From assembly GCF_902168435.1 (NCBI RefSeq), contig NZ_LR656167.1, positions 186,001-250,000 of the forward strand: 64,000 nt of DNA, in the 5' to 3' direction. Positions within the stretch are counted from its first letter, which is position 1. The number at the start of each line of letters is the position of its first letter. Made by a program: the position numbers and the translations under genes. The notes below the pieces were generated by a model. The model did not search any database and was not told the origin of the DNA. It saw only the letters and a list, made by a program, of their open reading frames with translations. Source of the stretch: Bacillus marasmi. Its GTDB lineage: Bacteria > Bacillota > Bacilli > Bacillales > Cytobacillaceae. Positions 1 through 64,000 of this stretch are shown here, piece after piece.

Positions 1-515
1 TACTTGTTATGGCGAATGGAATGGCGGAAAATAACCCATTATCGTCAGAGCATCCAGACTGGGAAATCTTCGTTGAATTGTTAAGAGTAAGCTGTGAAAG
101 CTTAGCTAAGCAAATTGCCAAAGATGGTGAAGGCGCAACAAAGCTAGTAGAAGTAGAAGTTAAGGGTGCTGTAAACGATTCAGAAGCACGTTGGGTTGCC
201 AAGCAGATAATTGGTTCGAGTCTTGTTAAGACTGCGGTCTATGGTGCTGATGCAAACTGGGGTCGCATCATTGGAGCAATTGGTCAAAGTAAGGCTGCTC
301 TTGATCCGGAGAATGTGGATGTCGCGATTGGGCCTATCAAAATGCTTGAAAAAAGTGAGCCGCTGAAGTTTTCAGAGGAAGAAGCGTTAGCATATTTAAA
401 ACAGGATTTTATTCAAATTTTTGTAGACCTTCATTATGGAGAGGGCTATGGAAAAGCATGGGGCTGCGATTTATCCTATGATTATGTAAAAATCAATGCC
501 AGCTATCGTTCTTAA
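1..515 (+). CDS. argJ: Glutamate N-acetyltransferase / amino-acid acetyltransferase ArgJ, 3' part only
   Basis: This is the C-terminal part of ArgJ; the open frame runs in from the left window edge with LVMANGMA near its start. ArgJ transfers the acetyl group from N-acetylornithine to glutamate, and in bifunctional enzymes also makes N-acetylglutamate from acetyl-CoA. The family self-cleaves at a Thr a little upstream of this point, so nearly all of what is seen belongs to the beta chain. The ADANWGRIIGAIGQS stretch and the closing NASYRS are typical of the family. The stop is 17 bp before argB, as in the Bacillus arg operon. The start and the cleavage Thr lie outside the window, so mono- or bifunctionality cannot be judged. 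Confidence 0.95.
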   Translation, partial: LVMANGMAENNPLSSEHPDWEIFVELLRVSCESLAKQIAKDGEGATKLVEVEVKGAVNDSEARWVAKQIIGSSLVKTAVYGADANWGRIIGAIGQSKAALDPENVDVAIGPIKMLEKSEPLKFSEEEALAYLKQDFIQIFVDLHYGEGYGKAWGCDLSYDYVKINASYRS

Positions 516-532
516 CGTTAGGGGAGAAGAAA

Positions 533-1297
533 ATGAATATAGTCGTAATAAAATTGGGCGGAAGCGTTATCGATGAACTCGCATTGGGATTTTACCAAAG
601 CCTTGATGAGCTCATAGGTGAAGAATATAAACTCGTATTCGTACATGGTGGTGGACCAGATATTAATGACATGCTTGCGCTCAACAATGTGAAGCCTGAG
701 TTTGTGAACGGATTAAGAAAAACCGGTCTTGATACATTGAAGGTTGTTGAAATGACATTAGCGGGTCAAACAAATCGTAAATTGGTTTCGTTATTAACAA
801 ATCATAATTTAGCTGCAATCGGCGTAAATGGCAGTGACGGAAAGCTATTGAATGCTGAGTTTATTAATCAGGAAGAGCTTGGATATGTTGGTGAAATCAC
901 CGAAGTAAACACAGATTTGATTAATTTGTTAATACAACAAAACTACATCCCGGTCATTACACCAATTGGGATTGCACCTAGTGGAGATAAGCTAAACATT
1001 AACGCTGATTATGCTGCTGCTGCAGTTGCTAAAGCATTAAAGGCTGAACAATGTCTATTTGTAACGAATGTTGACGGAGTTTTAATCGAGGGTAAACTAG
1101 CTTCTAGCCTAAACGAATCGGAAATAAACACATATATTGAAAATGGGGAAATTAGCGGAGGAATGATTCCGAAGGTTCAATCAGCCCTAGCTGCTGTAGA
1201 AAAAGGAGTCGATTCCGTTATGATAGTTTCTGGGAAAAATCCATTTTACAAAAATGGAACCTGGCACGGCACTAGTGTGACGAAACGAAAAGCATAA
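533..1297 (+). CDS. argB: Acetylglutamate kinase ArgB
   Basis: Cytosolic amino-acid kinase that phosphorylates N-acetylglutamate with ATP, the second step of arginine synthesis. The 254-residue length is normal for the short Bacillus-type enzyme. Visible signatures are the phosphate-binding KLGGS near residue 7, VHGGGPDIN near 38-46, the NINADYAAAAVA segment near 155 and a late SGGMIPK motif near 208. The ATG follows a GGGGAGAAG ribosome site by a normal distance, 17 bp after argJ. No N-terminal extension of the kind often found in arginine-inhibited hexameric kinases is present, so strong feedback inhibition is less likely (inference). Confidence 0.97.
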   Translation: MNIVVIKLGGSVIDELALGFYQSLDELIGEEYKLVFVHGGGPDINDMLALNNVKPEFVNGLRKTGLDTLKVVEMTLAGQTNRKLVSLLTNHNLAAIGVNGSDGKLLNAEFINQEELGYVGEITEVNTDLINLLIQQNYIPVITPIGIAPSGDKLNINADYAAAAVAKALKAEQCLFVTNVDGVLIEGKLASSLNESEINTYIENGEISGGMIPKVQSALAAVEKGVDSVMIVSGKNPFYKNGTWHGTSVTKRKA

Positions 1298-1341
1298 GGC
1301 ACTTGCTGCTTATGCGAGACATGGAAGGAGCCGATGATTAA

Positions 1342-2499
1342 ATGAGTAATTTATTTCAAACCTATGGCCGTTGGGAAATTGAGCCAGCCTCTGCACAAGG
1401 AAGCTGGATGACTGATATCAATGGGAAAAAATATTTAGATTTTACCTCTGGTATTGGGGTTTGCAATATTGGCCACAGACCGGAAAAAGTTCAACAGGCT
1501 GTTCTAGAGCAAATCAATCAATATTGGCATGTTTCTAATTTATTTACGAATTCAAAGCAAGAAGAAGCCGCTACTAAATTGGCAACTGCAGCTGGAATGG
1601 ATCGTGTCTTTTTCGCAAACAGTGGTGCTGAGGCTAATGAAGGTGCCATTAAACTAGCTAGAAAAGCAACAGGGCGAACAAAAATCATTACATTCCTGAA
1701 TTCCTTCCACGGTCGTACATTTGCAACAATGTCTGCTACTGGTCAGGATAAAATTAAGCATGGCTTTGGTCCAATGCTTGAAAAATTTGTTTATGTTCCA
1801 TACAACGACCTAGAAGCAGTAAAAGCAGCAATAGGAGATGACGTTGCCGCTGTCATGCTTGAGGTTGTCCAAGGTGAAGGCGGAATCCATGTTGGTGACC
1901 AATCATTCCTACAAGGTGTTGAAGCGCTTTGTAAGGAGCATGGTGCTCAGTTTATTATCGATGAAATTCAAACTGGAATTGGTCGTACTGGTAAACCATT
2001 CGCATTTCAATATTTTGGCTTAACACCAGATATTGTGACATCTGCAAAAGGATTGGGAAGTGGTTTTCCTATCGGTGCTGTTATCGGAAGAGAACACCTA
2101 AGTGAATATTTTGGACCAGGAAGTCACGGTTCAACCTTTGGTGGTAACCCAGTGTCCATTGCTGCTGCAATTGCGACCATGAATGAAATCTTTCATAGCG
2201 AGTTGTTAGAAGCAGTTCAAGAAAAAGGAAAATATTTAGTTGAGCAAATTCAAAACAACTTAAGTGACGTACCATTTATAAAAGAGGTACGCGGCCTTGG
2301 GCTTATGATTGGAATCGAGTGTGATCAAGCGGTTGCTCCTTTGTTAAGCGAGCTTCGCAACCAGGGTTTAATCTTATTACAGGCAGGCGAAAAAGTGATT
2401 CGCCTATTACCGCCTTTAACCGTTACAAATCAGGAAATTGATGAAGCTGTTAAGATTTTAGCGGCAGTCATTAAAAATAGCGATGCTGTGAAAGCATAA
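1342..2499 (+). CDS. argD: Acetylornithine aminotransferase ArgD
   Basis: PLP-dependent class III aminotransferase converting N-acetylglutamate semialdehyde and glutamate to N-acetylornithine and 2-oxoglutarate. The 385 residues contain NSGAEANE (93-100), SFHGRT (121-126), the PLP-facing IDEIQTG (206-212) and the Schiff-base lysine K236 in TSAKGLGSG. It lies 44 bp after argB, with an AAGGAG ribosome site and the fourth position in argJ-B-D-car-F order. A terminator-like hairpin follows immediately, so expression of the downstream car genes may be partly uncoupled. Succinyldiaminopimelate or other acylornithine substrates are possible side activities in this family. Confidence 0.96.
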   Translation: MSNLFQTYGRWEIEPASAQGSWMTDINGKKYLDFTSGIGVCNIGHRPEKVQQAVLEQINQYWHVSNLFTNSKQEEAATKLATAAGMDRVFFANSGAEANEGAIKLARKATGRTKIITFLNSFHGRTFATMSATGQDKIKHGFGPMLEKFVYVPYNDLEAVKAAIGDDVAAVMLEVVQGEGGIHVGDQSFLQGVEALCKEHGAQFIIDEIQTGIGRTGKPFAFQYFGLTPDIVTSAKGLGSGFPIGAVIGREHLSEYFGPGSHGSTFGGNPVSIAAAIATMNEIFHSELLEAVQEKGKYLVEQIQNNLSDVPFIKEVRGLGLMIGIECDQAVAPLLSELRNQGLILLQAGEKVIRLLPPLTVTNQEIDEAVKILAAVIKNSDAVKA

Positions 2500-2512
2500 T
2501 AAATGTATAAAA

Positions 2513-2556
2513 TGCCCCTGTCTTAAGCCTGTTTTTAAGACAGAGGCAAATTTTTT
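2513..2556 (+). terminator. Intrinsic terminator between argD and carA
   Basis: The arms TGCCCCTGTCTTAA and TTAAGACAGAGGCA pair with one mismatch around a five-base loop and are followed by a T-run. It lies inside the arginine cluster, so it would end or attenuate the argJ-B-D transcript before carA. Confidence 0.8.
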
Positions 2557-2566
2557 GTAAAAAATA

Positions 2567-2591
2567 ATGCATAATTATGAATTAGTATGAT
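2567..2591 (+). promoter_or_regulatory. ARG-box-like operator with -10 element upstream of carA
   Basis: ATGCATAATTATGAAT (2567-2582) is palindromic at 14 of 16 positions and resembles the TNTGAATWWWWATTCA-type ARG box bound by ArgR/AhrC. TATGAT (2586-2591) right after it could be a -10 element. No convincing -35 is seen. The site lies between the argD terminator and carA, which suggests that carAB-argF has its own arginine-responsive promoter (inference). Confidence 0.5.
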
Positions 2592-2623
2592 ATATTTATA
2601 CAAAAACCTTCGAGGTGTTAAAT

Positions 2624-3700
2624 ATGCGCGGAATGTTAAAATTATCAAGTGGGGAAGTTTTTGAAGGAAAGTGGAAGACGAATACTACTTTTGAAGAAGC
2701 ATTTGGCGAAGTTGTTTTTTATACAGGAATGACTGGCTTTCAAGAGGTCTTAACTGACCCCTCCTATAAAGATCAAATCGTTGTATTTACGTATCCGTTA
2801 ATCGGAAACTACGGAATAAATGAAGCTGATTTTGAAAGTGCAATGCCACACGTTGCTGGTGTTATTGTGTATGAAGCAAATGAAGAAGTATTTCATTATC
2901 AAGCAAAATATTCGCTTAAGCAATATTTAGAAAAGTGGAATATCCCGTTGCTTGATGAAATCGATACGAGAGCACTTGTGAGGAAAATTCGTGATCAAGG
3001 TTCCATGCCAGCAGTCATATCAAAGCATATAGTAAGTCAAAGTGAGATTATTTTGAAAGACAACTGTAAAGTCGAGGAAGTATCGACTTCTGAGATTACG
3101 AAGCTTGGTGAGGGTGATCACCATGTTGTTGTCGTCGATTTTGGCTTTAAGCATTCAATCGTGGCATCACTATTGGCACGTAATTGTGAAGTAACAATCG
3201 TTCCTTACAACACGAGCTTTGACGCTATCGTTGCCTTAAAGCCAGACGGGATCCTACTATCGAATGGACCTGGAAATCCAAAGGATGTGAGCGAGGAACT
3301 TACGAAAATTAATAAACTCGTTCATAAATATCCAACACTGGGAATTTGCCTAGGACATCAGCTGACTGCGTTAGCACTCGGAGCCGATACGGCAAAGCTT
3401 ACTTTCGGACATCGTGGTGCGAATCATCCTGTTTGTGATTTAGTGACAAACCATGTCTTTATGTCTTCGCAAAATCATAGCTATGTCGTTGATAAGGATA
3501 GCTTGTTTGGAACAGGTTTAAATACACGCTTCTATAATTTGCATGACCAATCGGTTGAGGGATTAACACATGATACATTGCCGTTACGAACTGTTCAATT
3601 TCACCCAGAAGCAAATCCAGGACCAAGTGATAGTGAATATATCTTTGATGAATTTATCGATTTAGTTAAAAATAACGGGAGAGTAGCTACTTATGCCTAA
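2624..3700 (+). CDS. carA: Carbamoyl-phosphate synthase small chain, arginine-linked, CarA
   Basis: Glutamine-hydrolysing subunit of carbamoyl-phosphate synthase; it feeds ammonia to CarB. The N-terminal CPSase small-chain domain is followed by a class I glutamine amidotransferase with SNGPGNP, the nucleophile elbow GICLGHQ (Cys about 242) and a late FHPEA His-Glu. I chose ATG 2624 because GAGGTG (2612-2617) is a good ribosome site six bases upstream; the GTG at 2615 lies inside that site. The length of 358 residues matches the arginine-specific Bacillus paralogue. Its position between argD and argF, rather than among pyr genes, supports the arginine role. It overlaps carB by 8 bp. Confidence 0.95.
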   Translation: MRGMLKLSSGEVFEGKWKTNTTFEEAFGEVVFYTGMTGFQEVLTDPSYKDQIVVFTYPLIGNYGINEADFESAMPHVAGVIVYEANEEVFHYQAKYSLKQYLEKWNIPLLDEIDTRALVRKIRDQGSMPAVISKHIVSQSEIILKDNCKVEEVSTSEITKLGEGDHHVVVVDFGFKHSIVASLLARNCEVTIVPYNTSFDAIVALKPDGILLSNGPGNPKDVSEELTKINKLVHKYPTLGICLGHQLTALALGADTAKLTFGHRGANHPVCDLVTNHVFMSSQNHSYVVDKDSLFGTGLNTRFYNLHDQSVEGLTHDTLPLRTVQFHPEANPGPSDSEYIFDEFIDLVKNNGRVATYA

Positions 3701-6700
3701 AGACACTAGTATAAAATCCATTCTTGTTATCGGTTCAGGACCAATCGTAATCGGTCAGGCAGCAGAATTTGATTATGCCGGCACACAGGCATGCATGGCG
3801 TTGAAGGAAGAAGGCTATCGCGTCATCCTTGTTAACAATAATCCAGCAACGATTATGACAGATGAATTCTGCGCTGATTCTGTCTATTTTGAACCACTTA
3901 CTGTTGAAAGCTTAGAAAAAATCATCACTAAAGAACGCCCGGACGGAATGCTTGCGACAATCGGTGGGCAGGTCGGTCTAAACCTTGCCTTTCGTCTTAG
4001 TGAGGCGGGCATATTCGAAAAATACGGCGTAAAGCTTTTAGGAACCTCAATTGAATCGATTAAAAAAGGAGAGGACCGTGAAGCCTTTCGTGCACTAATG
4101 AATGAATTGGGTGAACCTGTACCCGAAAGTACGATTGTTCACACAAAAGAAGAGGCTGTTCAATTTGCGAATGAAATTGGTTTTCCAATTATCATTCGTC
4201 CTGCTTATACCCTTGGTGGAACAGGTGGAGGAATTGCCAATAATCTTAACGAGCTAATTCATTTAGTTACAAGCGGCTTATCTGAAAGTGCCATCAATCA
4301 ATGCTTAATCGAAAAAAGTATCGCTGGCTTTAAGGAAGTCGAATATGAAGTCATGCGTGACGCTAACAATACCTGTATTACTGTTTGTAATATGGAAAAC
4401 ATTGATCCGGTTGGAATTCATACTGGTGATTCAATTGTAGTAGCACCATCGCAAACCTTAACTGATGACGAATATCAAATGCTACGTACAGCTTCAATTA
4501 AAATTATCTCTGCCTTAAAAATTGTCGGGGGCTGTAATATTCAATTCGCTCTTGATCCATATAGCAAGCAATATTACTTAATTGAGGTAAACCCTCGGGT
4601 CAGTCGTTCCTCAGCATTAGCATCAAAGGCGACTGGATATCCAATCGCGCGTATGGCAGCTAAATTAGCAGTTGGCTATTCTTTATCAGAGCTAATTAAC
4701 CCGGTAACAGGTGAAACATTTGCAAGCTTTGAGCCAGCCTTAGATTATGTTGTCGTGAAATTCCCGAAATGGGCTTTTGATAAATTCCCACAAGTGAATC
4801 GTAAGTTGGGTACACAAATGAAGGCGACTGGCGAGGTAATGGGAATCGATCGTAATCTTGAACGTTCATTGTTTAAGGCGATTCATTCTTTGGAAATTGA
4901 CAACGAGGACTTAATTTTACCAAGCCTACAAAATAATACCGTTGAAGAGCTGAAGGAAATGATGCTCGGTCAAACGGACGAGCGACTGTTTGTTATTTTC
5001 GAATTAATCCGTCGTGGTGTTGGTATTCAGGAGATTCATCAGCAAACGAAAATTGATTTATTTTACTTAACTCGTTTTAACAAACTTATTGAGCTTGAAA
5101 AGGAGATAGCTGTAACAAATAATGAAACTGTTACGAAAGAAGCGTTACAGCTTTACAAAAATAAAGGCTTTGGAGATCAATTCTTAGCGGGTCAATGGGG
5201 CATTACAGAGAGTGATGTCCGAAAATTGAGAAAAGAAATGGGAATTCTTCCAGCCTATAAAATGGTTGATACATGTGCAGCAGAATTCCATTCCGTTTCA
5301 AATTACTACTATTCAAGCTACAGCGGGGAAAATGAGCAAAGTCCTTCTAATAAGCAAAAGGTGTTAATTATTGGTAGCGGACCAATCCGCATTGGTCAAG
5401 GTATTGAATTTGATTACTGTTCAGTCCATGGAGTACTGGCGTTAAAAGACGAAAATATCGAAACCATTATGATTAACAATAACCCTGAAACGGTGAGTAC
5501 TGATTTTGCTACCGCTGATAAGCTTTACTTTGAGCCATTAACAATTGAATCTGTGTTGAATGTCATGGAAGCTGAAGAAATCAATGATGTGATTGTGCAG
5601 CTAGGGGGCCAAACCGCGCTTAATCTTGCTGATAAGCTTGAAGCGCTAGGTGTGAATCTTCTCGGCACAAGTTCAGAAATGATTGATTTATTAGAGGATC
5701 GTGAACGCTTCTATCAGCTTCTAGATGAACTTGAAATCCCACGTGTTCGTGGCGATATCGCAAATAACGAAGCTGAATTATTGAGTTGCGTAGCGGAACT
5801 TGGTTACCCAATTTTGCTTCGTCCATCTTATGTCATTGGCGGAAGAGGGATGGAGGTTCTTAAAAATCAACAAGAGCTAGATAAAACACTAGCAAGTGGT
5901 ACCATTTCATACCCAATTTTAGTAGACCAGTACATTTACGGCCATGAAGCTGAGCTTGATTTGGCAGCAGATGGGGAAAATATTCTAGTACCGACAATTG
6001 TTGAGCACATCGAAAAAACCGGCGTACACTCTGGGGATAGTATGTCAATTCTTCCAGCACAAAGCTTTTCTAATGAAACAGAAAAAACAATGCTGACATA
6101 TGCTGAAAAAATTGTGAAAAAACTCAATTATAAAGGTTTAATGAATATTCAATTTATTGTAACTGACAAATCTGTGTTAGTATTAGAAGTGAATCCGAGA
6201 GCAAGTCGTACGGTGCCAATTGTGAGTAAGGTAACAGGACAACCACTTGTGCAAATTGCGACAAAGATACTTCTTGGAAAATTATCACTATCAAATCGTG
6301 AAAAACAAAACAAGCCAGTATCCTTGCCATTTATTACGATTAAATATCCTGTGTTCTCAAACTATGCACTTCACGGACTAGATTCAAAGGTCGGTCCGGA
6401 AATGAAATCTACTGGTGAGGGGATAAGCATAGCAGCAAATTTCGAGGAAGCGCTGGCTAAATGGCTACATGTGAACGTGAAGAAATCTATTTCTGGCGGA
6501 AAGCTTGTTTGTGGGAACGTCGATGATATTTCTGAGCTTACACAATTAGCGAAACAGGCAAATATTGAAATTGTTCAAACCGAGAAGCTTGAAGAGGCAC
6601 TAGCTGATTGCAATACGATTGCCTTCTTTAATACACAAAAGCAGGAAACAGATATTAAAGCACGCCAAATGGCGACTCGAAACAGAATTATTACATTTAC

Positions 6701-6812
6701 TGAACTTGAAACGGCAAAAGCATTCTTAATCGCAGTGGCTGTTAAGGATTGGGAGGTTCAATCCATCAGTCATTGGCATGAAACCATAAATAAGGACGTG
6801 ACGGTAGGATGA
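3693..6812 (+). CDS. carB: Carbamoyl-phosphate synthase large chain, arginine-linked, CarB
   Basis: Makes carbamoyl phosphate from bicarbonate, ammonia and two ATP together with CarA. The 1039-residue protein shows the expected internal duplication: each half opens with a GSGP(I)xIGQ(A/G)xEFDY motif (near residues 14 and 559) and contains an ATP-grasp module with an EVNPR motif; the C-terminal MGS-like domain completes it. It overlaps carA by 8 bp at its start and argF by ATGA at its end, indicating translational coupling. Location in the arg operon suggests that it serves arginine rather than pyrimidine synthesis, as in Bacilli that carry both car and pyrAA-AB genes. Confidence 0.96.
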
Positions 6813-7762
6813 TTCAAACGTATGATACACAATTAAAAGGAAAAGATTTATTAACATTAAAGGACCTTCCAGCTCAGACTATTCAAGCATTGGTGGAAAG
6901 AGCTATCAAATTGAAACAAGAAAAGCTAGCTGGTATTGATCATGGTAAACCGCTAGCTGGCAAAATTCTTGGTATGATTTTTGAAAAATCATCAACAAGA
7001 ACGCGCGTATCTTTTGAAGCGGGCATGCTTCAATTAGGTGGGCAAGCAATTGTCATGAACAGTAAGGATTTACAAATTGGCAGAGGTGAGCCCATTTCTG
7101 ACACTGCAAAAGTCATGTCTCATTATATCGACGGAATTATGATTCGTACTTTTTCTCATTCTATCATTGAAGAATTGGCCGAACATGCAACTATTCCTGT
7201 CATTAATGGCTTAACAGACCTATATCATCCTTGTCAGGCACTGGCAGATTTGCAAACTGTTTATGAGCAAAAGGGCAAGTTTGCTGGTTTGAAAATGGCT
7301 TATATCGGTGATGGTAATAATGTGGCTCATTCATTAATGATTGCATGTGCAAAAATGGGAATGGATATCGCGATTGCTTCACCTAAAGGCTATGAGCCAG
7401 ATGCAGAGGTAACTGAAGCAGTGCATGGTTTTGCTGCTGAAAGCGGAGCAAAAGTGCTTATTACAAACGACCCTGTTGCAGCTATTAAGGATGCAGATGC
7501 GGTTTATGCGGATGTTTGGACGAGCATGGGACAGGAAGAGGAAAATGAAATTAGATTAAAAGCGTTTGAAGGCTTCCAAATTAATGATGAGTTAGTAAAA
7601 CATGCAAAGTCAGATTATATTTTCTTACATTGCTTACCAGCGCACAGAGAAGAAGAAGTAAGCGCAAGCGTCATTGATGGACCAAATTCAGCTGTCTTCG
7701 AACAAGCCGGAAATAGACTACATGCCCAAAAAGCATTGTTAGTTGAAATCTTAAAAGATTAA
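6809..7762 (+). CDS. argF: Ornithine carbamoyltransferase ArgF
   Basis: Joins carbamoyl phosphate and ornithine to give citrulline. The carbamoyl-phosphate loop is SSTRTR (61-66), the family HPCQALAD segment is near 140, and the ornithine-side HCLPAHR motif is near residue 274; the length of 317 is normal. The ATG overlaps the carB TGA (ATGA), so the product of CarAB can be handed directly to a co-translated partner. A strong terminator closes the operon 20 bp downstream. argG and argH are not in the window, as usual for Bacillus, where they lie elsewhere. Confidence 0.97.
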
Positions 7763-7782
7763 ATATCGTGTTTTTTAGAAGG

Positions 7783-7819
7783 AGACCAACTCGCACGGTT
7801 TGTGTGGGTTGGTCTTTTT
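7783..7819 (+). terminator. Terminator of the arg-car operon
   Basis: AGACCAAC and GTTGGTCT form an eight-base stem around a 17-base interior, followed by TTTTT. It lies just after argF. Confidence 0.85.
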
Positions 7820-7880
7820 GGTTTGTCCAAGTATTAATAGTGAGGTAGCTGTTAAGTGTTGTCATTTTTTGTCGAAAAGC

Positions 7881-7950
7881 GGATAAACTGCCAAATTCGT
7901 CGGATAAACTGCCCAAAACGTCGGTTAAACCGCCAAAATCGCGGATAAAT
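7881..7950. repeat. Short tandem repeat of about 21 bp between argF and yjzC
   Basis: Units start at 7881, 7902, 7923 and (partial) 7943. The consensus is GGATAAACTGCC followed by AAAATCGTC. The copies are imperfect, and units are 21, 21 and 20 bp long. The stretch from 7820 to 8030 otherwise holds no gene. Confidence 0.75.
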
Positions 7951-8048
7951 ATTAGGCAGCCCTCAAAATCCTTATTTTTCTTGCTAACAATTTCGTCCTA
8001 AATGGAGATAATAGCAAGTGAACCAACATCTAAGGAGGTTTAAAGAGA

Positions 8049-8228
8049 ATGGGGCAAAATAGACAATTTAGACCAGGTCATAAAGCGCCAAATAATGGAG
8101 TTTACATTGAAATTGGTGACTCAGGCGATCAAGTAAACAAACCGAAAATGATTCGTTTGAAGGCAGGGGACAAGTTTCCGGAGAACTCGAACGATGACCG
8201 GGTATGGTCATATAAACGCAGACCATAA
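8049..8228 (+). CDS. yjzC: YjzC-family small conserved protein
   Basis: A 59-residue basic, hydrophilic protein starting MGQNRQFRPGHKAPNNG and ending WSYKRRP. This matches what I know of Bacillus YjzC, which lies next to argF in B. subtilis as it does here. A TAAGGAGGTT ribosome site stands 10 bases before the ATG, and a terminator follows 20 bp after the stop. The gene is monocistronic. The family function is not established; no catalytic motif or membrane segment is visible. Residues 14-23 (PNNGVYIEIG) and the aromatic-basic C-terminus are the likely conserved core. Confidence 0.85.
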   Translation: MGQNRQFRPGHKAPNNGVYIEIGDSGDQVNKPKMIRLKAGDKFPENSNDDRVWSYKRRP

Positions 8229-8247
8229 ATATTTTAAGACAAAATTT

Positions 8248-8279
8248 GCCATCCAACCTGCGGATGGCTTTATTTTTTC
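8248..8279 (+). terminator. Terminator after yjzC
   Basis: GCCATCC (8248-8254) pairs with GGATGGC (8262-8268) and is followed by a T-rich tail. Confidence 0.85.
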
Positions 8280-8291
8280 AAAAAATAGGAA

Positions 8292-8323
8292 TATAATATA
8301 CATAAAGGTCAGGAAAGGTCAAA
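8292..8323 (+). promoter_or_regulatory. CtsR-type operator and -10 box before clpB
   Basis: TATAAT (8292-8297) is followed by GGTCAGG-AAA-GGTCAAA (8307-8323). CtsR binds tandem heptads RGTCAAA separated by NAN. The second heptad is exact, the first differs at two positions, and the spacer AAA fits. The site just downstream of the -10 would block transcription, giving heat-inducible clpB. Confidence 0.7.
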
Positions 8324-8403
8324 CTGGAAAAATGGCCATAACAACCAATACACCAAGTAAACAAAATAGACCTTCGAACCACTTGCAGTAAGGAGGAGTA
8401 ATC

Positions 8404-10998
8404 ATGGATTTAAACAAAATGACAGAGCGACTACAAACCGCACTGCTGTCAGCCCAAACTCTTGCTCGCGAAAATAATCACCAAGAAATAGATGATATAC
8501 ATTTATTTTTAAGCATTTTATCTACGGACGACAACCTAGTCTCTAGCGTACTTGAAAGAATAAATTGTTCACCACAAGCATTTCAACAAGAATTAGCAAA
8601 AGAGCTAGATAAAAAGCCGCGTGTAACCGGCACAGGTGCTTCAGAGGGGAATATTTACATTTCAGGAAAATTACAACGCATGATGACTGAAGCAGAAAAG
8701 GAAATGAAGCAATTTACAGATGAATACCTTTCGATCGAGCATGTTTTACTTGCGACGATGGATGCAAACGCAGAATCAGGAAAAATTTTAAAAAGGCTAA
8801 AAGTGTCAAAGGAACAGCTATTAACAGCAATAAAAGAAATTAGGGGGAATCAAAGGGTGACTTCACAAAATCCAGAAGCAACCTATGATGCGTTAAAAAA
8901 ATACGGCCGAGATTTGGTTGCAGAAGTGAAAACAGGAAAAATAGATCCAGTAATCGGTCGCGACAGCGAAATCCGTCATGTCATTAGAATTCTATCGCGA
9001 AAAACAAAAAACAATCCAGTCTTAATTGGTGAACCAGGCGTTGGTAAAACAGCCATTGTTGAGGGATTAGCGCAACGGATTGTTCGCAAGGATGTCCCAG
9101 AAGGGCTTAAGGATAAAACAATCTTTTCACTAGATATGAGCGCATTGATTGCTGGAGCAAAATTCCGAGGAGAGTTTGAGGAACGCTTAAAAGCAGTACT
9201 TAATGAAATCAAAAAAAGTGAAGGAAAAATCCTCTTATTCATTGATGAGCTTCACACGATTGTTGGTGCAGGGAAAACAGAGGGCGCAATGGATGCCGGT
9301 AATATGTTAAAACCAATGCTTGCTCGTGGAGAACTGCATTGTATTGGAGCCACCACTTTAGATGAGCATCGCAAATATATTGAAAAGGACCCGGCGCTTG
9401 AGCGTCGCTTCCAACAGGTGCTCGTCCAGGAACCAGATGTTGAAGATACGATTTCGATTTTACGGGGCTTAAAGGAACGCTTTGAAATCCATCATGGAGT
9501 CAATATTCATGACCGAGCCCTAGTAGCAGCTGCTACACTATCAGATCGCTATATCACCGATCGCTTCCTTCCAGATAAAGCGATTGACCTCGTTGATGAA
9601 GCATGTGCGATGATAAGAACAGAAATCGATTCCATGCCAACGGAAATTGATGAAGTGGTGCGTCGCGTGATGCAGTTAGAAATTGAGGAGGCAGCTTTAC
9701 AAAAGGAGACTGACCCACAAAGCCAACAGCGCTTGGAAGTTCTCAAAAAAGAGCTAGCCGAATTAAAGGATAAAGCGAACAGCATGAAGGCACGCTGGCA
9801 AAATGAAAAGGAAGGCATTCAAAAGGTCAGTGAACAGCGGGCGTTGCTTGAAAAATTACGCCGAGAGCTTGAGGATGCTGAGAACAATTACGATTTAAAC
9901 AAAGCCTCTGAGCTTCGTTACGGAAAAATCCCACAAGCTGAGAAGGACTTAAAGCAGTTAGAAGAGGTGGTTACCCAGCATCAGGAAACGAAATTGTTGC
10001 GCGAAGAGGTGACGGAAGAAGAAATTGCTTCAATTGTTGCACGCTGGACCGGAATTCCAGTAACGAAGCTCGTTGAAGGCGAGCGTGAAAAGCTGTTAAG
10101 ACTTGAGAGCATTCTTCATGAGCGAGTCATCGGTCAAGATGAGGCAATTGAGTTGGTTTCTAATGCAGTGCTAAGAGCACGGGCTGGAATCAAGGACCCA
10201 AATCGACCTATCGGTTCGTTTATTTTCCTTGGACCAACAGGGGTCGGAAAAACAGAGTTGGCGAAAACACTTGCTCAAGCTTTGTTTGACAGCGAAGAAC
10301 AAATGATACGAATTGATATGTCCGAATATATGGAAAAGCATGCTGTTTCGAGATTGATTGGGGCACCTCCTGGGTATGTCGGCTATGAGGAAGGCGGCCA
10401 ATTAACAGAGGCAGTCAGACGTAAGCCGTATTCAGTTATTCTATTAGATGAAATTGAAAAAGCTCATCCAGAGGTATTTAATATCTTATTACAAATGCTT
10501 GATGATGGGCGGATTACGGACTCTCATGGTCGCACTGTTGATTTCAAAAACACGGTCATTATTATGACGAGTAATTTAGGTTCGCATTTATTAATTGAAG
10601 ATGCGATTGCAAATGGAGATATTTCTGAAGCTACTAGAAAAAAGGTAATGGGAACACTAAGAAATCATTTCCGACCGGAATTCTTGAATCGTGTCGATGA
10701 GTTATTGTTATTTAAACCGCTAGGACTTAATGAAATTAAGGGAATCGTTGTTAAATTGGTGGCTGAATTGCAAGCGCGATTGGAAGACCAGCAAATTCGC
10801 ATCAAAATGACTGAAGAGGCGAAGGAATTCATTGCAGAAAATGGTTTTGATCCCGTATACGGGGCGCGCCCACTTAAACGATATATTCAGCGAGAATTGG
10901 AAACCAAGCTTGCTAAACTGATTATTGCCGGAAAAATAACCGGTGAAGATGAAGTAAACATCATCGTAAAGGACAGTTCATTAGCTATTGAAATCTAA
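8404..10998 (+). CDS. clpB: ATP-dependent disaggregase ClpB
   Basis: Hsp100 AAA+ machine that pulls proteins out of aggregates together with DnaK. The 864 residues contain the N-domain (about 1-150), AAA-1 with Walker A GEPGVGKT (209-216) and the pore region, the long coiled-coil M-domain (about 400-530, rich in E/K/L/Q) that separates ClpB from ClpA/ClpC, and AAA-2 with GPTGVGKT near 610. No ClpP-binding IGF/IGL-type loop is obvious. B. subtilis lacks clpB, so its position between yjzC and yjzD marks another Bacillaceae lineage. The upstream CtsR-type site suggests heat induction. A bidirectional terminator follows. Confidence 0.97.
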
Positions 10999-11002
10999 AC
11001 AT

Positions 11003-11036
11003 AAAAAAAGCTGGCTCGATTGAGTCAGCTTTTTTT
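11003..11036. terminator. Bidirectional terminator between clpB and yjzD
   Basis: AAAAAAAGCTGGCTC and GAGTCAGCTTTTTTT pair around a four-base loop with one mismatch. A-run and T-run flanks let it serve the converging clpB (+) and yjzD (-) genes. Confidence 0.9.
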
Positions 11037-11046
11037 AGCGCTAAAA

Positions 11047-11229
11047 TTAGTGCTTTTCCACTGGGTCATTAGGAATGATCGCTGGAATCACGTAAAGTAA
11101 CACGGTAACTGGAATGGCAATAATAAGACCAGTCATCGCATCAAATTCAGTTCCAATCATAGAGCTACCTACATAAACAACCATTTCAATCAGGATTAAT
11201 GTCCAGAATAAAGTCCAAAAATATTTCAT
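11047..11229 (-). CDS. yjzD: YjzD-like small membrane protein (DUF2929 type)
   Basis: A 60-residue protein with two hydrophobic helices (about 4-22 and 31-52) and the polar end PNDPVEKH. Size, the two-helix layout and the PN(D/E)P ending fit YjzD, which follows yjzC in B. subtilis. Here clpB lies between them. On the minus strand a GAGGTGATTTTCG ribosome region precedes the ATG. Function is unknown; it is probably a cytoplasmic-membrane protein. Its mRNA ends at the hairpin shared with clpB. Confidence 0.85.
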   Translation of the reverse strand: MKYFWTLFWTLILIEMVVYVGSSMIGTEFDAMTGLIIAIPVTVLLYVIPAIIPNDPVEKH

Positions 11230-11412
11230 CGAAAATCACCTCTTACTTATGTATTCCTCACTTCATCTTAACATATCATCGGTAATATTTAAATAATTTT
11301 CGGACAAGTTCAGTTTCATCACCAATTCATCTTACATTTTAGGCAAATTCCTATTCAATTCTTGTGAAGCATCATACATTAATATGAATACACAAAAAAA
11401 GGGGTAAATTTA

Positions 11413-12156
11413 ATGGTAATGGAGAACCGGAACTTCCAATTGGATACCGAATGGAATATAGTTCACTATCCCTACAAGCCTAATGGTTTCGGTATCCTTA
11501 TTATTGGTGATGAAAGAAGCTTTGTAGAAAAGGATATGAATTTTTGGACGCAAAACGAAGGCAGACTCGGGTTAATTAATTATTTTAAAGAAAAAGGCTA
11601 TACGGCTTTTTACTCGAATTTATATGGAAGGAATTGGGGTTCGGATAAAGCGACAAAGCTAGCGAAGCAGCTTTACTATTATGTCATTAAAAGGGAAATC
11701 CTCAATGATAAAATTCATATATTTGCGGAAGGAATGGGGGCACTTGTTGCGCTTAAATTAATTTCTGAATTGAAGGGAAAAATCCGTTCGATTGTTTTTG
11801 TGAATCCGATTTATTCATTAAAAAGTCAACTCAATCATGAAAAGGAACATAAATTTTTCTATAAAAAACTAATTAGAGAAATTGCTGCTGCATATGAAAT
11901 TGAGCAAAAGGATGTTGAAAATATGGTCGACGAGATGGAGGAGAAAGATGTGCTTCCAGATCAGCTTCCCATGAAAATCATTCATATTTTAAATGGATCA
12001 CGTGCCTATAAGCAGTCTGCGATGACAAATTTACTGTTGGCAAAAATTAATCAAGATGGATCTATTGTATCCGTTAGCTATTTGCTTCCGGAAAAATTCA
12101 CCCAGTTAAAACGATACACTTGTGATTTCTATCAAAACTTTGAAAAGGAATTATAA
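11413..12156 (+). CDS. yjaU: YjaU-like alpha/beta-hydrolase-fold protein
   Basis: A 247-residue cytosolic protein that resembles a small alpha/beta hydrolase. The central segment HIFAEGMGALVALKL (about 98-112) has the nucleophile-elbow shape, but the small-x-nucleophile-x-small position reads AEGMGA, without Ser, Cys or Asp in the usual place. Catalysis is therefore doubtful. It lies where B. subtilis has yjaU, upstream of yjaV and med, and reads in the same direction as both. The start is an ATG 13 bases after AAAAAAGGGG. A role linked to the competence regulator Med is suggested only by position. Confidence 0.75.
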   Translation: MVMENRNFQLDTEWNIVHYPYKPNGFGILIIGDERSFVEKDMNFWTQNEGRLGLINYFKEKGYTAFYSNLYGRNWGSDKATKLAKQLYYYVIKREILNDKIHIFAEGMGALVALKLISELKGKIRSIVFVNPIYSLKSQLNHEKEHKFFYKKLIREIAAAYEIEQKDVENMVDEMEEKDVLPDQLPMKIIHILNGSRAYKQSAMTNLLLAKINQDGSIVSVSYLLPEKFTQLKRYTCDFYQNFEKEL

Positions 12157-12178
12157 TGAAATAAAGGTAAAAATCTCA

Positions 12179-12222
12179 CTCCCTGTGCATAGGATACTAA
12201 GAGGCTTAGCGCGCAGGGAGGG
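12179..12222 (+). promoter_or_regulatory. Hairpin covering the ribosome binding site of yjaV
   Basis: CTCCCTGTGC (12179-12188) pairs with GCGCAGGGAG (12211-12220) at 10 positions, one of them G-U, around a 22-base loop. The right arm overlaps the Shine-Dalgarno GGGAGGG (12216-12222) of the ATG at 12231. There is no T-run, so this looks like translational control or RNA protection rather than a terminator. Confidence 0.55.
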
Positions 12223-12230
12223 AATTGAAA

Positions 12231-13073
12231 ATGGACAAGGTTATGATTGTTGGTGGATATGAATTTTTAAGCTTTCATCTTAGCACACGATTTTTGGAAC
12301 TAGGGATGATTGTACACTCTATTGGTTTTGAAAATCGTTATGATATTTTTCAGGAGGAAAAACGTTTAAGTTTAGGAAGAAATTCGAATTTAATCGAAAT
12401 CCCGATTGCTGAGTGGATACAGTCAGGACTATCTTGCGAATCTGATACACTCGTAATTCTATCACTCTTTGATTTATTTTTAAAAAAGGATGAAGAAGGG
12501 ATGCTATCCCAGCTTGAAGTTGCTATTAGCGAATTAGAATTAACCAATGAATTTATCCCGGCTGAAGTCGTATTCCTGCTTCCGCTTCAGAATAGTGAAG
12601 CAGGGGTTAGGGATACGGTTGTTCAAATAGGTGAAAAACTCGTTAACCTTTTGAAGGAGAAGGACATTCCTTATCATGTAATATCCTTACCAACACTATA
12701 TGGACCGTGGCAGCCTATTGAGTTTGCATTTCAGCAGGTCCTTTATAATGATTTGAAAAATCGCGAAAATTTACAATTAAGCCCACAGGAATGGATTTAT
12801 GATGCTATTTTTATTGACGATGCTGTAAATGAAATCGTTGACTTTATTAATACTGGTAATTTACAATCCTGTACCTTAAAAAACAAAACAGATGGGCAGT
12901 GGATAAAATGTGCGGAAAAGTTGGGTATTAATTCCAATTTTTATGAAGATACCATTAGAAAAGACGCCACCAATACGAATCATCTATATAGAGAAATAGA
13001 GGGGAAAGTAAATTTTGAACAGGGTTTGATTATACAGCAACAGCATTTGCTTCGAGTCTTGTCTAGTGTGTAA
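12231..13073 (+). CDS. yjaV: YjaV-like NAD(P)-binding (SDR/epimerase-fold) protein
   Basis: A 280-residue protein with an N-terminal Rossmann-like strand (KVMIVGGYEFLSFHL) and a later PTLYGPWQP motif (about 156-164) recalling extended SDR/epimerases, where a conserved PxxYGP follows the active-site region. The usual YxxxK catalytic pair is not evident, so it may be a non-enzymatic relative. I start at ATG 12231; the TTG at 12225 is too near the GGGAGGG ribosome site. That site sits in a hairpin. By order it is YjaV of B. subtilis, next to med. Function unknown. Confidence 0.7.
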   Translation: MDKVMIVGGYEFLSFHLSTRFLELGMIVHSIGFENRYDIFQEEKRLSLGRNSNLIEIPIAEWIQSGLSCESDTLVILSLFDLFLKKDEEGMLSQLEVAISELELTNEFIPAEVVFLLPLQNSEAGVRDTVVQIGEKLVNLLKEKDIPYHVISLPTLYGPWQPIEFAFQQVLYNDLKNRENLQLSPQEWIYDAIFIDDAVNEIVDFINTGNLQSCTLKNKTDGQWIKCAEKLGINSNFYEDTIRKDATNTNHLYREIEGKVNFEQGLIIQQQHLLRVLSSV

Positions 13074-13199
13074 TGTTACTGTAATACAATAATTCTTTTC
13101 AATAGGTTTGGAGAAAGGTAGAATGTATACAAGAGATACCTAACGGCGTATTGTTTTTATTTATGTTATTTGGTAGCACTAAAGGAGTTGCAATTTATT

Positions 13200-14150
13200 T
13201 TGAAGCGTTTCGGAGTTTTTCTATTAATTCTGGCGTTGCTGGCTGGGTGTGGCCACCAAGTAGGAAACGGGAAGTTATCGAAAGTTGGATTGCTAGTTCC
13301 GGAAACAGTCAACGACCAAGTGTGGGGCACAAAGGGGTATAACGGCATGTTGAAGATTCAGTCAGAACTTGGTGCCGAGGTTTACTATAAAGAAGGAATG
13401 GATTCTTCTAAAGTGATAGAAGAAGCTATCGAGGAATTCTCTCAAAAGGGAATTAGTTTGATTTTTGGGCATGGGAATGAATATGCCGAATATTTTAATG
13501 ACTTGGCTGACCAATATCCTGACATTCATTTTGTCAGCTTTAATGGGAATGCCAAACAAAAAAATACAACTAGTATTAATTTCAATGGCTATGCAATGGG
13601 CTTTTTTGGTGGAATGGTGGCTGCTCACATGTCAAAGACAAATTCTCTAGGTGTAATTGCGGCATACGAATGGCAGCCTGAGGTGGAAGGTTTCTATGAC
13701 GGTGCTCTTTATGAAAATAAGCAAGTTAATGTGAGCATTCAATATGTAGGTAATTGGGATGATCAGAAAAAGGCGCTAGATGAGTTGGATTTCATGCTCG
13801 AAAATAACATTGATGTCGTATATCCTGCTGGGGACGGCTTTAATGTTCCAGTAATTGAAAAGGTAAAAGAAAACAGTAAATTTGCAATTGGATATGTCTC
13901 TGATCAATCCGATCTTGGTGAGTCAACTGTATTAACTAGTACGGTACAAAATGTTGAGCATCTTTATGAATTGGTAGCTGAGCAGTATGTATCAGGGGAA
14001 TTAAAGTCTGGAAATCAGTATTATGATTTTCAAGATGATGTGATTATGATGGGCGAGTTTAGTCCGCTGATAGATAAGAGCTTTGTGGCTAAGCTTAATG
14101 TGTTGATTGATGAATATATGAGAACTGGAAAACTTCCGAACGAAAAATAA
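13200..14150 (+). CDS. med: Med-type lipoprotein (BMP/PnrA family), activator of comK expression
   Basis: A lipoprotein of 316 residues with a basic start, hydrophobic core and lipobox LAGC (Cys17), followed by a BMP/PnrA-like periplasmic-binding fold. Family-typical segments are VGLLVPETVNDQVWG, GHGNEYAEYF, FNGYAMGFFGGM and VGYVSDQSDLGES-like sequence. In B. subtilis Med positively affects comK transcription. I chose TTG 13200 because it begins the signal peptide and stands 12 bases after AAAGGAG; the TTG at 13170 lacks a ribosome site. No comZ is seen between med and its terminator, unlike B. subtilis. A nucleoside- or other solute-binding role is also possible. Confidence 0.85.
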   Translation: MKRFGVFLLILALLAGCGHQVGNGKLSKVGLLVPETVNDQVWGTKGYNGMLKIQSELGAEVYYKEGMDSSKVIEEAIEEFSQKGISLIFGHGNEYAEYFNDLADQYPDIHFVSFNGNAKQKNTTSINFNGYAMGFFGGMVAAHMSKTNSLGVIAAYEWQPEVEGFYDGALYENKQVNVSIQYVGNWDDQKKALDELDFMLENNIDVVYPAGDGFNVPVIEKVKENSKFAIGYVSDQSDLGESTVLTSTVQNVEHLYELVAEQYVSGELKSGNQYYDFQDDVIMMGEFSPLIDKSFVAKLNVLIDEYMRTGKLPNEK

Positions 14151-14154
14151 TAAG

Positions 14155-14188
14155 AAATCCATCAGTGAGCTGTTCTGATGGATTTGTT
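14155..14188 (+). terminator. Terminator after med
   Basis: AAATCCATCAG and CTGATGGATTT form an 11-base stem; the T-tail is short (TTTG). It starts 4 bp after the stop and leaves no room for comZ. Confidence 0.75.
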
Positions 14189-14207
14189 TATGATGTGCTT
14201 GGTATGC

Positions 14208-14540
14208 TTATTTCTTTTTTAAAAACTTCGCAATGATTGGGTTTAGCTCATTGTATAGTGGTTTAAATTGTTCGGCTGTTTTCATGAGCATATCGATGTT
14301 TTCATTAAGGAGATCCATGTCAATATTGTTTAAATATTTTTCGATAGAAGCTGGATTTAGGATATTAAAGGACATGTCTTGATTCTTTTGTGTCCTTTGT
14401 CGTTGTCGTTGGCCCCTTTGTTCCTGATTCTGTTGAGGTTTTTGGTCAAATTGCTTTTGTGCTGCTTTATTGCCAAATAAAAAATGTCTAAAGGGGTCAC
14501 TCTGTTTTCGTTGATCTCTCTCAAAAGGATTTTGATACAT
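14208..14540 (-). CDS. Hypothetical Q/R-rich protein, probably sporulation-expressed
   Basis: I do not recognise the family with certainty. The 110 residues fall into a low-complexity N-terminal half rich in Gln, Arg, Asn and Phe (about 1-55) and a C-terminal helical half (NPASIEKYLNNIDMDLLNEN and onward) ending FLKKK. This layout resembles small Bacillus coat-associated proteins such as YppG. An AGAAGGAGGTAAT ribosome site supports the ATG. Upstream is a good sigma-K/sigma-E-like promoter, so mother-cell expression is likely (inference). B. subtilis has yjzB near this place, but I cannot equate them. Confidence 0.75.
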   Translation of the reverse strand: MYQNPFERDQRKQSDPFRHFLFGNKAAQKQFDQKPQQNQEQRGQRQRQRTQKNQDMSFNILNPASIEKYLNNIDMDLLNENIDMLMKTAEQFKPLYNELNPIIAKFLKKK

Positions 14541-14578
14541 ATTACATTACCTCCTTCTATATTAGTGGCATTATTCAA

Positions 14579-14606
14579 TATAATATGTCCGATTGATTTT
14601 TTGGTA
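14579..14606 (-). promoter_or_regulatory. Sigma-K/E-like promoter
   Basis: On the minus strand CATATTATA (14579-14587) fits CATANNNTA, and an AC lies 16 bases upstream in TACC, fitting the sigma-K layout AC-N16/17-CATANNNTA. An ATA 17 bases upstream also allows sigma-E. It drives the Q/R-rich gene at 14208-14540. Confidence 0.6.
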
Positions 14607-14680
14607 TGGTCATTTGCCATTAGATGACATGTTCCTAAGCTGTGTCAGTTTAAAAAAAAGTTGCCAATGAAGATTCTTTT

Positions 14681-14709
14681 TTGATAAAATTAGTACCAAG
14701 TCATAATAT
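14681..14709 (+). promoter_or_regulatory. fabH promoter overlapped by a FapR-type box
   Basis: TTGATA (14681-14686), a 17-bp spacer and TAATAT (14704-14709) form a sigma-A promoter. The 17-mer TTAGTACCAAGTCATAA (14690-14706) lies in the spacer and -10 and has the TTAGTAC half-site and length of a FapR operator. FapR represses fab genes until malonyl-CoA rises. Confidence 0.75.
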
Positions 14710-14770
14710 TTGATAATAAAATATACTATTAACTATCATGATATATATTGAAAGAAAAGGGGTTGTTTCC

Positions 14771-15703
14771 ATGAACGCTGGGATAAAAGGAATAGGCCGC
14801 TATTTGCCTGAACGAATTGTCACTAACCACGAACTGGAACAAAGAATGGACACAACAGACGAATGGATTCGGACAAGAACAGGCATAGAAGAACGCAGAA
14901 TTGCTGATGATTCAATGAATACGTCTGATTTAGCCTATGAAGCAGCAAAAAATGCGATTGATAATGCTGGTATTGCACCCGAGGAAATTGATTTAATTCT
15001 TGTTGCGACTGTTACGCCTGATCAGCCATTTCCAACTGTATCATGCATACTTCAAGATCGTTTAGGAGCAAAAAAAGCAGCAGCAATGGATATCAGTGCT
15101 GCATGCGCGGGTTTTATGTATGGAATGGTAACAGCAAAGCAATTTATTGAAAGTGGAACTTACAAGCATATATTAGTAGTTGGTGTAGAAAAGCTTTCTA
15201 AAATTACTGATTGGAATGACCGCAATACTGCTGTCTTATTCGGCGATGGTGCTGGAGCCGTAGTAATGGGACCTGTATCAGAAGGAAGAGGCATTCTGGC
15301 ATTTGAACTTGGCTCAGATGGGTCTGGTGGAAAGCATCTCTACCAGGAAGAATACATTGTAATGAATGGACGTGAAGTTTTCAAATTTGCAGTTCGACAA
15401 ATGGGAGAAAGTGCTGTTAATGTCATTGAAAAAGCAGGTCTTTCTAAGTCAGATGTTGATATGTTAATACCACATCAAGCAAATATACGGATAATGGAAG
15501 CTTCCAGACAACGTTTGGAGTTGCCAGAAGAAAAAATGTCGAAAACTGTGAATAAATACGGGAATACCTCAGCAGCGTCCATTCCAATTTCGATTGTAGA
15601 AGAGTTGGAAGCAGGAAAGATTAAAGAAGATGATGTAATCGTAATGGTCGGCTTTGGTGGAGGCTTAACCTGGGGCGCAATTGCAATGCGTTGGGGTAAA
15701 TAA
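14771..15703 (+). CDS. fabH: 3-oxoacyl-ACP synthase III, FabH
   Basis: Starts fatty-acid synthesis by condensing a short acyl-CoA primer with malonyl-ACP; Bacillus enzymes favour branched primers. The 310 residues show the thiolase fold with catalytic Cys112 (DISAACAGF), His in IPHQANIRI (near 237) and Asn in KYGNTSAAS (near 267), the C-H-N triad of KAS III. ATG 14771 follows AAAGGGG at a normal distance; the ATG at 14738 would add eleven poorly conserved residues and has no ribosome site. It forms a two-gene unit with fabF and has its own FapR-type promoter. Confidence 0.95.
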
Positions 15704-15758
15704 GATATTAAATGTCGCAATCATCTTACTTTTTACTTAGAAAAGGAGTGCAACAGTA

Positions 15759-16997
15759 ATGGAAAAAAGAAGGGTTGTCGTAACAGGTGTCGGTGCGGTT
15801 ACACCACTTGGAAATGACGTAGAAACAACTTGGAAAAACCTCATCGCTGGCGTATCGGGTGTTGGACCGTTAACTAGACTAAATGCGGACGAATACCCGG
15901 CGAAGGTTGCAGCTGAATTAAAGGACTTTAATATTGAAGCATATATTGAAAAAAAAGATGCTAGAAAAATGGACCGTTTTACACATTATGCGATTGCTGC
16001 AGCAACAATGGCTGTTAAGGACTCAGGGCTTGAAATTACAGATGAAAACGCACCTCGCGTAGGTGTCTGGATTGGTTCTGGAATCGGCGGAATGGAAACA
16101 TTCGAAAATCAGTTTGAAACCTTCATGAATCGTGGCTACAAGCGGGTAAGCCCATTCTTCGTGCCGATGATTATTCCAGACATGGCAGCGGGTCAAGTAT
16201 CAATCATGCTTGGTGCTAAAGGTATTAACTCTTGTACCGTTACAGCCTGTGCTACAGGAACGAACTCAATAGGAGATGCATTCAAGGTCATCCAACGTGG
16301 TGATGCAGATGTAATGGTTTCAGGTGGAGCAGAAGCACCTATCACGAAAATGTCTGTGGCTGGTTTCTGTGCTAACACCGCTCTTACAACAAATCCTGAT
16401 CCACAAACTGCCAGCCGCCCATTCGATGCTAATCGTGACGGATTCGTTATCGGTGAAGGTGCAGGTATCGTAATTTTAGAAGAGCTTGAACATGCATTAG
16501 CACGAGGTGCAAAAATCTACGCTGAAATCGTCGGCTATGGTGCAACAGGAGATGCGTACCATGTAACAGCTCCTGCTCCTGGTGGAGAAGGCGGTGCCCG
16601 CGCAATGAAACAAGCGCTAAACGACGGTGGTATTAAACCTGAAGAAGTTGAGTACATCAACGCTCATGGAACAAGCACTGGCTATAATGATAAATACGAA
16701 ACAGCAGCGATTAAAGAGGTTTTTGGAGAGCATGCATATAAATTGGCTGTAAGCTCAACAAAATCAATGACAGGCCACCTATTAGGTGCAGCTGGTGGAA
16801 TTGAAGCAATTTTCTCGGTGTTGGCGTTACAGGAAGGCATTATCCCGCCAACAATGAACCTGCAGACCCAAGACCCTGAATGTGATCTTGATTATGTACC
16901 AAATCAAGCTCGAAAACAGGAAATCAGCATTGCAATTAGTAACTCATTAGGGTTCGGAGGACACAACGCAACGATTGCATTTAGAAAGTATCAATAA
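15759..16997 (+). CDS. fabF: 3-oxoacyl-ACP synthase II, FabF
   Basis: Elongating condensing enzyme of the type II fatty-acid pathway. The 412 residues carry the C-H-H triad: Cys164 in VTACATGTN, His in NAHGTST (near 304) and His in [13 protein letters not shown] (near 341), plus the glycine-rich [11 protein letters not shown] close to the end. In Bacillus FabF also sets the temperature response of acyl chain length. An AAAAGGAG ribosome site precedes the ATG 55 bp after fabH, so the pair is probably co-transcribed under FapR. A strong terminator follows. Confidence 0.96.
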
Positions 16998-17009
16998 TAT
17001 AAATAAATT

Positions 17010-17050
17010 AACCGACTTGCGAATATTTTTGATTCGTTGGTCGGTTTTTT
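17010..17050 (+). terminator. Terminator after fabF
   Basis: AACCGAC (from 17010) pairs with GTCGGTT (17040-17046) and a T-run follows. Confidence 0.85.
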
Positions 17051-17125
17051 ATTTATGAATGAACTTGCACGTTTATTTTCGTTAATCATACACTCTGAAT
17101 ATTAAGTAATTCAGGAGGGTGTGGA

Positions 17126-17959
17126 ATGGGTGTAATCGATACAGATAAATGGTTAGACGAACAATTTAATCATCCAATTGAAGTTTGCAAAAAGCTTTTG
17201 TTTTCAGATAATCGTCATAAACAAGCTGATAAAAGAAGCAACAGTCTAAATCGCAAAGAAACACAAGCTCTTCGTAATTTTTACCGTTACCTACAAAATT
17301 TCGGTATGTATAGACCTACGAAGCTTACCTATACCACATTTGAAGAACTTAAAGAAAGAGAAGTATGGAGCACTGTTGAGGAGATGTTTGTGCATTATCA
17401 GCAAAGATGGCGTGGACCGGACATCCCTGTTTATATATTTCCATTTGCAGGTAACCAAGGACTGTTTACAAGGTCCACTAATGATAGGAAATCCGGAGTT
17501 TCGTTTCATGACAAGCTCTTCCTATTTTTAACCCCTAAGCTTTCAAAAAAGGACATCGAAGCTCTCTTTGTTCATGAGTATCATCATGTGTGCCGGTTGA
17601 ACAAAATTGAAAAAAGCATCAAAGACTACACACTTCTAGATTCAATCGTATTAGAGGGCTTGGCTGAAGTAGCAGTCGAAACGAACTGTGGTGCTGATTA
17701 TTTAGCTCCATGGTGTAAAAAATATTCTGATGAGCAAATTGGTGGTTTTTGGAAAAAATATTTATCTGATCACTTGAAAGTAAAAAAGGAAGAATCGCTC
17801 CATGACCAACTTTTGTTTGGAGAGCGAGGGTTTCCTTATATGGTTGGCTATGCAGTAGGATATAAAGTTGTGAAGACATTCTTAGATAAACAGCCTCTAA
17901 CGACACAGGAAACATTTACAATTCGTGCGGAGAAAATGTTGGAGGTAATGGGGGAGTAG
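17126..17959 (+). CDS. yjaZ: YjaZ-like putative zinc metalloprotease (DUF2268 type)
   Basis: A 277-residue protein with a zinc-peptidase core: HEYHH at 150-154 matches HExxH, and a downstream VLEGLAE segment (about 173-179) supplies the usual third-ligand Glu, an ExxxD/E gluzincin-like arrangement. Weak hydrophobicity and no signal peptide suggest a cytosolic protein. It follows fabF as yjaZ does in B. subtilis. DUF2268 members are predicted Zn-dependent proteases with unknown targets. The start ATG follows CAGGAGGGTG. The first 52-bp repeat array begins about 24 bp after its stop. Confidence 0.85.
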   Translation: MGVIDTDKWLDEQFNHPIEVCKKLLFSDNRHKQADKRSNSLNRKETQALRNFYRYLQNFGMYRPTKLTYTTFEELKEREVWSTVEEMFVHYQQRWRGPDIPVYIFPFAGNQGLFTRSTNDRKSGVSFHDKLFLFLTPKLSKKDIEALFVHEYHHVCRLNKIEKSIKDYTLLDSIVLEGLAEVAVETNCGADYLAPWCKKYSDEQIGGFWKKYLSDHLKVKKEESLHDQLLFGERGFPYMVGYAVGYKVVKTFLDKQPLTTQETFTIRAEKMLEVMGE

Positions 17960-17982
17960 TTCATGTTCATGAGGTTCGTGAG

Positions 17983-18145
17983 TTATGGAGGGACTCCATG
18001 AAACAACACAGTCAGTAAAAATGACAAAAGTGTATCATGGAGAGGCTCCATGAAACAGAACACATGAGGGAAAAGCCAAAAGTGTATCATGGGAAGTCCC
18101 CATGAAACAAAACACACGAGAAAAAGGCCAAAAGTGTGTCATGGC
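17983..18145 (+). repeat. 52-bp tandem hairpin repeats, about three copies
   Basis: The CCATG at the right foot of each hairpin ends at 18000, 18052 and 18104, an exact 52-bp step; CATGG also recurs at 18036, 18088 and 18140. Each unit has AAAGTGTNTCATGG, then a hairpin, then ATGAAACA. The stems are ATGGAG/CTCCAT, CATGGAG/CTCCATG and CATGGG/CCCATG. It begins about 24 nt after yjaZ. The rest of 18146-18275 shows no gene. Confidence 0.9.
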
Positions 18146-18275
18146 ACAATTCAAAACAAGCCTCAACAACGATTGAACCCACAGCAACCACATCCCCCCT
18201 CCAAAATCAATTCATATATTTTTCAACTAACATCATATAATTGTTAAAAAGGGACAAGTCCGGAGGAAAATCCTC

Positions 18276-18539
18276 ATGATTATATTTGAAAAAGATAATG
18301 AAACGATTAATGAAATGGATATCGTAACTCGGGCATTTTTTTTGTTCATTGGCTTTGGACTAGCTGTGTCTGGTGGGACAACATCAATTATGTACTTAAA
18401 CTTATTGCCAGTAGGCTTCACCTTCTTAGAATACCTCCACTTCATATCGCATCGCCTCGAGTGCTACTTGCTCCCGATTGGAATAATCATTATATGGATA
18501 AGTATCTATTTTCCGGCAAAAGAAGCTACTAAACGATAG
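18276..18539 (+). CDS. Small conserved-looking membrane protein, unknown
   Basis: Not recognised. The 87 residues contain two hydrophobic segments (about 18-45 and 62-80) joined by a loop with FLEYLHFISHRLECY and a positively charged tail (KEATKR), which predicts a two-pass membrane protein with the tail in the cytoplasm. GGAGG stands nine bases before the ATG; that ribosome site can itself fold as GAGGA-AAA-TCCTC, which may lower translation. It lies between yjaZ and yjbA, where B. subtilis carries the unrelated app genes. Confidence 0.7.
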   Translation: MIIFEKDNETINEMDIVTRAFFLFIGFGLAVSGGTTSIMYLNLLPVGFTFLEYLHFISHRLECYLLPIGIIIIWISIYFPAKEATKR

Positions 18540-18615
18540 AAAATAAGGAATAATTTAACTGTTACCTGCCCATACTGATTGAAAACAACAGTTTCTTGAA
18601 GTGAGGGGTAAATTC

Positions 18616-19365
18616 ATGTTGTATCTTCATGATGTTTGGGTGAACTGGTTTGAAGGGGAAGAAAACGGTTATAATATTTGCCACTTCCATGAGTGGCGCA
18701 AAGATGATGCAGTTGAGTTGCTTGATCAAGTACCATTGTTGAAAATCGAGTCTGTTCTTTTCCATTATATTGAAAATGATTTAGCAGAGCTACCGCAAGA
18801 ACTTTTGCATGAAGTGTACCAAAAGGCATTTTTGCGGAAAAATCATGAACGGATTCAGCTCGATAATTGTTTTGTTGTAACTGATGGAGTGGGAATTTTA
18901 GCGGTTGATACTATGGGTTACACAATTCCAATTCGAAAGAGCAGATTAATACCGCGTCAGGAACAATTAGTTTATGAGATGATTGAAAGTCACGATTTTA
19001 TTAAATACTCCTTTGAAGCACTATCAACAGAAAAAAAGGAGTTTCACATTCTATCACCGGAGCCTGATTTAATGCGGGGACTCACCCGTAAGGAACGGCA
19101 ATTAAAGCAGTTGTTATTTATGGCATTGGATCATTTATTTACTTCGAAAAATGTTGCAGAAATCCGCTATTGGTATACGGAGTGGAGACCAGAGCGATAT
19201 GCTGACATTCAGCATCTGGAGTTTGAAGAAGCGTGGATTCAGCTTTATGAAGAAACAAAATACGGGTGGACACCGAAGCATTACAAGTTCTGTGAAAACA
19301 TCATAAAAGGACAGCCTTTCTTTGAAAAGCTATGGGAAATGGAGCATGGTCCAAAAGTAAATTGA
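18616..19365 (+). CDS. yjbA: YjbA-family protein (DUF3603 type)
   Basis: A 249-residue cytosolic protein opening [19 protein letters not shown], which I recognise as the start of Bacillus YjbA. The ATG at 18616 follows GTGAGGGG; the GTG at 18601 is part of that ribosome site. It is rich in acidic and aromatic residues and has no signal peptide, membrane helix or clear catalytic motif. It is convergent with trpS, as in B. subtilis, and its stop codon overlaps the stem of a bidirectional terminator. Function unknown. Confidence 0.85.
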
Positions 19366-19393
19366 GGAGCTGAATTATCAGCTCCTCTTTTTT
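19364..19393 (+). terminator. Terminator after yjbA
   Basis: GAGGAGCTGA and TCAGCTCCTC form a perfect 10-base stem with loop ATTA and a T-run. The left arm begins inside the yjbA TGA stop. It lies between convergent yjbA and trpS. Confidence 0.9.
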
Positions 19394-19403
19394 ATTGATA
19401 AAA

Positions 19404-20393
<990 letters not shown>

Positions 20394-20422
20394 CTATTAA
20401 TTTCCTCCTTTTTTCTTTAACT

Positions 20423-20460
20423 AAAAAAACCAACCATCCTATTTGAATAAGGACGATTGG
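20423..20460 (-). terminator. Leader terminator/attenuator upstream of trpS
   Basis: On the minus strand CCAATCGTCC pairs with GGATGGTTGG (two G-U pairs), the stem extends further towards the loop, and TTTTTTT follows, about 30 nt before the trpS start. A TATAAT at 20502-20507 (minus) suggests a leader of only some 100 nt. No AGGGTGGNACCGCG T-box sequence is seen. Confidence 0.7.
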
Positions 20461-20643
20461 TCTATTTTCCCAGCCGACTATTCAATGCATATCATATCAA
20501 AATTATAACAATAAAAAAAAAAAATCAACAGAAGTCAAAGAAAAATTTTACCAAGAATTTTGTCGTTTAAAAACCATAAAAAACCAGTAGAAATGTTATT
20601 AGAATAACATTTTGAGGTGTCGAAAAATGGCATTAATTCTTTA

Positions 20644-20658
20644 TATTGTCAGAATATT
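20644..20658 (+). promoter_or_regulatory. CodY-box-like site in the trpS-oppA interval
   Basis: TATTGTCAGAATATT differs from the CodY consensus AATTTTCWGAAAATT at three positions, which is within the usual range. It lies 366 bp before oppA in a 630-bp AT-rich gap (20394-21023) that contains no gene. Peptide permease operons are CodY targets in several Firmicutes; control here is inference. Confidence 0.35.
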
Positions 20659-21023
20659 TAGTTGTATCGCGCAAGGGGTTTGTCGAAAAGTTACTTGCAT
20701 TAACTTTTCAAACTATTTATAATAAACCTAACAAATGGTACATACTGAGCGGATAATATCTTCAAAAAACTGTATAAACTCAAGTGTAACCGTAAAAAAT
20801 TAGTTTATAACATAACTGGTGGATAACGCTAGTAAAAGTAGTTAAAAACTCTTTAGAGTAATTAAACTTAAAATGCTATAAACTTATTTTTTATTGTCAT
20901 TTTTTTAGTAAAAATTGACTGATTATTATATAAATATACCTGAGGTGTACAAGTGTATATGAAGTATGGAACTCGTTTTGGTACCGTTTGCAAAAAAATA
21001 AAATATAAATAGGGGGTACAAGC

Positions 21024-22661
21024 ATGAAAAAAAGACTATCATTTCTTTTCAGCATGTTGCTGTTGGTTAGCATGTTCTTAACGGCATGTGGTGGCGATGA
21101 CAAAGCTGATGAGAAAAAGGGTGGAGACGACAAAAAATCTGATGTTCCACAAGAATTACGCGTGAACATTAGTTCAGAGCCGTTCTCTTTAAACCCTGGA
21201 TTAGCAAATGATTCAACATCAGCAAGTGTGTTGCACCAAACCTTTGAAGGTTTAACACGTATTGATGCAGATGGTAAACCTCAACCAGCAATGGCTGAGA
21301 AGATTACAACATCTGATGATTTATTAACTTATACGTTTGAACTTCGTGATGCAAAATGGACAAATGGTGATCCTGTCACTGCAGAAGACTTCGTTTATGC
21401 TTGGAAATGGGCTCTTGATCCTGCCAATCAATCACAATATGCGTATCAATTGTACTACGTAAAAGGTGCTGAAGCTATTAATACTGGCGGTGCAGCAGTT
21501 GATACTTTAGGTGTAAAAGCAGTTGATGAAAAGACATTGGAAGTAACACTAGAGAACCCTACTCCTTATTTCCTTGAGTTAACCGCGTTCTACACATACT
21601 TCCCAGTAAACAATAAAGTTGCTACTGAAAATCCTAACTGGTATACAGAAGCTGGAGACAAGTACGTTTCTAACGGACCATTCAAATTAGCTGAATGGGA
21701 GCACAGCGCTAATATCGTTCTTGAAAAGAACGCAGACTATTGGGATGCTGATACTGTAAAGCTTGAAAAAGTACAAATGAGCATTATTAACGATGCCAAT
21801 ACAGAGCTTTCTATGTTTGATAACGGAGAATTAGATTGGGCTGGTGCACCATTCGGTACGCTTCCAACTGATTCCATGAAAGCTTTAAAAGATGAAGGTA
21901 GACTAACAACTCAACCTATTGCAGGTACTTACTGGTACAAATTTAATACTGAAAAAGAACCGTTAAATAACGTTAATATTCGTAAAGCATTAGCTTATGC
22001 TATCGATCGTCAGTCTATCATTGACAATATCACTCAAGGTGGACAAATTCCTGCGATGGCAGCAGTTCCTCCGTCAATGTTCGAAGAGAACGAAAAAGGA
22101 TATTTCAAAGATAATGATGTGAAGAAAGCGAAAGAATTCTTAGAAAAAGGCTTAAAAGAGCTTAATCTTAAAGATGCATCAGAATTACCAGCCATCGCAA
22201 TTTCATACAACACTAACGAAGCACATCAAAAAATTGCTCAAGCAATTCAAGATATGTGGAAGAAAGAGCTTGGTATTGAAGTAACTCTTAATAACCAAGA
22301 ATGGGCTGTTTATATCGAACAATTACACGCAGGTGATTACCAAGTTGGCCGTATGGGCTGGTTAGGTGATTTCAACGACGCAATCAACTTCCTGGAGTTA
22401 TACCGTGATAAAGAAGGCGGTAACAATGATACAAACTGGGAGAATGCTGAATTCAAACAATTGTTAATGGATTCGCAAAAGGAAACTGACGCGAAGAAAC
22501 GTATTCAAATGCTAAAAGATGCAGAAAAAATCTTTATCGATGAAATGCCAGTAGCTCCAATCTACTTCTATACTCATAACTGGGTTCAAGTTGAAAACCT
22601 AAAAGATGTAGTTGTAACTGGACTAGGCGATGTCCAATTAAAATGGGCTTATTTTGAATAA
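21024..22661 (+). CDS. oppA: Oligopeptide ABC transporter, substrate-binding lipoprotein OppA
   Basis: Extracellular peptide receptor of the Opp permease (545 residues). The signal peptide ends in lipobox LTAC (Cys22), followed by a charged Gly/Asp/Lys linker and an SBP family 5 domain that includes the start motif of the mature fold ([14 protein letters not shown]) and the [16 protein letters not shown] block near 105-125. AGGGGGT precedes the ATG. It is first in oppABCDF, and a hairpin between oppA and oppB should leave OppA in excess. In Bacillus, Opp imports peptides, including Phr/CSF signals for sporulation and competence. Confidence 0.95.
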
Positions 22662-22691
22662 AGCAAAAATGTGATGAATGGTTAATGAACA

Positions 22692-22725
22692 AAGGTATAT
22701 GGGTTTTTCCCATATACCTTCGTTT
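22692..22725 (+). terminator. Intercistronic hairpin between oppA and oppB
   Basis: AAGGTATATGGG (22692-22703) and CCCATATACCTT (22709-22720) form a perfect 12-base stem with a TTTTT loop and a short tail CGTTTTC. The weak T-tail points to partial termination or 3'-end protection of oppA mRNA. Confidence 0.8.
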
Positions 22726-22762
22726 TCTGAATAAATCATTCGAATTATGGGAGGTGTGGTTA

Positions 22763-23698
22763 TTGTTAAAATACATTAGCAAACGCTTGCTGTATATGGT
22801 GATTTCACTGTTATTAATCGTTACAGCAACGTTTTTCTTAATGAGGATAGCACCGGGGAATCCTTTTACATCTGAGAAACAATTACCGCCTGAAATAGAA
22901 GCGAATCTAAACGCCCACTATGGCTTGGATCAACCTTGGTATGTTCAATATGGTGAATACTTACTAAAAGTAGTTCAGTGGGATTTTGGTCCTTCCTTTA
23001 AATATAAGGCAAGGTCAGTAAATGATCTTATCAGTGATGGTTTCCCTGTTTCGTTAATGCTTGGATTGGAAGCAATATTAATTGCAGTTTCATTTGGAAT
23101 TATTTTAGGAATCATAGCGGCAATGAAGCATAATAAATGGCAAGATTATGGAGCGATGGTTGTTGCTGTTTTGGGAATATCAGTTCCTTCGTTTATTATG
23201 GCGACAGTGCTGCAATACTTTTTGGCGATTAAGTTGGGTATATTTCCAGTTGCTAGATGGGAATCATTCATGCATTCCGTCCTTCCGGCACTCGCACTAG
23301 CCTCATCACCGATGGCATTTGTAGCACGACTTACAAGATCGAGTATGCTTGAAGTATTAAGCAATGATTACATTAAAACGGCAAAAGCGAAGGGCTTAAG
23401 TCAAGGCGTTATTACAGTTAAACATACGATTAGAAATGCGTTGCTCCCTGTTGTGTCTTATATGGGTCCGCTTTCAGCAGGTATTATTACTGGAAGCTTT
23501 GTAATTGAAAAGATTTTCGGTATTCCAGGCTTAGGTTCACACTTCGTATTAAGTATTGCAAACCGTGACTACACCGTGATCATGGGAGTAACCGTGTTTT
23601 ACAGTATCATCCTATTAATTTCTATTCTCCTTGTCGACATAGCGTACGGATTCATAGATCCTCGCATTAAACTAGCTGGCGGGAAGAAAGGAGAGTAA
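22763..23698 (+). CDS. oppB: Oligopeptide ABC transporter permease OppB
   Basis: Integral membrane subunit with about six transmembrane helices and the EAA-type loop (about 220-240, [20 protein letters not shown]) that docks to the ATPases. The 311 residues begin [17 protein letters not shown] use TTG 22763 because GGGAGGTG stands seven bases before it and family members start here; the earlier in-frame start at 22685 would run through the oppA-oppB hairpin. It is the second gene of oppABCDF and is followed at once by oppC. Confidence 0.93.
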
Positions 23699-23701
23699 GT
23701 G

Positions 23702-24619
23702 ATGCAGCAAATATCAAAAGATAAATTTCGAATAGTTGGAAATAAAGATGCAGACATTGAAAAGATTTCAAAACCGAGTCTTTCTTTTTGGAAAGATGTT
23801 AGTATTCGCTTTCGTAAAAATAAGTTAGCGATGGTTGGGGTCGTGTTACTCATCATTCTTATTTTTATGGCAATTTTTGGACCTTATATGTCAGGTTTTG
23901 ACTATGCGACAAACGATTTAAAGAATACTAATCAACCACCTAGTGCTGAACACTGGTTTGGTACGGATGACTTAGGACGTGACGTATTCACACGTACTTG
24001 GGAAGGTGCCAGAATTTCCTTGTTTATTGGGGTTGCAGCAGCATTGATTGATTTTACGATCGGTGTTTTCTGGGGTGGATTTTCGGGCTATAAAGGTGGA
24101 CGTGTTGATGAAATCATGATGCGTGTTGCCGATGTATTATATGGTGTTCCGTATTTATTACTTGTTATTTTATTGATGGTTGTTCTTGGACAAAGTATTG
24201 GAACAATGATTTTAGCGATGACGATTACCGGCTGGATTAACATGTCGAGGATTGTACGTGGGCAAGTCCTATCACTGAAGCATCAGGAATATGTATTAGC
24301 ATCTCGTACACTTGGTGCACCATTAACTAGAATCATGGGGAAACACTTAATTCCGAATACAATGGGACCGATTTTAGTAACGATGACACTTACTGTCCCT
24401 TCAGCTATATTTACAGAATCATTCCTTAGCTATCTTGGCTTAGGATTAACTCCGCCACTGGCGAGCTGGGGAACAATGGCTTCCGAAGGATTACCGGCAT
24501 TAAAGTATTATCCATGGCGATTATTCTTCCCAGCGATGTTTATTTCATTAACAATCTTTGCATTTAACGTGATTGGTGATGGAATGCGTGATGCACTAGA
24601 TCCAAGGTTACGTAAATAA
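23702..24619 (+). CDS. oppC: Oligopeptide ABC transporter permease OppC
   Basis: Second permease subunit (305 residues). An N-terminal cytoplasmic stretch with an OppC-N segment (about 20-75, FWKDVSIRFRKNKLAMVG) precedes five or six helices, and an EAA loop (SRTLGAPLTRIMGKHLIPN, about 198-216) contacts OppD/OppF. ATG 23702 is seven bases after AAAGGAGA, better placed than the GTG at 23699. It lies 3 bp after oppB and 14 bp before oppD, so translation is probably coupled. Confidence 0.94.
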   Translation: MQQISKDKFRIVGNKDADIEKISKPSLSFWKDVSIRFRKNKLAMVGVVLLIILIFMAIFGPYMSGFDYATNDLKNTNQPPSAEHWFGTDDLGRDVFTRTWEGARISLFIGVAAALIDFTIGVFWGGFSGYKGGRVDEIMMRVADVLYGVPYLLLVILLMVVLGQSIGTMILAMTITGWINMSRIVRGQVLSLKHQEYVLASRTLGAPLTRIMGKHLIPNTMGPILVTMTLTVPSAIFTESFLSYLGLGLTPPLASWGTMASEGLPALKYYPWRLFFPAMFISLTIFAFNVIGDGMRDALDPRLRK

Positions 24620-24633
24620 GGGGGAGTGAGAGA

Positions 24634-25701
24634 ATGGAAAAAATACTAGAAGTGAAAGATTTATCAGTCTCATTCCAAACCTATGGTGGTGAGGTTAGGG
24701 CAGTTAGTAAGGTTAGCTTTGACCTTTATAAAGGTGAGACGCTTGCTATTGTGGGTGAATCGGGATCTGGAAAATCGGTAATGACACAAACAATTATGAA
24801 ATTAATTCCGATGCCTCCTGGTAAAATTACTGGTGGAAAGATTTTATTTAATGGTGACGACATCGTTCCAAAGTCTGATAAGCAAATGGAAAAGATTCGC
24901 GGAAAAGAAATTAGCATGATTTTCCAAGATCCGATGACATCATTAAATCCAACCATGAAAGTCGGTAAGCAAATTATGGAGGTTTTGATTAAACATCAAA
25001 ACATGTCAGGGAGTCAAGCGAAGAATCGTGCAATTGAATTACTTAATCTTGTTGGTATTCCAATGCCAGAAAAACGTGTCAATCAATATCCTCATGAATT
25101 CTCAGGTGGGATGCGTCAAAGGGCAATGATTGCGATTGCGCTTGCTGCTAATCCGAAGCTGTTGATTGCTGATGAGCCGACAACTGCCCTTGACGTAACG
25201 ATTCAAGCTCAGATTCTCGAGCTGATGAAGGATTTACAGGATAAAATGGATACTTCAATCATTTTTATTACGCATGACCTTGGTGTCGTAGCAAATGTCG
25301 CCGATCGTGTTGCTGTAATGTACGCTGGAAAAATCATCGAAATGGGTACAGTTGATGAAATCTTCTATGATCCACGTCATCCGTATACATGGGGCTTACT
25401 AGCATCCATGCCAAGTTTAGAAAATGATGATAAATCCGAATTAGCGGCGATTCCAGGAACTCCTCCAGATTTAACGAATCCACCAAAGGGAGATGCGTTT
25501 GCGGCAAGAAATCCTTATGCATTGGCGATTGATTTTGAAGAGGAACCACCGATGTTCCAAATATCAGAAACGCACTTTGCAAAAACTTGGCTGCTGCATC
25601 CCGATGCACCAAGTGTTGAACCACCTGAATCAGTAAAAAAACGGATTCGCCCAATGCCCTCGAATTTTGACAAGCCAATTATGGTAGGGGAGGGGAAATA
25701 G
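24634..25701 (+). CDS. oppD: Oligopeptide ABC transporter ATPase OppD
   Basis: ATP-binding subunit (355 residues) with Walker A GESGSGKS (41-48), Q-loop FQDPMTSLNP (near 97), signature FSGGMRQR (near 155), Walker B LLIADEPTTALD and H-loop THD. The C-terminal oligo_HPY region (about 235-325) is present, but the family Cys cluster that binds an iron-sulfur centre in some OppD proteins is not evident: no Cys appears there. It pairs with OppF to energise transport. The neighbours are oppC and oppF, the latter only 1 bp away. Confidence 0.95.
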   Translation: MEKILEVKDLSVSFQTYGGEVRAVSKVSFDLYKGETLAIVGESGSGKSVMTQTIMKLIPMPPGKITGGKILFNGDDIVPKSDKQMEKIRGKEISMIFQDPMTSLNPTMKVGKQIMEVLIKHQNMSGSQAKNRAIELLNLVGIPMPEKRVNQYPHEFSGGMRQRAMIAIALAANPKLLIADEPTTALDVTIQAQILELMKDLQDKMDTSIIFITHDLGVVANVADRVAVMYAGKIIEMGTVDEIFYDPRHPYTWGLLASMPSLENDDKSELAAIPGTPPDLTNPPKGDAFAARNPYALAIDFEEEPPMFQISETHFAKTWLLHPDAPSVEPPESVKKRIRPMPSNFDKPIMVGEGK

Positions 25702-25702
25702 C

Positions 25703-26638
25703 ATGGCAGAAAAATTATTAGAGATTAAAAACCTTAAGCAATATTTTAATATCGGCAAGCCCAATATGGTTAAAGCAGTAGATGATGTTACGTTTGATAT
25801 TTATAAAGGGGAAACTTTAGGCTTAGTTGGAGAATCAGGCTGTGGAAAATCTACAACAGGTCGTTCGATCATTCGCCTTTATGATGCTACAGGTGGACAA
25901 GTTTTGTTCAACGGTGTAGATGTCCATGGTAAAAAATCGAAGAAGGACTTAAAGATTTTTAACCGAAAAATGCAGATGATTTTCCAGGATCCGTATGCAT
26001 CTCTAAATCCGAGGATGACAGTTACTGATATTATTGCCGAAGGGATTGATATCCACGGTTTAGCAAGTACAAAACAGGAACGGATGCAACAGGTATATGA
26101 TTTATTAGAAACGGTTGGGTTAAATAAAGAACATGCTAACCGTTATCCACATGAGTTTTCAGGTGGACAAAGACAGCGGATTGGGATAGCTCGTGCACTT
26201 GCGGTGCAACCAGAATTCATTATCGCTGACGAGCCAATTTCGGCATTGGACGTTTCTATTCAAGCGCAGGTTGTAAATTTGATGAAAAAGCTCCAACGTG
26301 AAAAAGGCTTAACCTACTTATTTATTGCTCATGACCTCTCAATGGTTAAATATATAAGCGACCGAATAGGGGTTATGTATTTTGGAAAATTAGTTGAGCT
26401 TGCGCCAGCAGAAGTGTTGTATAAAAATCCGCTACACCCTTACACTCAATCACTATTATCAGCTATTCCACTTCCAGATCCAGAAACAGAAAGGACGCGA
26501 CTTCGTCATACTTACGATCCAAGTGTCCATGGATACGGAGATAACGATAAAGTGGAAATCCGTGAAGTACGCCCTGGTCACTTTGTGTATTGCTCTGAGG
26601 CAGAGCTTAAGAAATATAAAGCGAATTATAAAGACTAA
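25703..26638 (+). CDS. oppF: Oligopeptide ABC transporter ATPase OppF
   Basis: Second ATPase of the permease (311 residues), with Walker A GESGCGKS (43-50), Q-loop FQDPYASLNP (near 94), signature FSGGQRQR (near 152), Walker B FIIADEPISALD and H-loop AHD. A short C-terminal peptide-transporter extension ends with VYCSEAELKKY. GGGGAGGGG precedes the ATG 1 bp after oppD. A strong terminator closes the operon directly after the stop. Confidence 0.95.
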   Translation: MAEKLLEIKNLKQYFNIGKPNMVKAVDDVTFDIYKGETLGLVGESGCGKSTTGRSIIRLYDATGGQVLFNGVDVHGKKSKKDLKIFNRKMQMIFQDPYASLNPRMTVTDIIAEGIDIHGLASTKQERMQQVYDLLETVGLNKEHANRYPHEFSGGQRQRIGIARALAVQPEFIIADEPISALDVSIQAQVVNLMKKLQREKGLTYLFIAHDLSMVKYISDRIGVMYFGKLVELAPAEVLYKNPLHPYTQSLLSAIPLPDPETERTRLRHTYDPSVHGYGDNDKVEIREVRPGHFVYCSEAELKKYKANYKD

Positions 26639-26640
26639 AA

Positions 26641-26673
26641 AAACGATCTCAATATATGAGATCGTTTTTTTTT
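26641..26673 (+). terminator. Terminator of the opp operon
   Basis: AAACGATCTC and GAGATCGTTT form a 10-base stem around AATATAT, with a long T-run. Confidence 0.92.
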
Positions 26674-26746
26674 ATAAAAATCATTATCTAGCTTTGAAGA
26701 ACGTGTGCCGATACTTCGCAACCTGTTCTCATGTTGCTATTCGATT

Positions 26747-26932
26747 CTATTTCTTTTTTCCGCCGACTTGTTTCCAACCTACTTGGAACTTTGCAGATTG
26801 ATCCACAAATTCTGAGCGTTTTCTTCCGCTAAATAGTGCTGAGCCAATTCCGTTAGTAATTGCTCCCATCATTGCGGTAATTCCGATTATTAAAAGTGCC
26901 ACAATTGCAAAATCCATAATGAATTCTACCAT
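26747..26932 (-). CDS. Small single-pass membrane protein, unknown
   Basis: Not recognised. The 61 residues have one hydrophobic segment (about 5-32, rich in Ile, Ala and Met with several Gly) and a basic C-terminal half ending GGKKK. TGGGGGATATTC precedes the minus-strand ATG. It lies alone between oppF and spx in opposite orientation, in a gap where B. subtilis has yjbB-yjbC. Coding is supported by the ribosome site, the clean membrane pattern and the basic tail only. Confidence 0.55.
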   Translation of the reverse strand: MVEFIMDFAIVALLIIGITAMMGAITNGIGSALFSGRKRSEFVDQSAKFQVGWKQVGGKKK

Positions 26933-27274
26933 GAATATCCCCCATTACTGATTGTTTGACTGCGTTCAGAAAGATATATTCGATTCTGAGCGCTACTCAT
27001 TTGTCCCCTACTGTTATTGTAAAATAAGTGAGAAGAGAAAGAAAGAAAGAAAACCCATATTTTTTATATAAATAAATAAATATAGGTATTTTGTTATCAT
27101 TATGCAAATCTAATTGAGAATAAATATAGCGAATATTCAACTAATGTGAAGGGCTGAGCAATAAGAATTATAATAATGTCCTTGAAAGCGTTTTAATGTC
27201 TCTGTTTTCAACTTATTAGTCTATGACAAAAATCAACCTAAATTGTAAAAAATGATAAAATATGTGGTAGAAAG

Positions 27275-27300
27275 TGAAACTTTTTTGTTTTTAAAACGTA
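27275..27300 (+). promoter_or_regulatory. ECF-sigma (sigma-W type) promoter of spx
   Basis: TGAAAC (27275-27280), a 16-base spacer and CGTA (27297-27300) match the extracytoplasmic-function sigma-W consensus exactly. B. subtilis spx also uses ECF sigma factors. A TGTATAAT extended -10 near 27376-27383 could be a second, sigma-A start. The interval 26933-27488 holds no gene. Confidence 0.7.
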
Positions 27301-27488
27301 AATAACTATAGTACGTATTTATATGTTTAGATTAAAGGAATTTTAAAAAAGGGGTATCAATTTGGAGTTGGTTGGTGTATAATTTTAATATAAATTTCTT
27401 ATTTAAAACAATTTTTATTTGGGATTCGCTATAAATTATTAATACTCAACAATTTAGTATATGTCTAGAAAAGGGAGTGTGAATTTGT

Positions 27489-27884
27489 ATGGTTACATTA
27501 TACACTTCACCAAGTTGTACATCGTGTCGGAAAGCTAAAGCATGGTTAGAAGAACATGAAATCCCTTATCGGGAAAGAAATATTTTTTCAGAGCCCTTAT
27601 CAATCGATGAAATAAAGGAAATACTTCGAATGACTGAGGATGGAACGGATGAGATCATTTCAACAAGATCAAAAACCTTCCAAAAATTAAATGTTAATGT
27701 AGAAAATATGCCACTCCAGAATTTATTTGAGCTAATTAAAGAAAATCCTGGATTATTGCGCCGTCCAATTATTATTGACGAAAAACGTCTACAAGTTGGT
27801 TATAATGAGGACGAGATTCGTCGTTTCTTACCAAGAAAAGTACGTACATTCCAATTGCGCGAGGCACAACGTCTTGTAAACTAA
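27489..27884 (+). CDS. spx: Global redox regulator Spx
   Basis: ArsC-like protein that binds the RNA polymerase alpha C-terminal domain and turns on thiol-stress genes. The redox switch is Cys10-x-x-Cys13 in SPSCTSC, and the 131-residue length and body are nearly canonical ([20 protein letters not shown] near 80-100). Spx is kept low by ClpXP with the adaptor SpxH, whose gene is 4.7 kb downstream, and mecA lies next door, so the proteolytic control circuit is clustered. An ECF promoter lies about 190 bp upstream. The ATG follows AAAAGGGAGTG. Confidence 0.96.
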
Positions 27885-27886
27885 TT

Positions 27887-27916
27887 AAAAGGGGCTGACA
27901 CTGTTAGCCTCTTTTG
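27887..27916 (+). terminator. Terminator after spx
   Basis: AAAAGGGGCT and AGCCTCTTTT pair with one G-U/mismatch position around GACACTGTT, ending in a T-run. Confidence 0.75.
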
Positions 27917-28114
27917 TTATCTTATCATACTTGATTCGTTTAAGTTGTGAATGTCTTAATTGTGAATGTAATTGTTTTTTGATATTATATAAGGAATATA
28001 CTTAGGGGAATAGGCTAATAATGGTTTTTCATAAGCAATCGTTTTTATTTCCCTAATTATTGTTTTTATCATAAAATAGAAGTACAAATTCCTTTATTAG
28101 AAAGGAGAGTTGTT

Positions 28115-28786
28115 ATGATGGAAATTGAACGTATTAATGAGAATACCGTTAAATTTTATATTTCATATGGCGATATAGAAGAACGGGGCTTTGATCGTGA
28201 AGAAATCTGGTACAATCGCGAACGAAGTGAAGAGCTTTTCTGGGAAATGATGGATGAAATTCATCAGGAGGAAGAGTTCAGCGTCGAAGGCCCATTATGG
28301 ATACAAGTCCAGGCTTTGGAAAAAGGCTTGGAAGTTTTAGTAACAAAGGCTCAACTCTCCAAGGATGGTCATAAGTTCGAATTACCGATTCCAGATGAGA
28401 AGCTTAAGGATATACCAGTTGACGATCAAATCGAAGAGATATTAGATCATCATTTTAGTCCTCGGCAAGACTCACGTAATACCGAAATATATGAAGGTGA
28501 TTTAGAGTTTTTATTAGCCTTTTCTGATTTTGAGGACTGCATTGCGCTGGCAAAACGGCCGGGTATTGATGAGTTGCATACAAAGTTATATTCTTTCGAA
28601 AATAAATACTATCTATTTGTCGAATTCCCTGAGGATGAATTTGAAGAAGATCAAATAGATGACAAGTTAAGTATTCTACTGGAGTTTACACATGAATCAC
28701 CGTTAACGGTTCATCGTGTTGAGGAATACGGTAAACTGGTTATAGGTGAAAATGTATTTCCAACCTTAAGAGAATTTTTTGCATAG
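28115..28786 (+). CDS. mecA: Adaptor protein MecA
   Basis: Adaptor that brings ComK and other clients to ClpCP and helps assemble the ClpC hexamer. The 223 residues have the typical N-terminal substrate domain (MEIERINENTVKFYISYGDI) and the C-terminal ClpC-binding domain from about 110, joined by an acidic linker. Two adjacent ATGs (28115, 28118) follow AAAGGAG; I use the first, but the second gives the usual MEIERI start. It is flanked by spx and coiA. The downstream terminator separates it from coiA. Confidence 0.95.
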   Translation: MMEIERINENTVKFYISYGDIEERGFDREEIWYNRERSEELFWEMMDEIHQEEEFSVEGPLWIQVQALEKGLEVLVTKAQLSKDGHKFELPIPDEKLKDIPVDDQIEEILDHHFSPRQDSRNTEIYEGDLEFLLAFSDFEDCIALAKRPGIDELHTKLYSFENKYYLFVEFPEDEFEEDQIDDKLSILLEFTHESPLTVHRVEEYGKLVIGENVFPTLREFFA

Positions 28787-28792
28787 TAAATG

Positions 28793-28826
28793 AACCGATT
28801 TCTGTACAGGGAATCGGTTTTTTTTA
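28793..28826 (+). terminator. Terminator between mecA and coiA
   Basis: AACCGATT and AATCGGTT pair around TCTGTACAGGG and are followed by seven T. Confidence 0.88.
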
Positions 28827-28917
28827 TATGTTAAAAGGCAAAAAATATTCATATTTTCTTAAAAGGATTTTGTCTGTAGCTGTCGAAATGTTAACAAGTG
28901 GAGAGGAGGAATCTTGC

Positions 28918-30105
28918 TTGTTAACCGCGTTAACTGAAGACGGCAATCTCATTTGTTTGGCTGATTACATTAAAAGTCAAGATAAGCTACAAAAACTAAA
29001 ACAAACAAGGAAATTTTATTGCCCTGGCTGTAAGGAGAAAATGATATTAAAAATTGGTACAAAGAAAATTTCACATTTTGCTCATTACCGGATTAATAGC
29101 TGCAGTGAGCAGTTTGAAAAGGAATCAGCCTACCATCTATCCGGAAAGCAACAACTTTACTTATGGTTACAGGAGCAGGGACTCAAGCCAGAACTGGAGG
29201 TGTTTGACCCTGATATACGACAACGACCGGACATCCGTTTTATTTATCAAAATCAACGTTTTGCCTTAGAGTATCAATGCTCGGTTATTCCTGATGAATT
29301 ATTCAAGAAGAGGACAAATAGCTATTTGCAGCATGGGTATGTGCCGCTTTGGATTTTAGGAGGAAACTTCTATTCTCGAAAAAGTGCAGATGTAGCTTCA
29401 CTCTCAGATTTTCAATACCTTTGCATGACATCCCATCATCAACGAACTTCGATTACCTTCTATTGCCCTACATCAAACAAAATGATTTTTCTACAAAATC
29501 TATATCCAATTTCAACGCGCAAATCTTTAACAATATTTGCATGCGAATCACTTCCCCTCATGGATATTAATAAGTTTATCCATCCGTTCCTTAATAGATC
29601 ACCTAGCTTACCCATATGGCAAAAGGAAATGAGGTCCTTTAAACAATTTTATTCGCAAAATCCCCAGTCATATCGCGATCCATTTTTAAAACAACTCTAT
29701 TATCATCATTTGCATCTAGTCTATTTACCTCCAGAAATTGGTTTGCCGGTGGCAAATAGTATCTTTATTCGAACTCCACCAGCAATCTGGCAAGGCTATC
29801 TCTATCTCGATTGCTTTATTAAAAGAACTCCAGGTGAAACGATCTCCATTACATCAATCTACCAGGCCTTCCAAAATCGCGTGAATCGAAATCAGATTGT
29901 TTTAAGAGAACTTCCTTTGTTAAGTGGAAATGCGTCGAATGCCATTCAGGAATACATATTTTTATTGGAGAAATGCGGATATTTGACGGCTTGGAATTCA
30001 TCTGTCTATCGGATTAATCGTCAACTTAAAGTCGCTCTGAATATGATGGATCAAGAGCGGTCAGAGCAAGCATTTTATCAAAACTTTCAACGAATTTTTC
30101 AGTAG
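28918..30105 (+). CDS. coiA: Competence protein CoiA
   Basis: Cytoplasmic competence protein that acts on incoming single-stranded DNA during transformation, near RecA/DprA. The N-terminal zinc-ribbon-like region has CPGC (35-38) and HFAH (53-56); a restriction-endonuclease-like core with a D...E-x-Q pattern (PDIRFIYQ and ALEYQCS, near 103-123) follows. I choose TTG 28918: GGAGAGGAGG stands eight bases before it and the product begins MLTALTEDG as in relatives; the ATG at 28828 lies next to the mecA terminator. The resulting 395 residues fit the family. Competence genes med, mecA and coiA are all in this window. Confidence 0.88.
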   Translation: MLTALTEDGNLICLADYIKSQDKLQKLKQTRKFYCPGCKEKMILKIGTKKISHFAHYRINSCSEQFEKESAYHLSGKQQLYLWLQEQGLKPELEVFDPDIRQRPDIRFIYQNQRFALEYQCSVIPDELFKKRTNSYLQHGYVPLWILGGNFYSRKSADVASLSDFQYLCMTSHHQRTSITFYCPTSNKMIFLQNLYPISTRKSLTIFACESLPLMDINKFIHPFLNRSPSLPIWQKEMRSFKQFYSQNPQSYRDPFLKQLYYHHLHLVYLPPEIGLPVANSIFIRTPPAIWQGYLYLDCFIKRTPGETISITSIYQAFQNRVNRNQIVLRELPLLSGNASNAIQEYIFLLEKCGYLTAWNSSVYRINRQLKVALNMMDQERSEQAFYQNFQRIFQ

Positions 30106-30233
30106 TATAATGATTTTTGCTGAAAAAACATACAATAAACGCGAGTAATTAACAATATTGGAAGGAAATAAACAAAGGAAATCGAATTAGAAAGAAAGAT
30201 GCTTTGGAAGACGACTTGAATGGAGGTATTTTC

Positions 30234-32057
30234 ATGGAAAAAGAACCTAAAGGTAAAGGCTTACCTGCACGAAGTGAAATTCCTGTTGAGGATACATGGA
30301 GATTAGAAGACATTTTTGCGAGTGATGAAGCATGGGATAAGGAATTTGACGAGGTGAAGCAACTCATTCCAGGAGTGCGCGAATTCACCGGTAAGCTTCA
30401 CGAAAGTGCCGATACTTTATATAAAGCATTGTCTTTACAGGACCAGTTATTAGAACGTTTAAGTAAATTGTACACTTATGCTCATATGCGTTATGACCAA
30501 GATACAACCAATTCTTTTTATCAAGGATTGGATGACAGAGTAAAAGCCTTATATTCACAGGCTGGGAGTGCGTTAGCTTACATCGTTCCGGAAATATTAT
30601 CGATTGAAGAAGGTAAGGTTGAGGGATTCTTAGCAGAAAAGCCAGAGCTTAAGTTGTACGAGCATGCATTGGAAGAAATCAATTTGCAGCGCCCGCATGT
30701 ACTTTCAGCTGAGCAGGAAGCGTTATTGGCTGAAGCGGGTGAGGTGTTAAATGCTTCTAGCACAACCTTTGGCATTTTAAATAATGCTGATTTGCAATTT
30801 CCAAATATTAAAGATGAAAATGGTGAAGAGGTCGAGGTTACTCATGGTCGCTACATTCGTTTTTTAGAAAGTGAAAATAGACAAGTTCGAGAGGCTGCCT
30901 TCAAATCTGTGTATAGCACATATGGAAAGTTCCAAAACACGTTTGCCAGCACCTTATCGGGTAATATTAAAAATGATAATTTTAACGCTCGGGTTCGAAA
31001 GTATGAATCTGCTCGTCATGCGGCATTAGCTGCCAATAACATTCCAGAAACGGTCTACGAAAATCTTGTAGAAACGATTAATGAACATTTACCATTATTG
31101 CACCGCTATATCAAGCTTCGCAAAGAAGCGCTAGGCTTAGATGAACTGCATATGTATGATCTATTTGTCCCATTGGTTAAAAATGTAAAAATGGAGATTC
31201 CATACAATGAGGCGAAGGATATTATTCTGAAGGGCTTAGCTCCTTTAGGTGAGGAGTATGTAAATGTATTAAAAGAGGGCTTTGACAATCGCTGGGTTGA
31301 TGTCCATGAAAACAAGGGCAAGCGCAGCGGTGCTTATTCTTCAGGCACATATGGCACGAATCCTTATATCCTGATGAACTGGCAGGACAATGTAAACAAC
31401 TTATTCACACTCGCCCACGAATTTGGGCACTCTGTGCACAGCTACTACACTCGTAAGACCCAGCCTTACCCATATGGAAGCTATTCCATTTTTGTGGCTG
31501 AAGTGGCCTCCACTTGTAATGAAGCTTTACTTAATGATTATTTAATTAAAACAACAGAAGACGAAGAGAAGCGTTTATATTTGTTAAATCATTATTTAGA
31601 GGGCTTCAGAGGGACCGTATTCCGCCAAACAATGTTTGCAGAATTTGAGCATTTAATCCATAAAAAAGCTCAAAATAACGAGCCGATTACGGCTGATTTA
31701 TTAACGAAGGAATACTACGCTCTAAATAAAAAATACTTCGGTGAAGAAAATATCGTCATCGATGATGAAATTGGCCTTGAGTGGGCGAGAATTCCGCATT
31801 TCTATTACAATTATTATGTCTATCAATACGCAACAGGTTTTAGTGCGGCAACTGCCCTTTCTAAGCAAATTCTTGAAGAAGGTGCCCCGGCTGTAACGCG
31901 CTATATTGATTTCTTAAAAGCAGGTAGCTCGGATTATCCAATCGAAGTATTGAAAAAGGCAGGCGTTGATATGACAAGCAAACATCCAATTGAAGATGCG
32001 TGTAAAGTGTTTGAAGAGAAGCTAAATGAGATGGAAAGTTTATTGTTGAAACGATAA
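30234..32057 (+). CDS. pepF: Oligoendopeptidase F, PepF
   Basis: Cytosolic M3-family zinc peptidase that cuts peptides of about 7-17 residues, plausibly those imported by Opp. The 607 residues contain the active site HEFGHSVH (HExxH near 388) with a Glu about 25 residues later in VAEVAST, and the M3 C-terminal HFYYNYYVYQYATGF block. I choose ATG 30234 because GGAGGT is six bases upstream; this gives the GLPARSEIPVEDTW start seen in Bacillus PepF. In B. subtilis overexpressed YjbG blocks sporulation by degrading a signalling peptide. It follows coiA. Confidence 0.95.
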   Translation: MEKEPKGKGLPARSEIPVEDTWRLEDIFASDEAWDKEFDEVKQLIPGVREFTGKLHESADTLYKALSLQDQLLERLSKLYTYAHMRYDQDTTNSFYQGLDDRVKALYSQAGSALAYIVPEILSIEEGKVEGFLAEKPELKLYEHALEEINLQRPHVLSAEQEALLAEAGEVLNASSTTFGILNNADLQFPNIKDENGEEVEVTHGRYIRFLESENRQVREAAFKSVYSTYGKFQNTFASTLSGNIKNDNFNARVRKYESARHAALAANNIPETVYENLVETINEHLPLLHRYIKLRKEALGLDELHMYDLFVPLVKNVKMEIPYNEAKDIILKGLAPLGEEYVNVLKEGFDNRWVDVHENKGKRSGAYSSGTYGTNPYILMNWQDNVNNLFTLAHEFGHSVHSYYTRKTQPYPYGSYSIFVAEVASTCNEALLNDYLIKTTEDEEKRLYLLNHYLEGFRGTVFRQTMFAEFEHLIHKKAQNNEPITADLLTKEYYALNKKYFGEENIVIDDEIGLEWARIPHFYYNYYVYQYATGFSAATALSKQILEEGAPAVTRYIDFLKAGSSDYPIEVLKKAGVDMTSKHPIEDACKVFEEKLNEMESLLLKR

Positions 32058-32060
32058 TTA

Positions 32061-32108
32061 AAAAGGATGAGCGTCGGTTTCGTTTAAGCCGAACGCTTAT
32101 CCTTTTTT
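32061..32108 (+). terminator. Terminator after pepF
   Basis: AAAAGGATGAGCGTCGG and CCGAACGCTTATCCTTTTTT form a long stem with minor mismatches around about ten bases. The A/T flanks make it usable from both strands. Confidence 0.85.
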
Positions 32109-32280
32109 AAAATCCTTTAAATTTTTTTCGATTATTAAGATATGCCACTATTACAAACAAAATAATAAATAATAACGGAGAGGTAATAGACAATGGGACA
32201 AGGTTTATTAAACCAAGCAAATGGTAGCCAAACACAACAAAGAACAGGAAGATTAAAAGAGGGAAAATGAGTTTTTTCAT
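32107..32280 (-). CDS. 57-residue two-helix membrane protein, unknown
   Basis: Not recognised. The minus-strand frame runs from ATG 32280 to TAA 32107. It begins MKKLIFPLLIFLFFVVFG, has a second hydrophobic helix (about 34-47, LLFIILFVIVAYL) and ends with basic NNRKKFKGF. This is a normal layout for small Bacillus membrane proteins. AAAGGAGTGA lies upstream, but about 18 bases from the ATG, longer than ideal. The stop lies in the tail of the pepF terminator, which could serve both genes. A 25-codon frame on the other strand is a weaker alternative. Confidence 0.5.
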   Translation of the reverse strand: MKKLIFPLLIFLFFVVFGYHLLGLINLVPLSITSPLLFIILFVIVAYLNNRKKFKGF

Positions 32281-32580
32281 GGTTGGATTGTAAAATCACT
32301 CCTTTCTAACCAGAAACCAAAGTGATAAAAATCACCTTATCTGAATTATTCAACAAGGGAAATCCCCTAATCGATTTGAGTAGTCTAACTAAATCGTATT
32401 CAATTGTGTCGAAAATATGCATGACGTTTGACAATCCTGTGAAATGAACTTGCGATTTATTGCGGCTGCTCTTGAATCCGTGATATATTTTAGACGTGAA
32501 GTTGATCACAAGCAAACATATACCCCTTTGTTTGACCGTGAAAAATTTCTCCCATCCCCTTTGTTCGTAAAATAACAGAA

Positions 32581-32615
32581 AAAACCTTGCAGCCCAAGAC
32601 TGCAAGGTTTTTTCT
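32581..32615. terminator. Terminator after spxH
   Basis: AAAACCTTGCAG and CTGCAAGGTTTT form a perfect 12-base stem around CCCAAGA, with T-tails on both strands. It ends the minus-strand spxH-globin unit. The stretch 32281-32580 holds no recognisable gene. Confidence 0.9.
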
Positions 32616-32623
32616 ATCCTTCA

Positions 32624-33517
32624 CTAAGTTCTTTCTGATTGATCAACCCATCTCCAAATGGTTCCATACTTAGCCGGAATTTGCTCAACTTTTTGCTTAA
32701 GCTGGAGCTTTTTCATTTCACGATTGACCTCGTTTGGCGACATATTGTAGACTACAGCAATTTCTTTATCTGCAACCAATTTAAAATACTTCACAAAGCT
32801 TTCTAACGGTGGTGGAGCTGCAGGAACTGGCTTATGTTGCAGCATTTCCTCCAAGATTTGCACATAAATTTCATATGGATAATGACCAGTAATTTTTATG
32901 CCCTCTTCTTCGATATTTTCATTAAAGAAAACAAGCGTTGGTATCTCGTGGACTTCCATTTCTGCCATGATTTTCAAATCACACTGGAAAGCTTTAGAGG
33001 CTACGTCAGAATGGATATCATTTACGAATTCATCAACATCAAGATTTACACTTTGGGCACATTGGATTAATACATCAAAGCTGGATACGTTTTGCTTTTC
33101 TAAAAATAATACTTCTTGAACTTTTCGCAAAAACCGAATCCCATATCTTCTGCCCTGTAATTCAGCCGCTTTTATTGCGATTGATGTTAAATAGGGGGAG
33201 GAAATCGGATTTTCAAGCCAAAGGCTACCGTCACAAGACATTCCGAACCGACTTGCGGTTTTTTCCCAAAGATCAGCTTTTGTTTGGTAATCTCTTTTAT
33301 TCCCTGAATTTAAGCTCGTCAACCTGCCACTTAAAACATGCTTAATAGAAAAGTATCTCCCATATTCAATTTGCAATTTTTTTGTAATAGGTTCCAATGC
33401 CCAGCACTCAGGATTAAGGGGATCAACAAACATATAGATCTCGATTGGCTTCTTCTCGCTATGAAAGCAGTGGTGAGAAGAAATGAATTGATTATGGAAT
33501 GGACCTTGTTTGTTCAC
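32624..33517 (-). CDS. spxH: ClpXP adaptor SpxH (YjbH), thioredoxin-fold
   Basis: Adaptor that delivers Spx to ClpXP. The 297-residue protein has a DsbA/FrnE-like thioredoxin fold: [14 protein letters not shown] (about 30-43) occupies the CxxC position with only one Cys, the family variant in several Bacilli. A Cys/His-rich N-terminus ([11 protein letters not shown]) may bind zinc as in B. subtilis YjbH. The C-terminal helical part (from about 240) forms the Spx contact region. It is 13 bp downstream of the globin gene in one minus-strand unit, as in B. subtilis. Confidence 0.9.
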
Positions 33518-33530
33518 ATTTTCTCACCTT

Positions 33531-33920
33531 TCAACTTTCAGAATCAGGAGTATTAACCATGTGTTGAGCAGTTAATACAAGCCTTGCATAATATTCATCA
33601 CGAAGCGGACCAGCGAGTCCAACCTCATCCATTGCTTCACTCATGCAGGCTAACCAAGCATGAGCGCGGGAAGGAGTGATTTCAAAGGGTAAATGACGGG
33701 CACGCATCATTGGATGGCCATGTTCATCCGTGTAAATAGGTGGCCCACCTAAATATTGTGTTTGGAACTGTTTTTGTTTTCGTGCAGTTTCGGTTAAGTC
33801 CTTAGGGAAAATGGGCGATAGGTCAGGATGATTTCCAACCCGGCGATAAAAAGCATCAATCAATCGGTGCAACGTTTCCTCACCGATGGCCTCGAAGGGT
33901 GTAGGCATTTTTTCGACCAT
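33531..33920 (-). CDS. yjbI: Truncated hemoglobin, group II (YjbI type)
   Basis: A 129-residue 2-on-2 globin that binds heme and oxygen. The body has PFEAIGEETLHRLIDAFY, the QTQYLGGPPIYTDEHGHP segment near 53-70 and proximal His in MRARHLPFEI (about 76), with Trp near 89 typical of group II. It stands 13 bp before spxH on the same strand. B. subtilis YjbI has peroxidase-like activity, and a link to the redox adaptor next to it is plausible. AAAAGGAG precedes the ATG. Confidence 0.93.
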   Translation of the reverse strand: MVEKMPTPFEAIGEETLHRLIDAFYRRVGNHPDLSPIFPKDLTETARKQKQFQTQYLGGPPIYTDEHGHPMMRARHLPFEITPSRAHAWLACMSEAMDEVGLAGPLRDEYYARLVLTAQHMVNTPDSES

Positions 33921-34128
33921 AATGCAGGGCTCCTTTTCCTAGATAATTCTGTTTATATTGTAGCAACGCTTTTTTTATATCTCAAATATATTGCCTTTAT
34001 GAGAAATTCCACATTTAAACAGACTTTATTAATTTACACAAAAAATAAATCAGTTTCCAGTAATCTACCTAGGAAAGGAAAAATATTATTTATTTTAGTA
34101 AAAATAAGGAATGAAACATGGTGCGAAT

Positions 34129-34716
34129 CTAAGATTTGTATTTTTGCTGATAGAACCGTTGTATCTTATTGTCGGTTTTTCTTAGCGGGATATGCATGTT
34201 TGTTAATAGTTGCTGAAAAATCACTTTGCCTTGCTCTGGATCAGTTACCTCGTACTCAACTTCAAAATCCTCAACCTTTAAATACTGGCTATGGTCTAAC
34301 ACTAGTATACCACCTTCGAATTCTAGCTCTGCCCGGTACGTCGTGAGCGTTCCGAAAAACTCAAGTGTATCAACTGCAAACCCCACGTTCAGTAATGCCG
34401 TTTTCACCGGTCCATCCGGCAATTTTCCGCCATCCAACATTCCCTTTGCTACTTCTTTTGTTAATATTTGATTGGTTTCTAAGAGCCCAATCTCAGCTGG
34501 CTGCTTTAAGGTCAATTCATATTTTCCTCCTTTTTCGCGAATGCGCAAAGCTGAGTGTAAATTCTTTAAGGCAAATATTGAGGTATCAAAATAGTGATTA
34601 ATTTGTTTTTTGATTGAAGACTGATCAATTTTAAAATAATCCTGTAACCGTTCATATTCCTCTTTTGATAATAGATTTTTATATTCTATTTCGATTTGCT
34701 GAGACAAATTCGTCAT
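34129..34716 (-). CDS. yjbK: CYTH-domain protein YjbK (putative triphosphatase)
   Basis: CYTH/TTM enzymes act on organic or inorganic triphosphates in a metal-dependent beta-tunnel. The N-terminal EIEYK (8-12) is the ExExK signature; acidic and basic tunnel residues recur in SALRIREKGGKYELTLK (about 55-71) and ELEFEGG. The length of 195 is typical. The gene is divergent from the alarmone synthetase yjbM, as in B. subtilis. AAAGGA precedes the minus-strand ATG. Whether the substrate is thiamine triphosphate, PPPi or an alarmone-related compound is unknown. Confidence 0.88.
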   Translation of the reverse strand: MTNLSQQIEIEYKNLLSKEEYERLQDYFKIDQSSIKKQINHYFDTSIFALKNLHSALRIREKGGKYELTLKQPAEIGLLETNQILTKEVAKGMLDGGKLPDGPVKTALLNVGFAVDTLEFFGTLTTYRAELEFEGGILVLDHSQYLKVEDFEVEYEVTDPEQGKVIFQQLLTNMHIPLRKTDNKIQRFYQQKYKS

Positions 34717-34795
34717 CCTTTCCTTTGTTCTACTGTTTTTATTATCACCTTTTTTTAGATAGAAATGGAAGTATTAACTTTTACTTAGAGCAGTG

Positions 34796-34917
34796 TCTAG
34801 CGAAAGCGGCTAGCCCCTCGAGGTCTTAAGCCAATCCAGCCAAAAGGTCAAAGGACAACCTTTCGGCATGCTCGTCTTAAGCTTGTCGGGGCTGAGCGAG
34901 CCGCTTCCGCTTTTAAG
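34796..34917. repeat. MITE-like hairpin repeat between yjbK and yjbM
   Basis: The ends GCGAAAGCGGCT (left) and AGCCGCTTCCGC (right) are inverted with one mismatch. Inside are further nested arms: GCCCC(TCGA) against TGTCGGGGC, GTCTTAAGC against GTCTTAAGC, and AAAGG(TCAAAGG) against CCTTT. It shares the terminal layout of the elements at 47.6-47.9 kb. No coding frame is seen. Confidence 0.75.
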
Positions 34918-35005
34918 TACATCAATTTTGGGAATCATCGCACAAATATGATAAAATATTTATCAAATCCCTGTATAATTAACAGGGTTTCGGATGAGGT
35001 GAGAT

Positions 35006-35650
35006 TTGTTGGAACAATGGGACTACTTTTTAGCTCCATACAAACAAGCGGTTGATGAATTAAAAGTAAAATTAAGAGGGATGAGAAGCCAATTTGAGCT
35101 CGATGGATCCCCTTCCCCGATTGAATTTGTAACAGGTCGGGTCAAGCCGATTGCTAGTATTTTGGATAAGGCTATACAAAAACAGATACCTTTAAATAAA
35201 TTAGAAACGGAAATGCAAGATATAGCCGGACTTCGAATGATGTGCCAATTTGTGGATGATATCAAAACGGTTGTCGAATTACTTAGAGAGAGAAAAGATT
35301 TCGAAGTCGTCGAAGAAAGAGATTATATTTCACACAAAAAAAATAGTGGATACCGTTCCTACCATGTTGTGATTCGATATCCAGTTCAGACGATTAGCGG
35401 TGAGAAAAAAATATTAGTAGAAATTCAAATCCGCACGCTTGCGATGAATTTCTGGGCTACAATTGAGCATTCATTGAATTATAAATATAAAGGACAATTC
35501 CCAAAGGATATACAAACACGCTTAAAGCGCGCAGCCGAAGCTGCCTTTCGTTTGGATGAGGAAATGTCGCTGATTAGAGGCGAGATTCAGGAAGCTCAAG
35601 CATTTTTTACATTAAAAAAAGAAACAAAACAAGAGGGAAAAAGCAATTAA
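35006..35650 (+). CDS. yjbM: Small alarmone synthetase RelQ/YjbM
   Basis: Single-domain (p)ppGpp synthetase (214 residues) that makes pppGpp/ppGpp from ATP and GTP/GDP without a hydrolase domain. Synthetase signatures are EFVTGRVKPIASILDKA, DIAGLRMMCQFVDDI (about 71-85), GYRSYHVV (G-loop and catalytic Tyr region, near 115), EIQIRT and NFWATIEHSLNYK. It stands 48 bp before nadK, the usual Bacillus pair. Two TTG codons (35006, 35009) follow GAGGTGAG; the second is better spaced. Confidence 0.93.
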   Translation: MLEQWDYFLAPYKQAVDELKVKLRGMRSQFELDGSPSPIEFVTGRVKPIASILDKAIQKQIPLNKLETEMQDIAGLRMMCQFVDDIKTVVELLRERKDFEVVEERDYISHKKNSGYRSYHVVIRYPVQTISGEKKILVEIQIRTLAMNFWATIEHSLNYKYKGQFPKDIQTRLKRAAEAAFRLDEEMSLIRGEIQEAQAFFTLKKETKQEGKSN

Positions 35651-35698
35651 TAGGAGAAATTACAAATAGACTAAGTAAATTTAAATGAGGGGTAGAAC

Positions 35699-36496
35699 AT
35701 GAAATTTGCAATCACGTCAAAAGGGGATTCTAGGTCGGATACACTTAAACATAAAATGAGAACTTATTTGTTGGACTTTGATTTGATTTATGATGAAGAT
35801 CAACCGGATATTGTTGTCTCAATAGGTGGGGATGGAACGCTATTATATGCCTTTCACCGCTACAGCAGTCGTCTTGATAAAACGGCCTTTGTTGGAATCC
35901 ATACAGGCCACTTGGGCTTTTACGCCGATTGGGTTCCGGAAGAAATTGAAAAGCTTGTGATTGCAATAGCGAGAACGCCTTATCAAGTGGTTGAATATCC
36001 CTTATTAGAAACGATCATTCGTTACCAGCACGGTGGACGCGAAACACGTTATTTAGCTCTTAACGAAGCGACCGTAAAAAGTGTAGAGGGAACGCTTGTT
36101 ATGGATGTTGAAATCCGCGGTCAATTCTTTGAACGCTTTCGTGGAGATGGCCTTTGTGTATCAACGCCATCAGGCAGTACTGCTTACAATAAAGCGTTGG
36201 GTGGAGCAATATTACACCCATCTATTCCAGCTTTACAGCTTACTGAAATGGCATCCATCAACAATCGCGTGTTCCGGACAATTGGTTCACCGTTGATTTT
36301 GCCAGATCATCATACATGTCGTTTAAAGCCAGTTAATGGCCCGGATTTTCAAATTACCATCGATCATCTAACGCTTTTACATAAGGATGTTAAATCCATT
36401 CAATATCGGGTTGCCGATGAAAAAATCCGTTTCGCAAGATTCCGTCCATTTCCATTCTGGAAGCGGGTCCATGATTCTTTCGTTTCCGAGGATTAA
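35699..36496 (+). CDS. nadK: NAD kinase NadK (PpnKA type)
   Basis: Phosphorylates NAD to NADP. The 265 residues contain GGDGT (43-47), the catalytic Asp motif, the NE...T segment of the lid and the conserved [19 protein letters not shown] (about 159-177). The length is typical of bacterial NAD kinases. TGAGGGGT precedes the ATG. It lies between yjbM and the pseudouridine synthase yjbO, a conserved Bacillus trio, probably one transcript. Confidence 0.95.
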
Positions 36497-36520
36497 TTTT
36501 ACATAAAGGAAAGATACACC

Positions 36521-37420
36521 ATGGAGAATAGGTTCTTTATTACTTGGGAAATAAATTCATCCGCTTCTGGGGTGCTTATTCGTGAGTTCCTCAGGGAGCA
36601 GGGAATTTCTAAAACCGCCTTAACTGATATTAAGTTTAAGGGCGGAGATATTTTAGTCAACGGTAAAACCGTTAATGTCCGTTACAGCTTGCAGGATGGT
36701 GACGTGTTAAAGCTCATTTTCCCTAAAGAAGAACATAGTGACGGGATTATTCTTGAACAGATTCCGCTGAGTATTGTATATGAGGATCCCTATGTGCTAG
36801 TAGTTAATAAACCTGCTGGAATGAGTTCGATCCCATCGCGCGAACACCCATCAGGCAGCTTAGCCAACGCGTTACTAGGCTATTATGAGAAAATTGGACT
36901 GTCTGCAACGGTTCATATTGTTACGCGTCTTGACCGTGACACATCCGGTTTAGTGTTAATCGCTAAGCATCGCCATGTCCATCATTTGTTGAGTGAGCTT
37001 CAAAAGCAAGGGCGTGTCAAACGTGTGTATGAAGCAGTGGCCTCGGGACAAATGACTGATGATGATGGGAAAATTGTTCAGCCTATCGCCCGCAAAAGTA
37101 CAAGTATTATTGAACGTGAGGTGCATCCAGAAGGCCAATATGCCTGTACGAATTTTCGAGTATTGGAACGTTTTGAATCGTACACTCACGTGGCATTGCA
37201 ACTAGAGACCGGCAGAACCCATCAAATTCGGGTACATTTAGTGTTTTTAGGACATCCTTTATTAGGTGATGATTTATATGGTGGTCCTGTTGATTTAATT
37301 GAGCGGCAGGCACTCCATTGCCGTGAAGTTTCGTTTTATCATCCTTTTTATGAAAAAGAATGCAGGTTTTTAGCTTCTTTGCCGGAGGATATGCAGAAGT
37401 TATTGGTGAAGCCTGTTTAA
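36521..37420 (+). CDS. yjbO: RluA/RluD-family pseudouridine synthase (YjbO)
   Basis: Isomerises uridine to pseudouridine in RNA. The 299 residues have an S4-like N-terminal part (KTALTDIKFKGGDILVNGK, about 31-49) and the catalytic domain with TRLDRDTSG (Asp138 as the nucleophile) and the late RTHQIRVHLVFLGHPLLGDDLYGG motif. AAAGGAAAG precedes the ATG, 24 bp after nadK. The target position cannot be read from sequence; RluD-like 23S rRNA sites are likely. The large 52-bp repeat array begins 23 bp after its stop. Confidence 0.92.
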   Translation: MENRFFITWEINSSASGVLIREFLREQGISKTALTDIKFKGGDILVNGKTVNVRYSLQDGDVLKLIFPKEEHSDGIILEQIPLSIVYEDPYVLVVNKPAGMSSIPSREHPSGSLANALLGYYEKIGLSATVHIVTRLDRDTSGLVLIAKHRHVHHLLSELQKQGRVKRVYEAVASGQMTDDDGKIVQPIARKSTSIIEREVHPEGQYACTNFRVLERFESYTHVALQLETGRTHQIRVHLVFLGHPLLGDDLYGGPVDLIERQALHCREVSFYHPFYEKECRFLASLPEDMQKLLVKPV

Positions 37421-37442
37421 GAAACTGAATTGTTTGATAATC

Positions 37443-38226
37443 CGTGTCTATGGAACAAAACTTCGGAAAAAACAATAGGAAGTGTCTCATAGAAGGCGTC
37501 TATGAAACAAAACTTCGACAAAAACAATCAGAAGTGTCTCATAGAAGGCGTCTATGGAACAAAACTTCGGCAAAAACAATCAGAAGTGTCTCATAGAAGG
37601 CGTCTATGAAACAAAACTTCGGCAAAAACAATCAGAAGTGTCTCATAGAAGGCGTCTATGAAACAAAACTTCGGAAAAAACAATTAGAAGTGTCTCATAG
37701 AAGGCGTCTATGGAACAAAACAACGGAAAAAACAATCAGAAGTGTCTCATAGAATGCATCTATGGAACAAAACTTCGGAAAAAACAATAGGAAGTGTCTC
37801 ATAGAAGGCGTCTATGGAACAAAACTTCGGCAAAAACAATCAGAAGTGTCTCATAGAAGGCGTCTATGGAACAAAACTTCGGCAAAAACAATCAGAAGTG
37901 TCTCATAGAAGGTGTCTATGGAACAAAACTTCGGAAAAAACAATTAGAAGTGTCTCATAGAAGGCGTCTATGGAACAAAACTTCGGCAAAAACAATCAGA
38001 AGTGTCTCATAGAAGATGTCTATGGAACAAAACTTCGGCAAAAACAATCAGAAGTGTCTCATAGTAGGCGTCTATGAAACAAAACTTCGGAAAAAACAAT
38101 TAGAAGTGTCTCATAGAAGGCGTCTATGAAACAAAACTTCGGCAAAAACAATCAGAAGTGTCTCATAGAAGGCGTCTATGAAACAAAACTTCGACAAAAA
38201 CAATCAGAAGTGTTCCATAGAAGATG
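37443..38226 (+). repeat. Tandem array of fifteen 52-bp hairpin repeats
   Basis: TCTATG recurs at 37447, 37499, 37551 and so on to 38175, with TCTT at 38227: fifteen steps of exactly 52 bp and no indel. The unit is AGAAGTGTCTCATAGA, loop AGGCG, then TCTATGGAACAAAACTTCGG, then a CAAAAACAATC-like joint. CATAGA and TCTATG pair in nearly every copy while the loop varies (AGGCG, ATGCA, AGGTG, AGATG). The period is not a multiple of three and no long frame crosses it. It fills the gap between yjbO (+) and prpE (-). Confidence 0.97.
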
Positions 38227-38287
38227 TCTTTTTACAAACCTTCAAGAATATCAGCGTAATGGCTAAAATTTCTTAAAAGCCAAGAAA

Positions 38288-38315
38288 ATGGTCACAAATG
38301 TCTTATTGTGACCAT
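38288..38315 (-). terminator. Hairpin after prpE
   Basis: ATGGTCACAA and TTGTGACCAT form a perfect 10-base stem. On the minus strand only a short TTTC tail follows, so termination may be modest. Confidence 0.6.
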
Positions 38316-38322
38316 GCATCCA

Positions 38323-39063
38323 TCAAAGCTCCCGAAACTTTTCAGCCACAAACGGCATCGATGAAGGAACAGATACTATTTCTTTTTCTGGATAGCGCAG
38401 TGCCGTAAGCTTGCCGCCGAACACAGCACCAGTATCAATATTATAAGTATTATTGATGATTCGCACTTCCTGCACCGGAGTGTGACCATAAACAATGCAC
38501 GTCTTGCCCGTATAATGCATAGCCCAATCTAATCGAACGGGTGAGCCATCAGGATGCTTTTCTCCAGTAATATCACCATACAATACAAAGGTTTTCACCT
38601 TAGACCCTGATTTGCCAATATAATCCTGCCGAATACCAGCATGAGCTATGACAAGCTTTCCTTTGTCTAACTGCCGATATAATGGTGCTTTTTCATAAAG
38701 CTCAATAAACTTTTTGCGAATCAAATCCTGCTCTGGCTTACTCAAGGCTTCAAATTCAGCAACGGTAGTTTCCAATCCATGTGAAATCTGCACCTTGTTG
38801 CCTAGAAAGAAGCGATATAGCTTGTTACAGTGATTACCTGGGACATAGTATGCGTTCCCTTTTTCAACCGCTAACTTCCATACAATTTCAATAATTTTTA
38901 GCGATTCTGGTCCACGATCAGTTAAATCGCCGACGAATGCGAGTCTACGACCATACGGATGAACTGGAATGGCCTCAGTTGTCCAGTCATAACCAAGCTG
39001 TTCTGTTAACAACTTGAAATCCAAATAGCAGCCGTGAATATCTCCAATAATATCTATTTTCAT
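38323..39063 (-). CDS. prpE: Bis(5'-nucleosyl)-tetraphosphatase PrpE
   Basis: Metallophosphoesterase (246 residues) hydrolysing Ap4A-type dinucleotides. In B. subtilis PrpE also affects spore germination and shows phosphatase activity. The metal-binding motifs appear in order: GDIHG (7-11), GDLTDRGP (about 45-52), GNHC (about 76-79), and later IAHAGIR and VYGHTP. It lies after yjbO and before the antiporter, as in B. subtilis. The minus-strand ATG is preceded by GGGAGCTGACTGACA. It is convergent with yjbO across the repeat array. Confidence 0.93.
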
Positions 39064-39128
39064 TGTCAGTCAGCTCCCTGAGTATATTCAACTAATAATT
39101 TAAAAAAACACATGAGGGGGTAATAAGA

Positions 39129-41000
39129 ATGGAGCATCAAGCATCCGTCGTTTCACTATTTATTGTGATTATTGTTGCATTTTTAACCCCAATCATGCAA
39201 CATCGTTTAAAACTAACGATTATTCCTGTCGTTGTTGCAGAGATTTTAATGGGTCTAATTATTGGCAAAAGCGGGTTTAATCTTGTTCAAGAAGATGTTT
39301 GGCTTGAAACCTTATCGACACTAGGGTTTATCTTTTTAATGTTTTTAAGTGGCTTAGAAATTGACTTTTCAGCTTTTTCTAGTAAAAAATCGAGCAAATC
39401 CCAGTCACAACATAGGACGAGTGCGAAACAAGAACCAAATAGCTTTGCAGTGGCTACTCTTATATTTATTGGGATTTTTATCGCATCATTTATCTTGTCC
39501 TATTTATTTGTGTTTGCTGGTCTAATGGAAAATGCCTTTTTAATGACCTTAATTATATCCACCATCTCACTGGGAGTTGTCGTGCCAACCTTAAAAGAAG
39601 GCCACCTAATGAAAACGGTCATAGGTCAAATTATTCTCCTTGTAGCCGTGATTGCAGATCTCGTAACAATGATTCTCCTTGCGGTGTTTGCATCTGTGTA
39701 TGACAGTGGAGAAGGAAATACATGGCTTTTGCTCATTTTATTTGCTGCAGGTGTTATGTTATTTTTTATAGGCAAACGCTTTAAAAATCGTACCTTTCTT
39801 GATGCACTTTCAAAAGGAACTACGCAAATTGGTACGAGAGCAGTATTCGCTTTAATTATTTTTCTAGTCGCATTGTCGGAATCGGTCGGAGCAGAAAATA
39901 TATTAGGTGCGTTTTTAGCCGGTGTTTTGGTGTCGCTGCTTTCACCAAACCAAGAGTTGGTGCATAAGCTCGATTCGTTTGGCTATGGTTTTCTGATTCC
40001 TATCTTTTTTGTAATGGTGGGAGCCAAACTTGATGTTTGGACATTATTAAGCGATCCTAATCTATTACTGCTTGTTCCATTACTTTTGCTAGCGTTATTA
40101 TTATCGAAGCTCATTCCGGTGTATATGTTAAGAAAATGGTACGATATGAAAACTGTTGTGGCATCAGGTTTCCTACTGACATCGACTTTGTCGTTAGTAA
40201 TAGCAGCAGCAACCATTGGCGAACGATTAGGTGCAATTACAACCGAGATGAGCGGAACTTTAATTCTAGTAGCCGTCATCACTTCAATTTTTACACCAAT
40301 GGTCTTTAAGAAATTGTTTCCTAGGGAGCAACTAGCAACGAAAAAGATTAAGGTTGTGTTTATTGGTGCTAATCAATTATCATTGCAGGTATCTCGTGAA
40401 CTGGAGCCAACTCTTTATGAAACAGTGGTCTATACAACTAAACAGGAAAAATCCGATAAACAATTTGCAGGATCTTTGTTTGAAATGATAGAGGTACCAG
40501 ACTACTCTATTACAACATTAGAGAGTACGGATGCCCTGTCCGCGGATATCGTAGTTATTTTAACAGGTGATCAGGATGCTAACGCTAAACTAGCTCGAAC
40601 AATAAAGCAGAAAGTAAATTGTCGTGTGCTTGCCAGGATTGAAGGAAAGTCGCTGCAAGAGCAGCTTAACGATTTAGAAATTGAATTCTTTTCCGGTTTC
40701 CTAGCACAGCAAACACTGCTACGTGCTTCGATAGAATCACCAAGTATGATGAGCATTTTAACGAATCAGGAAACGGCTTTATTTGAAATCAGGATGCTGA
40801 ATGAAGAGTTTGAAGGAATGAGGCTAAGGGAATTTCCGTTTACAGGAGATGTGATTTTTGTAAGGATTTTTCGTAAGAAGGATTCGATTATTCCACATGG
40901 TGACACTGAGCTACATCTTAATGATCGCCTCATTGTTACTGGATCGAAGGAATACGTTGAACAGTTAAAACGAGAACTTGAATTTTGTCAATGGTGTTAA
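39129..41000 (+). CDS. CPA2-family cation:proton antiporter with TrkA domains (YjbQ-like)
   Basis: A 623-residue membrane protein. An N-terminal antiporter domain of about twelve helices (1-385) includes the conserved GLIIGKSGFNLVQ and SVGAENILGAFLAGVLVSLL segments. It is followed by a TrkA-N-like Rossmann region (about 400-520, KVVFIGANQLSLQVSREL) and a TrkA-C domain (about 540-623). This KefB/KefC-like layout suggests Na+/K+ efflux gated by a nucleotide. B. subtilis yjbQ stands at the same place. GAGGGGG precedes the ATG. Ion choice is unknown. Confidence 0.88.
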   Translation: MEHQASVVSLFIVIIVAFLTPIMQHRLKLTIIPVVVAEILMGLIIGKSGFNLVQEDVWLETLSTLGFIFLMFLSGLEIDFSAFSSKKSSKSQSQHRTSAKQEPNSFAVATLIFIGIFIASFILSYLFVFAGLMENAFLMTLIISTISLGVVVPTLKEGHLMKTVIGQIILLVAVIADLVTMILLAVFASVYDSGEGNTWLLLILFAAGVMLFFIGKRFKNRTFLDALSKGTTQIGTRAVFALIIFLVALSESVGAENILGAFLAGVLVSLLSPNQELVHKLDSFGYGFLIPIFFVMVGAKLDVWTLLSDPNLLLLVPLLLLALLLSKLIPVYMLRKWYDMKTVVASGFLLTSTLSLVIAAATIGERLGAITTEMSGTLILVAVITSIFTPMVFKKLFPREQLATKKIKVVFIGANQLSLQVSRELEPTLYETVVYTTKQEKSDKQFAGSLFEMIEVPDYSITTLESTDALSADIVVILTGDQDANAKLARTIKQKVNCRVLARIEGKSLQEQLNDLEIEFFSGFLAQQTLLRASIESPSMMSILTNQETALFEIRMLNEEFEGMRLREFPFTGDVIFVRIFRKKDSIIPHGDTELHLNDRLIVTGSKEYVEQLKRELEFCQWC

Positions 41001-41062
41001 AATTTCGATATTTGGATATGATGCAGTGAATTAGTACTTTTCTTTTCTAGGACGATATAGTA

Positions 41063-41085
41063 ATATTAGTACTAGGTACTAATAT
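41063..41085 (+). promoter_or_regulatory. FapR operator before fabI
   Basis: ATATTAGTAC-TAG-GTACTAATAT is a perfect palindrome with 10-base arms. Its core TTAGTACTAGGTACTAA (41066-41082) fits the 17-bp FapR box. It stands 25 bp before the fabI ATG. Confidence 0.88.
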
Positions 41086-41109
41086 CATGTATTAATAGGA
41101 GGGTAATTG

Positions 41110-41886
41110 ATGACTCTTTCTTTAGCTGGAAAAACTTATGTAGTTATGGGTGTAGCAAATAAACGTAGTATTGCCTGGGGAATCGCTCGTTCACTTCATA
41201 CGGCGGGAGCCAGAATTGTATTTACATATGCAGGTGAAAGATTAGAAAAGGGTGTAAGAGAATTAGCTGAATCATTAGAAGGCAATGATTCTCTAGTTTT
41301 ACCATGTGATATTACTAATGATGAAGAAATCGCTAAATGCTTCGCTGAGATTAAGGAGCAAATTGGTGCGATTCATGGTGTAGCGCACTGTATCGCTTTT
41401 GCTAAAAAAGAAGAACTTGAAGGCGACTATATGAACACTACTCGTGATGGTTTCATGTTAGCACACAATATCAGCGCATATTCATTAACTGCTGTTTGTA
41501 AGGAAGCAAAAGGCCTTATGACAGAAGGCGGCAGCATTGTAACGCTTACTTACCTTGGCGGCGAGCGCGTATTACCAAACTACAATGTTATGGGTGTTGC
41601 AAAGGCATCACTTGAAGCAAGTGTTCGTTATTTAGCAAGTGATTTAGGTCCGCACGGCATTCGTATCAACTCTATCTCTGCTGGCCCGATTCGTACGCTA
41701 TCTGCTAAAGGAATCGGCGATTTTAACGAAATCTTAAAACATATTGAAAAACGTGCTCCGCTTCGTCGTGGAACAGATACTGAAGAGGTTGGAGATACAG
41801 CTGTATTCTTATTCAGTAACATGTCACGCGGTATTACTGGTGAAAATATCCACGTTGATTCTGGATACCATACAATCGCACTTTAA
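41110..41886 (+). CDS. fabI: Enoyl-ACP reductase (NADH) FabI
   Basis: Last reduction step of each fatty-acid elongation cycle and the triclosan target. This SDR-family protein of 258 residues has the GVANKRSIAWGIA cofactor motif (14-26) and the catalytic set Tyr148, Tyr158 and Lys165 (Y-x6-K). ATG 41110 is six bases after AGGAGGG; the TTG at 41107 is a less likely start. A perfect FapR palindrome precedes it, putting it in one regulon with fabH-fabF. It is a single-gene unit closed by a terminator. Confidence 0.96.
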   Translation: MTLSLAGKTYVVMGVANKRSIAWGIARSLHTAGARIVFTYAGERLEKGVRELAESLEGNDSLVLPCDITNDEEIAKCFAEIKEQIGAIHGVAHCIAFAKKEELEGDYMNTTRDGFMLAHNISAYSLTAVCKEAKGLMTEGGSIVTLTYLGGERVLPNYNVMGVAKASLEASVRYLASDLGPHGIRINSISAGPIRTLSAKGIGDFNEILKHIEKRAPLRRGTDTEEVGDTAVFLFSNMSRGITGENIHVDSGYHTIAL

Positions 41887-41904
41887 TATCAAACTATACA
41901 CGCG

Positions 41905-41937
41905 AACCAAGCTGATTAACTCAGCTTGGTTTTTTTG
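41905..41937 (+). terminator. Terminator after fabI
   Basis: AACCAAGCTGA and TCAGCTTGGTT form a perfect 11-base stem with loop TTAAC and a T-run. Confidence 0.93.
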
Positions 41938-42043
41938 TGGTTAAAAAGAAAAAAATTTTTTCTTCACATTCATAAAATTTCCTTGGAAGTAGAAAATAAG
42001 CAGGTATCTTCACTCATTAACAATGAAGTAGGAAGGGAAATGT

Positions 42044-42535
42044 ATGAAAAAAGAATCTAAAGCCCCAAACAAACTGAAATGGCTCCTCGCTTTCATGATT
42101 CTATTATTGATGGGAGGCTGCACAAACTACTCCGGCCAGGAAACCAAGGTAGCGTTAATTAAAACAGTAGATCCCCGACCAACAGTGTTCGGAGAAAATG
42201 AATCAAAGGACTTGAAAACCCTCAAAAAGGTGCATGATGAGGTTTTGGCAGTTCATCCCGTTTATGATGTCGCCATTGTAAAGGGAAAAAAGGACATTGT
42301 CGTAGCTTACAAGGTGAAGCATATGCACCGTTTTCAAATGAAGCAAATTGAAAAGGACATCAATAAACGACTCGAAAAGAAATTTCCGAAAGAGGACTTT
42401 GTTATCTCGAGTGATTATAAAATTTTTCTTGAAGTAATTGAACTAATCGATGATGAAAAGAATCCGAAGCATTCCGATAAAGAGGCAGATAAAAAGCTAC
42501 ATGAAATTATAGAACTAAAAAAAGAGCTTACGTAA
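42044..42535 (+). CDS. YhcN/YlaJ-type sporulation lipoprotein
   Basis: A 163-residue lipoprotein with a basic start, hydrophobic core and lipobox MGGC (Cys26). The mature part, with VHDEVLAVHPVYDVAIVKGKKDIVVAYKV split over two strands and a charged helical KQIEKDINKRLEKKFP, has the features of spore YhcN/YlaJ lipoproteins that sit in the inner spore membrane. AGGAAGGG precedes the ATG. It is first in a lipoprotein-spoVAC-spoVAD-spoVAE operon; the same pairing is known from the spoVA2 operons of other Bacilli. Late forespore (sigma-G) expression is expected, but I could not assign the promoter. Confidence 0.8.
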   Translation: MKKESKAPNKLKWLLAFMILLLMGGCTNYSGQETKVALIKTVDPRPTVFGENESKDLKTLKKVHDEVLAVHPVYDVAIVKGKKDIVVAYKVKHMHRFQMKQIEKDINKRLEKKFPKEDFVISSDYKIFLEVIELIDDEKNPKHSDKEADKKLHEIIELKKELT

Positions 42536-42549
42536 AGGATGGGATTCTC

Positions 42550-43032
42550 ATGGGAAAAAAGGAGCAATTGCAAAAACTAACACCACAACAACTGGAATAC
42601 CAAGAACTGCAGAAAAAGCATGAAACAAAACGACCTGTACTAAAAAACTGTATGAAAGCTTTTCTAGTGGGTGGAATTATCTGCACGATAGGTCAAGCTG
42701 TCAGTTATTTTTACATATACTTTTTCCGATTTACTGAGCAAACCGCAGGAAATCCCACCGTTGCGACAATGGTATTCTTTGCCATGTTACTAACCGGGTT
42801 TGGGGTTTATGACCATATTGGCCAAATTGGTGGAGCAGGAAGTGCTGTTCCTGTGACTGGTTTTGGCAATGCTGTTATATCGGCTGCGATTGAACATCAG
42901 ACAGAAGGCTATGTTCTCGGTGTTGGAGGCAATATGTTTAAGCTAGCTGGTTCAGTCATTTTGTTTGGTGTTTTTTCAGCATTTATTGTGGCGCTGGTCA
43001 AAACGTTATTGAGTATTTGGGGGGTTATTTAG
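42550..43032 (+). CDS. spoVAC: Stage V sporulation protein AC (SpoVAC)
   Basis: Membrane component of the Ca-dipicolinate channel of spores; SpoVAC acts as a mechanosensitive channel in germination. The 160 residues have a charged cytoplasmic N-terminus (about 1-35) and four hydrophobic segments (about 36-60, 72-95, about 105-118 and 130-155), with the conserved GAGSAVPVTGFGNAV motif near 97-111. AAAGGATGGG precedes the ATG. It lies 14 bp after the lipoprotein gene and abuts spoVAD. The window lacks spoVAA and spoVAB, so this is probably an accessory spoVA2-type set. Confidence 0.9.
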   Translation: MGKKEQLQKLTPQQLEYQELQKKHETKRPVLKNCMKAFLVGGIICTIGQAVSYFYIYFFRFTEQTAGNPTVATMVFFAMLLTGFGVYDHIGQIGGAGSAVPVTGFGNAVISAAIEHQTEGYVLGVGGNMFKLAGSVILFGVFSAFIVALVKTLLSIWGVI

Positions 43033-44046
43033 TTGCTAAAAGGCAAGCAGAGCTGGCTGTTCGAAAGCTGTCCCTCGATTGTTTCAACAGGGGTATCCGG
43101 TGGACCGTTTGAAGCTAATGGTAATTTGGCAAATGATTTTGATATATTGCATGAGGATTTATGGATGGGACAGGATTCCTATGAAAAAGCCCATCGTGTT
43201 TTAATTGAAGAAGCAGCAGAAACAGCTTTAAATAAGGGGAATCTGCAAAAAGAGCAAATGCAGTTTATGATTGCCGGTGATTTAATCAACCAAATCACCC
43301 CAACTAGCTTTGCTGCACGTACATTACAAGTTCCCTATATGGGTATCTTTGGAGCATGTTCAACATCGATGGAGGGCTTGGCGCTTGCCTCTTTTTTAAT
43401 CAATTACAATGGTGCAGATTATATTCTAACTGGAGCAGCTAGTCATAATGCGGCAGCTGAAAAGCAATTTCGATATCCAACAGAATATGGCGGGCAGAAG
43501 CCGCCAACAGCACAATGGACTGTTACTGGAGCAGGTGTAGCAGTAGTAGCGAAAAATTCAGGCAATAGTGCTGACCCTGTCACTACCTCAGCGACAATTG
43601 GAAAAGTTGTTGACATGGGTATCACAGACCCATTCAATATGGGCGGTGCAATGGCGCCTGCTGCTGCTGACACGATTGTTGCTCATTTTAGAGATTTAGG
43701 ACGAAATCAAGACTATTATGACCTGATTGTCACTGGTGATTTAGGAAGAATTGGTCATGAGACAGCTATGGATTTATTAAACCAAAGCAATATTAAGTTG
43801 ACTGAAGAAAAATTCAAGGATTGCGGGATGATGATATACAAAAGCGATCAGCCTGTTCAAGCTGGGGCTAGCGGGGCTGGATGTTCTGCCAGCGTTCTAT
43901 ATGGACATTTATTTAATGAAATGAAAAAGGGAACCTACAAAAAAATACTCGTCGTGGCAACAGGTGCCCTATTGTCGCCATTATCGTTTCAACAAGGTGA
44001 ATCCATTCCATGTATCGCCCACGCTGTCTCGATTGAAATGCAGTAG
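43033..44046 (+). CDS. spoVAD: Stage V sporulation protein AD (SpoVAD)
   Basis: Thiolase-like protein (337 residues) on the outer face of the inner spore membrane that binds dipicolinic acid during its uptake. Family marks include SCPSIVSTGVSGGPFEA near 11-27, FGACSTSMEGLALAS near 112-126 and ASGAGCSASVLYGHL late in the protein. It has a KAS/thiolase fold, but the usual catalytic triad is not evident. The TTG start follows the spoVAC TAG directly, so translation is probably coupled through TGGGGGG. In operon with spoVAC and spoVAE. Confidence 0.9.
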   Translation: MLKGKQSWLFESCPSIVSTGVSGGPFEANGNLANDFDILHEDLWMGQDSYEKAHRVLIEEAAETALNKGNLQKEQMQFMIAGDLINQITPTSFAARTLQVPYMGIFGACSTSMEGLALASFLINYNGADYILTGAASHNAAAEKQFRYPTEYGGQKPPTAQWTVTGAGVAVVAKNSGNSADPVTTSATIGKVVDMGITDPFNMGGAMAPAAADTIVAHFRDLGRNQDYYDLIVTGDLGRIGHETAMDLLNQSNIKLTEEKFKDCGMMIYKSDQPVQAGASGAGCSASVLYGHLFNEMKKGTYKKILVVATGALLSPLSFQQGESIPCIAHAVSIEMQ

Positions 44047-44076
44047 TTTTTAAATTCGTTCATAGGAGGGTTTGGT

Positions 44077-44433
44077 ATGTTACCAATGTTTTTCTGGGCA
44101 TTTGTCGTCGGAGGATTAATTTGTGTGGTTGGCCAGCTCCTGTTTGATGTAGCAAAATTAACTCCTGGCCATACGTTGAGTTTACTTGTTGTCATCGGTG
44201 CCGTAATGGATGGGTTTGGTTTATATGAGCCATTGGTTGATTTTGCAGGTGCAGGTGCGACCATCCCAATAACAAGTTTCGGTAATTCCCTAGTTCATGG
44301 TGCTTTGCAAGAAGCCGAGCAGCATGGCATTGTTGGAGTATTAACAGGTATGTTCGAAGTCACAAGTTCAGGCATTTCAGCAGCAATTATTTTTGGTTTT
44401 ATGGGAGCCTTAATATTCAAGCCAAAAGGTTGA
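44077..44433 (+). CDS. spoVAE: Stage V sporulation protein AE (SpoVAEb type)
   Basis: A 118-residue membrane protein with three or four helices and the [19 protein letters not shown] motif (about 62-80), which closely parallels the GAGSAVPVTGFGNAV motif of SpoVAC two genes upstream; the two are distant paralogues. It works with SpoVAC and SpoVAD in dipicolinate movement. TAGGAGGG precedes the ATG 30 bp after spoVAD. Nothing of spoVAF or the DUF421/DUF1657 genes often found in spoVA2mob operons follows; the next gene has its own sigma-K-like promoter. Confidence 0.9.
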
Positions 44434-44504
44434 TTTTTTATACCAACTACTGTCATTCATAGTTAATTATCATAGGGGGAAAAGATTTTTTGGATGTGCC
44501 TATA

Positions 44505-44531
44505 ACACTTTTTCAGCTTTTACATATGTTA
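44505..44531 (+). promoter_or_regulatory. Sigma-K-like promoter of the YjcZ-type gene
   Basis: AC (44505-44506), 16 bases, then CATATGTTA (44523-44531) matches AC-N16/17-CATANNNTA. The start of transcription would be about 25 bp before the ATG at 44564. Confidence 0.7.
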
Positions 44532-44563
44532 TATTGAGCAAAGAAAAAGTGAGGTGACAATCT

Positions 44564-44704
44564 ATGGGCTTTGGCTGTGGTTTCGGCGGATACGGCGGCG
44601 GATGCGGATACGGTTACGGCGGAGGTTATGGCGGTTCAACTTTCGTTCTTATCGTCGTATTGTTCATCTTATTAATTATTGTAGGCGCAAGCTTCTATAA
44701 CTAA
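44564..44704 (+). CDS. YjcZ-family small Gly/Tyr-rich sporulation protein
   Basis: A 46-residue protein: a Gly/Tyr/Cys-rich N-terminal half ([20 protein letters not shown] and a few more Gly) and a C-terminal hydrophobic helix ([20 protein letters not shown]) ending YN. This is the YjcZ/SscA-type layout of tiny mother-cell proteins linked to coat assembly. GTGAGGTGA precedes the ATG, and the upstream CATATGTTA box fits sigma-K. The hairpin at 44778-44822 probably ends the transcript. Confidence 0.88.
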
Positions 44705-44777
44705 TATTTATGAAAAATAATCAGGGGATTGACTCCTCCCTAAGTTGATTCCCGATACCCTTTTTCTGATGAAGAGC

Positions 44778-44822
44778 GAAAGTGAGATTGACCTATGATG
44801 CGGGTCAATCTCTTTCTTTTTG
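44778..44822 (+). terminator. Terminator after the YjcZ-type gene
   Basis: GAAAGTGAGATTGACC and GGGTCAATCTCTTTC pair with one bulge around TATGATGC, with a TTTTT tail. Confidence 0.8.
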
Positions 44823-44855
44823 TTGAAACAATTCTCGAATCCATCTAGACGATTC

Positions 44856-44883
44856 ACCAAACACGCCCTTTTTTCATAGGATA
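44856..44883 (+). promoter_or_regulatory. Sigma-K-like promoter of spoVIF
   Basis: AC (44856-44857), 17 bases, then CATAGGATA (44875-44883) fits AC-N16/17-CATANNNTA. CATAAGTTA six bases later is a second possible -10. spoVIF is a late mother-cell gene in B. subtilis. Confidence 0.6.
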
Positions 44884-44915
44884 CATAAGTTAAAAAAGGA
44901 GGCGTGTGCTACAAC

Positions 44916-45170
44916 ATGGATAACGGATTCTTTAAAAATGTTGAAAAGAAAACAGGCGTAAACATGAATGATATCTTTGCGTTAGCGAACTCATTACAAA
45001 ATGCGAATTTTAAGGATGAAAAAACAGTACGAGGTGTCATTCGCCAAGTATCACAAATTGCCGGGAAGCCAGTGTCACAGGAAATGGAAGATAAAATTGT
45101 TCAATCAATCGTAAAAGATGGCAAATCATTAGACTTCAATTCGATTTCGAAAATGATTAATAAAAAATAA
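44916..45170 (+). CDS. spoVIF: Stage VI sporulation protein F (SpoVIF)
   Basis: Mother-cell protein (84 residues) needed in B. subtilis for assembly of the GerE-dependent outer coat layers. The sequence opens MDNGFFKNVEKKTGVNM and keeps the helical body SLQNANFKDEKTVRGVI and the ending ISKMINKK. I use ATG 44916 because the family starts MDN; the GTG at 44904 lies one base from AAAAGGAGG and would be too close. B. subtilis has spoVIF (yjcC) next to yjcD, as here. A sigma-K-like promoter precedes it. Confidence 0.92.
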   Translation: MDNGFFKNVEKKTGVNMNDIFALANSLQNANFKDEKTVRGVIRQVSQIAGKPVSQEMEDKIVQSIVKDGKSLDFNSISKMINKK

Positions 45171-45222
45171 AAAAAGGGCTGCTCCTAATGCGAAAAGTGA
45201 TTCTTATTAGGAGTAGCCCTTA
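45171..45222. terminator. Bidirectional terminator between spoVIF and the helicase gene
   Basis: AAAAAGGGCTGCTCCTAAT and ATTAGGAGTAGCCCTTATT pair with one mismatch. It serves the converging genes. Confidence 0.9.
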
Positions 45223-45225
45223 TTC

Positions 45226-47541
45226 TTATTTTAATATGGAAAGAAATCGCGATTGATTGGCCTTTTTTCCACGAATTCGTTCGGGAATCGATAGATACAA
45301 TTGTTCCTGAGCCCGCGTTACCGCGACATATAATAAGCGTCGTTCTTCCTCAAGCGGCGCAGCATCCCCGTTACGCAGCGATTCTAAAGCATAGTCATGT
45401 GGAATTGTTCCATCGACAGTTCCTAACACATAAACAGTATTGTATTCTAGTCCCTTCGAGCGATGAATTGTGCTCAACGTAACGGCATCTTGAACATTTT
45501 TTGAGATGGCCTTCATTTCCTTATTCATAGCCTTCATATGGTCCGTATGCTCAAGAAACTCGACAACTGTCGTAAAGTTTTTCGCAGCAACCTTTAAATC
45601 TCGAACATCATCAGATCCCTTATCGAGCAAATTGCCTTCGTTGCCACGCTTCTTCACAAAATCTCCAAAGCCAAGCTCCTTTTCTACCGTTTCAATGGCA
45701 ACAGCTGGTGATAGTGTAGACAACCCACGTAAAATTGGCACCATTTTTTTCAATTTCTTTGCTTGGAAGGCATAGGAGGTTTTCAAACGGGAAAGTGATT
45801 CAAGCATTGTACAATCCTGTAAAATACTATCTGCTTTAATGTCGGATAATGCATTTTGGCGAATAAACAACGCTGGTAGCACCGTTTTAATCGCATTTTG
45901 ATCATCCTCATTCAGGCTTAGGCGTAAAAAGGCAAGCATTCCTTTGACGATGAAGCGGTCGTAAAACGATTCGATATCCTGGTCGATTTTAAAGGGAATA
46001 CTGGAATGGACAAGTCTTTCAAACATGGCTCGGCTTCCAGTGTTAGTTCTGAACAGAATCGCAAAATCGCTCGGTCGTTTACCTTGTCCGATTTTTTCCA
46101 AAATGTCTGTTAAAATCATCGTTGCTTCTTCCTCTTCATCATAAGGATAGAAGCTAATCGGCGCTTGGTGATAGCTGACTTGTGCATTCATCGATTTTGT
46201 TCGGCGCCGTTTATTTTGACTGATAATCTTATTTGCGACAGACACAATTTCGTGATTGGAGCGATAGTTTTGATCAAGCACAATCGTTTGAGCAGTTGGG
46301 AAATCATACTCGAAATCAAGCAAATAGGATGGATCACTACCGCGGAAGGCATAAATCGACTGATCGTCATCGCCAACGCCGCACACATTTTTCGTTTTTG
46401 CCGATAACAGTTTGATGAGTTCGTATTGAACTTTGTTAATATCCTGAAGCTCGTCGATTAAAAAATAATGAAAGCGATTTTGATAGTTTTCAAGTAGAGC
46501 AGGATCATCAAGAAACAGTTGATAACACCCAATTAACATATCATCGAAATCAAACAAATGGTTGTTGCGCAGGCTTTCTTCATAATGCTTATACAGTAAC
46601 GCAACCTTTTCTTCCCAAGCATCCGCTGGTTTAACAGTATTTGCCCACTCAAGGTTGTTTTTCCAATAGCTGATTTTTTGGAGGGCGAGGTCATAGGAAA
46701 ATTCCTTTTCGTCCAAATCAAGCTCCCTACCTGCTTCTTTTAAAATCTGTTCTTTCTGCCAATCTTTTTTCAAGAGATTGCGAGAGTCCCATTTTTCGCG
46801 GGCATGAAATGCAAGGATTCGATAAAAGATGCTGTGAAAGGTGCCGGTGACAAGGCTGTTAACTAGCGCTGGCGAAAGCTTTGGATAGCGGGTTAAGCGT
46901 TCTTTCATTTCCGCAGCAGCCTTTGCTGTAAACGTCACGAGCATAATCGAGCTTGGTGCAATTCTTTTTTCAACGAGCATAAAGGCTGTTCGGGCGGTTA
47001 ATACACGTGTTTTACCACTACCAGCTCCTGCAAGGACAAGGAGTGGGCCTTCCGTATTGGTAACTGCAGCAGCTTGGCTTGCGTCCAGTTGGAATCCTGC
47101 AAGTGCCAAATCTTCCAAATATGGATGTTTTTGTTGCATTTGATATGCAGGCGCTTTAATAAAGGGTTTATCAACCTTTAATTGGCGCGCACGTTTTTTA
47201 CCAACTTGACGAGTTGCGGTCGCTGCGGCAGTTGAAGTTGAGCCAACTGAACGAGCTACAGGAATGCGGAAGCCGTTCCGTTCAATATAAGAAACCTCAG
47301 TTGCTTGTGCTGGTTTTGGCGCTTCAAATTCTTCCTCAGACAGGTCAGTACACTGATTCTGAGTTGAAACTACATGAAAGAAATGGGGTTCTTCCATAAT
47401 ACCTAAATACAAGCGAACCGGAGCCCCACAGCTCGGACAAGCAAGATCGCCTTTTTTGCCAGCTTCATAGATTCGTTGATATTGCTCGCGATCAAGTTTA
47501 TCTAAATGGATTTTATCATCAAGGAAAATAGCTGTTTTCAT
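45226..47541 (-). CDS. yjcD: UvrD/Rep-type superfamily 1 helicase with N-terminal zinc-ribbon (YjcD)
   Basis: A 771-residue SF1A helicase. The N-terminal 65 residues form a Cys/His module: CPSC at 35-38, HFFH at 53-56 and Cys64. A linker rich in Ala/Lys/Arg follows, then helicase motifs: Walker A AGAGSGKT (171-178), motif II in DELQDI, GDDDQSIYAFRG (motif III), motif IV DQNYRS, and late motifs TIHRSKGLEY and VAVTRAQEQLY. It lies at the place of B. subtilis yjcD. The N-terminal module repeats the spacing seen in CoiA. A role in repair or recombination is likely; competence involvement is speculative. Confidence 0.92.
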   Translation of the reverse strand: MKTAIFLDDKIHLDKLDREQYQRIYEAGKKGDLACPSCGAPVRLYLGIMEEPHFFHVVSTQNQCTDLSEEEFEAPKPAQATEVSYIERNGFRIPVARSVGSTSTAAATATRQVGKKRARQLKVDKPFIKAPAYQMQQKHPYLEDLALAGFQLDASQAAAVTNTEGPLLVLAGAGSGKTRVLTARTAFMLVEKRIAPSSIMLVTFTAKAAAEMKERLTRYPKLSPALVNSLVTGTFHSIFYRILAFHAREKWDSRNLLKKDWQKEQILKEAGRELDLDEKEFSYDLALQKISYWKNNLEWANTVKPADAWEEKVALLYKHYEESLRNNHLFDFDDMLIGCYQLFLDDPALLENYQNRFHYFLIDELQDINKVQYELIKLLSAKTKNVCGVGDDDQSIYAFRGSDPSYLLDFEYDFPTAQTIVLDQNYRSNHEIVSVANKIISQNKRRRTKSMNAQVSYHQAPISFYPYDEEEEATMILTDILEKIGQGKRPSDFAILFRTNTGSRAMFERLVHSSIPFKIDQDIESFYDRFIVKGMLAFLRLSLNEDDQNAIKTVLPALFIRQNALSDIKADSILQDCTMLESLSRLKTSYAFQAKKLKKMVPILRGLSTLSPAVAIETVEKELGFGDFVKKRGNEGNLLDKGSDDVRDLKVAAKNFTTVVEFLEHTDHMKAMNKEMKAISKNVQDAVTLSTIHRSKGLEYNTVYVLGTVDGTIPHDYALESLRNGDAAPLEEERRLLYVAVTRAQEQLYLSIPERIRGKKANQSRFLSILK

Positions 47542-47618
47542 AGGAGGGTACCTCTTCTTATTTATTGCTTAGGAAATTTTAAATTTTAACGCTGTGGATA
47601 AGTTCACAACGTTATACA

Positions 47619-47866
47619 CGTCCAGCTACAGCGCTTAGGGGCTTGGGGTCACAAGCTTGTCTAGTGAAAGTGGCTAGGAGCTGAGTACATAAGCCAAATC
47701 CCTCCAGAGATTATCATCTCTTGCGTGATTCGTCTTATGTCCATCGCTCCTGAACGAGCCACTTTCACTTTTCTAACAATCCCTTCCGGAAATCAGGATT
47801 TCCTGCAGGGCGGACCTTGTGCCTGTCGCTCCTGATCAAGGCGCTTACGCTTTTGTTCTTGTAGGG
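47619..47866. repeat. MITE-like element interrupted by a second one (outer copy)
   Basis: The left part (47619-47656) reads CGTCCAGCTACAGCGCTTAG and on to CACAAGC; the right part (about 47774-47866) ends CGCTCCTGATCAAGGCGCTT ACGCTTTT. The parts have matching end layouts but are split by the inner element. The 500-bp gap 47542-48048 contains no gene besides these repeats and a terminator. Confidence 0.65.
47657..47773. repeat. MITE-like hairpin element (inner copy)
   Basis: GTGAAAGTGGCT near the left end and AGCCACTTTCAC near the right are perfectly inverted. Internal arms include GGAGC against GCTCC and ATAAG against CTTAT. The ends TTGTCTAG...ACTTTTC match the element at 34796-34917. Confidence 0.75.
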
Positions 47867-47981
47867 GCATTTTGGTTAGTTCATAATACAAAAGCCTAGG
47901 TTCATGTTTATCCGAAAAAATAATACAAATGTAATCATATCAAAATTTTAACTCAAGCTAAAGATAGAAAAGTTGGCAAAC

Positions 47982-48014
47982 AAAAACATGCAGTGGTAAA
48001 AACCTCACTGCATG
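47982..48014 (-). terminator. Terminator of the yjcG-yjcF unit
   Basis: On the minus strand CATGCAGTG and CACTGCATG form a perfect nine-base stem, followed by TTTTTG. Confidence 0.88.
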
Positions 48015-48048
48015 TACTAGTATCAATGATTCGATTTGTATCCACTTT

Positions 48049-48486
48049 CTAACACTTAATACCAACCGTTTTCTTCATTGCTCGGTGGGGTATCCCCGCA
48101 TCCAAAAATTCCCCGGATACGATTTCATAACCTAATTTAGAATAAAAAGGAATGGCATGGGTCTGTGCATTAAGCTTCAAACTTGAAATCCCTTGGTCGT
48201 GGGCGTATTGCTCAATCCGGTCCATAATCAGCTTTCCGGCACCCGTACCGCGCTCCTGTTTTAATATACAAATTCGTTCCACTTTGCCAATCCCATCAAG
48301 CAAACGGAAACGGCCAGCACCAACTGGCACTAAAGCTTCATTATACATGACAAAATGGGTCGCACTTTCTTCATATTCATCAATTTCCTCTTCGACAGGC
48401 ACGTTTTGTTCCTCAATAAAAACCTGTCTACGTACAGTATGGGCATCGTGTAATTCTCGGTCATTTTCTACGATTTTAATCTGCAT
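48049..48486 (-). CDS. yjcF: GNAT-family N-acetyltransferase (YjcF type)
   Basis: A 145-residue GNAT protein. It has the start MQIKIVENDRELHDAHTVRR, the VFIEEQNVPVEEEIDEYE stretch shared by YjcF/ElaA-like acetyltransferases and the acetyl-CoA loop ERGTGAGKLIM (about 91-101, Q/RxxGxG/A). I choose the ATG at 48486 after GGAAAGGAA; an upstream in-frame start would overlap yjcG. It is 4 bp downstream of yjcG and probably co-transcribed. Substrate unknown. Same order as in B. subtilis (yjcF, yjcG, yjcH). Confidence 0.9.
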   Translation of the reverse strand: MQIKIVENDRELHDAHTVRRQVFIEEQNVPVEEEIDEYEESATHFVMYNEALVPVGAGRFRLLDGIGKVERICILKQERGTGAGKLIMDRIEQYAHDQGISSLKLNAQTHAIPFYSKLGYEIVSGEFLDAGIPHRAMKKTVGIKC

Positions 48487-48490
48487 ATTG

Positions 48491-49003
48491 TTATTCCTTT
48501 CCAAAGCGAAATGTTTCATAGACGGTCCAGGAACCATTCTCTAACTGATATAGTAAATGGAAGCGGTCACAAGTTTCCTCATGCTCCATTTGCATCATAC
48601 GAAGCTGACCGTATACATCAGAATGCTCATCGTTCGAAAGGTTTTGGCCAATCGTAATATGAGGTACAAAGCTATACTCTGGAGCATCACCAATAATATT
48701 TATATGCAATGTCTTGTGCAGTTTCATGAGATCATCTGAAGGATCGATTTTAAAATAAATCACATTGTTAACAGGCTTAAACGAACTAACTTTTAACACA
48801 TTCAATGGAAACGGCTCCGTGTGGCTTGCAATTTGCTGAAGCCTTTGGGAGAGATTTTTTAGTTGGTACTCATCTGCTTCGAACGGTCCCTTTAAGGTAA
48901 TGTGTGGTGGAATCAAGGCGTAATGAGGGTCATATCTTTTTCGATAGGAATTCGCGAGATCCTGCAGTTTCTTAGAGGGAAAAATTGCAACACCAAACTT
49001 CAT
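48491..49003 (-). CDS. yjcG: 2H phosphoesterase superfamily protein (YjcG)
   Basis: A 170-residue member of the 2H phosphoesterase (LigT/2'-5' RNA ligase-like) superfamily. The two catalytic HxTx motifs are seen as HITL (34-37, in [10 protein letters not shown]) and HITI (115-118, in VPHITIGQ), about 80 residues apart as required. B. subtilis YjcG has the same arrangement. Substrate unknown; family members act on 2'-5' or cyclic phosphodiesters. It is preceded by GGAGGTAGTATA and followed at once by yjcF. Confidence 0.92.
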
Positions 49004-49142
49004 TATACTACCTCCTTCTCCTTGTTCGTTTGTATGGCCAATTTGAGCTTCTTTAATGAAAATACAATCAATGTTTTAGTTTATGTTGTGTATTATACCA
49101 AAAGTTCAATGACAAACCAATTTATGGCAGGCTGACCAATCT

Positions 49143-49883
49143 TTATGTTTTTGGTGAAAATAAAGAAGGTAAAGCGCGCCGTAAATCTTGTTGCCAGTAT
49201 TTCCAGGTATGGCTGCCATTAAATTCTTGATAGTGGTACTGGAAGCCTTTGGAAGCCAATATGGCAGCGAGTTTACGATTTTGTTCAATAAAATTTTCAA
49301 TTTTGCCGTGGTTGGTTTTTACTGAAATTTCTTCGGTGCCGACAACGTGGTAAATTTCAAGCAGAGCAGGATGTGAAAATTGCTCGATGGTGGAAAATAA
49401 ATTAATGTGAGCATATGGTGATTGAAGTGCGACCTTACCAAATGTATGCGGATAGGTGAGTGCAGCTTTGAAAGCAGTATAACCCGCCAGAGAATCACCT
49501 ATTAAAGCACGGCCCATACCAATTTGATAGGTGGGAAAGGTGCGATCTAAATATGGGACAAGTTCCTGAACCAAAAATTGAAGAAAGGCTTGAGACTGCT
49601 CACCATCTGGATGATACTTTTCATGACGATCTCTGCCATTCTTATAAGGAACTCCTACAATAATTAATTGCTCGATTACATTTTGATGGAGCATTTCATC
49701 GGCAAGCTTAACAATACCACCTAGCTGAAAATAATCCAATCCATCCAGAGCAATCAAAACATTGTATTTATAAAGAGGGGAGAAAGTAGGTGGTAAATAA
49801 ATAAGCAAGTCCATAGGTTCACCTAATTTATCGCTATGGATTGTATAATCCTGAACAGTTCCGCGGGGGAAATTCATCGTCAA
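49143..49883 (-). CDS. yjcH: Putative esterase (YjcH, enterochelin-esterase-like fold)
   Basis: A 246-residue alpha/beta hydrolase of the esterase D/Fes-like group. The nucleophile Ser131 lies in GDSLAGY, an oxyanion-type segment LIALDGLDYF stands near 43-52, and the catalytic His is probable in EFNGSHTWKYW (near 230). No signal peptide is visible, so it is likely cytosolic. It leads the yjcH-yjcG-yjcF set on the minus strand, with 139 bp before yjcG. AAAGGAGTGATTGACG precedes the ATG. Natural substrate unknown. Confidence 0.88.
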   Translation of the reverse strand: MTMNFPRGTVQDYTIHSDKLGEPMDLLIYLPPTFSPLYKYNVLIALDGLDYFQLGGIVKLADEMLHQNVIEQLIIVGVPYKNGRDRHEKYHPDGEQSQAFLQFLVQELVPYLDRTFPTYQIGMGRALIGDSLAGYTAFKAALTYPHTFGKVALQSPYAHINLFSTIEQFSHPALLEIYHVVGTEEISVKTNHGKIENFIEQNRKLAAILASKGFQYHYQEFNGSHTWKYWQQDLRRALPSLFSPKT

Positions 49884-50013
49884 TCACTCCTTTCAGGTGC
49901 AAATCATTTATCTTTTAGGGGGGAAAGCTCTTATTCTTAATATGAAAAAGTTGACATTATTGCTAATAAAGCTATAATAAGATGTATATTGTTTAATTAA
50001 CAATTTTATATTC

Positions 50014-50085
50014 GATTTGGTAGCTCAGCGGGAGAGCACCACGTTGACAGCGTGGGGGTCGTGGGTTCAATCCCCACCCAGATCA
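50014..50085 (+). tRNA. tRNA-Val, anticodon GAC
   Basis: Complete cloverleaf: acceptor GATTTGG/CCAGATC (one G-U), D arm GCTC/GAGC, anticodon arm CCACG/CGTGG with loop TTGACAG (anticodon GAC, reading GUC/GUU), T arm GTGGG/CCCAC with TTCAATC, and discriminator A. The 3' CCA is not encoded (TCA follows). It stands at the border between the conserved block and the AT-rich accessory region. Confidence 0.95.
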
Positions 50086-50105
50086 TCATTTATATGAACG
50101 ACACT

Positions 50106-50141
50106 AAAGACACATTTCATTAATTTGGAATGTGTCTTTTA
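50106..50141 (+). terminator. Terminator after tRNA-Val
   Basis: AAAGACACATTTC (50107 on) pairs with GAATGTGTCTTTT with a small mismatch. From here to 50421 no gene is seen; a degraded GCGCG hairpin fragment lies near 50153. Confidence 0.8.
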
Positions 50142-50421
50142 TTGTATAAAATGCGCGTTTCCATTATTCGTGTTTACCTCTTCGTCCATCCTGTTAATTC
50201 GAAGGGGGAGTGCTTTAATGGTTACATATTTTGAGAGGTAACCCATTTAGAAATATTTTTCAAATAGGCTTAAAAAGTTCGATCACTGTGGATTACAATT
50301 ATTCATAAAAAGAAAATTAGACGTTACCAAACGAATGGCTAAGAATATTCGATTAACGGGCACAAAGTTCAAATAGTTAGGAACGTCTCACTTATCTAAT
50401 AAACATTTAAGATGATGTAGT

Positions 50422-50447
50422 AAAAGGGAAGCCGCATTAGGCTTCCC
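50422..50447 (-). terminator. Terminator of the minus-strand gene at 50454
   Basis: GGGAAGCC and GGCTTCCC form a perfect stem around six bases; TTTT follows on the minus strand. Confidence 0.85.
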
Positions 50448-50453
50448 CTCATA

Positions 50454-50903
50454 TTATTCAGCACCTTTTAATAGTCCTAATTCAACCAAGTCTTTTCCCA
50501 TCTTATCGATACTGTTTGTTGTTTTCCATTTTTGTGTAGTATTATCAAACGTCAAAACATATAACTTATCGCTGCCACTAAGTTTTTTCTCAAATACATA
50601 ACCCTTTTTCTTTTCTTCGTTAATATAAAACAACGGAGCAAAATCACCAATAATTTGTTCGTCATGGATATCCATAAAAATTTTAGATAAAGACTTTTGT
50701 TGAACTGTTAAATCTCTCTTATTCCAATCAATTTCTCTTATATGTAATAAATTAAAACCGTCTAAATTGATTTTATGCGTATCAATAAAGTCATTAGTAA
50801 TGGTTTTAATAATTAATTCCTCAGTTAATTTTGCACTAACATTTGTTAAATAAGCTGTAAATGAAATTAATACCACCATAAATAATATTATTAGTCTTTT
50901 CAT
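50454..50903 (-). CDS. Secreted protein of unknown function
   Basis: Not recognised. The 149 residues start with a signal peptide (MKRLIILFMVVLISFTAYLT, probable cut after NVSA) and continue as a soluble domain with several aromatic residues and the end MGKDLVELGLLKG. I use the ATG at 50903 because GAGGTG lies nine bases upstream; the GTG at 50915 is inside that site. It is the first gene of the accessory region and one of few on the minus strand. It has its own terminator. Confidence 0.75.
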   Translation of the reverse strand: MKRLIILFMVVLISFTAYLTNVSAKLTEELIIKTITNDFIDTHKINLDGFNLLHIREIDWNKRDLTVQQKSLSKIFMDIHDEQIIGDFAPLFYINEEKKKGYVFEKKLSGSDKLYVLTFDNTTQKWKTTNSIDKMGKDLVELGLLKGAE

Positions 50904-51025
50904 ATCCCTATACACCTCAGTTGTTTTTCTTTTAGTTTTCCAATAACCATAACATATATTACAGTGATTTCTAATTTACATAACGTGGTCTTTTCTTCAA
51001 TATGGTAAGACTTTTATCTTCATGA

Positions 51026-51100
51026 AAAGGGCGCATTTCCATAGCATAGATCTGCGTTTTTTTGTATGTAAGGGCGCATTTTCTGAGAAGGAGCTGCACT
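51026..51100 (+). repeat. Two GGGCGC hairpin elements in tandem
   Basis: The first copy (51026-51064) has GGGCGCATTTCCATAGC, the arm TGCG and seven T. The second (51069-51100) has GGGCGCATTTTCTGAGAAGG and lacks a T-run. The rest of 50904-51325 is AT-rich and holds no gene. Confidence 0.75.
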
Positions 51101-51325
51101 CAATTTCCAGATTGCGAAGCAAACCTTTTAAAAGAAAATGGTATATCTATGTTAAAGTTAGCACTTAAACCGATGCAACTTAACATAATATGAAGAAATT
51201 ACCTAAAATGTACTAATTATGAAATTAATGATGTTAAACTTGTGCTATGTTTAATTAAGTAAAGCTGACAAAATCTATTGTAATTAGCATATCGATACAC
51301 TTCGAATAAAGGGAGCTAGCCCATA

Positions 51326-51985
51326 TTGATAAAAAATAAAAAATTTTTGTATCTTGCCATTATATTTTTCTTAGCGTCTATAACATTAAATGTACCTTTC
51401 CCACATAAAACGCTTTATGGTGCAACAGTTTATTTGTTTAACATACCTATTAAAACATTAAACGGACTCAATTATGTGGGGATTACTTCATTACTTTTAC
51501 TGATTCTTAGTCTATATTTTCTAGTAATATCATTAAATAAATATCATGCCCGATTTGTAGTGATTACTATAATCGTAGCGATGTTTCTCCCTTCATTCGT
51601 AGTGAGTTTGTATCAAAAAACCTTTGCAACTGGTATTTACTCGATTTCTTATGATGATAGTGGAAGTCATTGTAGTTTTCAAATGAAAAATGAGACAACA
51701 TTACATGGAAAGTGCGAACTACCTCTAAAAAATAATAGTAGAAATGATGTCCAATTTACCGTTGAATTTTATGAACCGTACCAGTCTGAAAATGATATTC
51801 CAATGGTTTCGCTAATGAATAAAAATACCTCTTATAACGTAATGCTCAGAGGAAAAGAGAGTAAACGCGTGAAATTTGAGACGAATATTGATGTATCGAA
51901 GATGAAAGAACACATCAATAGTGGAGAAATAACAGGTGGTGTGAATGTGATCATTAAGTCGGGGGCAAAAAGCAGAAAATTATGA
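51326..51985 (+). CDS. Membrane protein with an extracytoplasmic C-terminal domain, unknown
   Basis: Not recognised. The 219 residues contain three hydrophobic segments (about 6-24, 50-69 and 76-96) and then a polar 120-residue domain with two Cys (in GSHCSF and HGKCEL, near 115 and 128) that could form a disulfide outside the cell. The domain reads like a beta-sandwich (alternating hydrophobic strands, e.g. DVQFTVEFYEPY). The TTG start follows AAAGGGAG by ten bases. It stands alone between two GGGCGC hairpins. Confidence 0.7.
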   Translation: MIKNKKFLYLAIIFFLASITLNVPFPHKTLYGATVYLFNIPIKTLNGLNYVGITSLLLLILSLYFLVISLNKYHARFVVITIIVAMFLPSFVVSLYQKTFATGIYSISYDDSGSHCSFQMKNETTLHGKCELPLKNNSRNDVQFTVEFYEPYQSENDIPMVSLMNKNTSYNVMLRGKESKRVKFETNIDVSKMKEHINSGEITGGVNVIIKSGAKSRKL

Positions 51986-52011
51986 GTTGGTGTGGAAATC
52001 TTATTAAACTA

Positions 52012-52056
52012 AAGGGCGCATTTCTCAAGCAAGAGATGTGACATTTTATAATTATT
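52012..52056 (+). repeat. GGGCGC hairpin element
   Basis: GGGCGCATTTCTC, loop AAGCAA, GAGATGTGAC and an ATTTTAT tail. The arms pair only partly (CGCA with TGTG; CTC with GAG), so this copy looks degraded. Confidence 0.65.
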
Positions 52057-52183
52057 GCGAAACATTTAAAGGGCTTGACGGTCAAAAGCAGACTCCTGCC
52101 CAAGGGTTAGGTATTACGGATAAGATATTCAAAATTGAGGATATTTTATATTTAAGGTAATAATTGCAGACAATAACGTCTAA

Positions 52184-52756
52184 GTGTTTTACCAGAATAA
52201 AATCAAGGACGTGGTAATTATCAAGATATTTAAAATCTTCTTTTGGTGTATTGTTTTTACCTTCTCAATTTCTTATGCAGCTAAAGCTAACTACACAAGC
52301 GAAGAATTCCAAAAATCGCTTTTTGACATTGGTTTTAAGGAAGTTAATACAGCAATACAAGAAAGTAAAGGCCACTTTAAAAAGGATATTGCATTGCCAG
52401 TACAAATCCCTCCAATCGAATTTACGCACAGTTTCGGAAGGCTTAGTGATTTGGATGGTGACATAAACGATGGATTTGAAATTGAATACCGACATATCAA
52501 TAAACCGAAAAACCACTATATGATTTGGGTCAAACCAGTAAAATATGGTTTACCCATTAGGAAGGAACATATTGACCAAACCTTAAAACTAAAAGATGGA
52601 AGCAAAGCGATTTATAGTACCAAAATAGCAAGAGGATTTAATCTATTGGTATTCGAAAAAAGTGGTTGGCAGTATGTTCTAAACATTAATAAAACTGTTT
52701 CAGACCAAGTAACGCCAGAAATTTTAGTAGAGATAGCAAACTCAGTAAGTCCATAA
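52184..52756 (+). CDS. Secreted protein of unknown function
   Basis: Not recognised. An N-terminal hydrophobic segment (KIFKIFFWCIVFTFSISYA, about 14-32) followed by AKA suggests secretion; the mature part has about 155 residues with no Cys. The start is uncertain: the GTG at 52184 lacks a ribosome site, while AAGGA (52205-52209) would fit a start at GTG 52211 or ATT 52217 just before the signal peptide. It ends in ILVEIANSVSP, recalling proteins of the DUF4367 or LolA-like type, but I cannot place it. A terminator follows. Confidence 0.65.
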   Translation: MFYQNKIKDVVIIKIFKIFFWCIVFTFSISYAAKANYTSEEFQKSLFDIGFKEVNTAIQESKGHFKKDIALPVQIPPIEFTHSFGRLSDLDGDINDGFEIEYRHINKPKNHYMIWVKPVKYGLPIRKEHIDQTLKLKDGSKAIYSTKIARGFNLLVFEKSGWQYVLNINKTVSDQVTPEILVEIANSVSP

Positions 52757-52768
52757 TAAGTACCCATA

Positions 52769-52804
52769 AAAAAGCATCGGTCATTACAACCGATGCTTTT
52801 CTTG
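52769..52804 (+). terminator. Terminator after the gene at 52184
   Basis: AAAAGCATCGGT and ACCGATGCTTTT form a perfect 12-base stem around CATTACA (A/T flanks on both sides). Confidence 0.9.
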
Positions 52805-52917
52805 TGCTATTTCTAATGTTAATTTAACTGCTAAGTGGGCAGTTTTTTATCGAGAGAAATTTAGTTTTCCCTCCCATAACGGAACCCCTTAAATAAAAAC
52901 TAATGTGTTATTACATT

Positions 52918-52956
52918 AAAGGGCGCGAATCTCACACATGAGATGCGTCCTTTTTT
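52918..52956 (+). repeat. GGGCGC hairpin element / terminator
   Basis: GGGCGCGAATCTCA and TGAGATGCGTCC pair around CACA, followed by six T. The outer GGGCGC is kept while the inner arm (AATCTCA/TGAGAT) differs from other copies but still pairs. Confidence 0.85.
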
Positions 52957-53028
52957 GGTTAAGGATTATATGGTTGAAAATAATAATGGATATTTATGGT
53001 AATATATATTTAAGGATGGTGAAAAATC

Positions 53029-53211
53029 ATGAAGAAAAATTATACAGTGTTCTTTTTATTTTTGTTTAGTGCATCTATTGCTGGCGGTATGGCACTTAAA
53101 AATATTCTCGAATATTCAATGATTATTGGTGTGGGATTAGCATCAGTCTTTCTATTAGCTGCTGCGTTTTCACTTGGGAAAAAGAACCGGGATAATAGAA
53201 TACATAAATAA
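53029..53211 (+). CDS. Small two-helix membrane protein, unknown
   Basis: Not recognised. The 60 residues have two hydrophobic helices (about 6-22 and 29-49) and a basic tail KKNRDNRIHK, so both ends should face the cytoplasm. AAGGATGGTG precedes the ATG at a normal distance. It is a single gene placed between two GGGCGC hairpins. No Pfam-type motif is visible. Confidence 0.7.
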   Translation: MKKNYTVFFLFLFSASIAGGMALKNILEYSMIIGVGLASVFLLAAAFSLGKKNRDNRIHK

Positions 53212-53233
53212 ATGTTTTAAGTTATTCAATTAT

Positions 53234-53271
53234 CGGGCGCAATTTCTCAGATAAGGGATGTGCTTATTTTT
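53234..53271 (+). repeat. GGGCGC hairpin element
   Basis: TATCGGGCGCAATTTCTCAG, then GGGATGTGC and a TTATTTTTG tail. Pairing in the inner arm is imperfect. Confidence 0.7.
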
Positions 53272-53361
53272 GTTATGGACCAGATTGTTAAGAAAGCATG
53301 TGGATTAATAATTTAGTTTTTTCAAATGCTATGTTAAACATTTATTCTTGGATTTAATAAT

Positions 53362-53396
53362 AAAAGGACTTCGATAATATGAAGTCCTTTTTTAAA
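53362..53396. terminator. Terminator before the minus-strand gene at 53392
   Basis: AAAAGGACTTC and GAAGTCCTTTT form a perfect 11-base stem around GATAATAT, with A and T runs for both strands. Confidence 0.9.
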
Positions 53397-53580
53397 TTAA
53401 GATAAATGTTCCAAAAGCAACAAGAAAAATTCCTAATCCAAACTCAATATTACTTCTTACTCGGATGACACCTTTTTCTTTATAATCCTTTTGGTTCATT
53501 TTGAGTAAGGAGGAATAGAGCGCAATGATTCCCAATAAAATAATCAATACACCTATCAATATTGCCAATATATCCACCAA
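53392..53580 (-). CDS. Small two-helix membrane protein, unknown
   Basis: Not recognised. Up to 62 residues with two hydrophobic helices (about 3-25 and 45-62) joined by a basic loop (MNQKDYKEKGVIRVRSN). The start is uncertain: TTG 53580 and the following GTG lie very close to AAAAGG, and an internal TTG is possible. Its end overlaps the hairpin at 53362-53396. It has no sequence likeness that I can see to the other two-helix protein at 53029. The opposite strand to its neighbours makes it a separate unit. Confidence 0.6.
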   Translation of the reverse strand: MVDILAILIGVLIILLGIIALYSSLLKMNQKDYKEKGVIRVRSNIEFGLGIFLVAFGTFILI

Positions 53581-53681
53581 ACCTTTTATATATTTGAATT
53601 AGTTTTTCTTCAAATGGTAAATTCTGATAATCTTAGTCTATCATATGTGTCATTGGTTTACATAGAATCAATAACGCTCTT

Positions 53682-53735
53682 CAGCAATCGGGCGCGTATC
53701 CATAGCTGAGGACAAGCGCCCATTTTACGTTTTGG
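53682..53735 (+). repeat. GGGCGC hairpin element, long form
   Basis: The core GGGCGCGTATCC, loop ATAGCTGA, GGACAAGCGCCC starts at 53690 and is followed by ATTTTACGTTTTGG. TTCAGCAATC directly before it and GCCATAT after it are also found at other copies (60875-60883; 54920 onward). Confidence 0.88.
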
Positions 53736-53825
53736 TGCCATATTGCTAAAAAAGGTTATTTTATTTATTTGTGATAATATATTTTATGTAATGTAATAAT
53801 TTGGAAAGTGTATAGGAGGTTGATT

Positions 53826-54161
53826 ATGAAAAGAAAGTCATTGTTTGTCTTTGGTGCTATAGGAGTTCTCGCACTATCAATTGGATTTATGAAAGACTTG
53901 AAAAGTACAGAGATATTGGCAAAAGAACAACCAGTATCAGAAAGTGTATTTATAGGACAAGCAGATATTGATAATGGGGACCAACTAAGAGTTGTAACAG
54001 TAGAAGAACAAGAAATGCGAGAAAATAATCCTATTGAAGATAGGGATCAAACCTTAGTTATAACAGCAGAAGAACAAAATATGGTAGAGAACTCAACGGC
54101 TTTATCAGGATTTGTGTCGCAAGAAAATGGACCAGGCTTCTTTTTTGAGAAGGTAAAATAA
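53826..54161 (+). CDS. Exported protein with an internal repeat, unknown
   Basis: Not recognised. The 111 residues begin with a membrane/signal segment (KSLFVFGAIGVLALSIGFM). The mature part holds a tandem duplication: LRVVTVEEQEMRENNPIEDR and TLVITAEEQNMVENSTA align with (V/A)EEQ(E/N)M.EN in common. ATG 53826 is five bases after AGGAGGT; the upstream start at 53808 is inferior. Acidic and without Cys. It is flanked on both sides by long-form hairpin elements. Confidence 0.7.
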   Translation: MKRKSLFVFGAIGVLALSIGFMKDLKSTEILAKEQPVSESVFIGQADIDNGDQLRVVTVEEQEMRENNPIEDRDQTLVITAEEQNMVENSTALSGFVSQENGPGFFFEKVK

Positions 54162-54186
54162 ACTTAAATATAGTTATTAAACAAAC

Positions 54187-54230
54187 GGGCGCGTATCCAT
54201 AGCAAGGATAAGCGTCCTTTTTCTTTTTGG
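54187..54230 (+). repeat. GGGCGC hairpin element, long form
   Basis: GGGCGCGTATCC, loop ATAGCAA, GGATAAGCGTCC, then TTTTTCTTTTTGG. GGGCGC opposite GCGTCC has one G-U pair. Confidence 0.88.
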
Positions 54231-54312
54231 CAAGATTGTGGAGTAACTTTGATTACTGAAAGCCTCAAACTTGTGTGTTAAGATACGGAATAAACGAATT
54301 GGAGGGGTCAGA

Positions 54313-54861
54313 TTGTTCATACATAAAATAAACGACGACTTATCCTTAAAATTAATAGAATTAAAGGATAGCGAAAGGGTATTTGAATTAACAGATAAGT
54401 CTAGGGCTCATTTAAGGGAATGGTTGCCTTGGTTAGACATTACTACAAAACTCGAAGATACCACTGGGTTTATCAAAGGGTGTTTAAAAGGATTTGATGA
54501 AAATAAGAGCTTAAATTCAGTTATTTTATTTAAAGGAGAGATTGTTGGTGTTGCAGGCTACAATAGCATTAATTGGTCAAATAAGACCGCATATATTGGT
54601 TATTGGCTTGGTGAAGAATTTCAAGGAAATGGGATAATGACATTGGTGGCAAAAGCATTAACTGATTATGCTTTTGTTGGATTGGGTTTAAATAAAGTTG
54701 AAATTAGGGCCGCTGTTGGCAATAAGAAAAGTAGAAGTATTCCTGAGAGATTGAACTTTGTAAATGAAGGATGTATTAGACATGCTGAGTGGTTATATGA
54801 CCACTATGTAGACCATGTTGTATATGGGGTTTTGGCGGAAGAATGGAATAAAATTGATTGA
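54313..54861 (+). CDS. RimL/YdaF-like GNAT N-acetyltransferase
   Basis: A 182-residue acetyltransferase of the ribosomal-protein-serine/alanine (RimJ/RimL) type. The order matches the family: N-terminal MFIHKINDDLSLKLIELKD, the GYWLGEEFQGNGIM acetyl-CoA loop (about 98-111, Q/RxxGxG with QGNG) and the AAVGNKKSRSIPERLNF block (about 136-152) that is nearly diagnostic. TTG 54313 stands five bases after GGAGGGG; the start at 54271 adds an unlikely extension. It closely resembles B. subtilis YdaF in plan. Target unknown. It is the only clear enzyme in the array. Confidence 0.88.
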   Translation: MFIHKINDDLSLKLIELKDSERVFELTDKSRAHLREWLPWLDITTKLEDTTGFIKGCLKGFDENKSLNSVILFKGEIVGVAGYNSINWSNKTAYIGYWLGEEFQGNGIMTLVAKALTDYAFVGLGLNKVEIRAAVGNKKSRSIPERLNFVNEGCIRHAEWLYDHYVDHVVYGVLAEEWNKID

Positions 54862-54876
54862 GTTTCTTCAGCTATA

Positions 54877-54930
54877 GGGCGCGTATCCATAGCAAGGATA
54901 AGCGCCCTTTACATTTTGGGGCCATATAAT
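54877..54930 (+). repeat. GGGCGC hairpin element, best-matched copy
   Basis: GGGCGCGTATCC, loop ATAGCAA, GGATAAGCGCCC: all paired except the G/A bulge facing. TTTACATTTTGGGGCCATAT follows, matching the copy at 53690. Confidence 0.9.
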
Positions 54931-55072
54931 TGCAGAACACTTTTAAAGAAAATTGGATATATATGTTAGGATATAGTTAAGGTTGTGAAGTATTACACTT
55001 CAACTAAAGAACTGTTTAGCAGAAAACTAGTATTAAGGATTTGTCGTAATAGTGTAATGAAAGGGTGTATTG

Positions 55073-55633
55073 ATGAAATTCTTATTTTCGATATTATTCG
55101 TACTTATTTTAATCATTTCAGGTTGTAGCAACGTAGATGACGAAATAAAAACAGAACAAAAAACAATAGAACAAGCATCTTTAGAAAGTGATATCCCATC
55201 AGCAAATATTTTTTATACGGAGGAAATAGGCACTCAAGAAGCGTTCTCCCTTTTTCAATCTCCAAATGGGTGTGGGGTTATGAACTTTTCTAAAAGTAAG
55301 AATGGATGGGTTTATCAAGGTTACTCATCTTTTCAATATGATATAGAAGATATTTCATCTTTTACTTTAAGTCAGTCATCCTGGCATAAAGGGGAAATCT
55401 CTCTAAATAAAGAAAGTTATTATTCAACGGTTTTTTTAGGCGAAATAATTGACCCAGAGATTGATAAAATTATTGTTGAATATGACAATATGAATGGAGA
55501 GGCAAATATTGTAGAAAATAATGGGAGAAGGTTTTGGTATCTTTTATCTGAGCCAGATAAGGGTTATGATTCAGTAAATACGATTTCTGCTTACTCTTCT
55601 GATGGAAAATTACTTTATATAGAAGAAGGTTGA
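55073..55633 (+). CDS. Lipoprotein of unknown function
   Basis: Not recognised. A signal peptide with lipobox ISGC (about 16-19) starts a 186-residue protein. The mature part contains one further Cys (in PNGCGVMNF), many Ser/Tyr residues and strand-like alternation, e.g. NKESYYSTVFLGEI, suggesting a small beta-domain on the outer face of the membrane. ATG 55073 follows AAAGGGTG; the TTG at 55070 is one codon earlier. It is a single gene between hairpin elements. Confidence 0.75.
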   Translation: MKFLFSILFVLILIISGCSNVDDEIKTEQKTIEQASLESDIPSANIFYTEEIGTQEAFSLFQSPNGCGVMNFSKSKNGWVYQGYSSFQYDIEDISSFTLSQSSWHKGEISLNKESYYSTVFLGEIIDPEIDKIIVEYDNMNGEANIVENNGRRFWYLLSEPDKGYDSVNTISAYSSDGKLLYIEEG

Positions 55634-55670
55634 TTTAGTAACACTAGGGGGCTAGAAACAAATAAGTATG

Positions 55671-55730
55671 AGCACCTTTGTCTTCCGTAAACGGGTGCTT
55701 TGCTTCAACTGGATGCAAGGCATTTTTTTC
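55671..55730 (+). terminator. Terminator region after the lipoprotein gene
   Basis: AGCACC pairs with GGTGCT, and GCTTTGC pairs with GCAAGGC (one G-U) before a run of seven T at about 55724. The two hairpins share bases and are alternatives. Confidence 0.55.
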
Positions 55731-55838
55731 TGATCATAAAACAGGGGTAACTTATTTAACACAATGGGACTTGTACAAGTCTATTAAAAAAATTACAAGA
55801 ATTAACAAAAAATGTCTACTAATCGGGATTAATGGACA

Positions 55839-56057
55839 CTAGTTATCGTTAAATTCTACCTCACTAATATCTACCTCTTTAATGATAACATCTTTATTCG
55901 GATCTGGATCATAGTCTAAAAGAAGAAATAAAAGCAGTATTAAGATAAGGATAAGAGCAGTGAAAATTATCTCCTTAGTATTTTTTTTCGAATCTTTATC
56001 TTGTTGTTGCTTTCTATAATTCGACTGAATTTTTTTTGTGTTATAATCTTGTTTCAT
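55839..56057 (-). CDS. Small single-pass membrane protein, unknown
   Basis: Not recognised. The 72 residues show a Gln/Lys-rich hydrophilic N-terminus (about 1-28), one long helix of Ile/Leu (ALILILILLLFLLL, about 34-47) and an acidic C-terminal tail (DYDPDPNKD onward), so the tail should be outside. AGGTGGG precedes the minus-strand ATG by six bases. The gap 56058-56237 upstream holds nothing else that I can identify. Confidence 0.65.
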   Translation of the reverse strand: MKQDYNTKKIQSNYRKQQQDKDSKKNTKEIIFTALILILILLLFLLLDYDPDPNKDVIIKEVDISEVEFNDN

Positions 56058-56237
56058 AATAATCCCACCTAAAGATATATACAGATTAGTAAGTATTTCT
56101 CCATTTGATATAACAAACCCTTTAAGGACAAAAAATTTTCAATAAATGCATTAACAGAACATAACGTCAAAAATATCAAGGAAGTATTAGCACAATAAAG
56201 AAATATTCTTTCTTTTATATTAAGATTTCCCACAATC

Positions 56238-56272
56238 GGGCGCTATCCTGTAGGGATCAGCGCTTATTTTCA
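56238..56272 (+). repeat. GGGCGC hairpin element
   Basis: AATCGGGCGCTATCC, loop TGTA, GGGATCAGCGCTT and ATTTTC. A variant with a shorter loop. Confidence 0.8.
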
Positions 56273-56347
56273 ATATGGATGATTTAACAAAACAACACCT
56301 GCTAATGAGAAAGAGATCCTTATATAAAGGTTTAGGGGGATTGAGAT

Positions 56348-56417
56348 ATGGCTTTCTGGTATATGCTTTTTATTAATACTTCCATTTGCTACTGTAGTAT
56401 CAGCAACGGATGATTAA
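56348..56417 (+). pseudogene. Possible remnant of a small secreted-protein gene
   Basis: TTAGGGGGATTGAGAT is a ribosome-site-like lead to ATG 56348, giving MAFWYM. A frame change would join it to LILPFATVVSATDD (56373-56417), which reads like the end of a signal peptide. The evidence is weak. Nothing else is seen in 56273-56537. Confidence 0.25.
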
Positions 56418-56537
56418 GGAAAAAGGACGACTGCTTGTGAAGTGTGCTACTTTATGTAGTGAAAGCTAAAATACTTCCAGCTTTCTCTTGAAATATTAAT
56501 TAGTATTTATTACCATGATGATGCGGAGGTATGTAAA

Positions 56538-56984
56538 ATGAAAAAAGTACTTGTAACTGGTTTTGCTTCTGTGGTCATTGCGACTGCTTGGTTTGGAACC
56601 GGTGGAAAGAATAGCGAAGCACTTGAATCTAACAACGTTAAGAACAATAAAGTGGTTGTTTTCACAGCACTAGATGAAAATCTTAAAGACAATGGAACGA
56701 TTTCAGATGGAATCCATAATACTTCTATGATCCTGAATGATTCACTTGAACACGCTTCAAGTTTTTCGGAAATAAAAGGAATTGAAAATATCGAAATATA
56801 TATGAACGGAGTTATTGAACTTGCTGAGGAACGAAATGCTGCACAATTAATTAAAGATAGACTAAATCAGTCTAATCAGCTAATTCAGCAAGCTATTTCG
56901 GAGCAAGACATTAACAAGCTTCATCAGGCTGACAAGATCTTATTAGATCTTGATCTGGAGTTTAATGAAGGAGTATCACTATAA
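56538..56984 (+). CDS. Exported helical protein, unknown
   Basis: Not recognised. The 148 residues start with a short hydrophobic segment (VLVTGFASVVIATAWFG) that may be a signal peptide or anchor. The mature part has low aromatic content and heptad-like helices rich in Asn, Gln, Ile and Leu (NQLIQQAISEQDINKLHQAD), suggesting a small helical bundle. GCGGAGGT precedes the ATG. It is followed after 28 bp by a GGGCGC-type element. Confidence 0.7.
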   Translation: MKKVLVTGFASVVIATAWFGTGGKNSEALESNNVKNNKVVVFTALDENLKDNGTISDGIHNTSMILNDSLEHASSFSEIKGIENIEIYMNGVIELAEERNAAQLIKDRLNQSNQLIQQAISEQDINKLHQADKILLDLDLEFNEGVSL

Positions 56985-57011
56985 AAATATAAAGTAGTAA
57001 ATTCCGCGATT

Positions 57012-57062
57012 GGGCGCGAAAATTCAACAACTTGGACTGTTTTTTGAGCAGTCCATTTTTCT
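57012..57062 (+). repeat. GGGCGC element, second subtype, with terminator
   Basis: GGGCGCGAAAATTCAACAAC is followed by TTGGACTGTTTTTTGAGCAGTCC: GGACTG (57034-57039) and CAGTCC form the stem and ATTTTTC follows. The same GCGCGAAAAT(G)CAACAAC head recurs at 60421 and 61880. Confidence 0.85.
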
Positions 57063-57174
57063 TCGCCATTAGCCAGGTATAGGGCAGGTTTGTGAAAGAA
57101 AGGTTAAAAGAAAAATTTAACCAAGTTCAAAAGGTAAATGGTAAAATTAAGAAAAAAAGAAGTTTGGTGAGAAA

Positions 57175-57422
57175 ATGTTTTATTGGAAATTAAGAATTCC
57201 ACTTTTATTGGTTGTTATGGGATTTGCATCAGGCATGTTACAAAAATTCCCTAATCTCTTTCAAGTAACGCGTCTAATTTCATAAGAAGTGCTATGTTTA
57301 TAGGTTTAATCGGTATCATTCTTTTTGTTTTAGAAAGATCAAAGGAATGAAAAAAAGGTTCATTTTTTTTTGGTGTTGGGTTAATCTTATTTGCTGTCAC
57401 CTTTGACTTCATAATGGTATAG
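57175..57422 (+). pseudogene. Frameshifted small membrane-protein gene
   Basis: Three pieces in different frames join into one plausible product of about 82 residues with three hydrophobic helices. Piece one: ATG 57175, MFYWKLRIPLLLVVMGFASG, to a TAA at 57283. Piece two: SAMFIGLIGIILFVLERSKE to a TGA at 57348. Piece three: KKGSFFFGVGLILFAVTFDF to a TAG at 57420. Shifts fall near TAATTTCATAAG (about 57276-57287) and the A-run at 57350-57356. A weak TTGGTGAG ribosome site precedes. Either a decayed gene or sequence errors. Confidence 0.6.
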
Positions 57423-57639
57423 TTTTTCTTCTTAGAAGCATATTGGATTATTGGTGAAGATGGTTGGTCTCAGCAAATGTTTAAGAATATTTGATCAATC
57501 TAATTAGATGTTAGACTAAATTCATTTATTAGTGAAAATGGGAAATACAGACTGTTATTTAACGAACAGAAACTATTCAGTATTAAGTTTTTTGTTATTT
57601 TGAAAAATAATACTTCATTACATGGGGAGTAAATTTAAT

Positions 57640-58989
57640 ATGATTGCTCAATATAGGATTGAACCAGACGATGCTCTAGCTTTCCGTCGAGATGCTGAAA
57701 AGACTTCCATTAGAATATACATAATAAATTTGCTTATGCCTTGGGTTTTTACCGCAGCTTTTTTTCTATACTTTTTCTTTAAAATTAGAACTATTCCAGA
57801 TGTCTACTTTGATGAATTATTTCCAACGTATTCCAAATGGTTTTTTCTAGTCTTTCATTCATGCATCATATTCTTTATTGTCTTCCCCCTACTTAAACAA
57901 GTAACCAATTATCTTGCTGAAAAAATCATGATAAAAAAATTAGAGTGGTCTTCTTATTTTGGAGAGCGCAAATTGTTTATAGATGATTCCGGTATCACAA
58001 TAGAGCAGTCAAATGCAACGAAAACATATAAATGGAAAAATATAGTGAGAGTTAGTGAAGATGACCTTCGTTATTACGTTTATATAACCGATATTAAAGC
58101 ATTTATTATAAAAAAGAACTATTCCTCTTTATCTGAAGCGGACCAAGAAGAACTTGGTCATATACTAAGAAGATATACAGTTCATTTATCGACCAGTAAA
58201 ATGAAAGCACAAAAGAAATTCAGTATATCATTAAAGACTAAAACGATCCTACTGTTTCTATATTTATTGACAATCGGCTTTTCAAAACTAGATTGGGGAA
58301 TTACTCTCAATGAAGCGTCAAAAGAGGTCAATTCATTGTTTGAACTTACAGATGACCCGAAGGCTTTTAAAACTATAAAAGACAGTCTCAGCCAAGAGGA
58401 AATTAATTATGCAAGACAGGCGGTATATCATATTTATGATATTGGAATCTTTGATACAGAAAAAGATATGGAACGCACTCGATTATACGAACTTATTCAT
58501 AGGGCACAAAATCAACTAAACGAAAAACTTGGTATTCCAACCGAGCCAAAAAGTCTTGTTTATGGCGGTGAAAGCAAAACATGGAAAATTACTGATTATA
58601 AAATTGAAGCCACCGTATGGGAATTTCAGGCTCACTCTGTCCCAATTATTATGAAAGAACAAACCAAGTATCTAGCAAACTATTTTAAAGTGAAAGCATA
58701 TATAGATTTTGATGAAGAATTATTCGAAAATCATATGTTATATGAATTTGAACTGACACCTGAAAAGCCAAAGAATTTTGGAGAGGATTTAATTGTCACC
58801 GAAGGGGAACTTAATATTGCCAAGCATACAACCCCCTATTATTCCTCGCCAAAATTGGTAAACAAATATGGAGAACCAGCAACTTTAAAAGACATCGAGA
58901 AAGTCTATTTCATCATTGAATGGGTAGGTCAACAAGATTTGGAAAAGAAAAAGGAAATAGTGATTTTACACCAAATAGATAATACATAA
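57640..58989 (+). CDS. YcxB-like membrane protein fused to a large unknown domain
   Basis: The largest gene of the accessory region (449 residues). Two N-terminal helices (about 24-48 and 70-92) precede a domain with WSSYFGERKLFIDDSGI and KTYKWKNIVRVSEDDLRYYVYI, the layout of YcxB-like/PH-related membrane proteins. A third helix (about 205-220, TILLFLYLLTIGFS) is followed by about 230 residues of soluble sequence that I cannot place. GGGGAG stands ten bases before ATG 57640. Usual YcxB-type proteins end near residue 190, so this looks like a two-part protein. Confidence 0.75.
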   Translation: MIAQYRIEPDDALAFRRDAEKTSIRIYIINLLMPWVFTAAFFLYFFFKIRTIPDVYFDELFPTYSKWFFLVFHSCIIFFIVFPLLKQVTNYLAEKIMIKKLEWSSYFGERKLFIDDSGITIEQSNATKTYKWKNIVRVSEDDLRYYVYITDIKAFIIKKNYSSLSEADQEELGHILRRYTVHLSTSKMKAQKKFSISLKTKTILLFLYLLTIGFSKLDWGITLNEASKEVNSLFELTDDPKAFKTIKDSLSQEEINYARQAVYHIYDIGIFDTEKDMERTRLYELIHRAQNQLNEKLGIPTEPKSLVYGGESKTWKITDYKIEATVWEFQAHSVPIIMKEQTKYLANYFKVKAYIDFDEELFENHMLYEFELTPEKPKNFGEDLIVTEGELNIAKHTTPYYSSPKLVNKYGEPATLKDIEKVYFIIEWVGQQDLEKKKEIVILHQIDNT

Positions 58990-59069
58990 CAGGACGATTG
59001 CCAAATATGGTGGTCGCATTTCCATATTCAGTCGAAAAAAGCAAATTGATAAGTCTTTATTCCATTAAA

Positions 59070-59104
59070 GGGCGCGTTTCGCTAAGAAATGCGTCTATTT
59101 TCAT
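59070..59104 (+). repeat. GGGCGC hairpin element
   Basis: AAAGGGCGCGTTTC, loop GCTAA, GAAATGCGTCT and ATTTTC. The inner arm GTTTC/GAAAT is different from other copies but still pairs. Confidence 0.85.
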
Positions 59105-59225
59105 TCAATGCTCATTTCTTATGAAGTAGTGCTGCTCATTTTGAAATTAAGTTTCGTATTGTTAAATAAGGGTGTGCTTTTTGGAGAAACTACTATCAAA
59201 ATTCCGTTAGAATTGAGGGACTAAA

Positions 59226-59708
59226 GTGGGTTATCATATTAGATTTATCATTGTACTACTTCTTCTGGTTAGTAACCCTATAATCATTTCAGCTAAAGAA
59301 ATTAAGTATAATCACAACAGCATTACGATTCCAGAAATAAAGAAAAGTGTTGATTTTACCGTTTTGACTCCACAAAAAATTCCTGATGATTGGACATTAG
59401 ATACCAAATTAGATCCTTGGGTAATGCTGCATTATATGGATAACAAAGATAGGAAATTGATGGTTGCTATTCATTTAAGAAAGGGTTCTCAAATATCAGA
59501 TGGAGATTTTCCTAATGCTCAGAAGGTTGACGTTAATGGTAACAGGGGCTATTTTTCAAGATGGGCAGATAGTGATGAAATAGATAAATATGGAGACACC
59601 ATTACCGGAGGCATACTTAATTGGGTTGAAGATGGTACTCACATAGAAATGAGTAGTTCAATTATTCCAAAAGGAAAAATGTTGGAAATCGCAAGATCAA
59701 TGAAATAA
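59226..59708 (+). CDS. Secreted DUF4367-like protein
   Basis: A 160-residue exported protein. A signal peptide (FIIVLLLLVSNPIIISA, about 7-23) precedes a domain with ADWTL-type start (PDDWTLDTKL), a Gly-rich turn (VDVNGNRGYFSRW) and the ending MSSSIIPKGKMLEIARSM, which strongly recalls the C-terminus of DUF4367 proteins. Such domains often sit outside the membrane near anti-sigma factors or as single secreted proteins. The GTG start follows GAGGGAC. No partner gene is adjacent. Confidence 0.7.
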   Translation: MGYHIRFIIVLLLLVSNPIIISAKEIKYNHNSITIPEIKKSVDFTVLTPQKIPDDWTLDTKLDPWVMLHYMDNKDRKLMVAIHLRKGSQISDGDFPNAQKVDVNGNRGYFSRWADSDEIDKYGDTITGGILNWVEDGTHIEMSSSIIPKGKMLEIARSMK

Positions 59709-59755
59709 ATTTATTTAATGAGGCGAATGAAAAAATTATCAACCTTATTTACTGA

Positions 59756-59791
59756 AGAAAGGGCACAATTCTAAAGAATTGTGCTCTTTCT
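59756..59791 (+). repeat. Hairpin element, GGGCAC variant
   Basis: GAAAGGGCACAATTC and GAATTGTGCTCTTTC pair around TAAA with one G-U: GCAC replaces GCGC on one side and GTGC matches it on the other, a compensatory change against other copies. Confidence 0.88.
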
Positions 59792-59864
59792 ATTTTGGTG
59801 AAATTATCAAGTAAGGTGAAAAGGTGTGTTTTTACCAAAATTTTCATAAATTAAATAAACAAAA

Positions 59865-60040
59865 ATGAATGAAAGGTGTAAAATTACTCTATCTACTATT
59901 ATGGCGTAACGAAAAATGGGAAAAAGGTAAAACAGTTCTGTGAGGTAGATCCGTTGCCAGTATTAGAAGATGGAACTATTCTCGATATAACGACAAAACA
60001 CCAAAAAAAAAATTGTGCTAACTCATATGATAATAGGTAA
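59865..60040 (+). pseudogene. Frameshifted coding remnant
   Basis: ATG 59865 (MNERCKITLSTIMA, TAA) and an overlapping second frame (NYSIYYYGVTKNGKKVKQFC and onward, ending NCANSYDNR at 60040) look like two parts of one broken gene. The second frame has no start codon. A run of ten A near 60003-60012 is a further weak point. Product unknown. Confidence 0.4.
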
Positions 60041-60058
60041 CATTGGGGGGGCTATATT

Positions 60059-60394
60059 ATGTCTAAGAAAATTATTATCCTAGTTTCAATAATCTCTTTG
60101 GTAATTATTGGTTTCCTTATTAATTGCTATCCTGTTCAAAGAAGCATGGCTGATAAGGCTGTTCAACAATACATGGATAAACAAGGGATTTCCAAAGATA
60201 ATATTGTTGGCAAAAACATAATGAAGGATTATAAACAGGGTGGGTATGAGATAGACATTGTATTAAAAGATGATCCAGGCCTTGTATATTCTTATTTTTG
60301 GAGAAAAGAAAATGGAGTTGTATTGCTTGTATTTATTAATGGTACTGCAGGTATTGATGAGGGAATGAAGTATCCTCCTTTAGAAAACCATTAA
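60059..60394 (+). CDS. DUF3139-like exported/membrane protein
   Basis: A 111-residue protein with an N-terminal hydrophobic anchor (IIILVSIISLVIIGFLI) and a small alpha/beta domain. YMDKQGISKDNIVGK followed by GYEIDIVLKDDPGLVYSYFW agrees with the DUF3139 family of Bacillus, which is common in multi-copy small-gene clusters. TTGGGGGGG precedes the ATG. Function unknown. It stands as a single gene, with a second-subtype element 27 bp behind. Confidence 0.72.
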   Translation: MSKKIIILVSIISLVIIGFLINCYPVQRSMADKAVQQYMDKQGISKDNIVGKNIMKDYKQGGYEIDIVLKDDPGLVYSYFWRKENGVVLLVFINGTAGIDEGMKYPPLENH

Positions 60395-60416
60395 TAAATA
60401 ATGATGGAAATTCCAA

Positions 60417-60450
60417 AATCAGGCACGAAAATGCAACAACTTGGACTGTC
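60417..60450 (+). repeat. GGGCGC element, second subtype (incomplete)
   Basis: ATCAGGCACGAAAATGCAAC and AACTTGGACTGTC match the elements at 57012 and 61880, but the closing CAGTCC arm and T-run are missing. Confidence 0.75.
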
Positions 60451-60502
60451 AGTAGAAGACCATCATATGATTTTATGTTGAAGAGCAGTTTGGGGGGAGA
60501 CA

Positions 60503-60802
60503 ATGAGAGTAATTTTAGAGCTAATACGTATTGTTTTTATATTTCTGCTTCTAGGTGGACTTGCAGGGTTAGCAATAGAAAATATCTATACAATAAACGA
60601 TGTTACTGAGAGGTATCAGTGGATTGGAGCACTTGGAATCTATGTTTCACTCTTTGTATTGTATAGGAATAAGTTCCAATTTTCAGGTTGGTATAAGGGG
60701 AAAGGACGTAAAAGGCTATCCAAAGCTGCAACAATTAATTTATTGAGTTGTTCAATTTTTATGCTGACATTACCCATTATATTAGGATTAATAATAAACT
60801 GA
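60503..60802 (+). CDS. Three-helix membrane protein, unknown
   Basis: Not recognised. The 99 residues hold three hydrophobic helices (about 5-25, 41-55 and 76-98) and a basic cytoplasmic loop (YKGKGRKRLSKA, about 64-75), a common plan for small Bacillus membrane proteins. GGGGGGAG precedes the ATG. It is one gene between two elements of different subtype. Confidence 0.72.
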   Translation: MRVILELIRIVFIFLLLGGLAGLAIENIYTINDVTERYQWIGALGIYVSLFVLYRNKFQFSGWYKGKGRKRLSKAATINLLSCSIFMLTLPIILGLIIN

Positions 60803-60875
60803 CTAAAAGAATATTGTAACTAAATGGTATTTTAGCTAACGGTGGAGTAAGTATAGAGTTAATATTTTAGATATT

Positions 60876-60918
60876 CAGCAATCGGGCGCAATTATCGAGA
60901 GATGATTGCGCCATTTCA
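60876..60918 (+). repeat. GGGCGC hairpin element
   Basis: TTCAGCAATC is followed by GGGCGCAATTATC, loop GAGA, GATGATTGCGCC and ATTTC. GGCGCAAT pairs with ATTGCGCC perfectly; the inner arm again differs from other copies. Confidence 0.9.
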
Positions 60919-61170
60919 TGTTTGGTCAGAAGGTGAAATAACAATTTTTTGTAGTATCTTCCCTAGTTAAAGAAAAATTTATCAATAAATCAACAAGAAG
61001 ATGGCGGAATGAAGACAGAAATCTCGTTGAATCTATTAGTTTGGAGAACCTAATAATAATGAAATAGTCATACGTCAAATCTCCACAAATTCTAAAATAC
61101 TCTTTAAGGCGTGTTTGCCTTTTTATGTTACGATTAAATTGGAAAAATTTATAAAGGTGGTTTCGTTAAC

Positions 61171-61833
61171 ATGAAAAAAATACTTTTCATAATCGCCATA
61201 ATTGTCATTTTTGGAGGATTTGCAACAGGATGCAATTTAATTAAAGATGACAATGAACAAGAGAAAACCTTAACATCAAGTAACAAAACAACTAATAATG
61301 AAAAGGTTGTGGATGAAAAAGCGTGGAAGGACATTACTAAACTTAAAATTCCTGAAGGTGAAAAATCAGATTATCCTACTAATGCAAAAGATTGGATTGC
61401 TTCTGAAAATCTTATATTTAACGAAGAGCCTGTCCAAGATTCGAAATTAATTCAAGCTGGATTTGATAAGTACTATCATTATTATCTCGAAGCCATTACC
61501 ATACCATCAGATCTTGCAATAATAAAAGTCAAGGGGATTTCGATAGAAAAGGATTTTGCCAATATTGAACAACTTTCCAGCATTATTCAAGAAGAACACG
61601 ATAAACGTACTGAGCACATTGATCCGAATCGGTCTGATAAACGTGAAGCAAACGCCGAATGGAAAGCACCAAGCGAAAGACTCGTCAAAGCAAGTGACTT
61701 TTTAAAACAGTTGTTTTATGACCTTGATATTGCGATTAACAAAGACGGTAAAGGGGAACTATACGGAGTTGCACACCAGGTAGATGGACAAAATGTAGAT
61801 GAGTTAGAAGTTTTTATTCAAGATGAAGAATAG
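61171..61833 (+). CDS. Lipoprotein of unknown function
   Basis: Not recognised. Lipobox ATGC (Cys21) after a hydrophobic core, a linker rich in Thr/Ser/Asn/Lys, and a largely helical acidic domain of about 175 residues (220 in total) with YYHYYLEAIT and LVKASDFLKQLFYDLDIAINKDGKGE. It may be a surface-anchored helical protein. AAAGGTGG precedes the ATG by ten bases. No Cys besides the lipid site. Single gene; a second-subtype element follows 46 bp later. Confidence 0.75.
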   Translation: MKKILFIIAIIVIFGGFATGCNLIKDDNEQEKTLTSSNKTTNNEKVVDEKAWKDITKLKIPEGEKSDYPTNAKDWIASENLIFNEEPVQDSKLIQAGFDKYYHYYLEAITIPSDLAIIKVKGISIEKDFANIEQLSSIIQEEHDKRTEHIDPNRSDKREANAEWKAPSERLVKASDFLKQLFYDLDIAINKDGKGELYGVAHQVDGQNVDELEVFIQDEE

Positions 61834-61878
61834 TGCTCATTTAGGAACAATGCTTGAATTTTAGCCTAATAAAGTAAA

Positions 61879-61932
61879 TGGCGCGAAAATGCAACAACTA
61901 GGGCTGTTAATTTCAGCAGTCCATTCTTCCTC
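61879..61932 (+). repeat. GGGCGC element, second subtype, with terminator
   Basis: TGGCGCGAAAATGCAACAAC, then TAGGGCTGTTAATTTCAGCAGTCC. GGGCTG and CAGTCC pair with one G-U. Compare 57012. Confidence 0.85.
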
Positions 61933-62055
61933 CAATCTGTCCTAAAAGCAAAAAATATTTTATCGAATACCCAGAGGTACATTTGCTGAAGTAAATGGAG
62001 TGGAAAAACTGGGTTAGTATATTTATTTTTTCGTTTTGTACAATATTCCAGAAAC

Positions 62056-62101
62056 GGGCGCGTATCCAAAGCAAGGATAAGCGCTCATTTTACGTTTTGG
62101 G
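62056..62101 (+). repeat. GGGCGC hairpin element, long form (last copy)
   Basis: GGGCGCGTATCC, loop AAAGCAA, GGATAAGCGCTC and ATTTTACGTTTTGGGG. It is nearly identical to the copies at 53690, 54187 and 54877. Confidence 0.9.
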
Positions 62102-62172
62102 GAATGGTTTTGTACAATATTTCACAATGCAAGAAAAGTAATAGGACTGAGGAAAATAAATTTTGATATGGT

Positions 62173-62391
62173 TTAATTATTGGTTTTACTAGAGACTATA
62201 TTACGAGAGGATAAACCTATGATTCCGCCAATAATAATAAATAAAATGTTTATAACGATTTCCACTCCTTGAAAAGCATCAAAATAATTAACTAAAAACC
62301 AGCTTTTACTCCCATTTGTAAGATGGTTAATTAACCCTCCTACTCCTTGGATAAGGAACAATAAACTAAGACCACTGATTATTTCTTTCAT
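62173..62391 (-). CDS. Small two-helix membrane protein next to tetR, unknown
   Basis: Not recognised. The 72 residues have hydrophobic segments at about 5-24 and 43-64 and a Ser/Lys/Asn tail. GAGGTG precedes the minus-strand ATG by five bases. It diverges from the TetR gene across a 115-bp interval containing TetR-like palindromes, so it may be a regulated target (inference). Confidence 0.65.
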   Translation of the reverse strand: MKEIISGLSLLFLIQGVGGLINHLTNGSKSWFLVNYFDAFQGVEIVINILFIIIGGIIGLSSRNIVSSKTNN

Positions 62392-62445
62392 AATAACACC
62401 TCATTAACGATTTTTTCTCATTGTCGGAATGTGATATAATTATAA

Positions 62446-62485
62446 TAATACACTGTATTAAAAAGAATAATAACACATTGTATTA
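62446..62485. promoter_or_regulatory. Two palindromic operator-like sites before tetR
   Basis: TAATACACTGTATTA (62446-62460) is a perfect palindrome about a central C. TAACACATTGTATTA (62471-62485) repeats its right half exactly. The centres are 25 bp apart. TATAAT-like sequence lies just upstream. Sites of this kind are typical of TetR autoregulation. Confidence 0.65.
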
Positions 62486-62506
62486 AAAAGGGGAAGTGGA
62501 TTTAAT

Positions 62507-63106
62507 ATGCCAAAGATTGTGAATCATGAGGAAAAGAGAAAGTTAATAGCTGAGGCTGCTTGGAAAATTATTAGGAAAGAGGGATTCGAGAAAGCTTCTA
62601 TACGAAGAGTTGCAGTTGAAGCAGGGATGTCCACAGGTGCCTTAAGACATTATTTTTCCACACAGGATGAAATGCTATTATTTATCATGAATTATTATTT
62701 AGAAGAAGGAAAAAAACGTTCTCTAAATAAAGATTGGTCAGAAGACCCATTGCTGGCAGTAGAGGAAGTTTTATTAGAACTAGTACCTATTAACGAGGAA
62801 AAGAAAATTGAAACGAGTGTTTGGTGGATCTTTGCACTACGTTCATTGACGAGTGAAACTTTAATTGAGAAAAAAGATGAAATGACGAACGGTACTTTTG
62901 AATTAGCGAATTCAATGATTGAAATATTAATTTCACATGGGATTATTTCCAATTCTATAAATGTAAAATTAGAAAAATATAGGTTGTCGGCATTAATTGA
63001 AGGATTGTCCATTCAGGCTCTGTTAAGACCTGATGTATACTGTCCAGAAAAATTGACTGAAGTAATCCGTTATCATTTAGAAACACTATGCAACAAAAGC
63101 CAATAA
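62507..63106 (+). CDS. TetR/AcrR-family transcriptional regulator
   Basis: A 199-residue repressor. The N-terminal helix-turn-helix spans about 10-56 with ASIRRVAVEAGMSTGALRHY (30-49) as the recognition part, followed by the FSTQDEMLLFIM helix typical of TetR_N. The C-terminal helical domain should bind a ligand. GGGGAAGTGG precedes the ATG. Palindromes upstream suggest autoregulation; the divergent small gene and the downstream membrane-protein gene are the likely targets. Ligand unknown. Confidence 0.9.
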   Translation: MPKIVNHEEKRKLIAEAAWKIIRKEGFEKASIRRVAVEAGMSTGALRHYFSTQDEMLLFIMNYYLEEGKKRSLNKDWSEDPLLAVEEVLLELVPINEEKKIETSVWWIFALRSLTSETLIEKKDEMTNGTFELANSMIEILISHGIISNSINVKLEKYRLSALIEGLSIQALLRPDVYCPEKLTEVIRYHLETLCNKSQ

Positions 63107-63176
63107 CTTAAAACGGGCTTTGAATCATCCTTATTCTATCCATTAACAAAGTATTGTGCTAGGAGGAGAAAATATT

Positions 63177-63906
63177 ATGTTCAATGAAAGAAGTATATCA
63201 CAAAGTAGTATAGAATCTTTCCTAGGAAGATGGTTAGGAGGCCTTTCTTTAATAATAGCTCCTGTCTTATTAGTTATTTCCGCACTGCTTAGAATACAAT
63301 TTAATTTCTTTTTCCCTGATCAGCTAGCAGCTTATGATACACATCCAACCTTAATGCTCACATCCTATAGTCTATTTTTAATTGGAATGATTTTATTATT
63401 TCCAGCTATTTTAATCCTTGTACAGTTAATTAGCAGAAAAATGCCACGTCTAGGTCTTTGGGGTGGCTTATTAGTAATCGTTGGTTTATTTGCAAGGGCG
63501 TTCCACTCGGGAGTAGATCACTTCGCTTTTCAAATTGTAGAGAGTGAAAAGGTTGAAGTCGCTGCAAATTTTGTTGGCGAGTTTTACGGTATGTTCATTA
63601 AATTTTTCTATCCTTTTTGGCTGGATTGTATTAGCTATAGGAGCATATCTGTCTAAGGTTTTTGGGTGGTTTCGGTCACTTGCTTTAGGAATGATGTTTG
63701 TCTTAGCATTAGGGGTACTAAAAGGAACAAATATGACAACGATAATTTCATTAACCGGGCTCTGCATAGCACTTCCTCCTTTGGGCGTTCAAGTTTTGAA
63801 AAGTGGGAGTAAACCGCAGTTGAAAACCGTACTATTTTACGTAATTATTATTGTATTGGTGCTTAGTTCGTGGTTGTTCATGAGTGAAATGGAAAGACCT
63901 AATTAA
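63177..63906 (+). pseudogene. Membrane-protein gene with a frameshift
   Basis: Two overlapping frames make one probable membrane protein of about 240 residues. Frame one starts at ATG 63177 after AGGAGGAG, passes through hydrophobic segments (e.g. GGLSLIIAPVLLVISALL, GLWGGLLVIVGLF) and EFYGMFI, then runs out of sense to TAA at 63656. The other frame continues from about 63600 as NFSILFGWIVLAIGAYL and GLCIALPPLGVQVL to the stop at 63906. A one-base shift near ATTAAATTTTTC (about 63597-63608) reconciles them. It lies 70 bp after tetR and is probably its target. True decay and sequencing error cannot be told apart here. Confidence 0.7.
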
Positions 63907-64000
63907 ATTCATATTGTGTTTATTACAATTAAGAGGGTATTCGTAAATGGTGCTTCCGTTGATGTAATAGGGTTTTCCAAATTAACAGGAGCTTTGCATC

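Follow-up and report, generated by a model that had tools for sequence, protein, structure and literature searches.

The 64-kb window (positions 186001–250000 of contig C21 of genome G000) very probably contains a polar gene-cassette array, the units of which would be moved at dif-like sites by a Xer-like recombinase that is itself a cassette. Comparison between genomes reveals the array and its polarity, the boundaries of its units, one exact gain or loss, and a linked recombinase with its catalytic residues. Since the repeat appears to be the joining site of movable genes, and relatives carry a dedicated recombinase inside such chains, the region is read as an integron-style gene-collecting system, most likely integron-like in its working and based on a recombinase of Xer type.

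The GGGCGC element and the units that it delimits

To score the element, a position-weight model covering the left arm and GGGCGC was used at a threshold of 13. Fourteen sites in the 64-kb window, from 50358 to 62056, reach this score (Table 1), against one in the reversed sequence and none on the opposite strand of the window. The 1.04 Mb around arrays in five genomes yielded 307 hits versus 3 in the reversed sequence. A sequence-only reading had reported 16 copies of a recurring GGGCGC hairpin, all pointing the same way and sharing a left flank. The element is real, as is the flank, TTCAGCAATC; 12 of the 16 copies pass the threshold, three are weak (51072, 60421 and 61879), the copy at 59761 fails (score -11.0) with a hairpin visible there all the same, and two sites had been overlooked, namely 50358 and 55693. 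The common direction was borne out by all 14 scored sites (+ strand) and is kept even beside the opposite-strand ORFs at 50454–50915, 53392–53580 and 55839–56057. At the gathering threshold, no Rfam family matched the element in the window or at loci L013, L048 and L050.

Table 1. Element sites and cargo ORFs between 50346 and 62073 of the window.
Feature	Coordinates	Strand	Spacer (start)	Score	Remarks
Core site	50346..50375	+	GGGCAC (50358)	16.4	First scored site after tRNA-Val
Core site	51017..51046	+	GGGCGC (51029)	23.3	
Weak second copy	51060..51089	+	GGGCGC (51072)	8.1	43 bp past 51029 copy
Cargo ORF, 219 aa	51326..51985	+			Unit 51029–52014; membrane protein by eye; no Pfam match
Core site	52002..52031	+	GGGCGC (52014)	25.4	
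Cargo ORF, 190 aa	52184..52756	+			Secreted-like by eye; no Pfam match
Core site	52909..52938	+	GGGCGC (52921)	24.8	
Cargo ORF, 60 aa	53029..53211	+			Small membrane protein by eye
Core site	53223..53252	+	GGGCGC (53235)	30.6	
Cargo ORF, 62 aa	53392..53580	-			Reversed relative to elements
Core site	53678..53707	+	GGGCGC (53690)	32.5	Long hairpin next (fold)
Cargo ORF, 117 aa	53808..54161	+			Internal 60-nt repeat (D8), 66-nt spacing; no Pfam match
Core site	54175..54204	+	GGGCGC (54187)	30.3	
Cargo ORF, 196 aa	54271..54861	+			GNAT acetyltransferase (PF13302)
Core site	54865..54894	+	GGGCGC (54877)	28.3	
Cargo ORF, 187 aa	55070..55633	+			Lipoprotein by eye; no Pfam match
Core site	55681..55710	+	GGGTGC (55693)	23.9	
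Cargo ORF, 72 aa	55839..56057	-			Reversed
Core site	56226..56255	+	GGGCGC (56238)	24.4	
Cargo ORF, 148 aa	56538..56984	+			
Core site, D type	57000..57029	+	GGGCGC (57012)	20.9	Separate terminator-like hairpin (fold)
Cargo ORF, 455 aa	57622..58989	+			YcxB-like membrane protein (PF14317)
Core site	59058..59087	+	GGGCGC (59070)	28.7	
Cargo ORF, 160 aa	59226..59708	+			DUF4367 (PF14285)
Cargo ORF, 111 aa	60059..60394	+			DUF3139 (PF11337)
Weak element	60409..60438	+	AGGCAC (60421)	10.6	Repeat D7
Cargo ORF, 99 aa	60503..60802	+			
Core site	60872..60901	+	GGGCGC (60884)	33.1	
Cargo ORF, 220 aa	61171..61833	+			Lipoprotein by eye
Weak element	61867..61896	+	TGGCGC (61879)	9.9	
Core site	62044..62073	+	GGGCGC (62056)	30.4	

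The array continues, with gaps, past the window to C21:296138, for a total of about 60 kb, and this genome has further elements on contigs C11, C45 and C24. Homologous units adjoin unrelated neighbours, the homology switching at GGGCGC. Thus the GNAT unit has a 96% copy at C11:26043–26763 and the stretch 56233–57018, with the 148-aa ORF, a 96% match in G004, each followed by another downstream unit. The 220-aa ORF has an 81% copy within the same genome (C21:273642–274605), and a homologue of the 60-aa ORF is carried by a Peribacillus plasmid (L199), flanked by AGGTGC- and GGGTGC-type elements. Among the four plasmids fetched that carry homologues of window genes, an element lies beside the matched gene in two (L199 and L200) and none adjoins it in the other two (L198 and L201).

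Among 281 elements in five genomes, 14 pairs have the upstream but not the downstream unit in common and 41 the downstream but not the upstream unit, these pairs not being independent and the 41 including group II introns of G001, which were left in. Identity in the 14 pairs is 0.86–0.93 at -4 to -1 (0.48–0.90 in random pairs), dips to 0.64 at -6 and -5, and is near random from +7. The 41 pairs give the reverse profile, with some excess at -2 and -1 (0.68 vs 0.48–0.49). Homology ends inside arrays were located in 77 cases. In 26 of them an element lies no more than 20 bp away on both sides (about 3.3% is expected per side); the other 51 do not have one near on both sides.

A 2.94-kb block of three units (G000, C21:273675–276613) is absent from G002, where the flanking 1,850 bp are 94% and the flanking 852 bp are 93% identical. 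Both ends of the block lie at elements (6 and 0 bp), as confirmed by reading the alignment, and in G002 the left-hand unit's left arm is joined to the right-hand unit's GGGCGC; this junction is one base short (C at -1) and its site falls below the score threshold. This was one of 65 indel pairs listed, none of which was flagged by the automatic three-way test; in no other listed pair were the two ends of the insert each 45 bp or less from an element. Gain or loss exact at the element is represented by this one present/absent case and by the 14 pairs in which a unit has a new neighbour. The sequence-only reading had likened the units to gene cassettes and pointed to exact junctions between strains and to a linked recombinase as the things to look for; its cassette idea is supported by these exchanges, and both a junction and a recombinase have come to light.

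The linked Xer-like recombinase

In many genera, arrays of this kind enclose the gene for a Xer-like tyrosine recombinase of 280 aa. This gene is patchy in distribution, multi-copy in some genomes and often broken, with an uninterrupted frame of at least 800 bp at only 28 of 57 loci taken from genome contigs. Uninterrupted copies are present in other genomes; that of the window has only a truncated one, 12 kb past the window (C21:262045–262404), so that the array here is probably either frozen or supplied in trans, much as a cluster of integron cassettes that lacks its integrase. The earlier statement that the window holds no integrase thus stands, the linked enzyme being encoded outside it, with the qualification that this genome's copy is truncated.

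At 33 of the 57 loci an element in the same orientation is located 121–219 bp upstream of the recombinase gene, the distance being 160–176 bp in 25 of these; at the remaining 24, the 400 bp upstream contain no scored element. Around 42 loci, elements on the same strand as the recombinase outnumber those on the opposite strand by 88 to 6 upstream and 102 to 3 downstream (190 vs 9 together; 260 vs 39 at all 57). The 15 loci left out of the 42-locus count include two in which the elements run against the recombinase, L174 (1 along it, 10 against) and L186 (1 along it, 12 against). Simple sites without a hairpin were seen by eye beside some recombinase genes, and an automatic search for such sites after the gene matched at 6 of 42 loci.

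Of 50 sequences, 49 or 50 retain each of the catalytic residues R138, K162, H229, R232, H255 and Y264, which correspond to the R, K, H-x-x-R, H and Y of Xer-type tyrosine recombinases. The protein scores 224.4 with the XerA model (NF040815; cut-off 220) and 100.1 bits with the IntI model (TIGR02249; cut-off 265). Its nearest proteins by sequence and by fold are Xer proteins, the fold ranks being only indicative since confidence in the predicted model is moderate (pLDDT 78.8, pTM 0.56, C-terminal end below 50).

The median number of element hits is 10.5 in the 18 genomes with the recombinase or a remnant of it (at least 77% identity), versus 3 in 175 others (Mann-Whitney p 1.8e-7, with genomes treated without phylogeny). 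The link is not strict, since 25 of the 175 genomes without a close relative have at least 10 hits and G001, with 51, shows only Xer-level matches (best E 1.5e-37). Different tyrosine recombinases form a cluster on C11 (11.4–15.5 kb) and also beside an array in G002; this cluster was weighed as the possible agent and dropped because no comparable one was listed in G001, which has large arrays. No integrase platform was seen by eye at one array end among ORFs of at least 110 aa in C21:289000–308999. A 403–410-aa integrase, found in all four genomes searched, was likewise considered.

Site architecture and possible mechanisms

Units start with GGGCGC, often with a hairpin just inside, and end with TTCMRCAATC, which makes the hairpin a 5' feature. 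The sequence-only reading had been reminded of gene cassettes that each carry a structured 3' site; the structured part proved to belong to the 5' start of each unit and not to the 3' end of the gene before it. The 3' left arm has the consensus TATTCMRCAATC. At a cassette junction the 3' arm of one unit and the 5' arm of the unit that follows would lie on either side of the GGGCGC spacer, giving a core site of dif-like layout (arm, 6-bp spacer, arm; about 12+6+12 bp), and the conserved part of the element is arm plus spacer. Across 361 GGGCGC sites the core arms show 5.73 symmetric matches out of 12 versus 2.49 in the control, and 5.39 versus 3.51 with a second control. Sites are of two or more types (GGGCGC and GGGTGC/GGGGGC), and type and position differ, not strictly, between two recombinase clades.

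The inner 50 nt of the element folds better than shuffled sequence (median z -2.25 vs 0.07 at +200 to +250; z < -2 in 53% of inner regions vs 6% of these controls; 150 of the 281 elements sampled). This strong folding, with a second inverted site found by a loose search in 127 of 281 elements, would suit an integron-like mechanism in which the substrate is the folded bottom strand of a long element, two inverted sites enclosing the hairpin. We regard this as unlikely, since no covariation was detected between left and far right arms (z 0.7; the 137 elements, out of 590, in which the right site is clear), hairpin-free simple sites occur beside some recombinase genes, and the proximal arms already form a symmetric double-strand site. 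Nor do the proximal arms covary (z 0.3; 278 distinct pairs), so that obligatory pairing of the arms in single-stranded DNA receives no support; in several elements the arms had seemed by eye to match, as would have favoured a folded single-strand site, and this covariation was refuted by the former count. The inner hairpins are stable and often followed by T runs, and D-type copies have a separate terminator-like hairpin, as would befit an intrinsic terminator family spread by homologous recombination, junctions falling there because terminators are shared intergenic sequence. Such an origin, which the sequence-only reading had kept as its alternative, is highly improbable: element orientation is constant though the largest ORF opposes it in 31 of 179 scored units, conservation falls on arm and spacer, the hairpin moves with the downstream gene, and the roughly 20 bp shared at junctions is short for homologous recombination. 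Terminators alone would leave unexplained why junctions are exact, why the orientation does not change beside reversed genes, and why a recombinase is linked.

It is improbable, too, that host XerC/XerD move the units, as with Acinetobacter pdif modules, the linked gene being a mere passenger. G001 has large arrays and no close relative of that gene, the sites have a dif-like layout, and the G001 dif-like site (CTTCCTATAATAGATATTATGTAAAC) and some left arms have CTTCC in common. Against it stand the retained catalytic residues, the placing of the gene 160–176 bp behind an element at 25 of 57 loci, site type and position that vary, if not strictly, with the two recombinase clades, the greater number of elements in genomes with the gene, and a GGGCGC spacer unlike the AT-rich centre of dif.

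Under the preferred reading, that of an array served by its linked recombinase, a cassette would comprise GGGCGC, often with the hairpin, one or a few genes, and the 3' left arm. The recombinase would act on the element sites, most likely cutting at the spacer edge, and cassettes would be joined, removed and inserted by site-specific recombination between directly oriented sites, presumably by way of a circular intermediate. As the recombinase would itself travel as a cassette, the whole system could move between arrays. The hairpin inside each cassette probably also halts read-through from the preceding one.

Relation to known systems

The chromosome-dimer recombinases XerA, XerC and XerD have in common with the present system their protein family, fold and arm-6-arm site layout; the gene described here differs in being patchy, sometimes multi-copy, often broken, and tied to cassette arrays rather than to a single dif. 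In pdif modules the bounding dif-like sites are in inverted orientation, whereas almost all sites here are direct repeats, with a GC-rich spacer that hardly varies, and many arrays are accompanied by a dedicated recombinase. The likeness lies in dif-like sites that bound gene modules in arrays, as set out for Acinetobacter in PMC12907356.

To our knowledge, integrons are almost absent from Firmicutes, so an integron-style system here would sit in a group thought nearly free of them. The Firmicutes results of IntegronFinder 2.0 give one complete integron (Limnochorda pilosa) and a few CALIN (PMC9024848). We lean towards an independently evolved second cassette-capture system, with an XerA-like recombinase and dif-like sites, across Bacillaceae and kin, its two site types loosely matching two recombinase clades and its cargo apparently common to chromosomes and plasmids. 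Among the papers listed in literature searches, none describes this GGGCGC cassette system. If the Bacillaceae do have one of their own, many small unknown genes could be explained as mobile cargo with definable boundaries, new cargo could be found by reading between sites, and there would be a clean model for a chromosome-dimer recombinase turning into a gene-capture system.

The IntI score far below cut-off and a recombinase that is apparently itself a cassette indicate that this is not an IntI integron. Further differences from integrons are that the hairpin stands at the unit's 5' start, that the core is symmetric with a 6-bp spacer that is mostly GGGCGC, and that the recombinase is placed inside the array, with same-strand elements on both sides, rather than as an integrase fixed outside it beside attI. 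As in integrons and CALINs, the arrays are polar and their units are small, hard to recognise and mostly of one gene; also alike are sites in one orientation, a tyrosine recombinase, exact unit boundaries, and large chromosomal as well as integrase-free arrays. Group II introns at sites, here seen in G001, are a further likeness, their occurrence at integron sites being noted in PMC7923331.

Element array of the window genome

Elements, each consisting of a left arm, a 6-bp spacer (mostly GGGCGC) and a right arm, were scored with a position-weight model covering the 16 bases before and the 8 bases from GGGCGC, trained on the arrays of five same-genus genomes. At a score of at least 13 the model gave 307 hits in the 1.04 Mb of five-genome array sequence vs 3 in the reversed sequence, and 14 sites in the window, with one in the reversed control. 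The sequence-only reading had listed 16 copies, all in one orientation. Twelve of these pass the model, three are weak and one fails, and the list lacked two sites which the model added; the single orientation was borne out by all 14 scored sites.

The array begins shortly past a tRNA-Val gene, and in its region the G+C content per 2 kb is 32–34%, down from 34–42%. Same-strand elements extend past the window on contig C21, and contigs C11, C45 and C24 of this draft assembly (4.64 Mb, 46 contigs) also carry elements. Tandem repeats of about 52 bp starting with GGGCAC, on C16 and C30, are apparently unrelated to the element family. The window also contains an RsaE/RoxS small RNA (Rfam RF01820).

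Coordinates of features in the window, the window genome (G000) and related genomes (G001, G002)
Feature	Location	Position
RsaE/RoxS small RNA	window	32496-32614
tRNA-Val	window	50014-50085
Model sites, first to last (+ strand)	window	50358 to 62056
Sites added by the model	window	50358, 55693
Stretch matched on C11	window	54164-54882
Stretch matched in G004	window	56233-57018
Element preceding recombinase remnant	G000:C21	261869
Recombinase remnant	G000:C21	262045-262404
Three-unit indel	G000:C21	273675-276613
Furthest same-strand element	G000:C21	296138
GGGCAC tandem repeats	G000:C16; C30	258682-259611; 8780-9145
Block with tyrosine recombinase cluster	G000:C11	9539-20710
Block with tyrosine recombinase cluster	G002:C1	4521749-4532909
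Small-gene pair	L013	13440-14080
Locus L048	G001:C1	570001-590000
Tandem duplication	L048	571443-577028
Elements with introns	L048, L050	573068, 575861, 580533, 1206129
dif-like site	G001:C1	2345603
Orientation exceptions	G001:C1	573-586 kb, 3762 kb

Units and core site

Sequence comparison identifies the units of the array, each running from one GGGCGC to the next element, as cassettes. When the window array was used as query against the genus (5 genomes), one stretch had a 96% match in the related genome G004 and another a 96% match on C11 of the window genome itself; in both, homology extends as far as the next element's GGGCGC and no further. Among homology ends inside arrays (matches of at least 200 bp and 80% identity), 26 of 77 had, on both sides, an element no more than 20 bp away, the expectation being about 3.3% per side, and the other 51 did not.

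Among 281 elements, 14 pairs shared the upstream unit and had unrelated downstream sequence; their identity was 0.86–0.93 at positions -4 to -1 from GGGCGC, 0.64 at -6 and -5, and near the random-pair level from +7 onward. Another 41 pairs, which include group II introns of G001, shared the downstream unit and had unrelated upstream sequence, with high identity from 0 on and upstream values near those of random pairs, save a slight excess at -2/-1; element pairs are not mutually independent. These profiles indicate that the left arm mostly travels with the preceding unit, and GGGCGC and the hairpin with the following one.

The sequence-only reading had likened the units to gene cassettes and named gain or loss of genes with exact junctions at the element as the check; genome comparison gave one such case. 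Three units of the window genome (2,938 bp) have no counterpart in G002, where the left unit's left arm, TTTTAGTTATTCAATTAT, directly abuts the start of the right unit, GGGCGCATTTCACTAAGAAATGCGTC, the junction being short by one base (C at -1). The flanks are 94% (1,850 bp) and 93% (852 bp) identical.

Median unit length was 898 bp (194 units, five genomes), and 120 of the 194 carry one ORF by our own counting rule. The largest ORF was co-directional with the element in 148 units and opposed in 31. For 99 units with a single ORF in the element's direction, the median distance was 164 bp from GGGCGC to the ORF start and 78 bp from the ORF end to the next GGGCGC.

The core site is symmetric: inverted-repeat matches between the 12 bases on each side averaged 5.73 of 12 vs 2.49 in the control at 361 GGGCGC sites and 6.26 vs 2.40 at 129 GGGTGC sites, and a second control gave 5.39 vs 3.51. 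Covariation between the arms of one element was looked for and none was found, as expected if the two arms belong to different units and are recognised by protein. An inner hairpin (fold median z -2.25) is present in many elements, and past the hairpin many have a second site in inverted orientation (GGGCCA plus arm).

The linked recombinase

When the tyrosine recombinases of related genomes were compared, one type stood out by lying within arrays or close to them; its length is about 282 aa. The copy from G002, P0001 (280 aa), scores 224.4 bits against NF040815 (cut-off 220), which makes it XerA-like. Among solved structures it is closest in sequence to XerC-like, XerD and XerA proteins, and its predicted structure (moderate confidence) has XerA as top fold matches. 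We infer that this recombinase would carry out recombination at the elements.

A search of genome contigs with P0001 found 57 loci, some of them in Neobacillus, Peribacillus, Lysinibacillus, Ureibacillus, Ectobacillus, Sutcliffiella, Pontibacillus, Fictibacillus, Virgibacillus and Lentibacillus; the frame is uninterrupted in 28. Neobacillus vireti (locus L142) has an uninterrupted copy. A same-strand element lies 121–219 bp upstream in 33 of the 57, at 160–176 bp in 25 of those. All 57 loci together hold 299 elements (control: 4), of which 260 share the strand of the recombinase and 39 do not; loci L174 and L186, with more distant recombinases (65% and 60%), account for 22 of the 39. After exclusion of 15 distant, partial or weaker loci, the recombinase strand of the remaining 42 carries 88 elements upstream and 102 downstream, compared with 6 and 3 opposite, so the recombinase is itself one of the cassettes of a polar array. 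Past the recombinase gene, locus L153 has by eye a hairpin-free simple site, TTAAGCAATC-GGGCAG-GATTGTTGAATAAG, with close variants in L151 and L159 beyond which the sequence diverges between loci; this conserved site may be a preferred entry site.

In three loci (L013, L141, L143) a conserved small-gene pair lies 3' of the recombinase, coding for an 85–86 aa protein and a 134–135 aa retropepsin-like protein (named by eye). A different cluster of tyrosine recombinases, in an 11.2-kb block 88% identical between the window genome and G002, adjoins the element array in both and is probably a separate mobile element.

In the window genome the recombinase is reduced to its first 119 codons (92% identical), 12 kb beyond the window and preceded by an element. 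This genome has four matches in all, the other three scoring below the range that was listed, so no intact close copy was found. The array probably does not move, or depends on a recombinase supplied in trans.

The window-type system would function in the manner of an integron, but P0001 reaches only 100.1 bits against the integron integrase model TIGR02249, below its cut-off of 265, and the recombinase lies within the array instead of at a fixed integrase platform. It is best described as an Xer-based, integron-like cassette system. No prior description of such a system was found among the papers listed from the open-access literature, judged by title and abstract opening, a body from which subscription papers and preprints are mostly absent.

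Distribution, site types and introns

With one mismatch allowed, TTCNNCAATCGGGCGC is present in 174 of 193 genomes of the family (1,399 hits), and the reversed pattern occurs 0–2 times per strand and genome. Median hits were 10.5 in the 18 genomes for which the matches listed include a recombinase or remnant of at least 77%, vs 3 in the other 175, a comparison that takes no account of phylogeny. The maximum, 162 element-pattern hits, is in G143, which has three close recombinase copies among the matches listed, two with internal stops. Exact TTCMRCAATCGGGCGC was found in 3 of 398 genomes sampled across the phylum, all three among the 7 that belong to the order of the window and none among the 391 others; within this sample the GGGCGC site type is therefore limited to that order.

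When 57 recombinase rows were compared by identity to P0001, 34 were at least 73% identical, and 25 of these have an element 90–260 bp upstream (spacers GGGCGC in 19, GGGTGC in 5, GGGAGC in 1; six genomic loci counted twice); none of the 23 rows at 71% or below has one at this distance. In 10 of the 20 loci L121–L140 the stop codon is followed at about 56 bp by an element of opposite orientation whose spacer is GGGTGC, GGGGGC or AGGGGC, so spacers correspond only loosely to recombinase clades.

Cargo appears to be common to different site types, since homologues of the window's 60-aa gene are flanked by AGGTGC and GGGTGC elements on Peribacillus plasmid L199 and lie between a GGGGGC site (11.8) and a reversed GGGTGC (14.9) on plasmid L200. 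Plasmids L198 and L201 have no element beside the matched gene.

On contig C1 of G001, array elements mostly seem aligned with the presumed direction of replication relative to a dif-like site, with exceptions in two places. Closely similar introns lie at four elements in loci L048 and L050, and L048 also contains a 2.8-kb tandem duplication. A search of these two loci, the window and L013 against Rfam assigned the introns of L048 and L050 to RF02004 and RF00029. The G001 copies of these group II introns appear by eye to begin right after GGGCGC (GGGCGC, then GTGCGACG); for integrons, introns targeting attC sites are described in PMC7923331.
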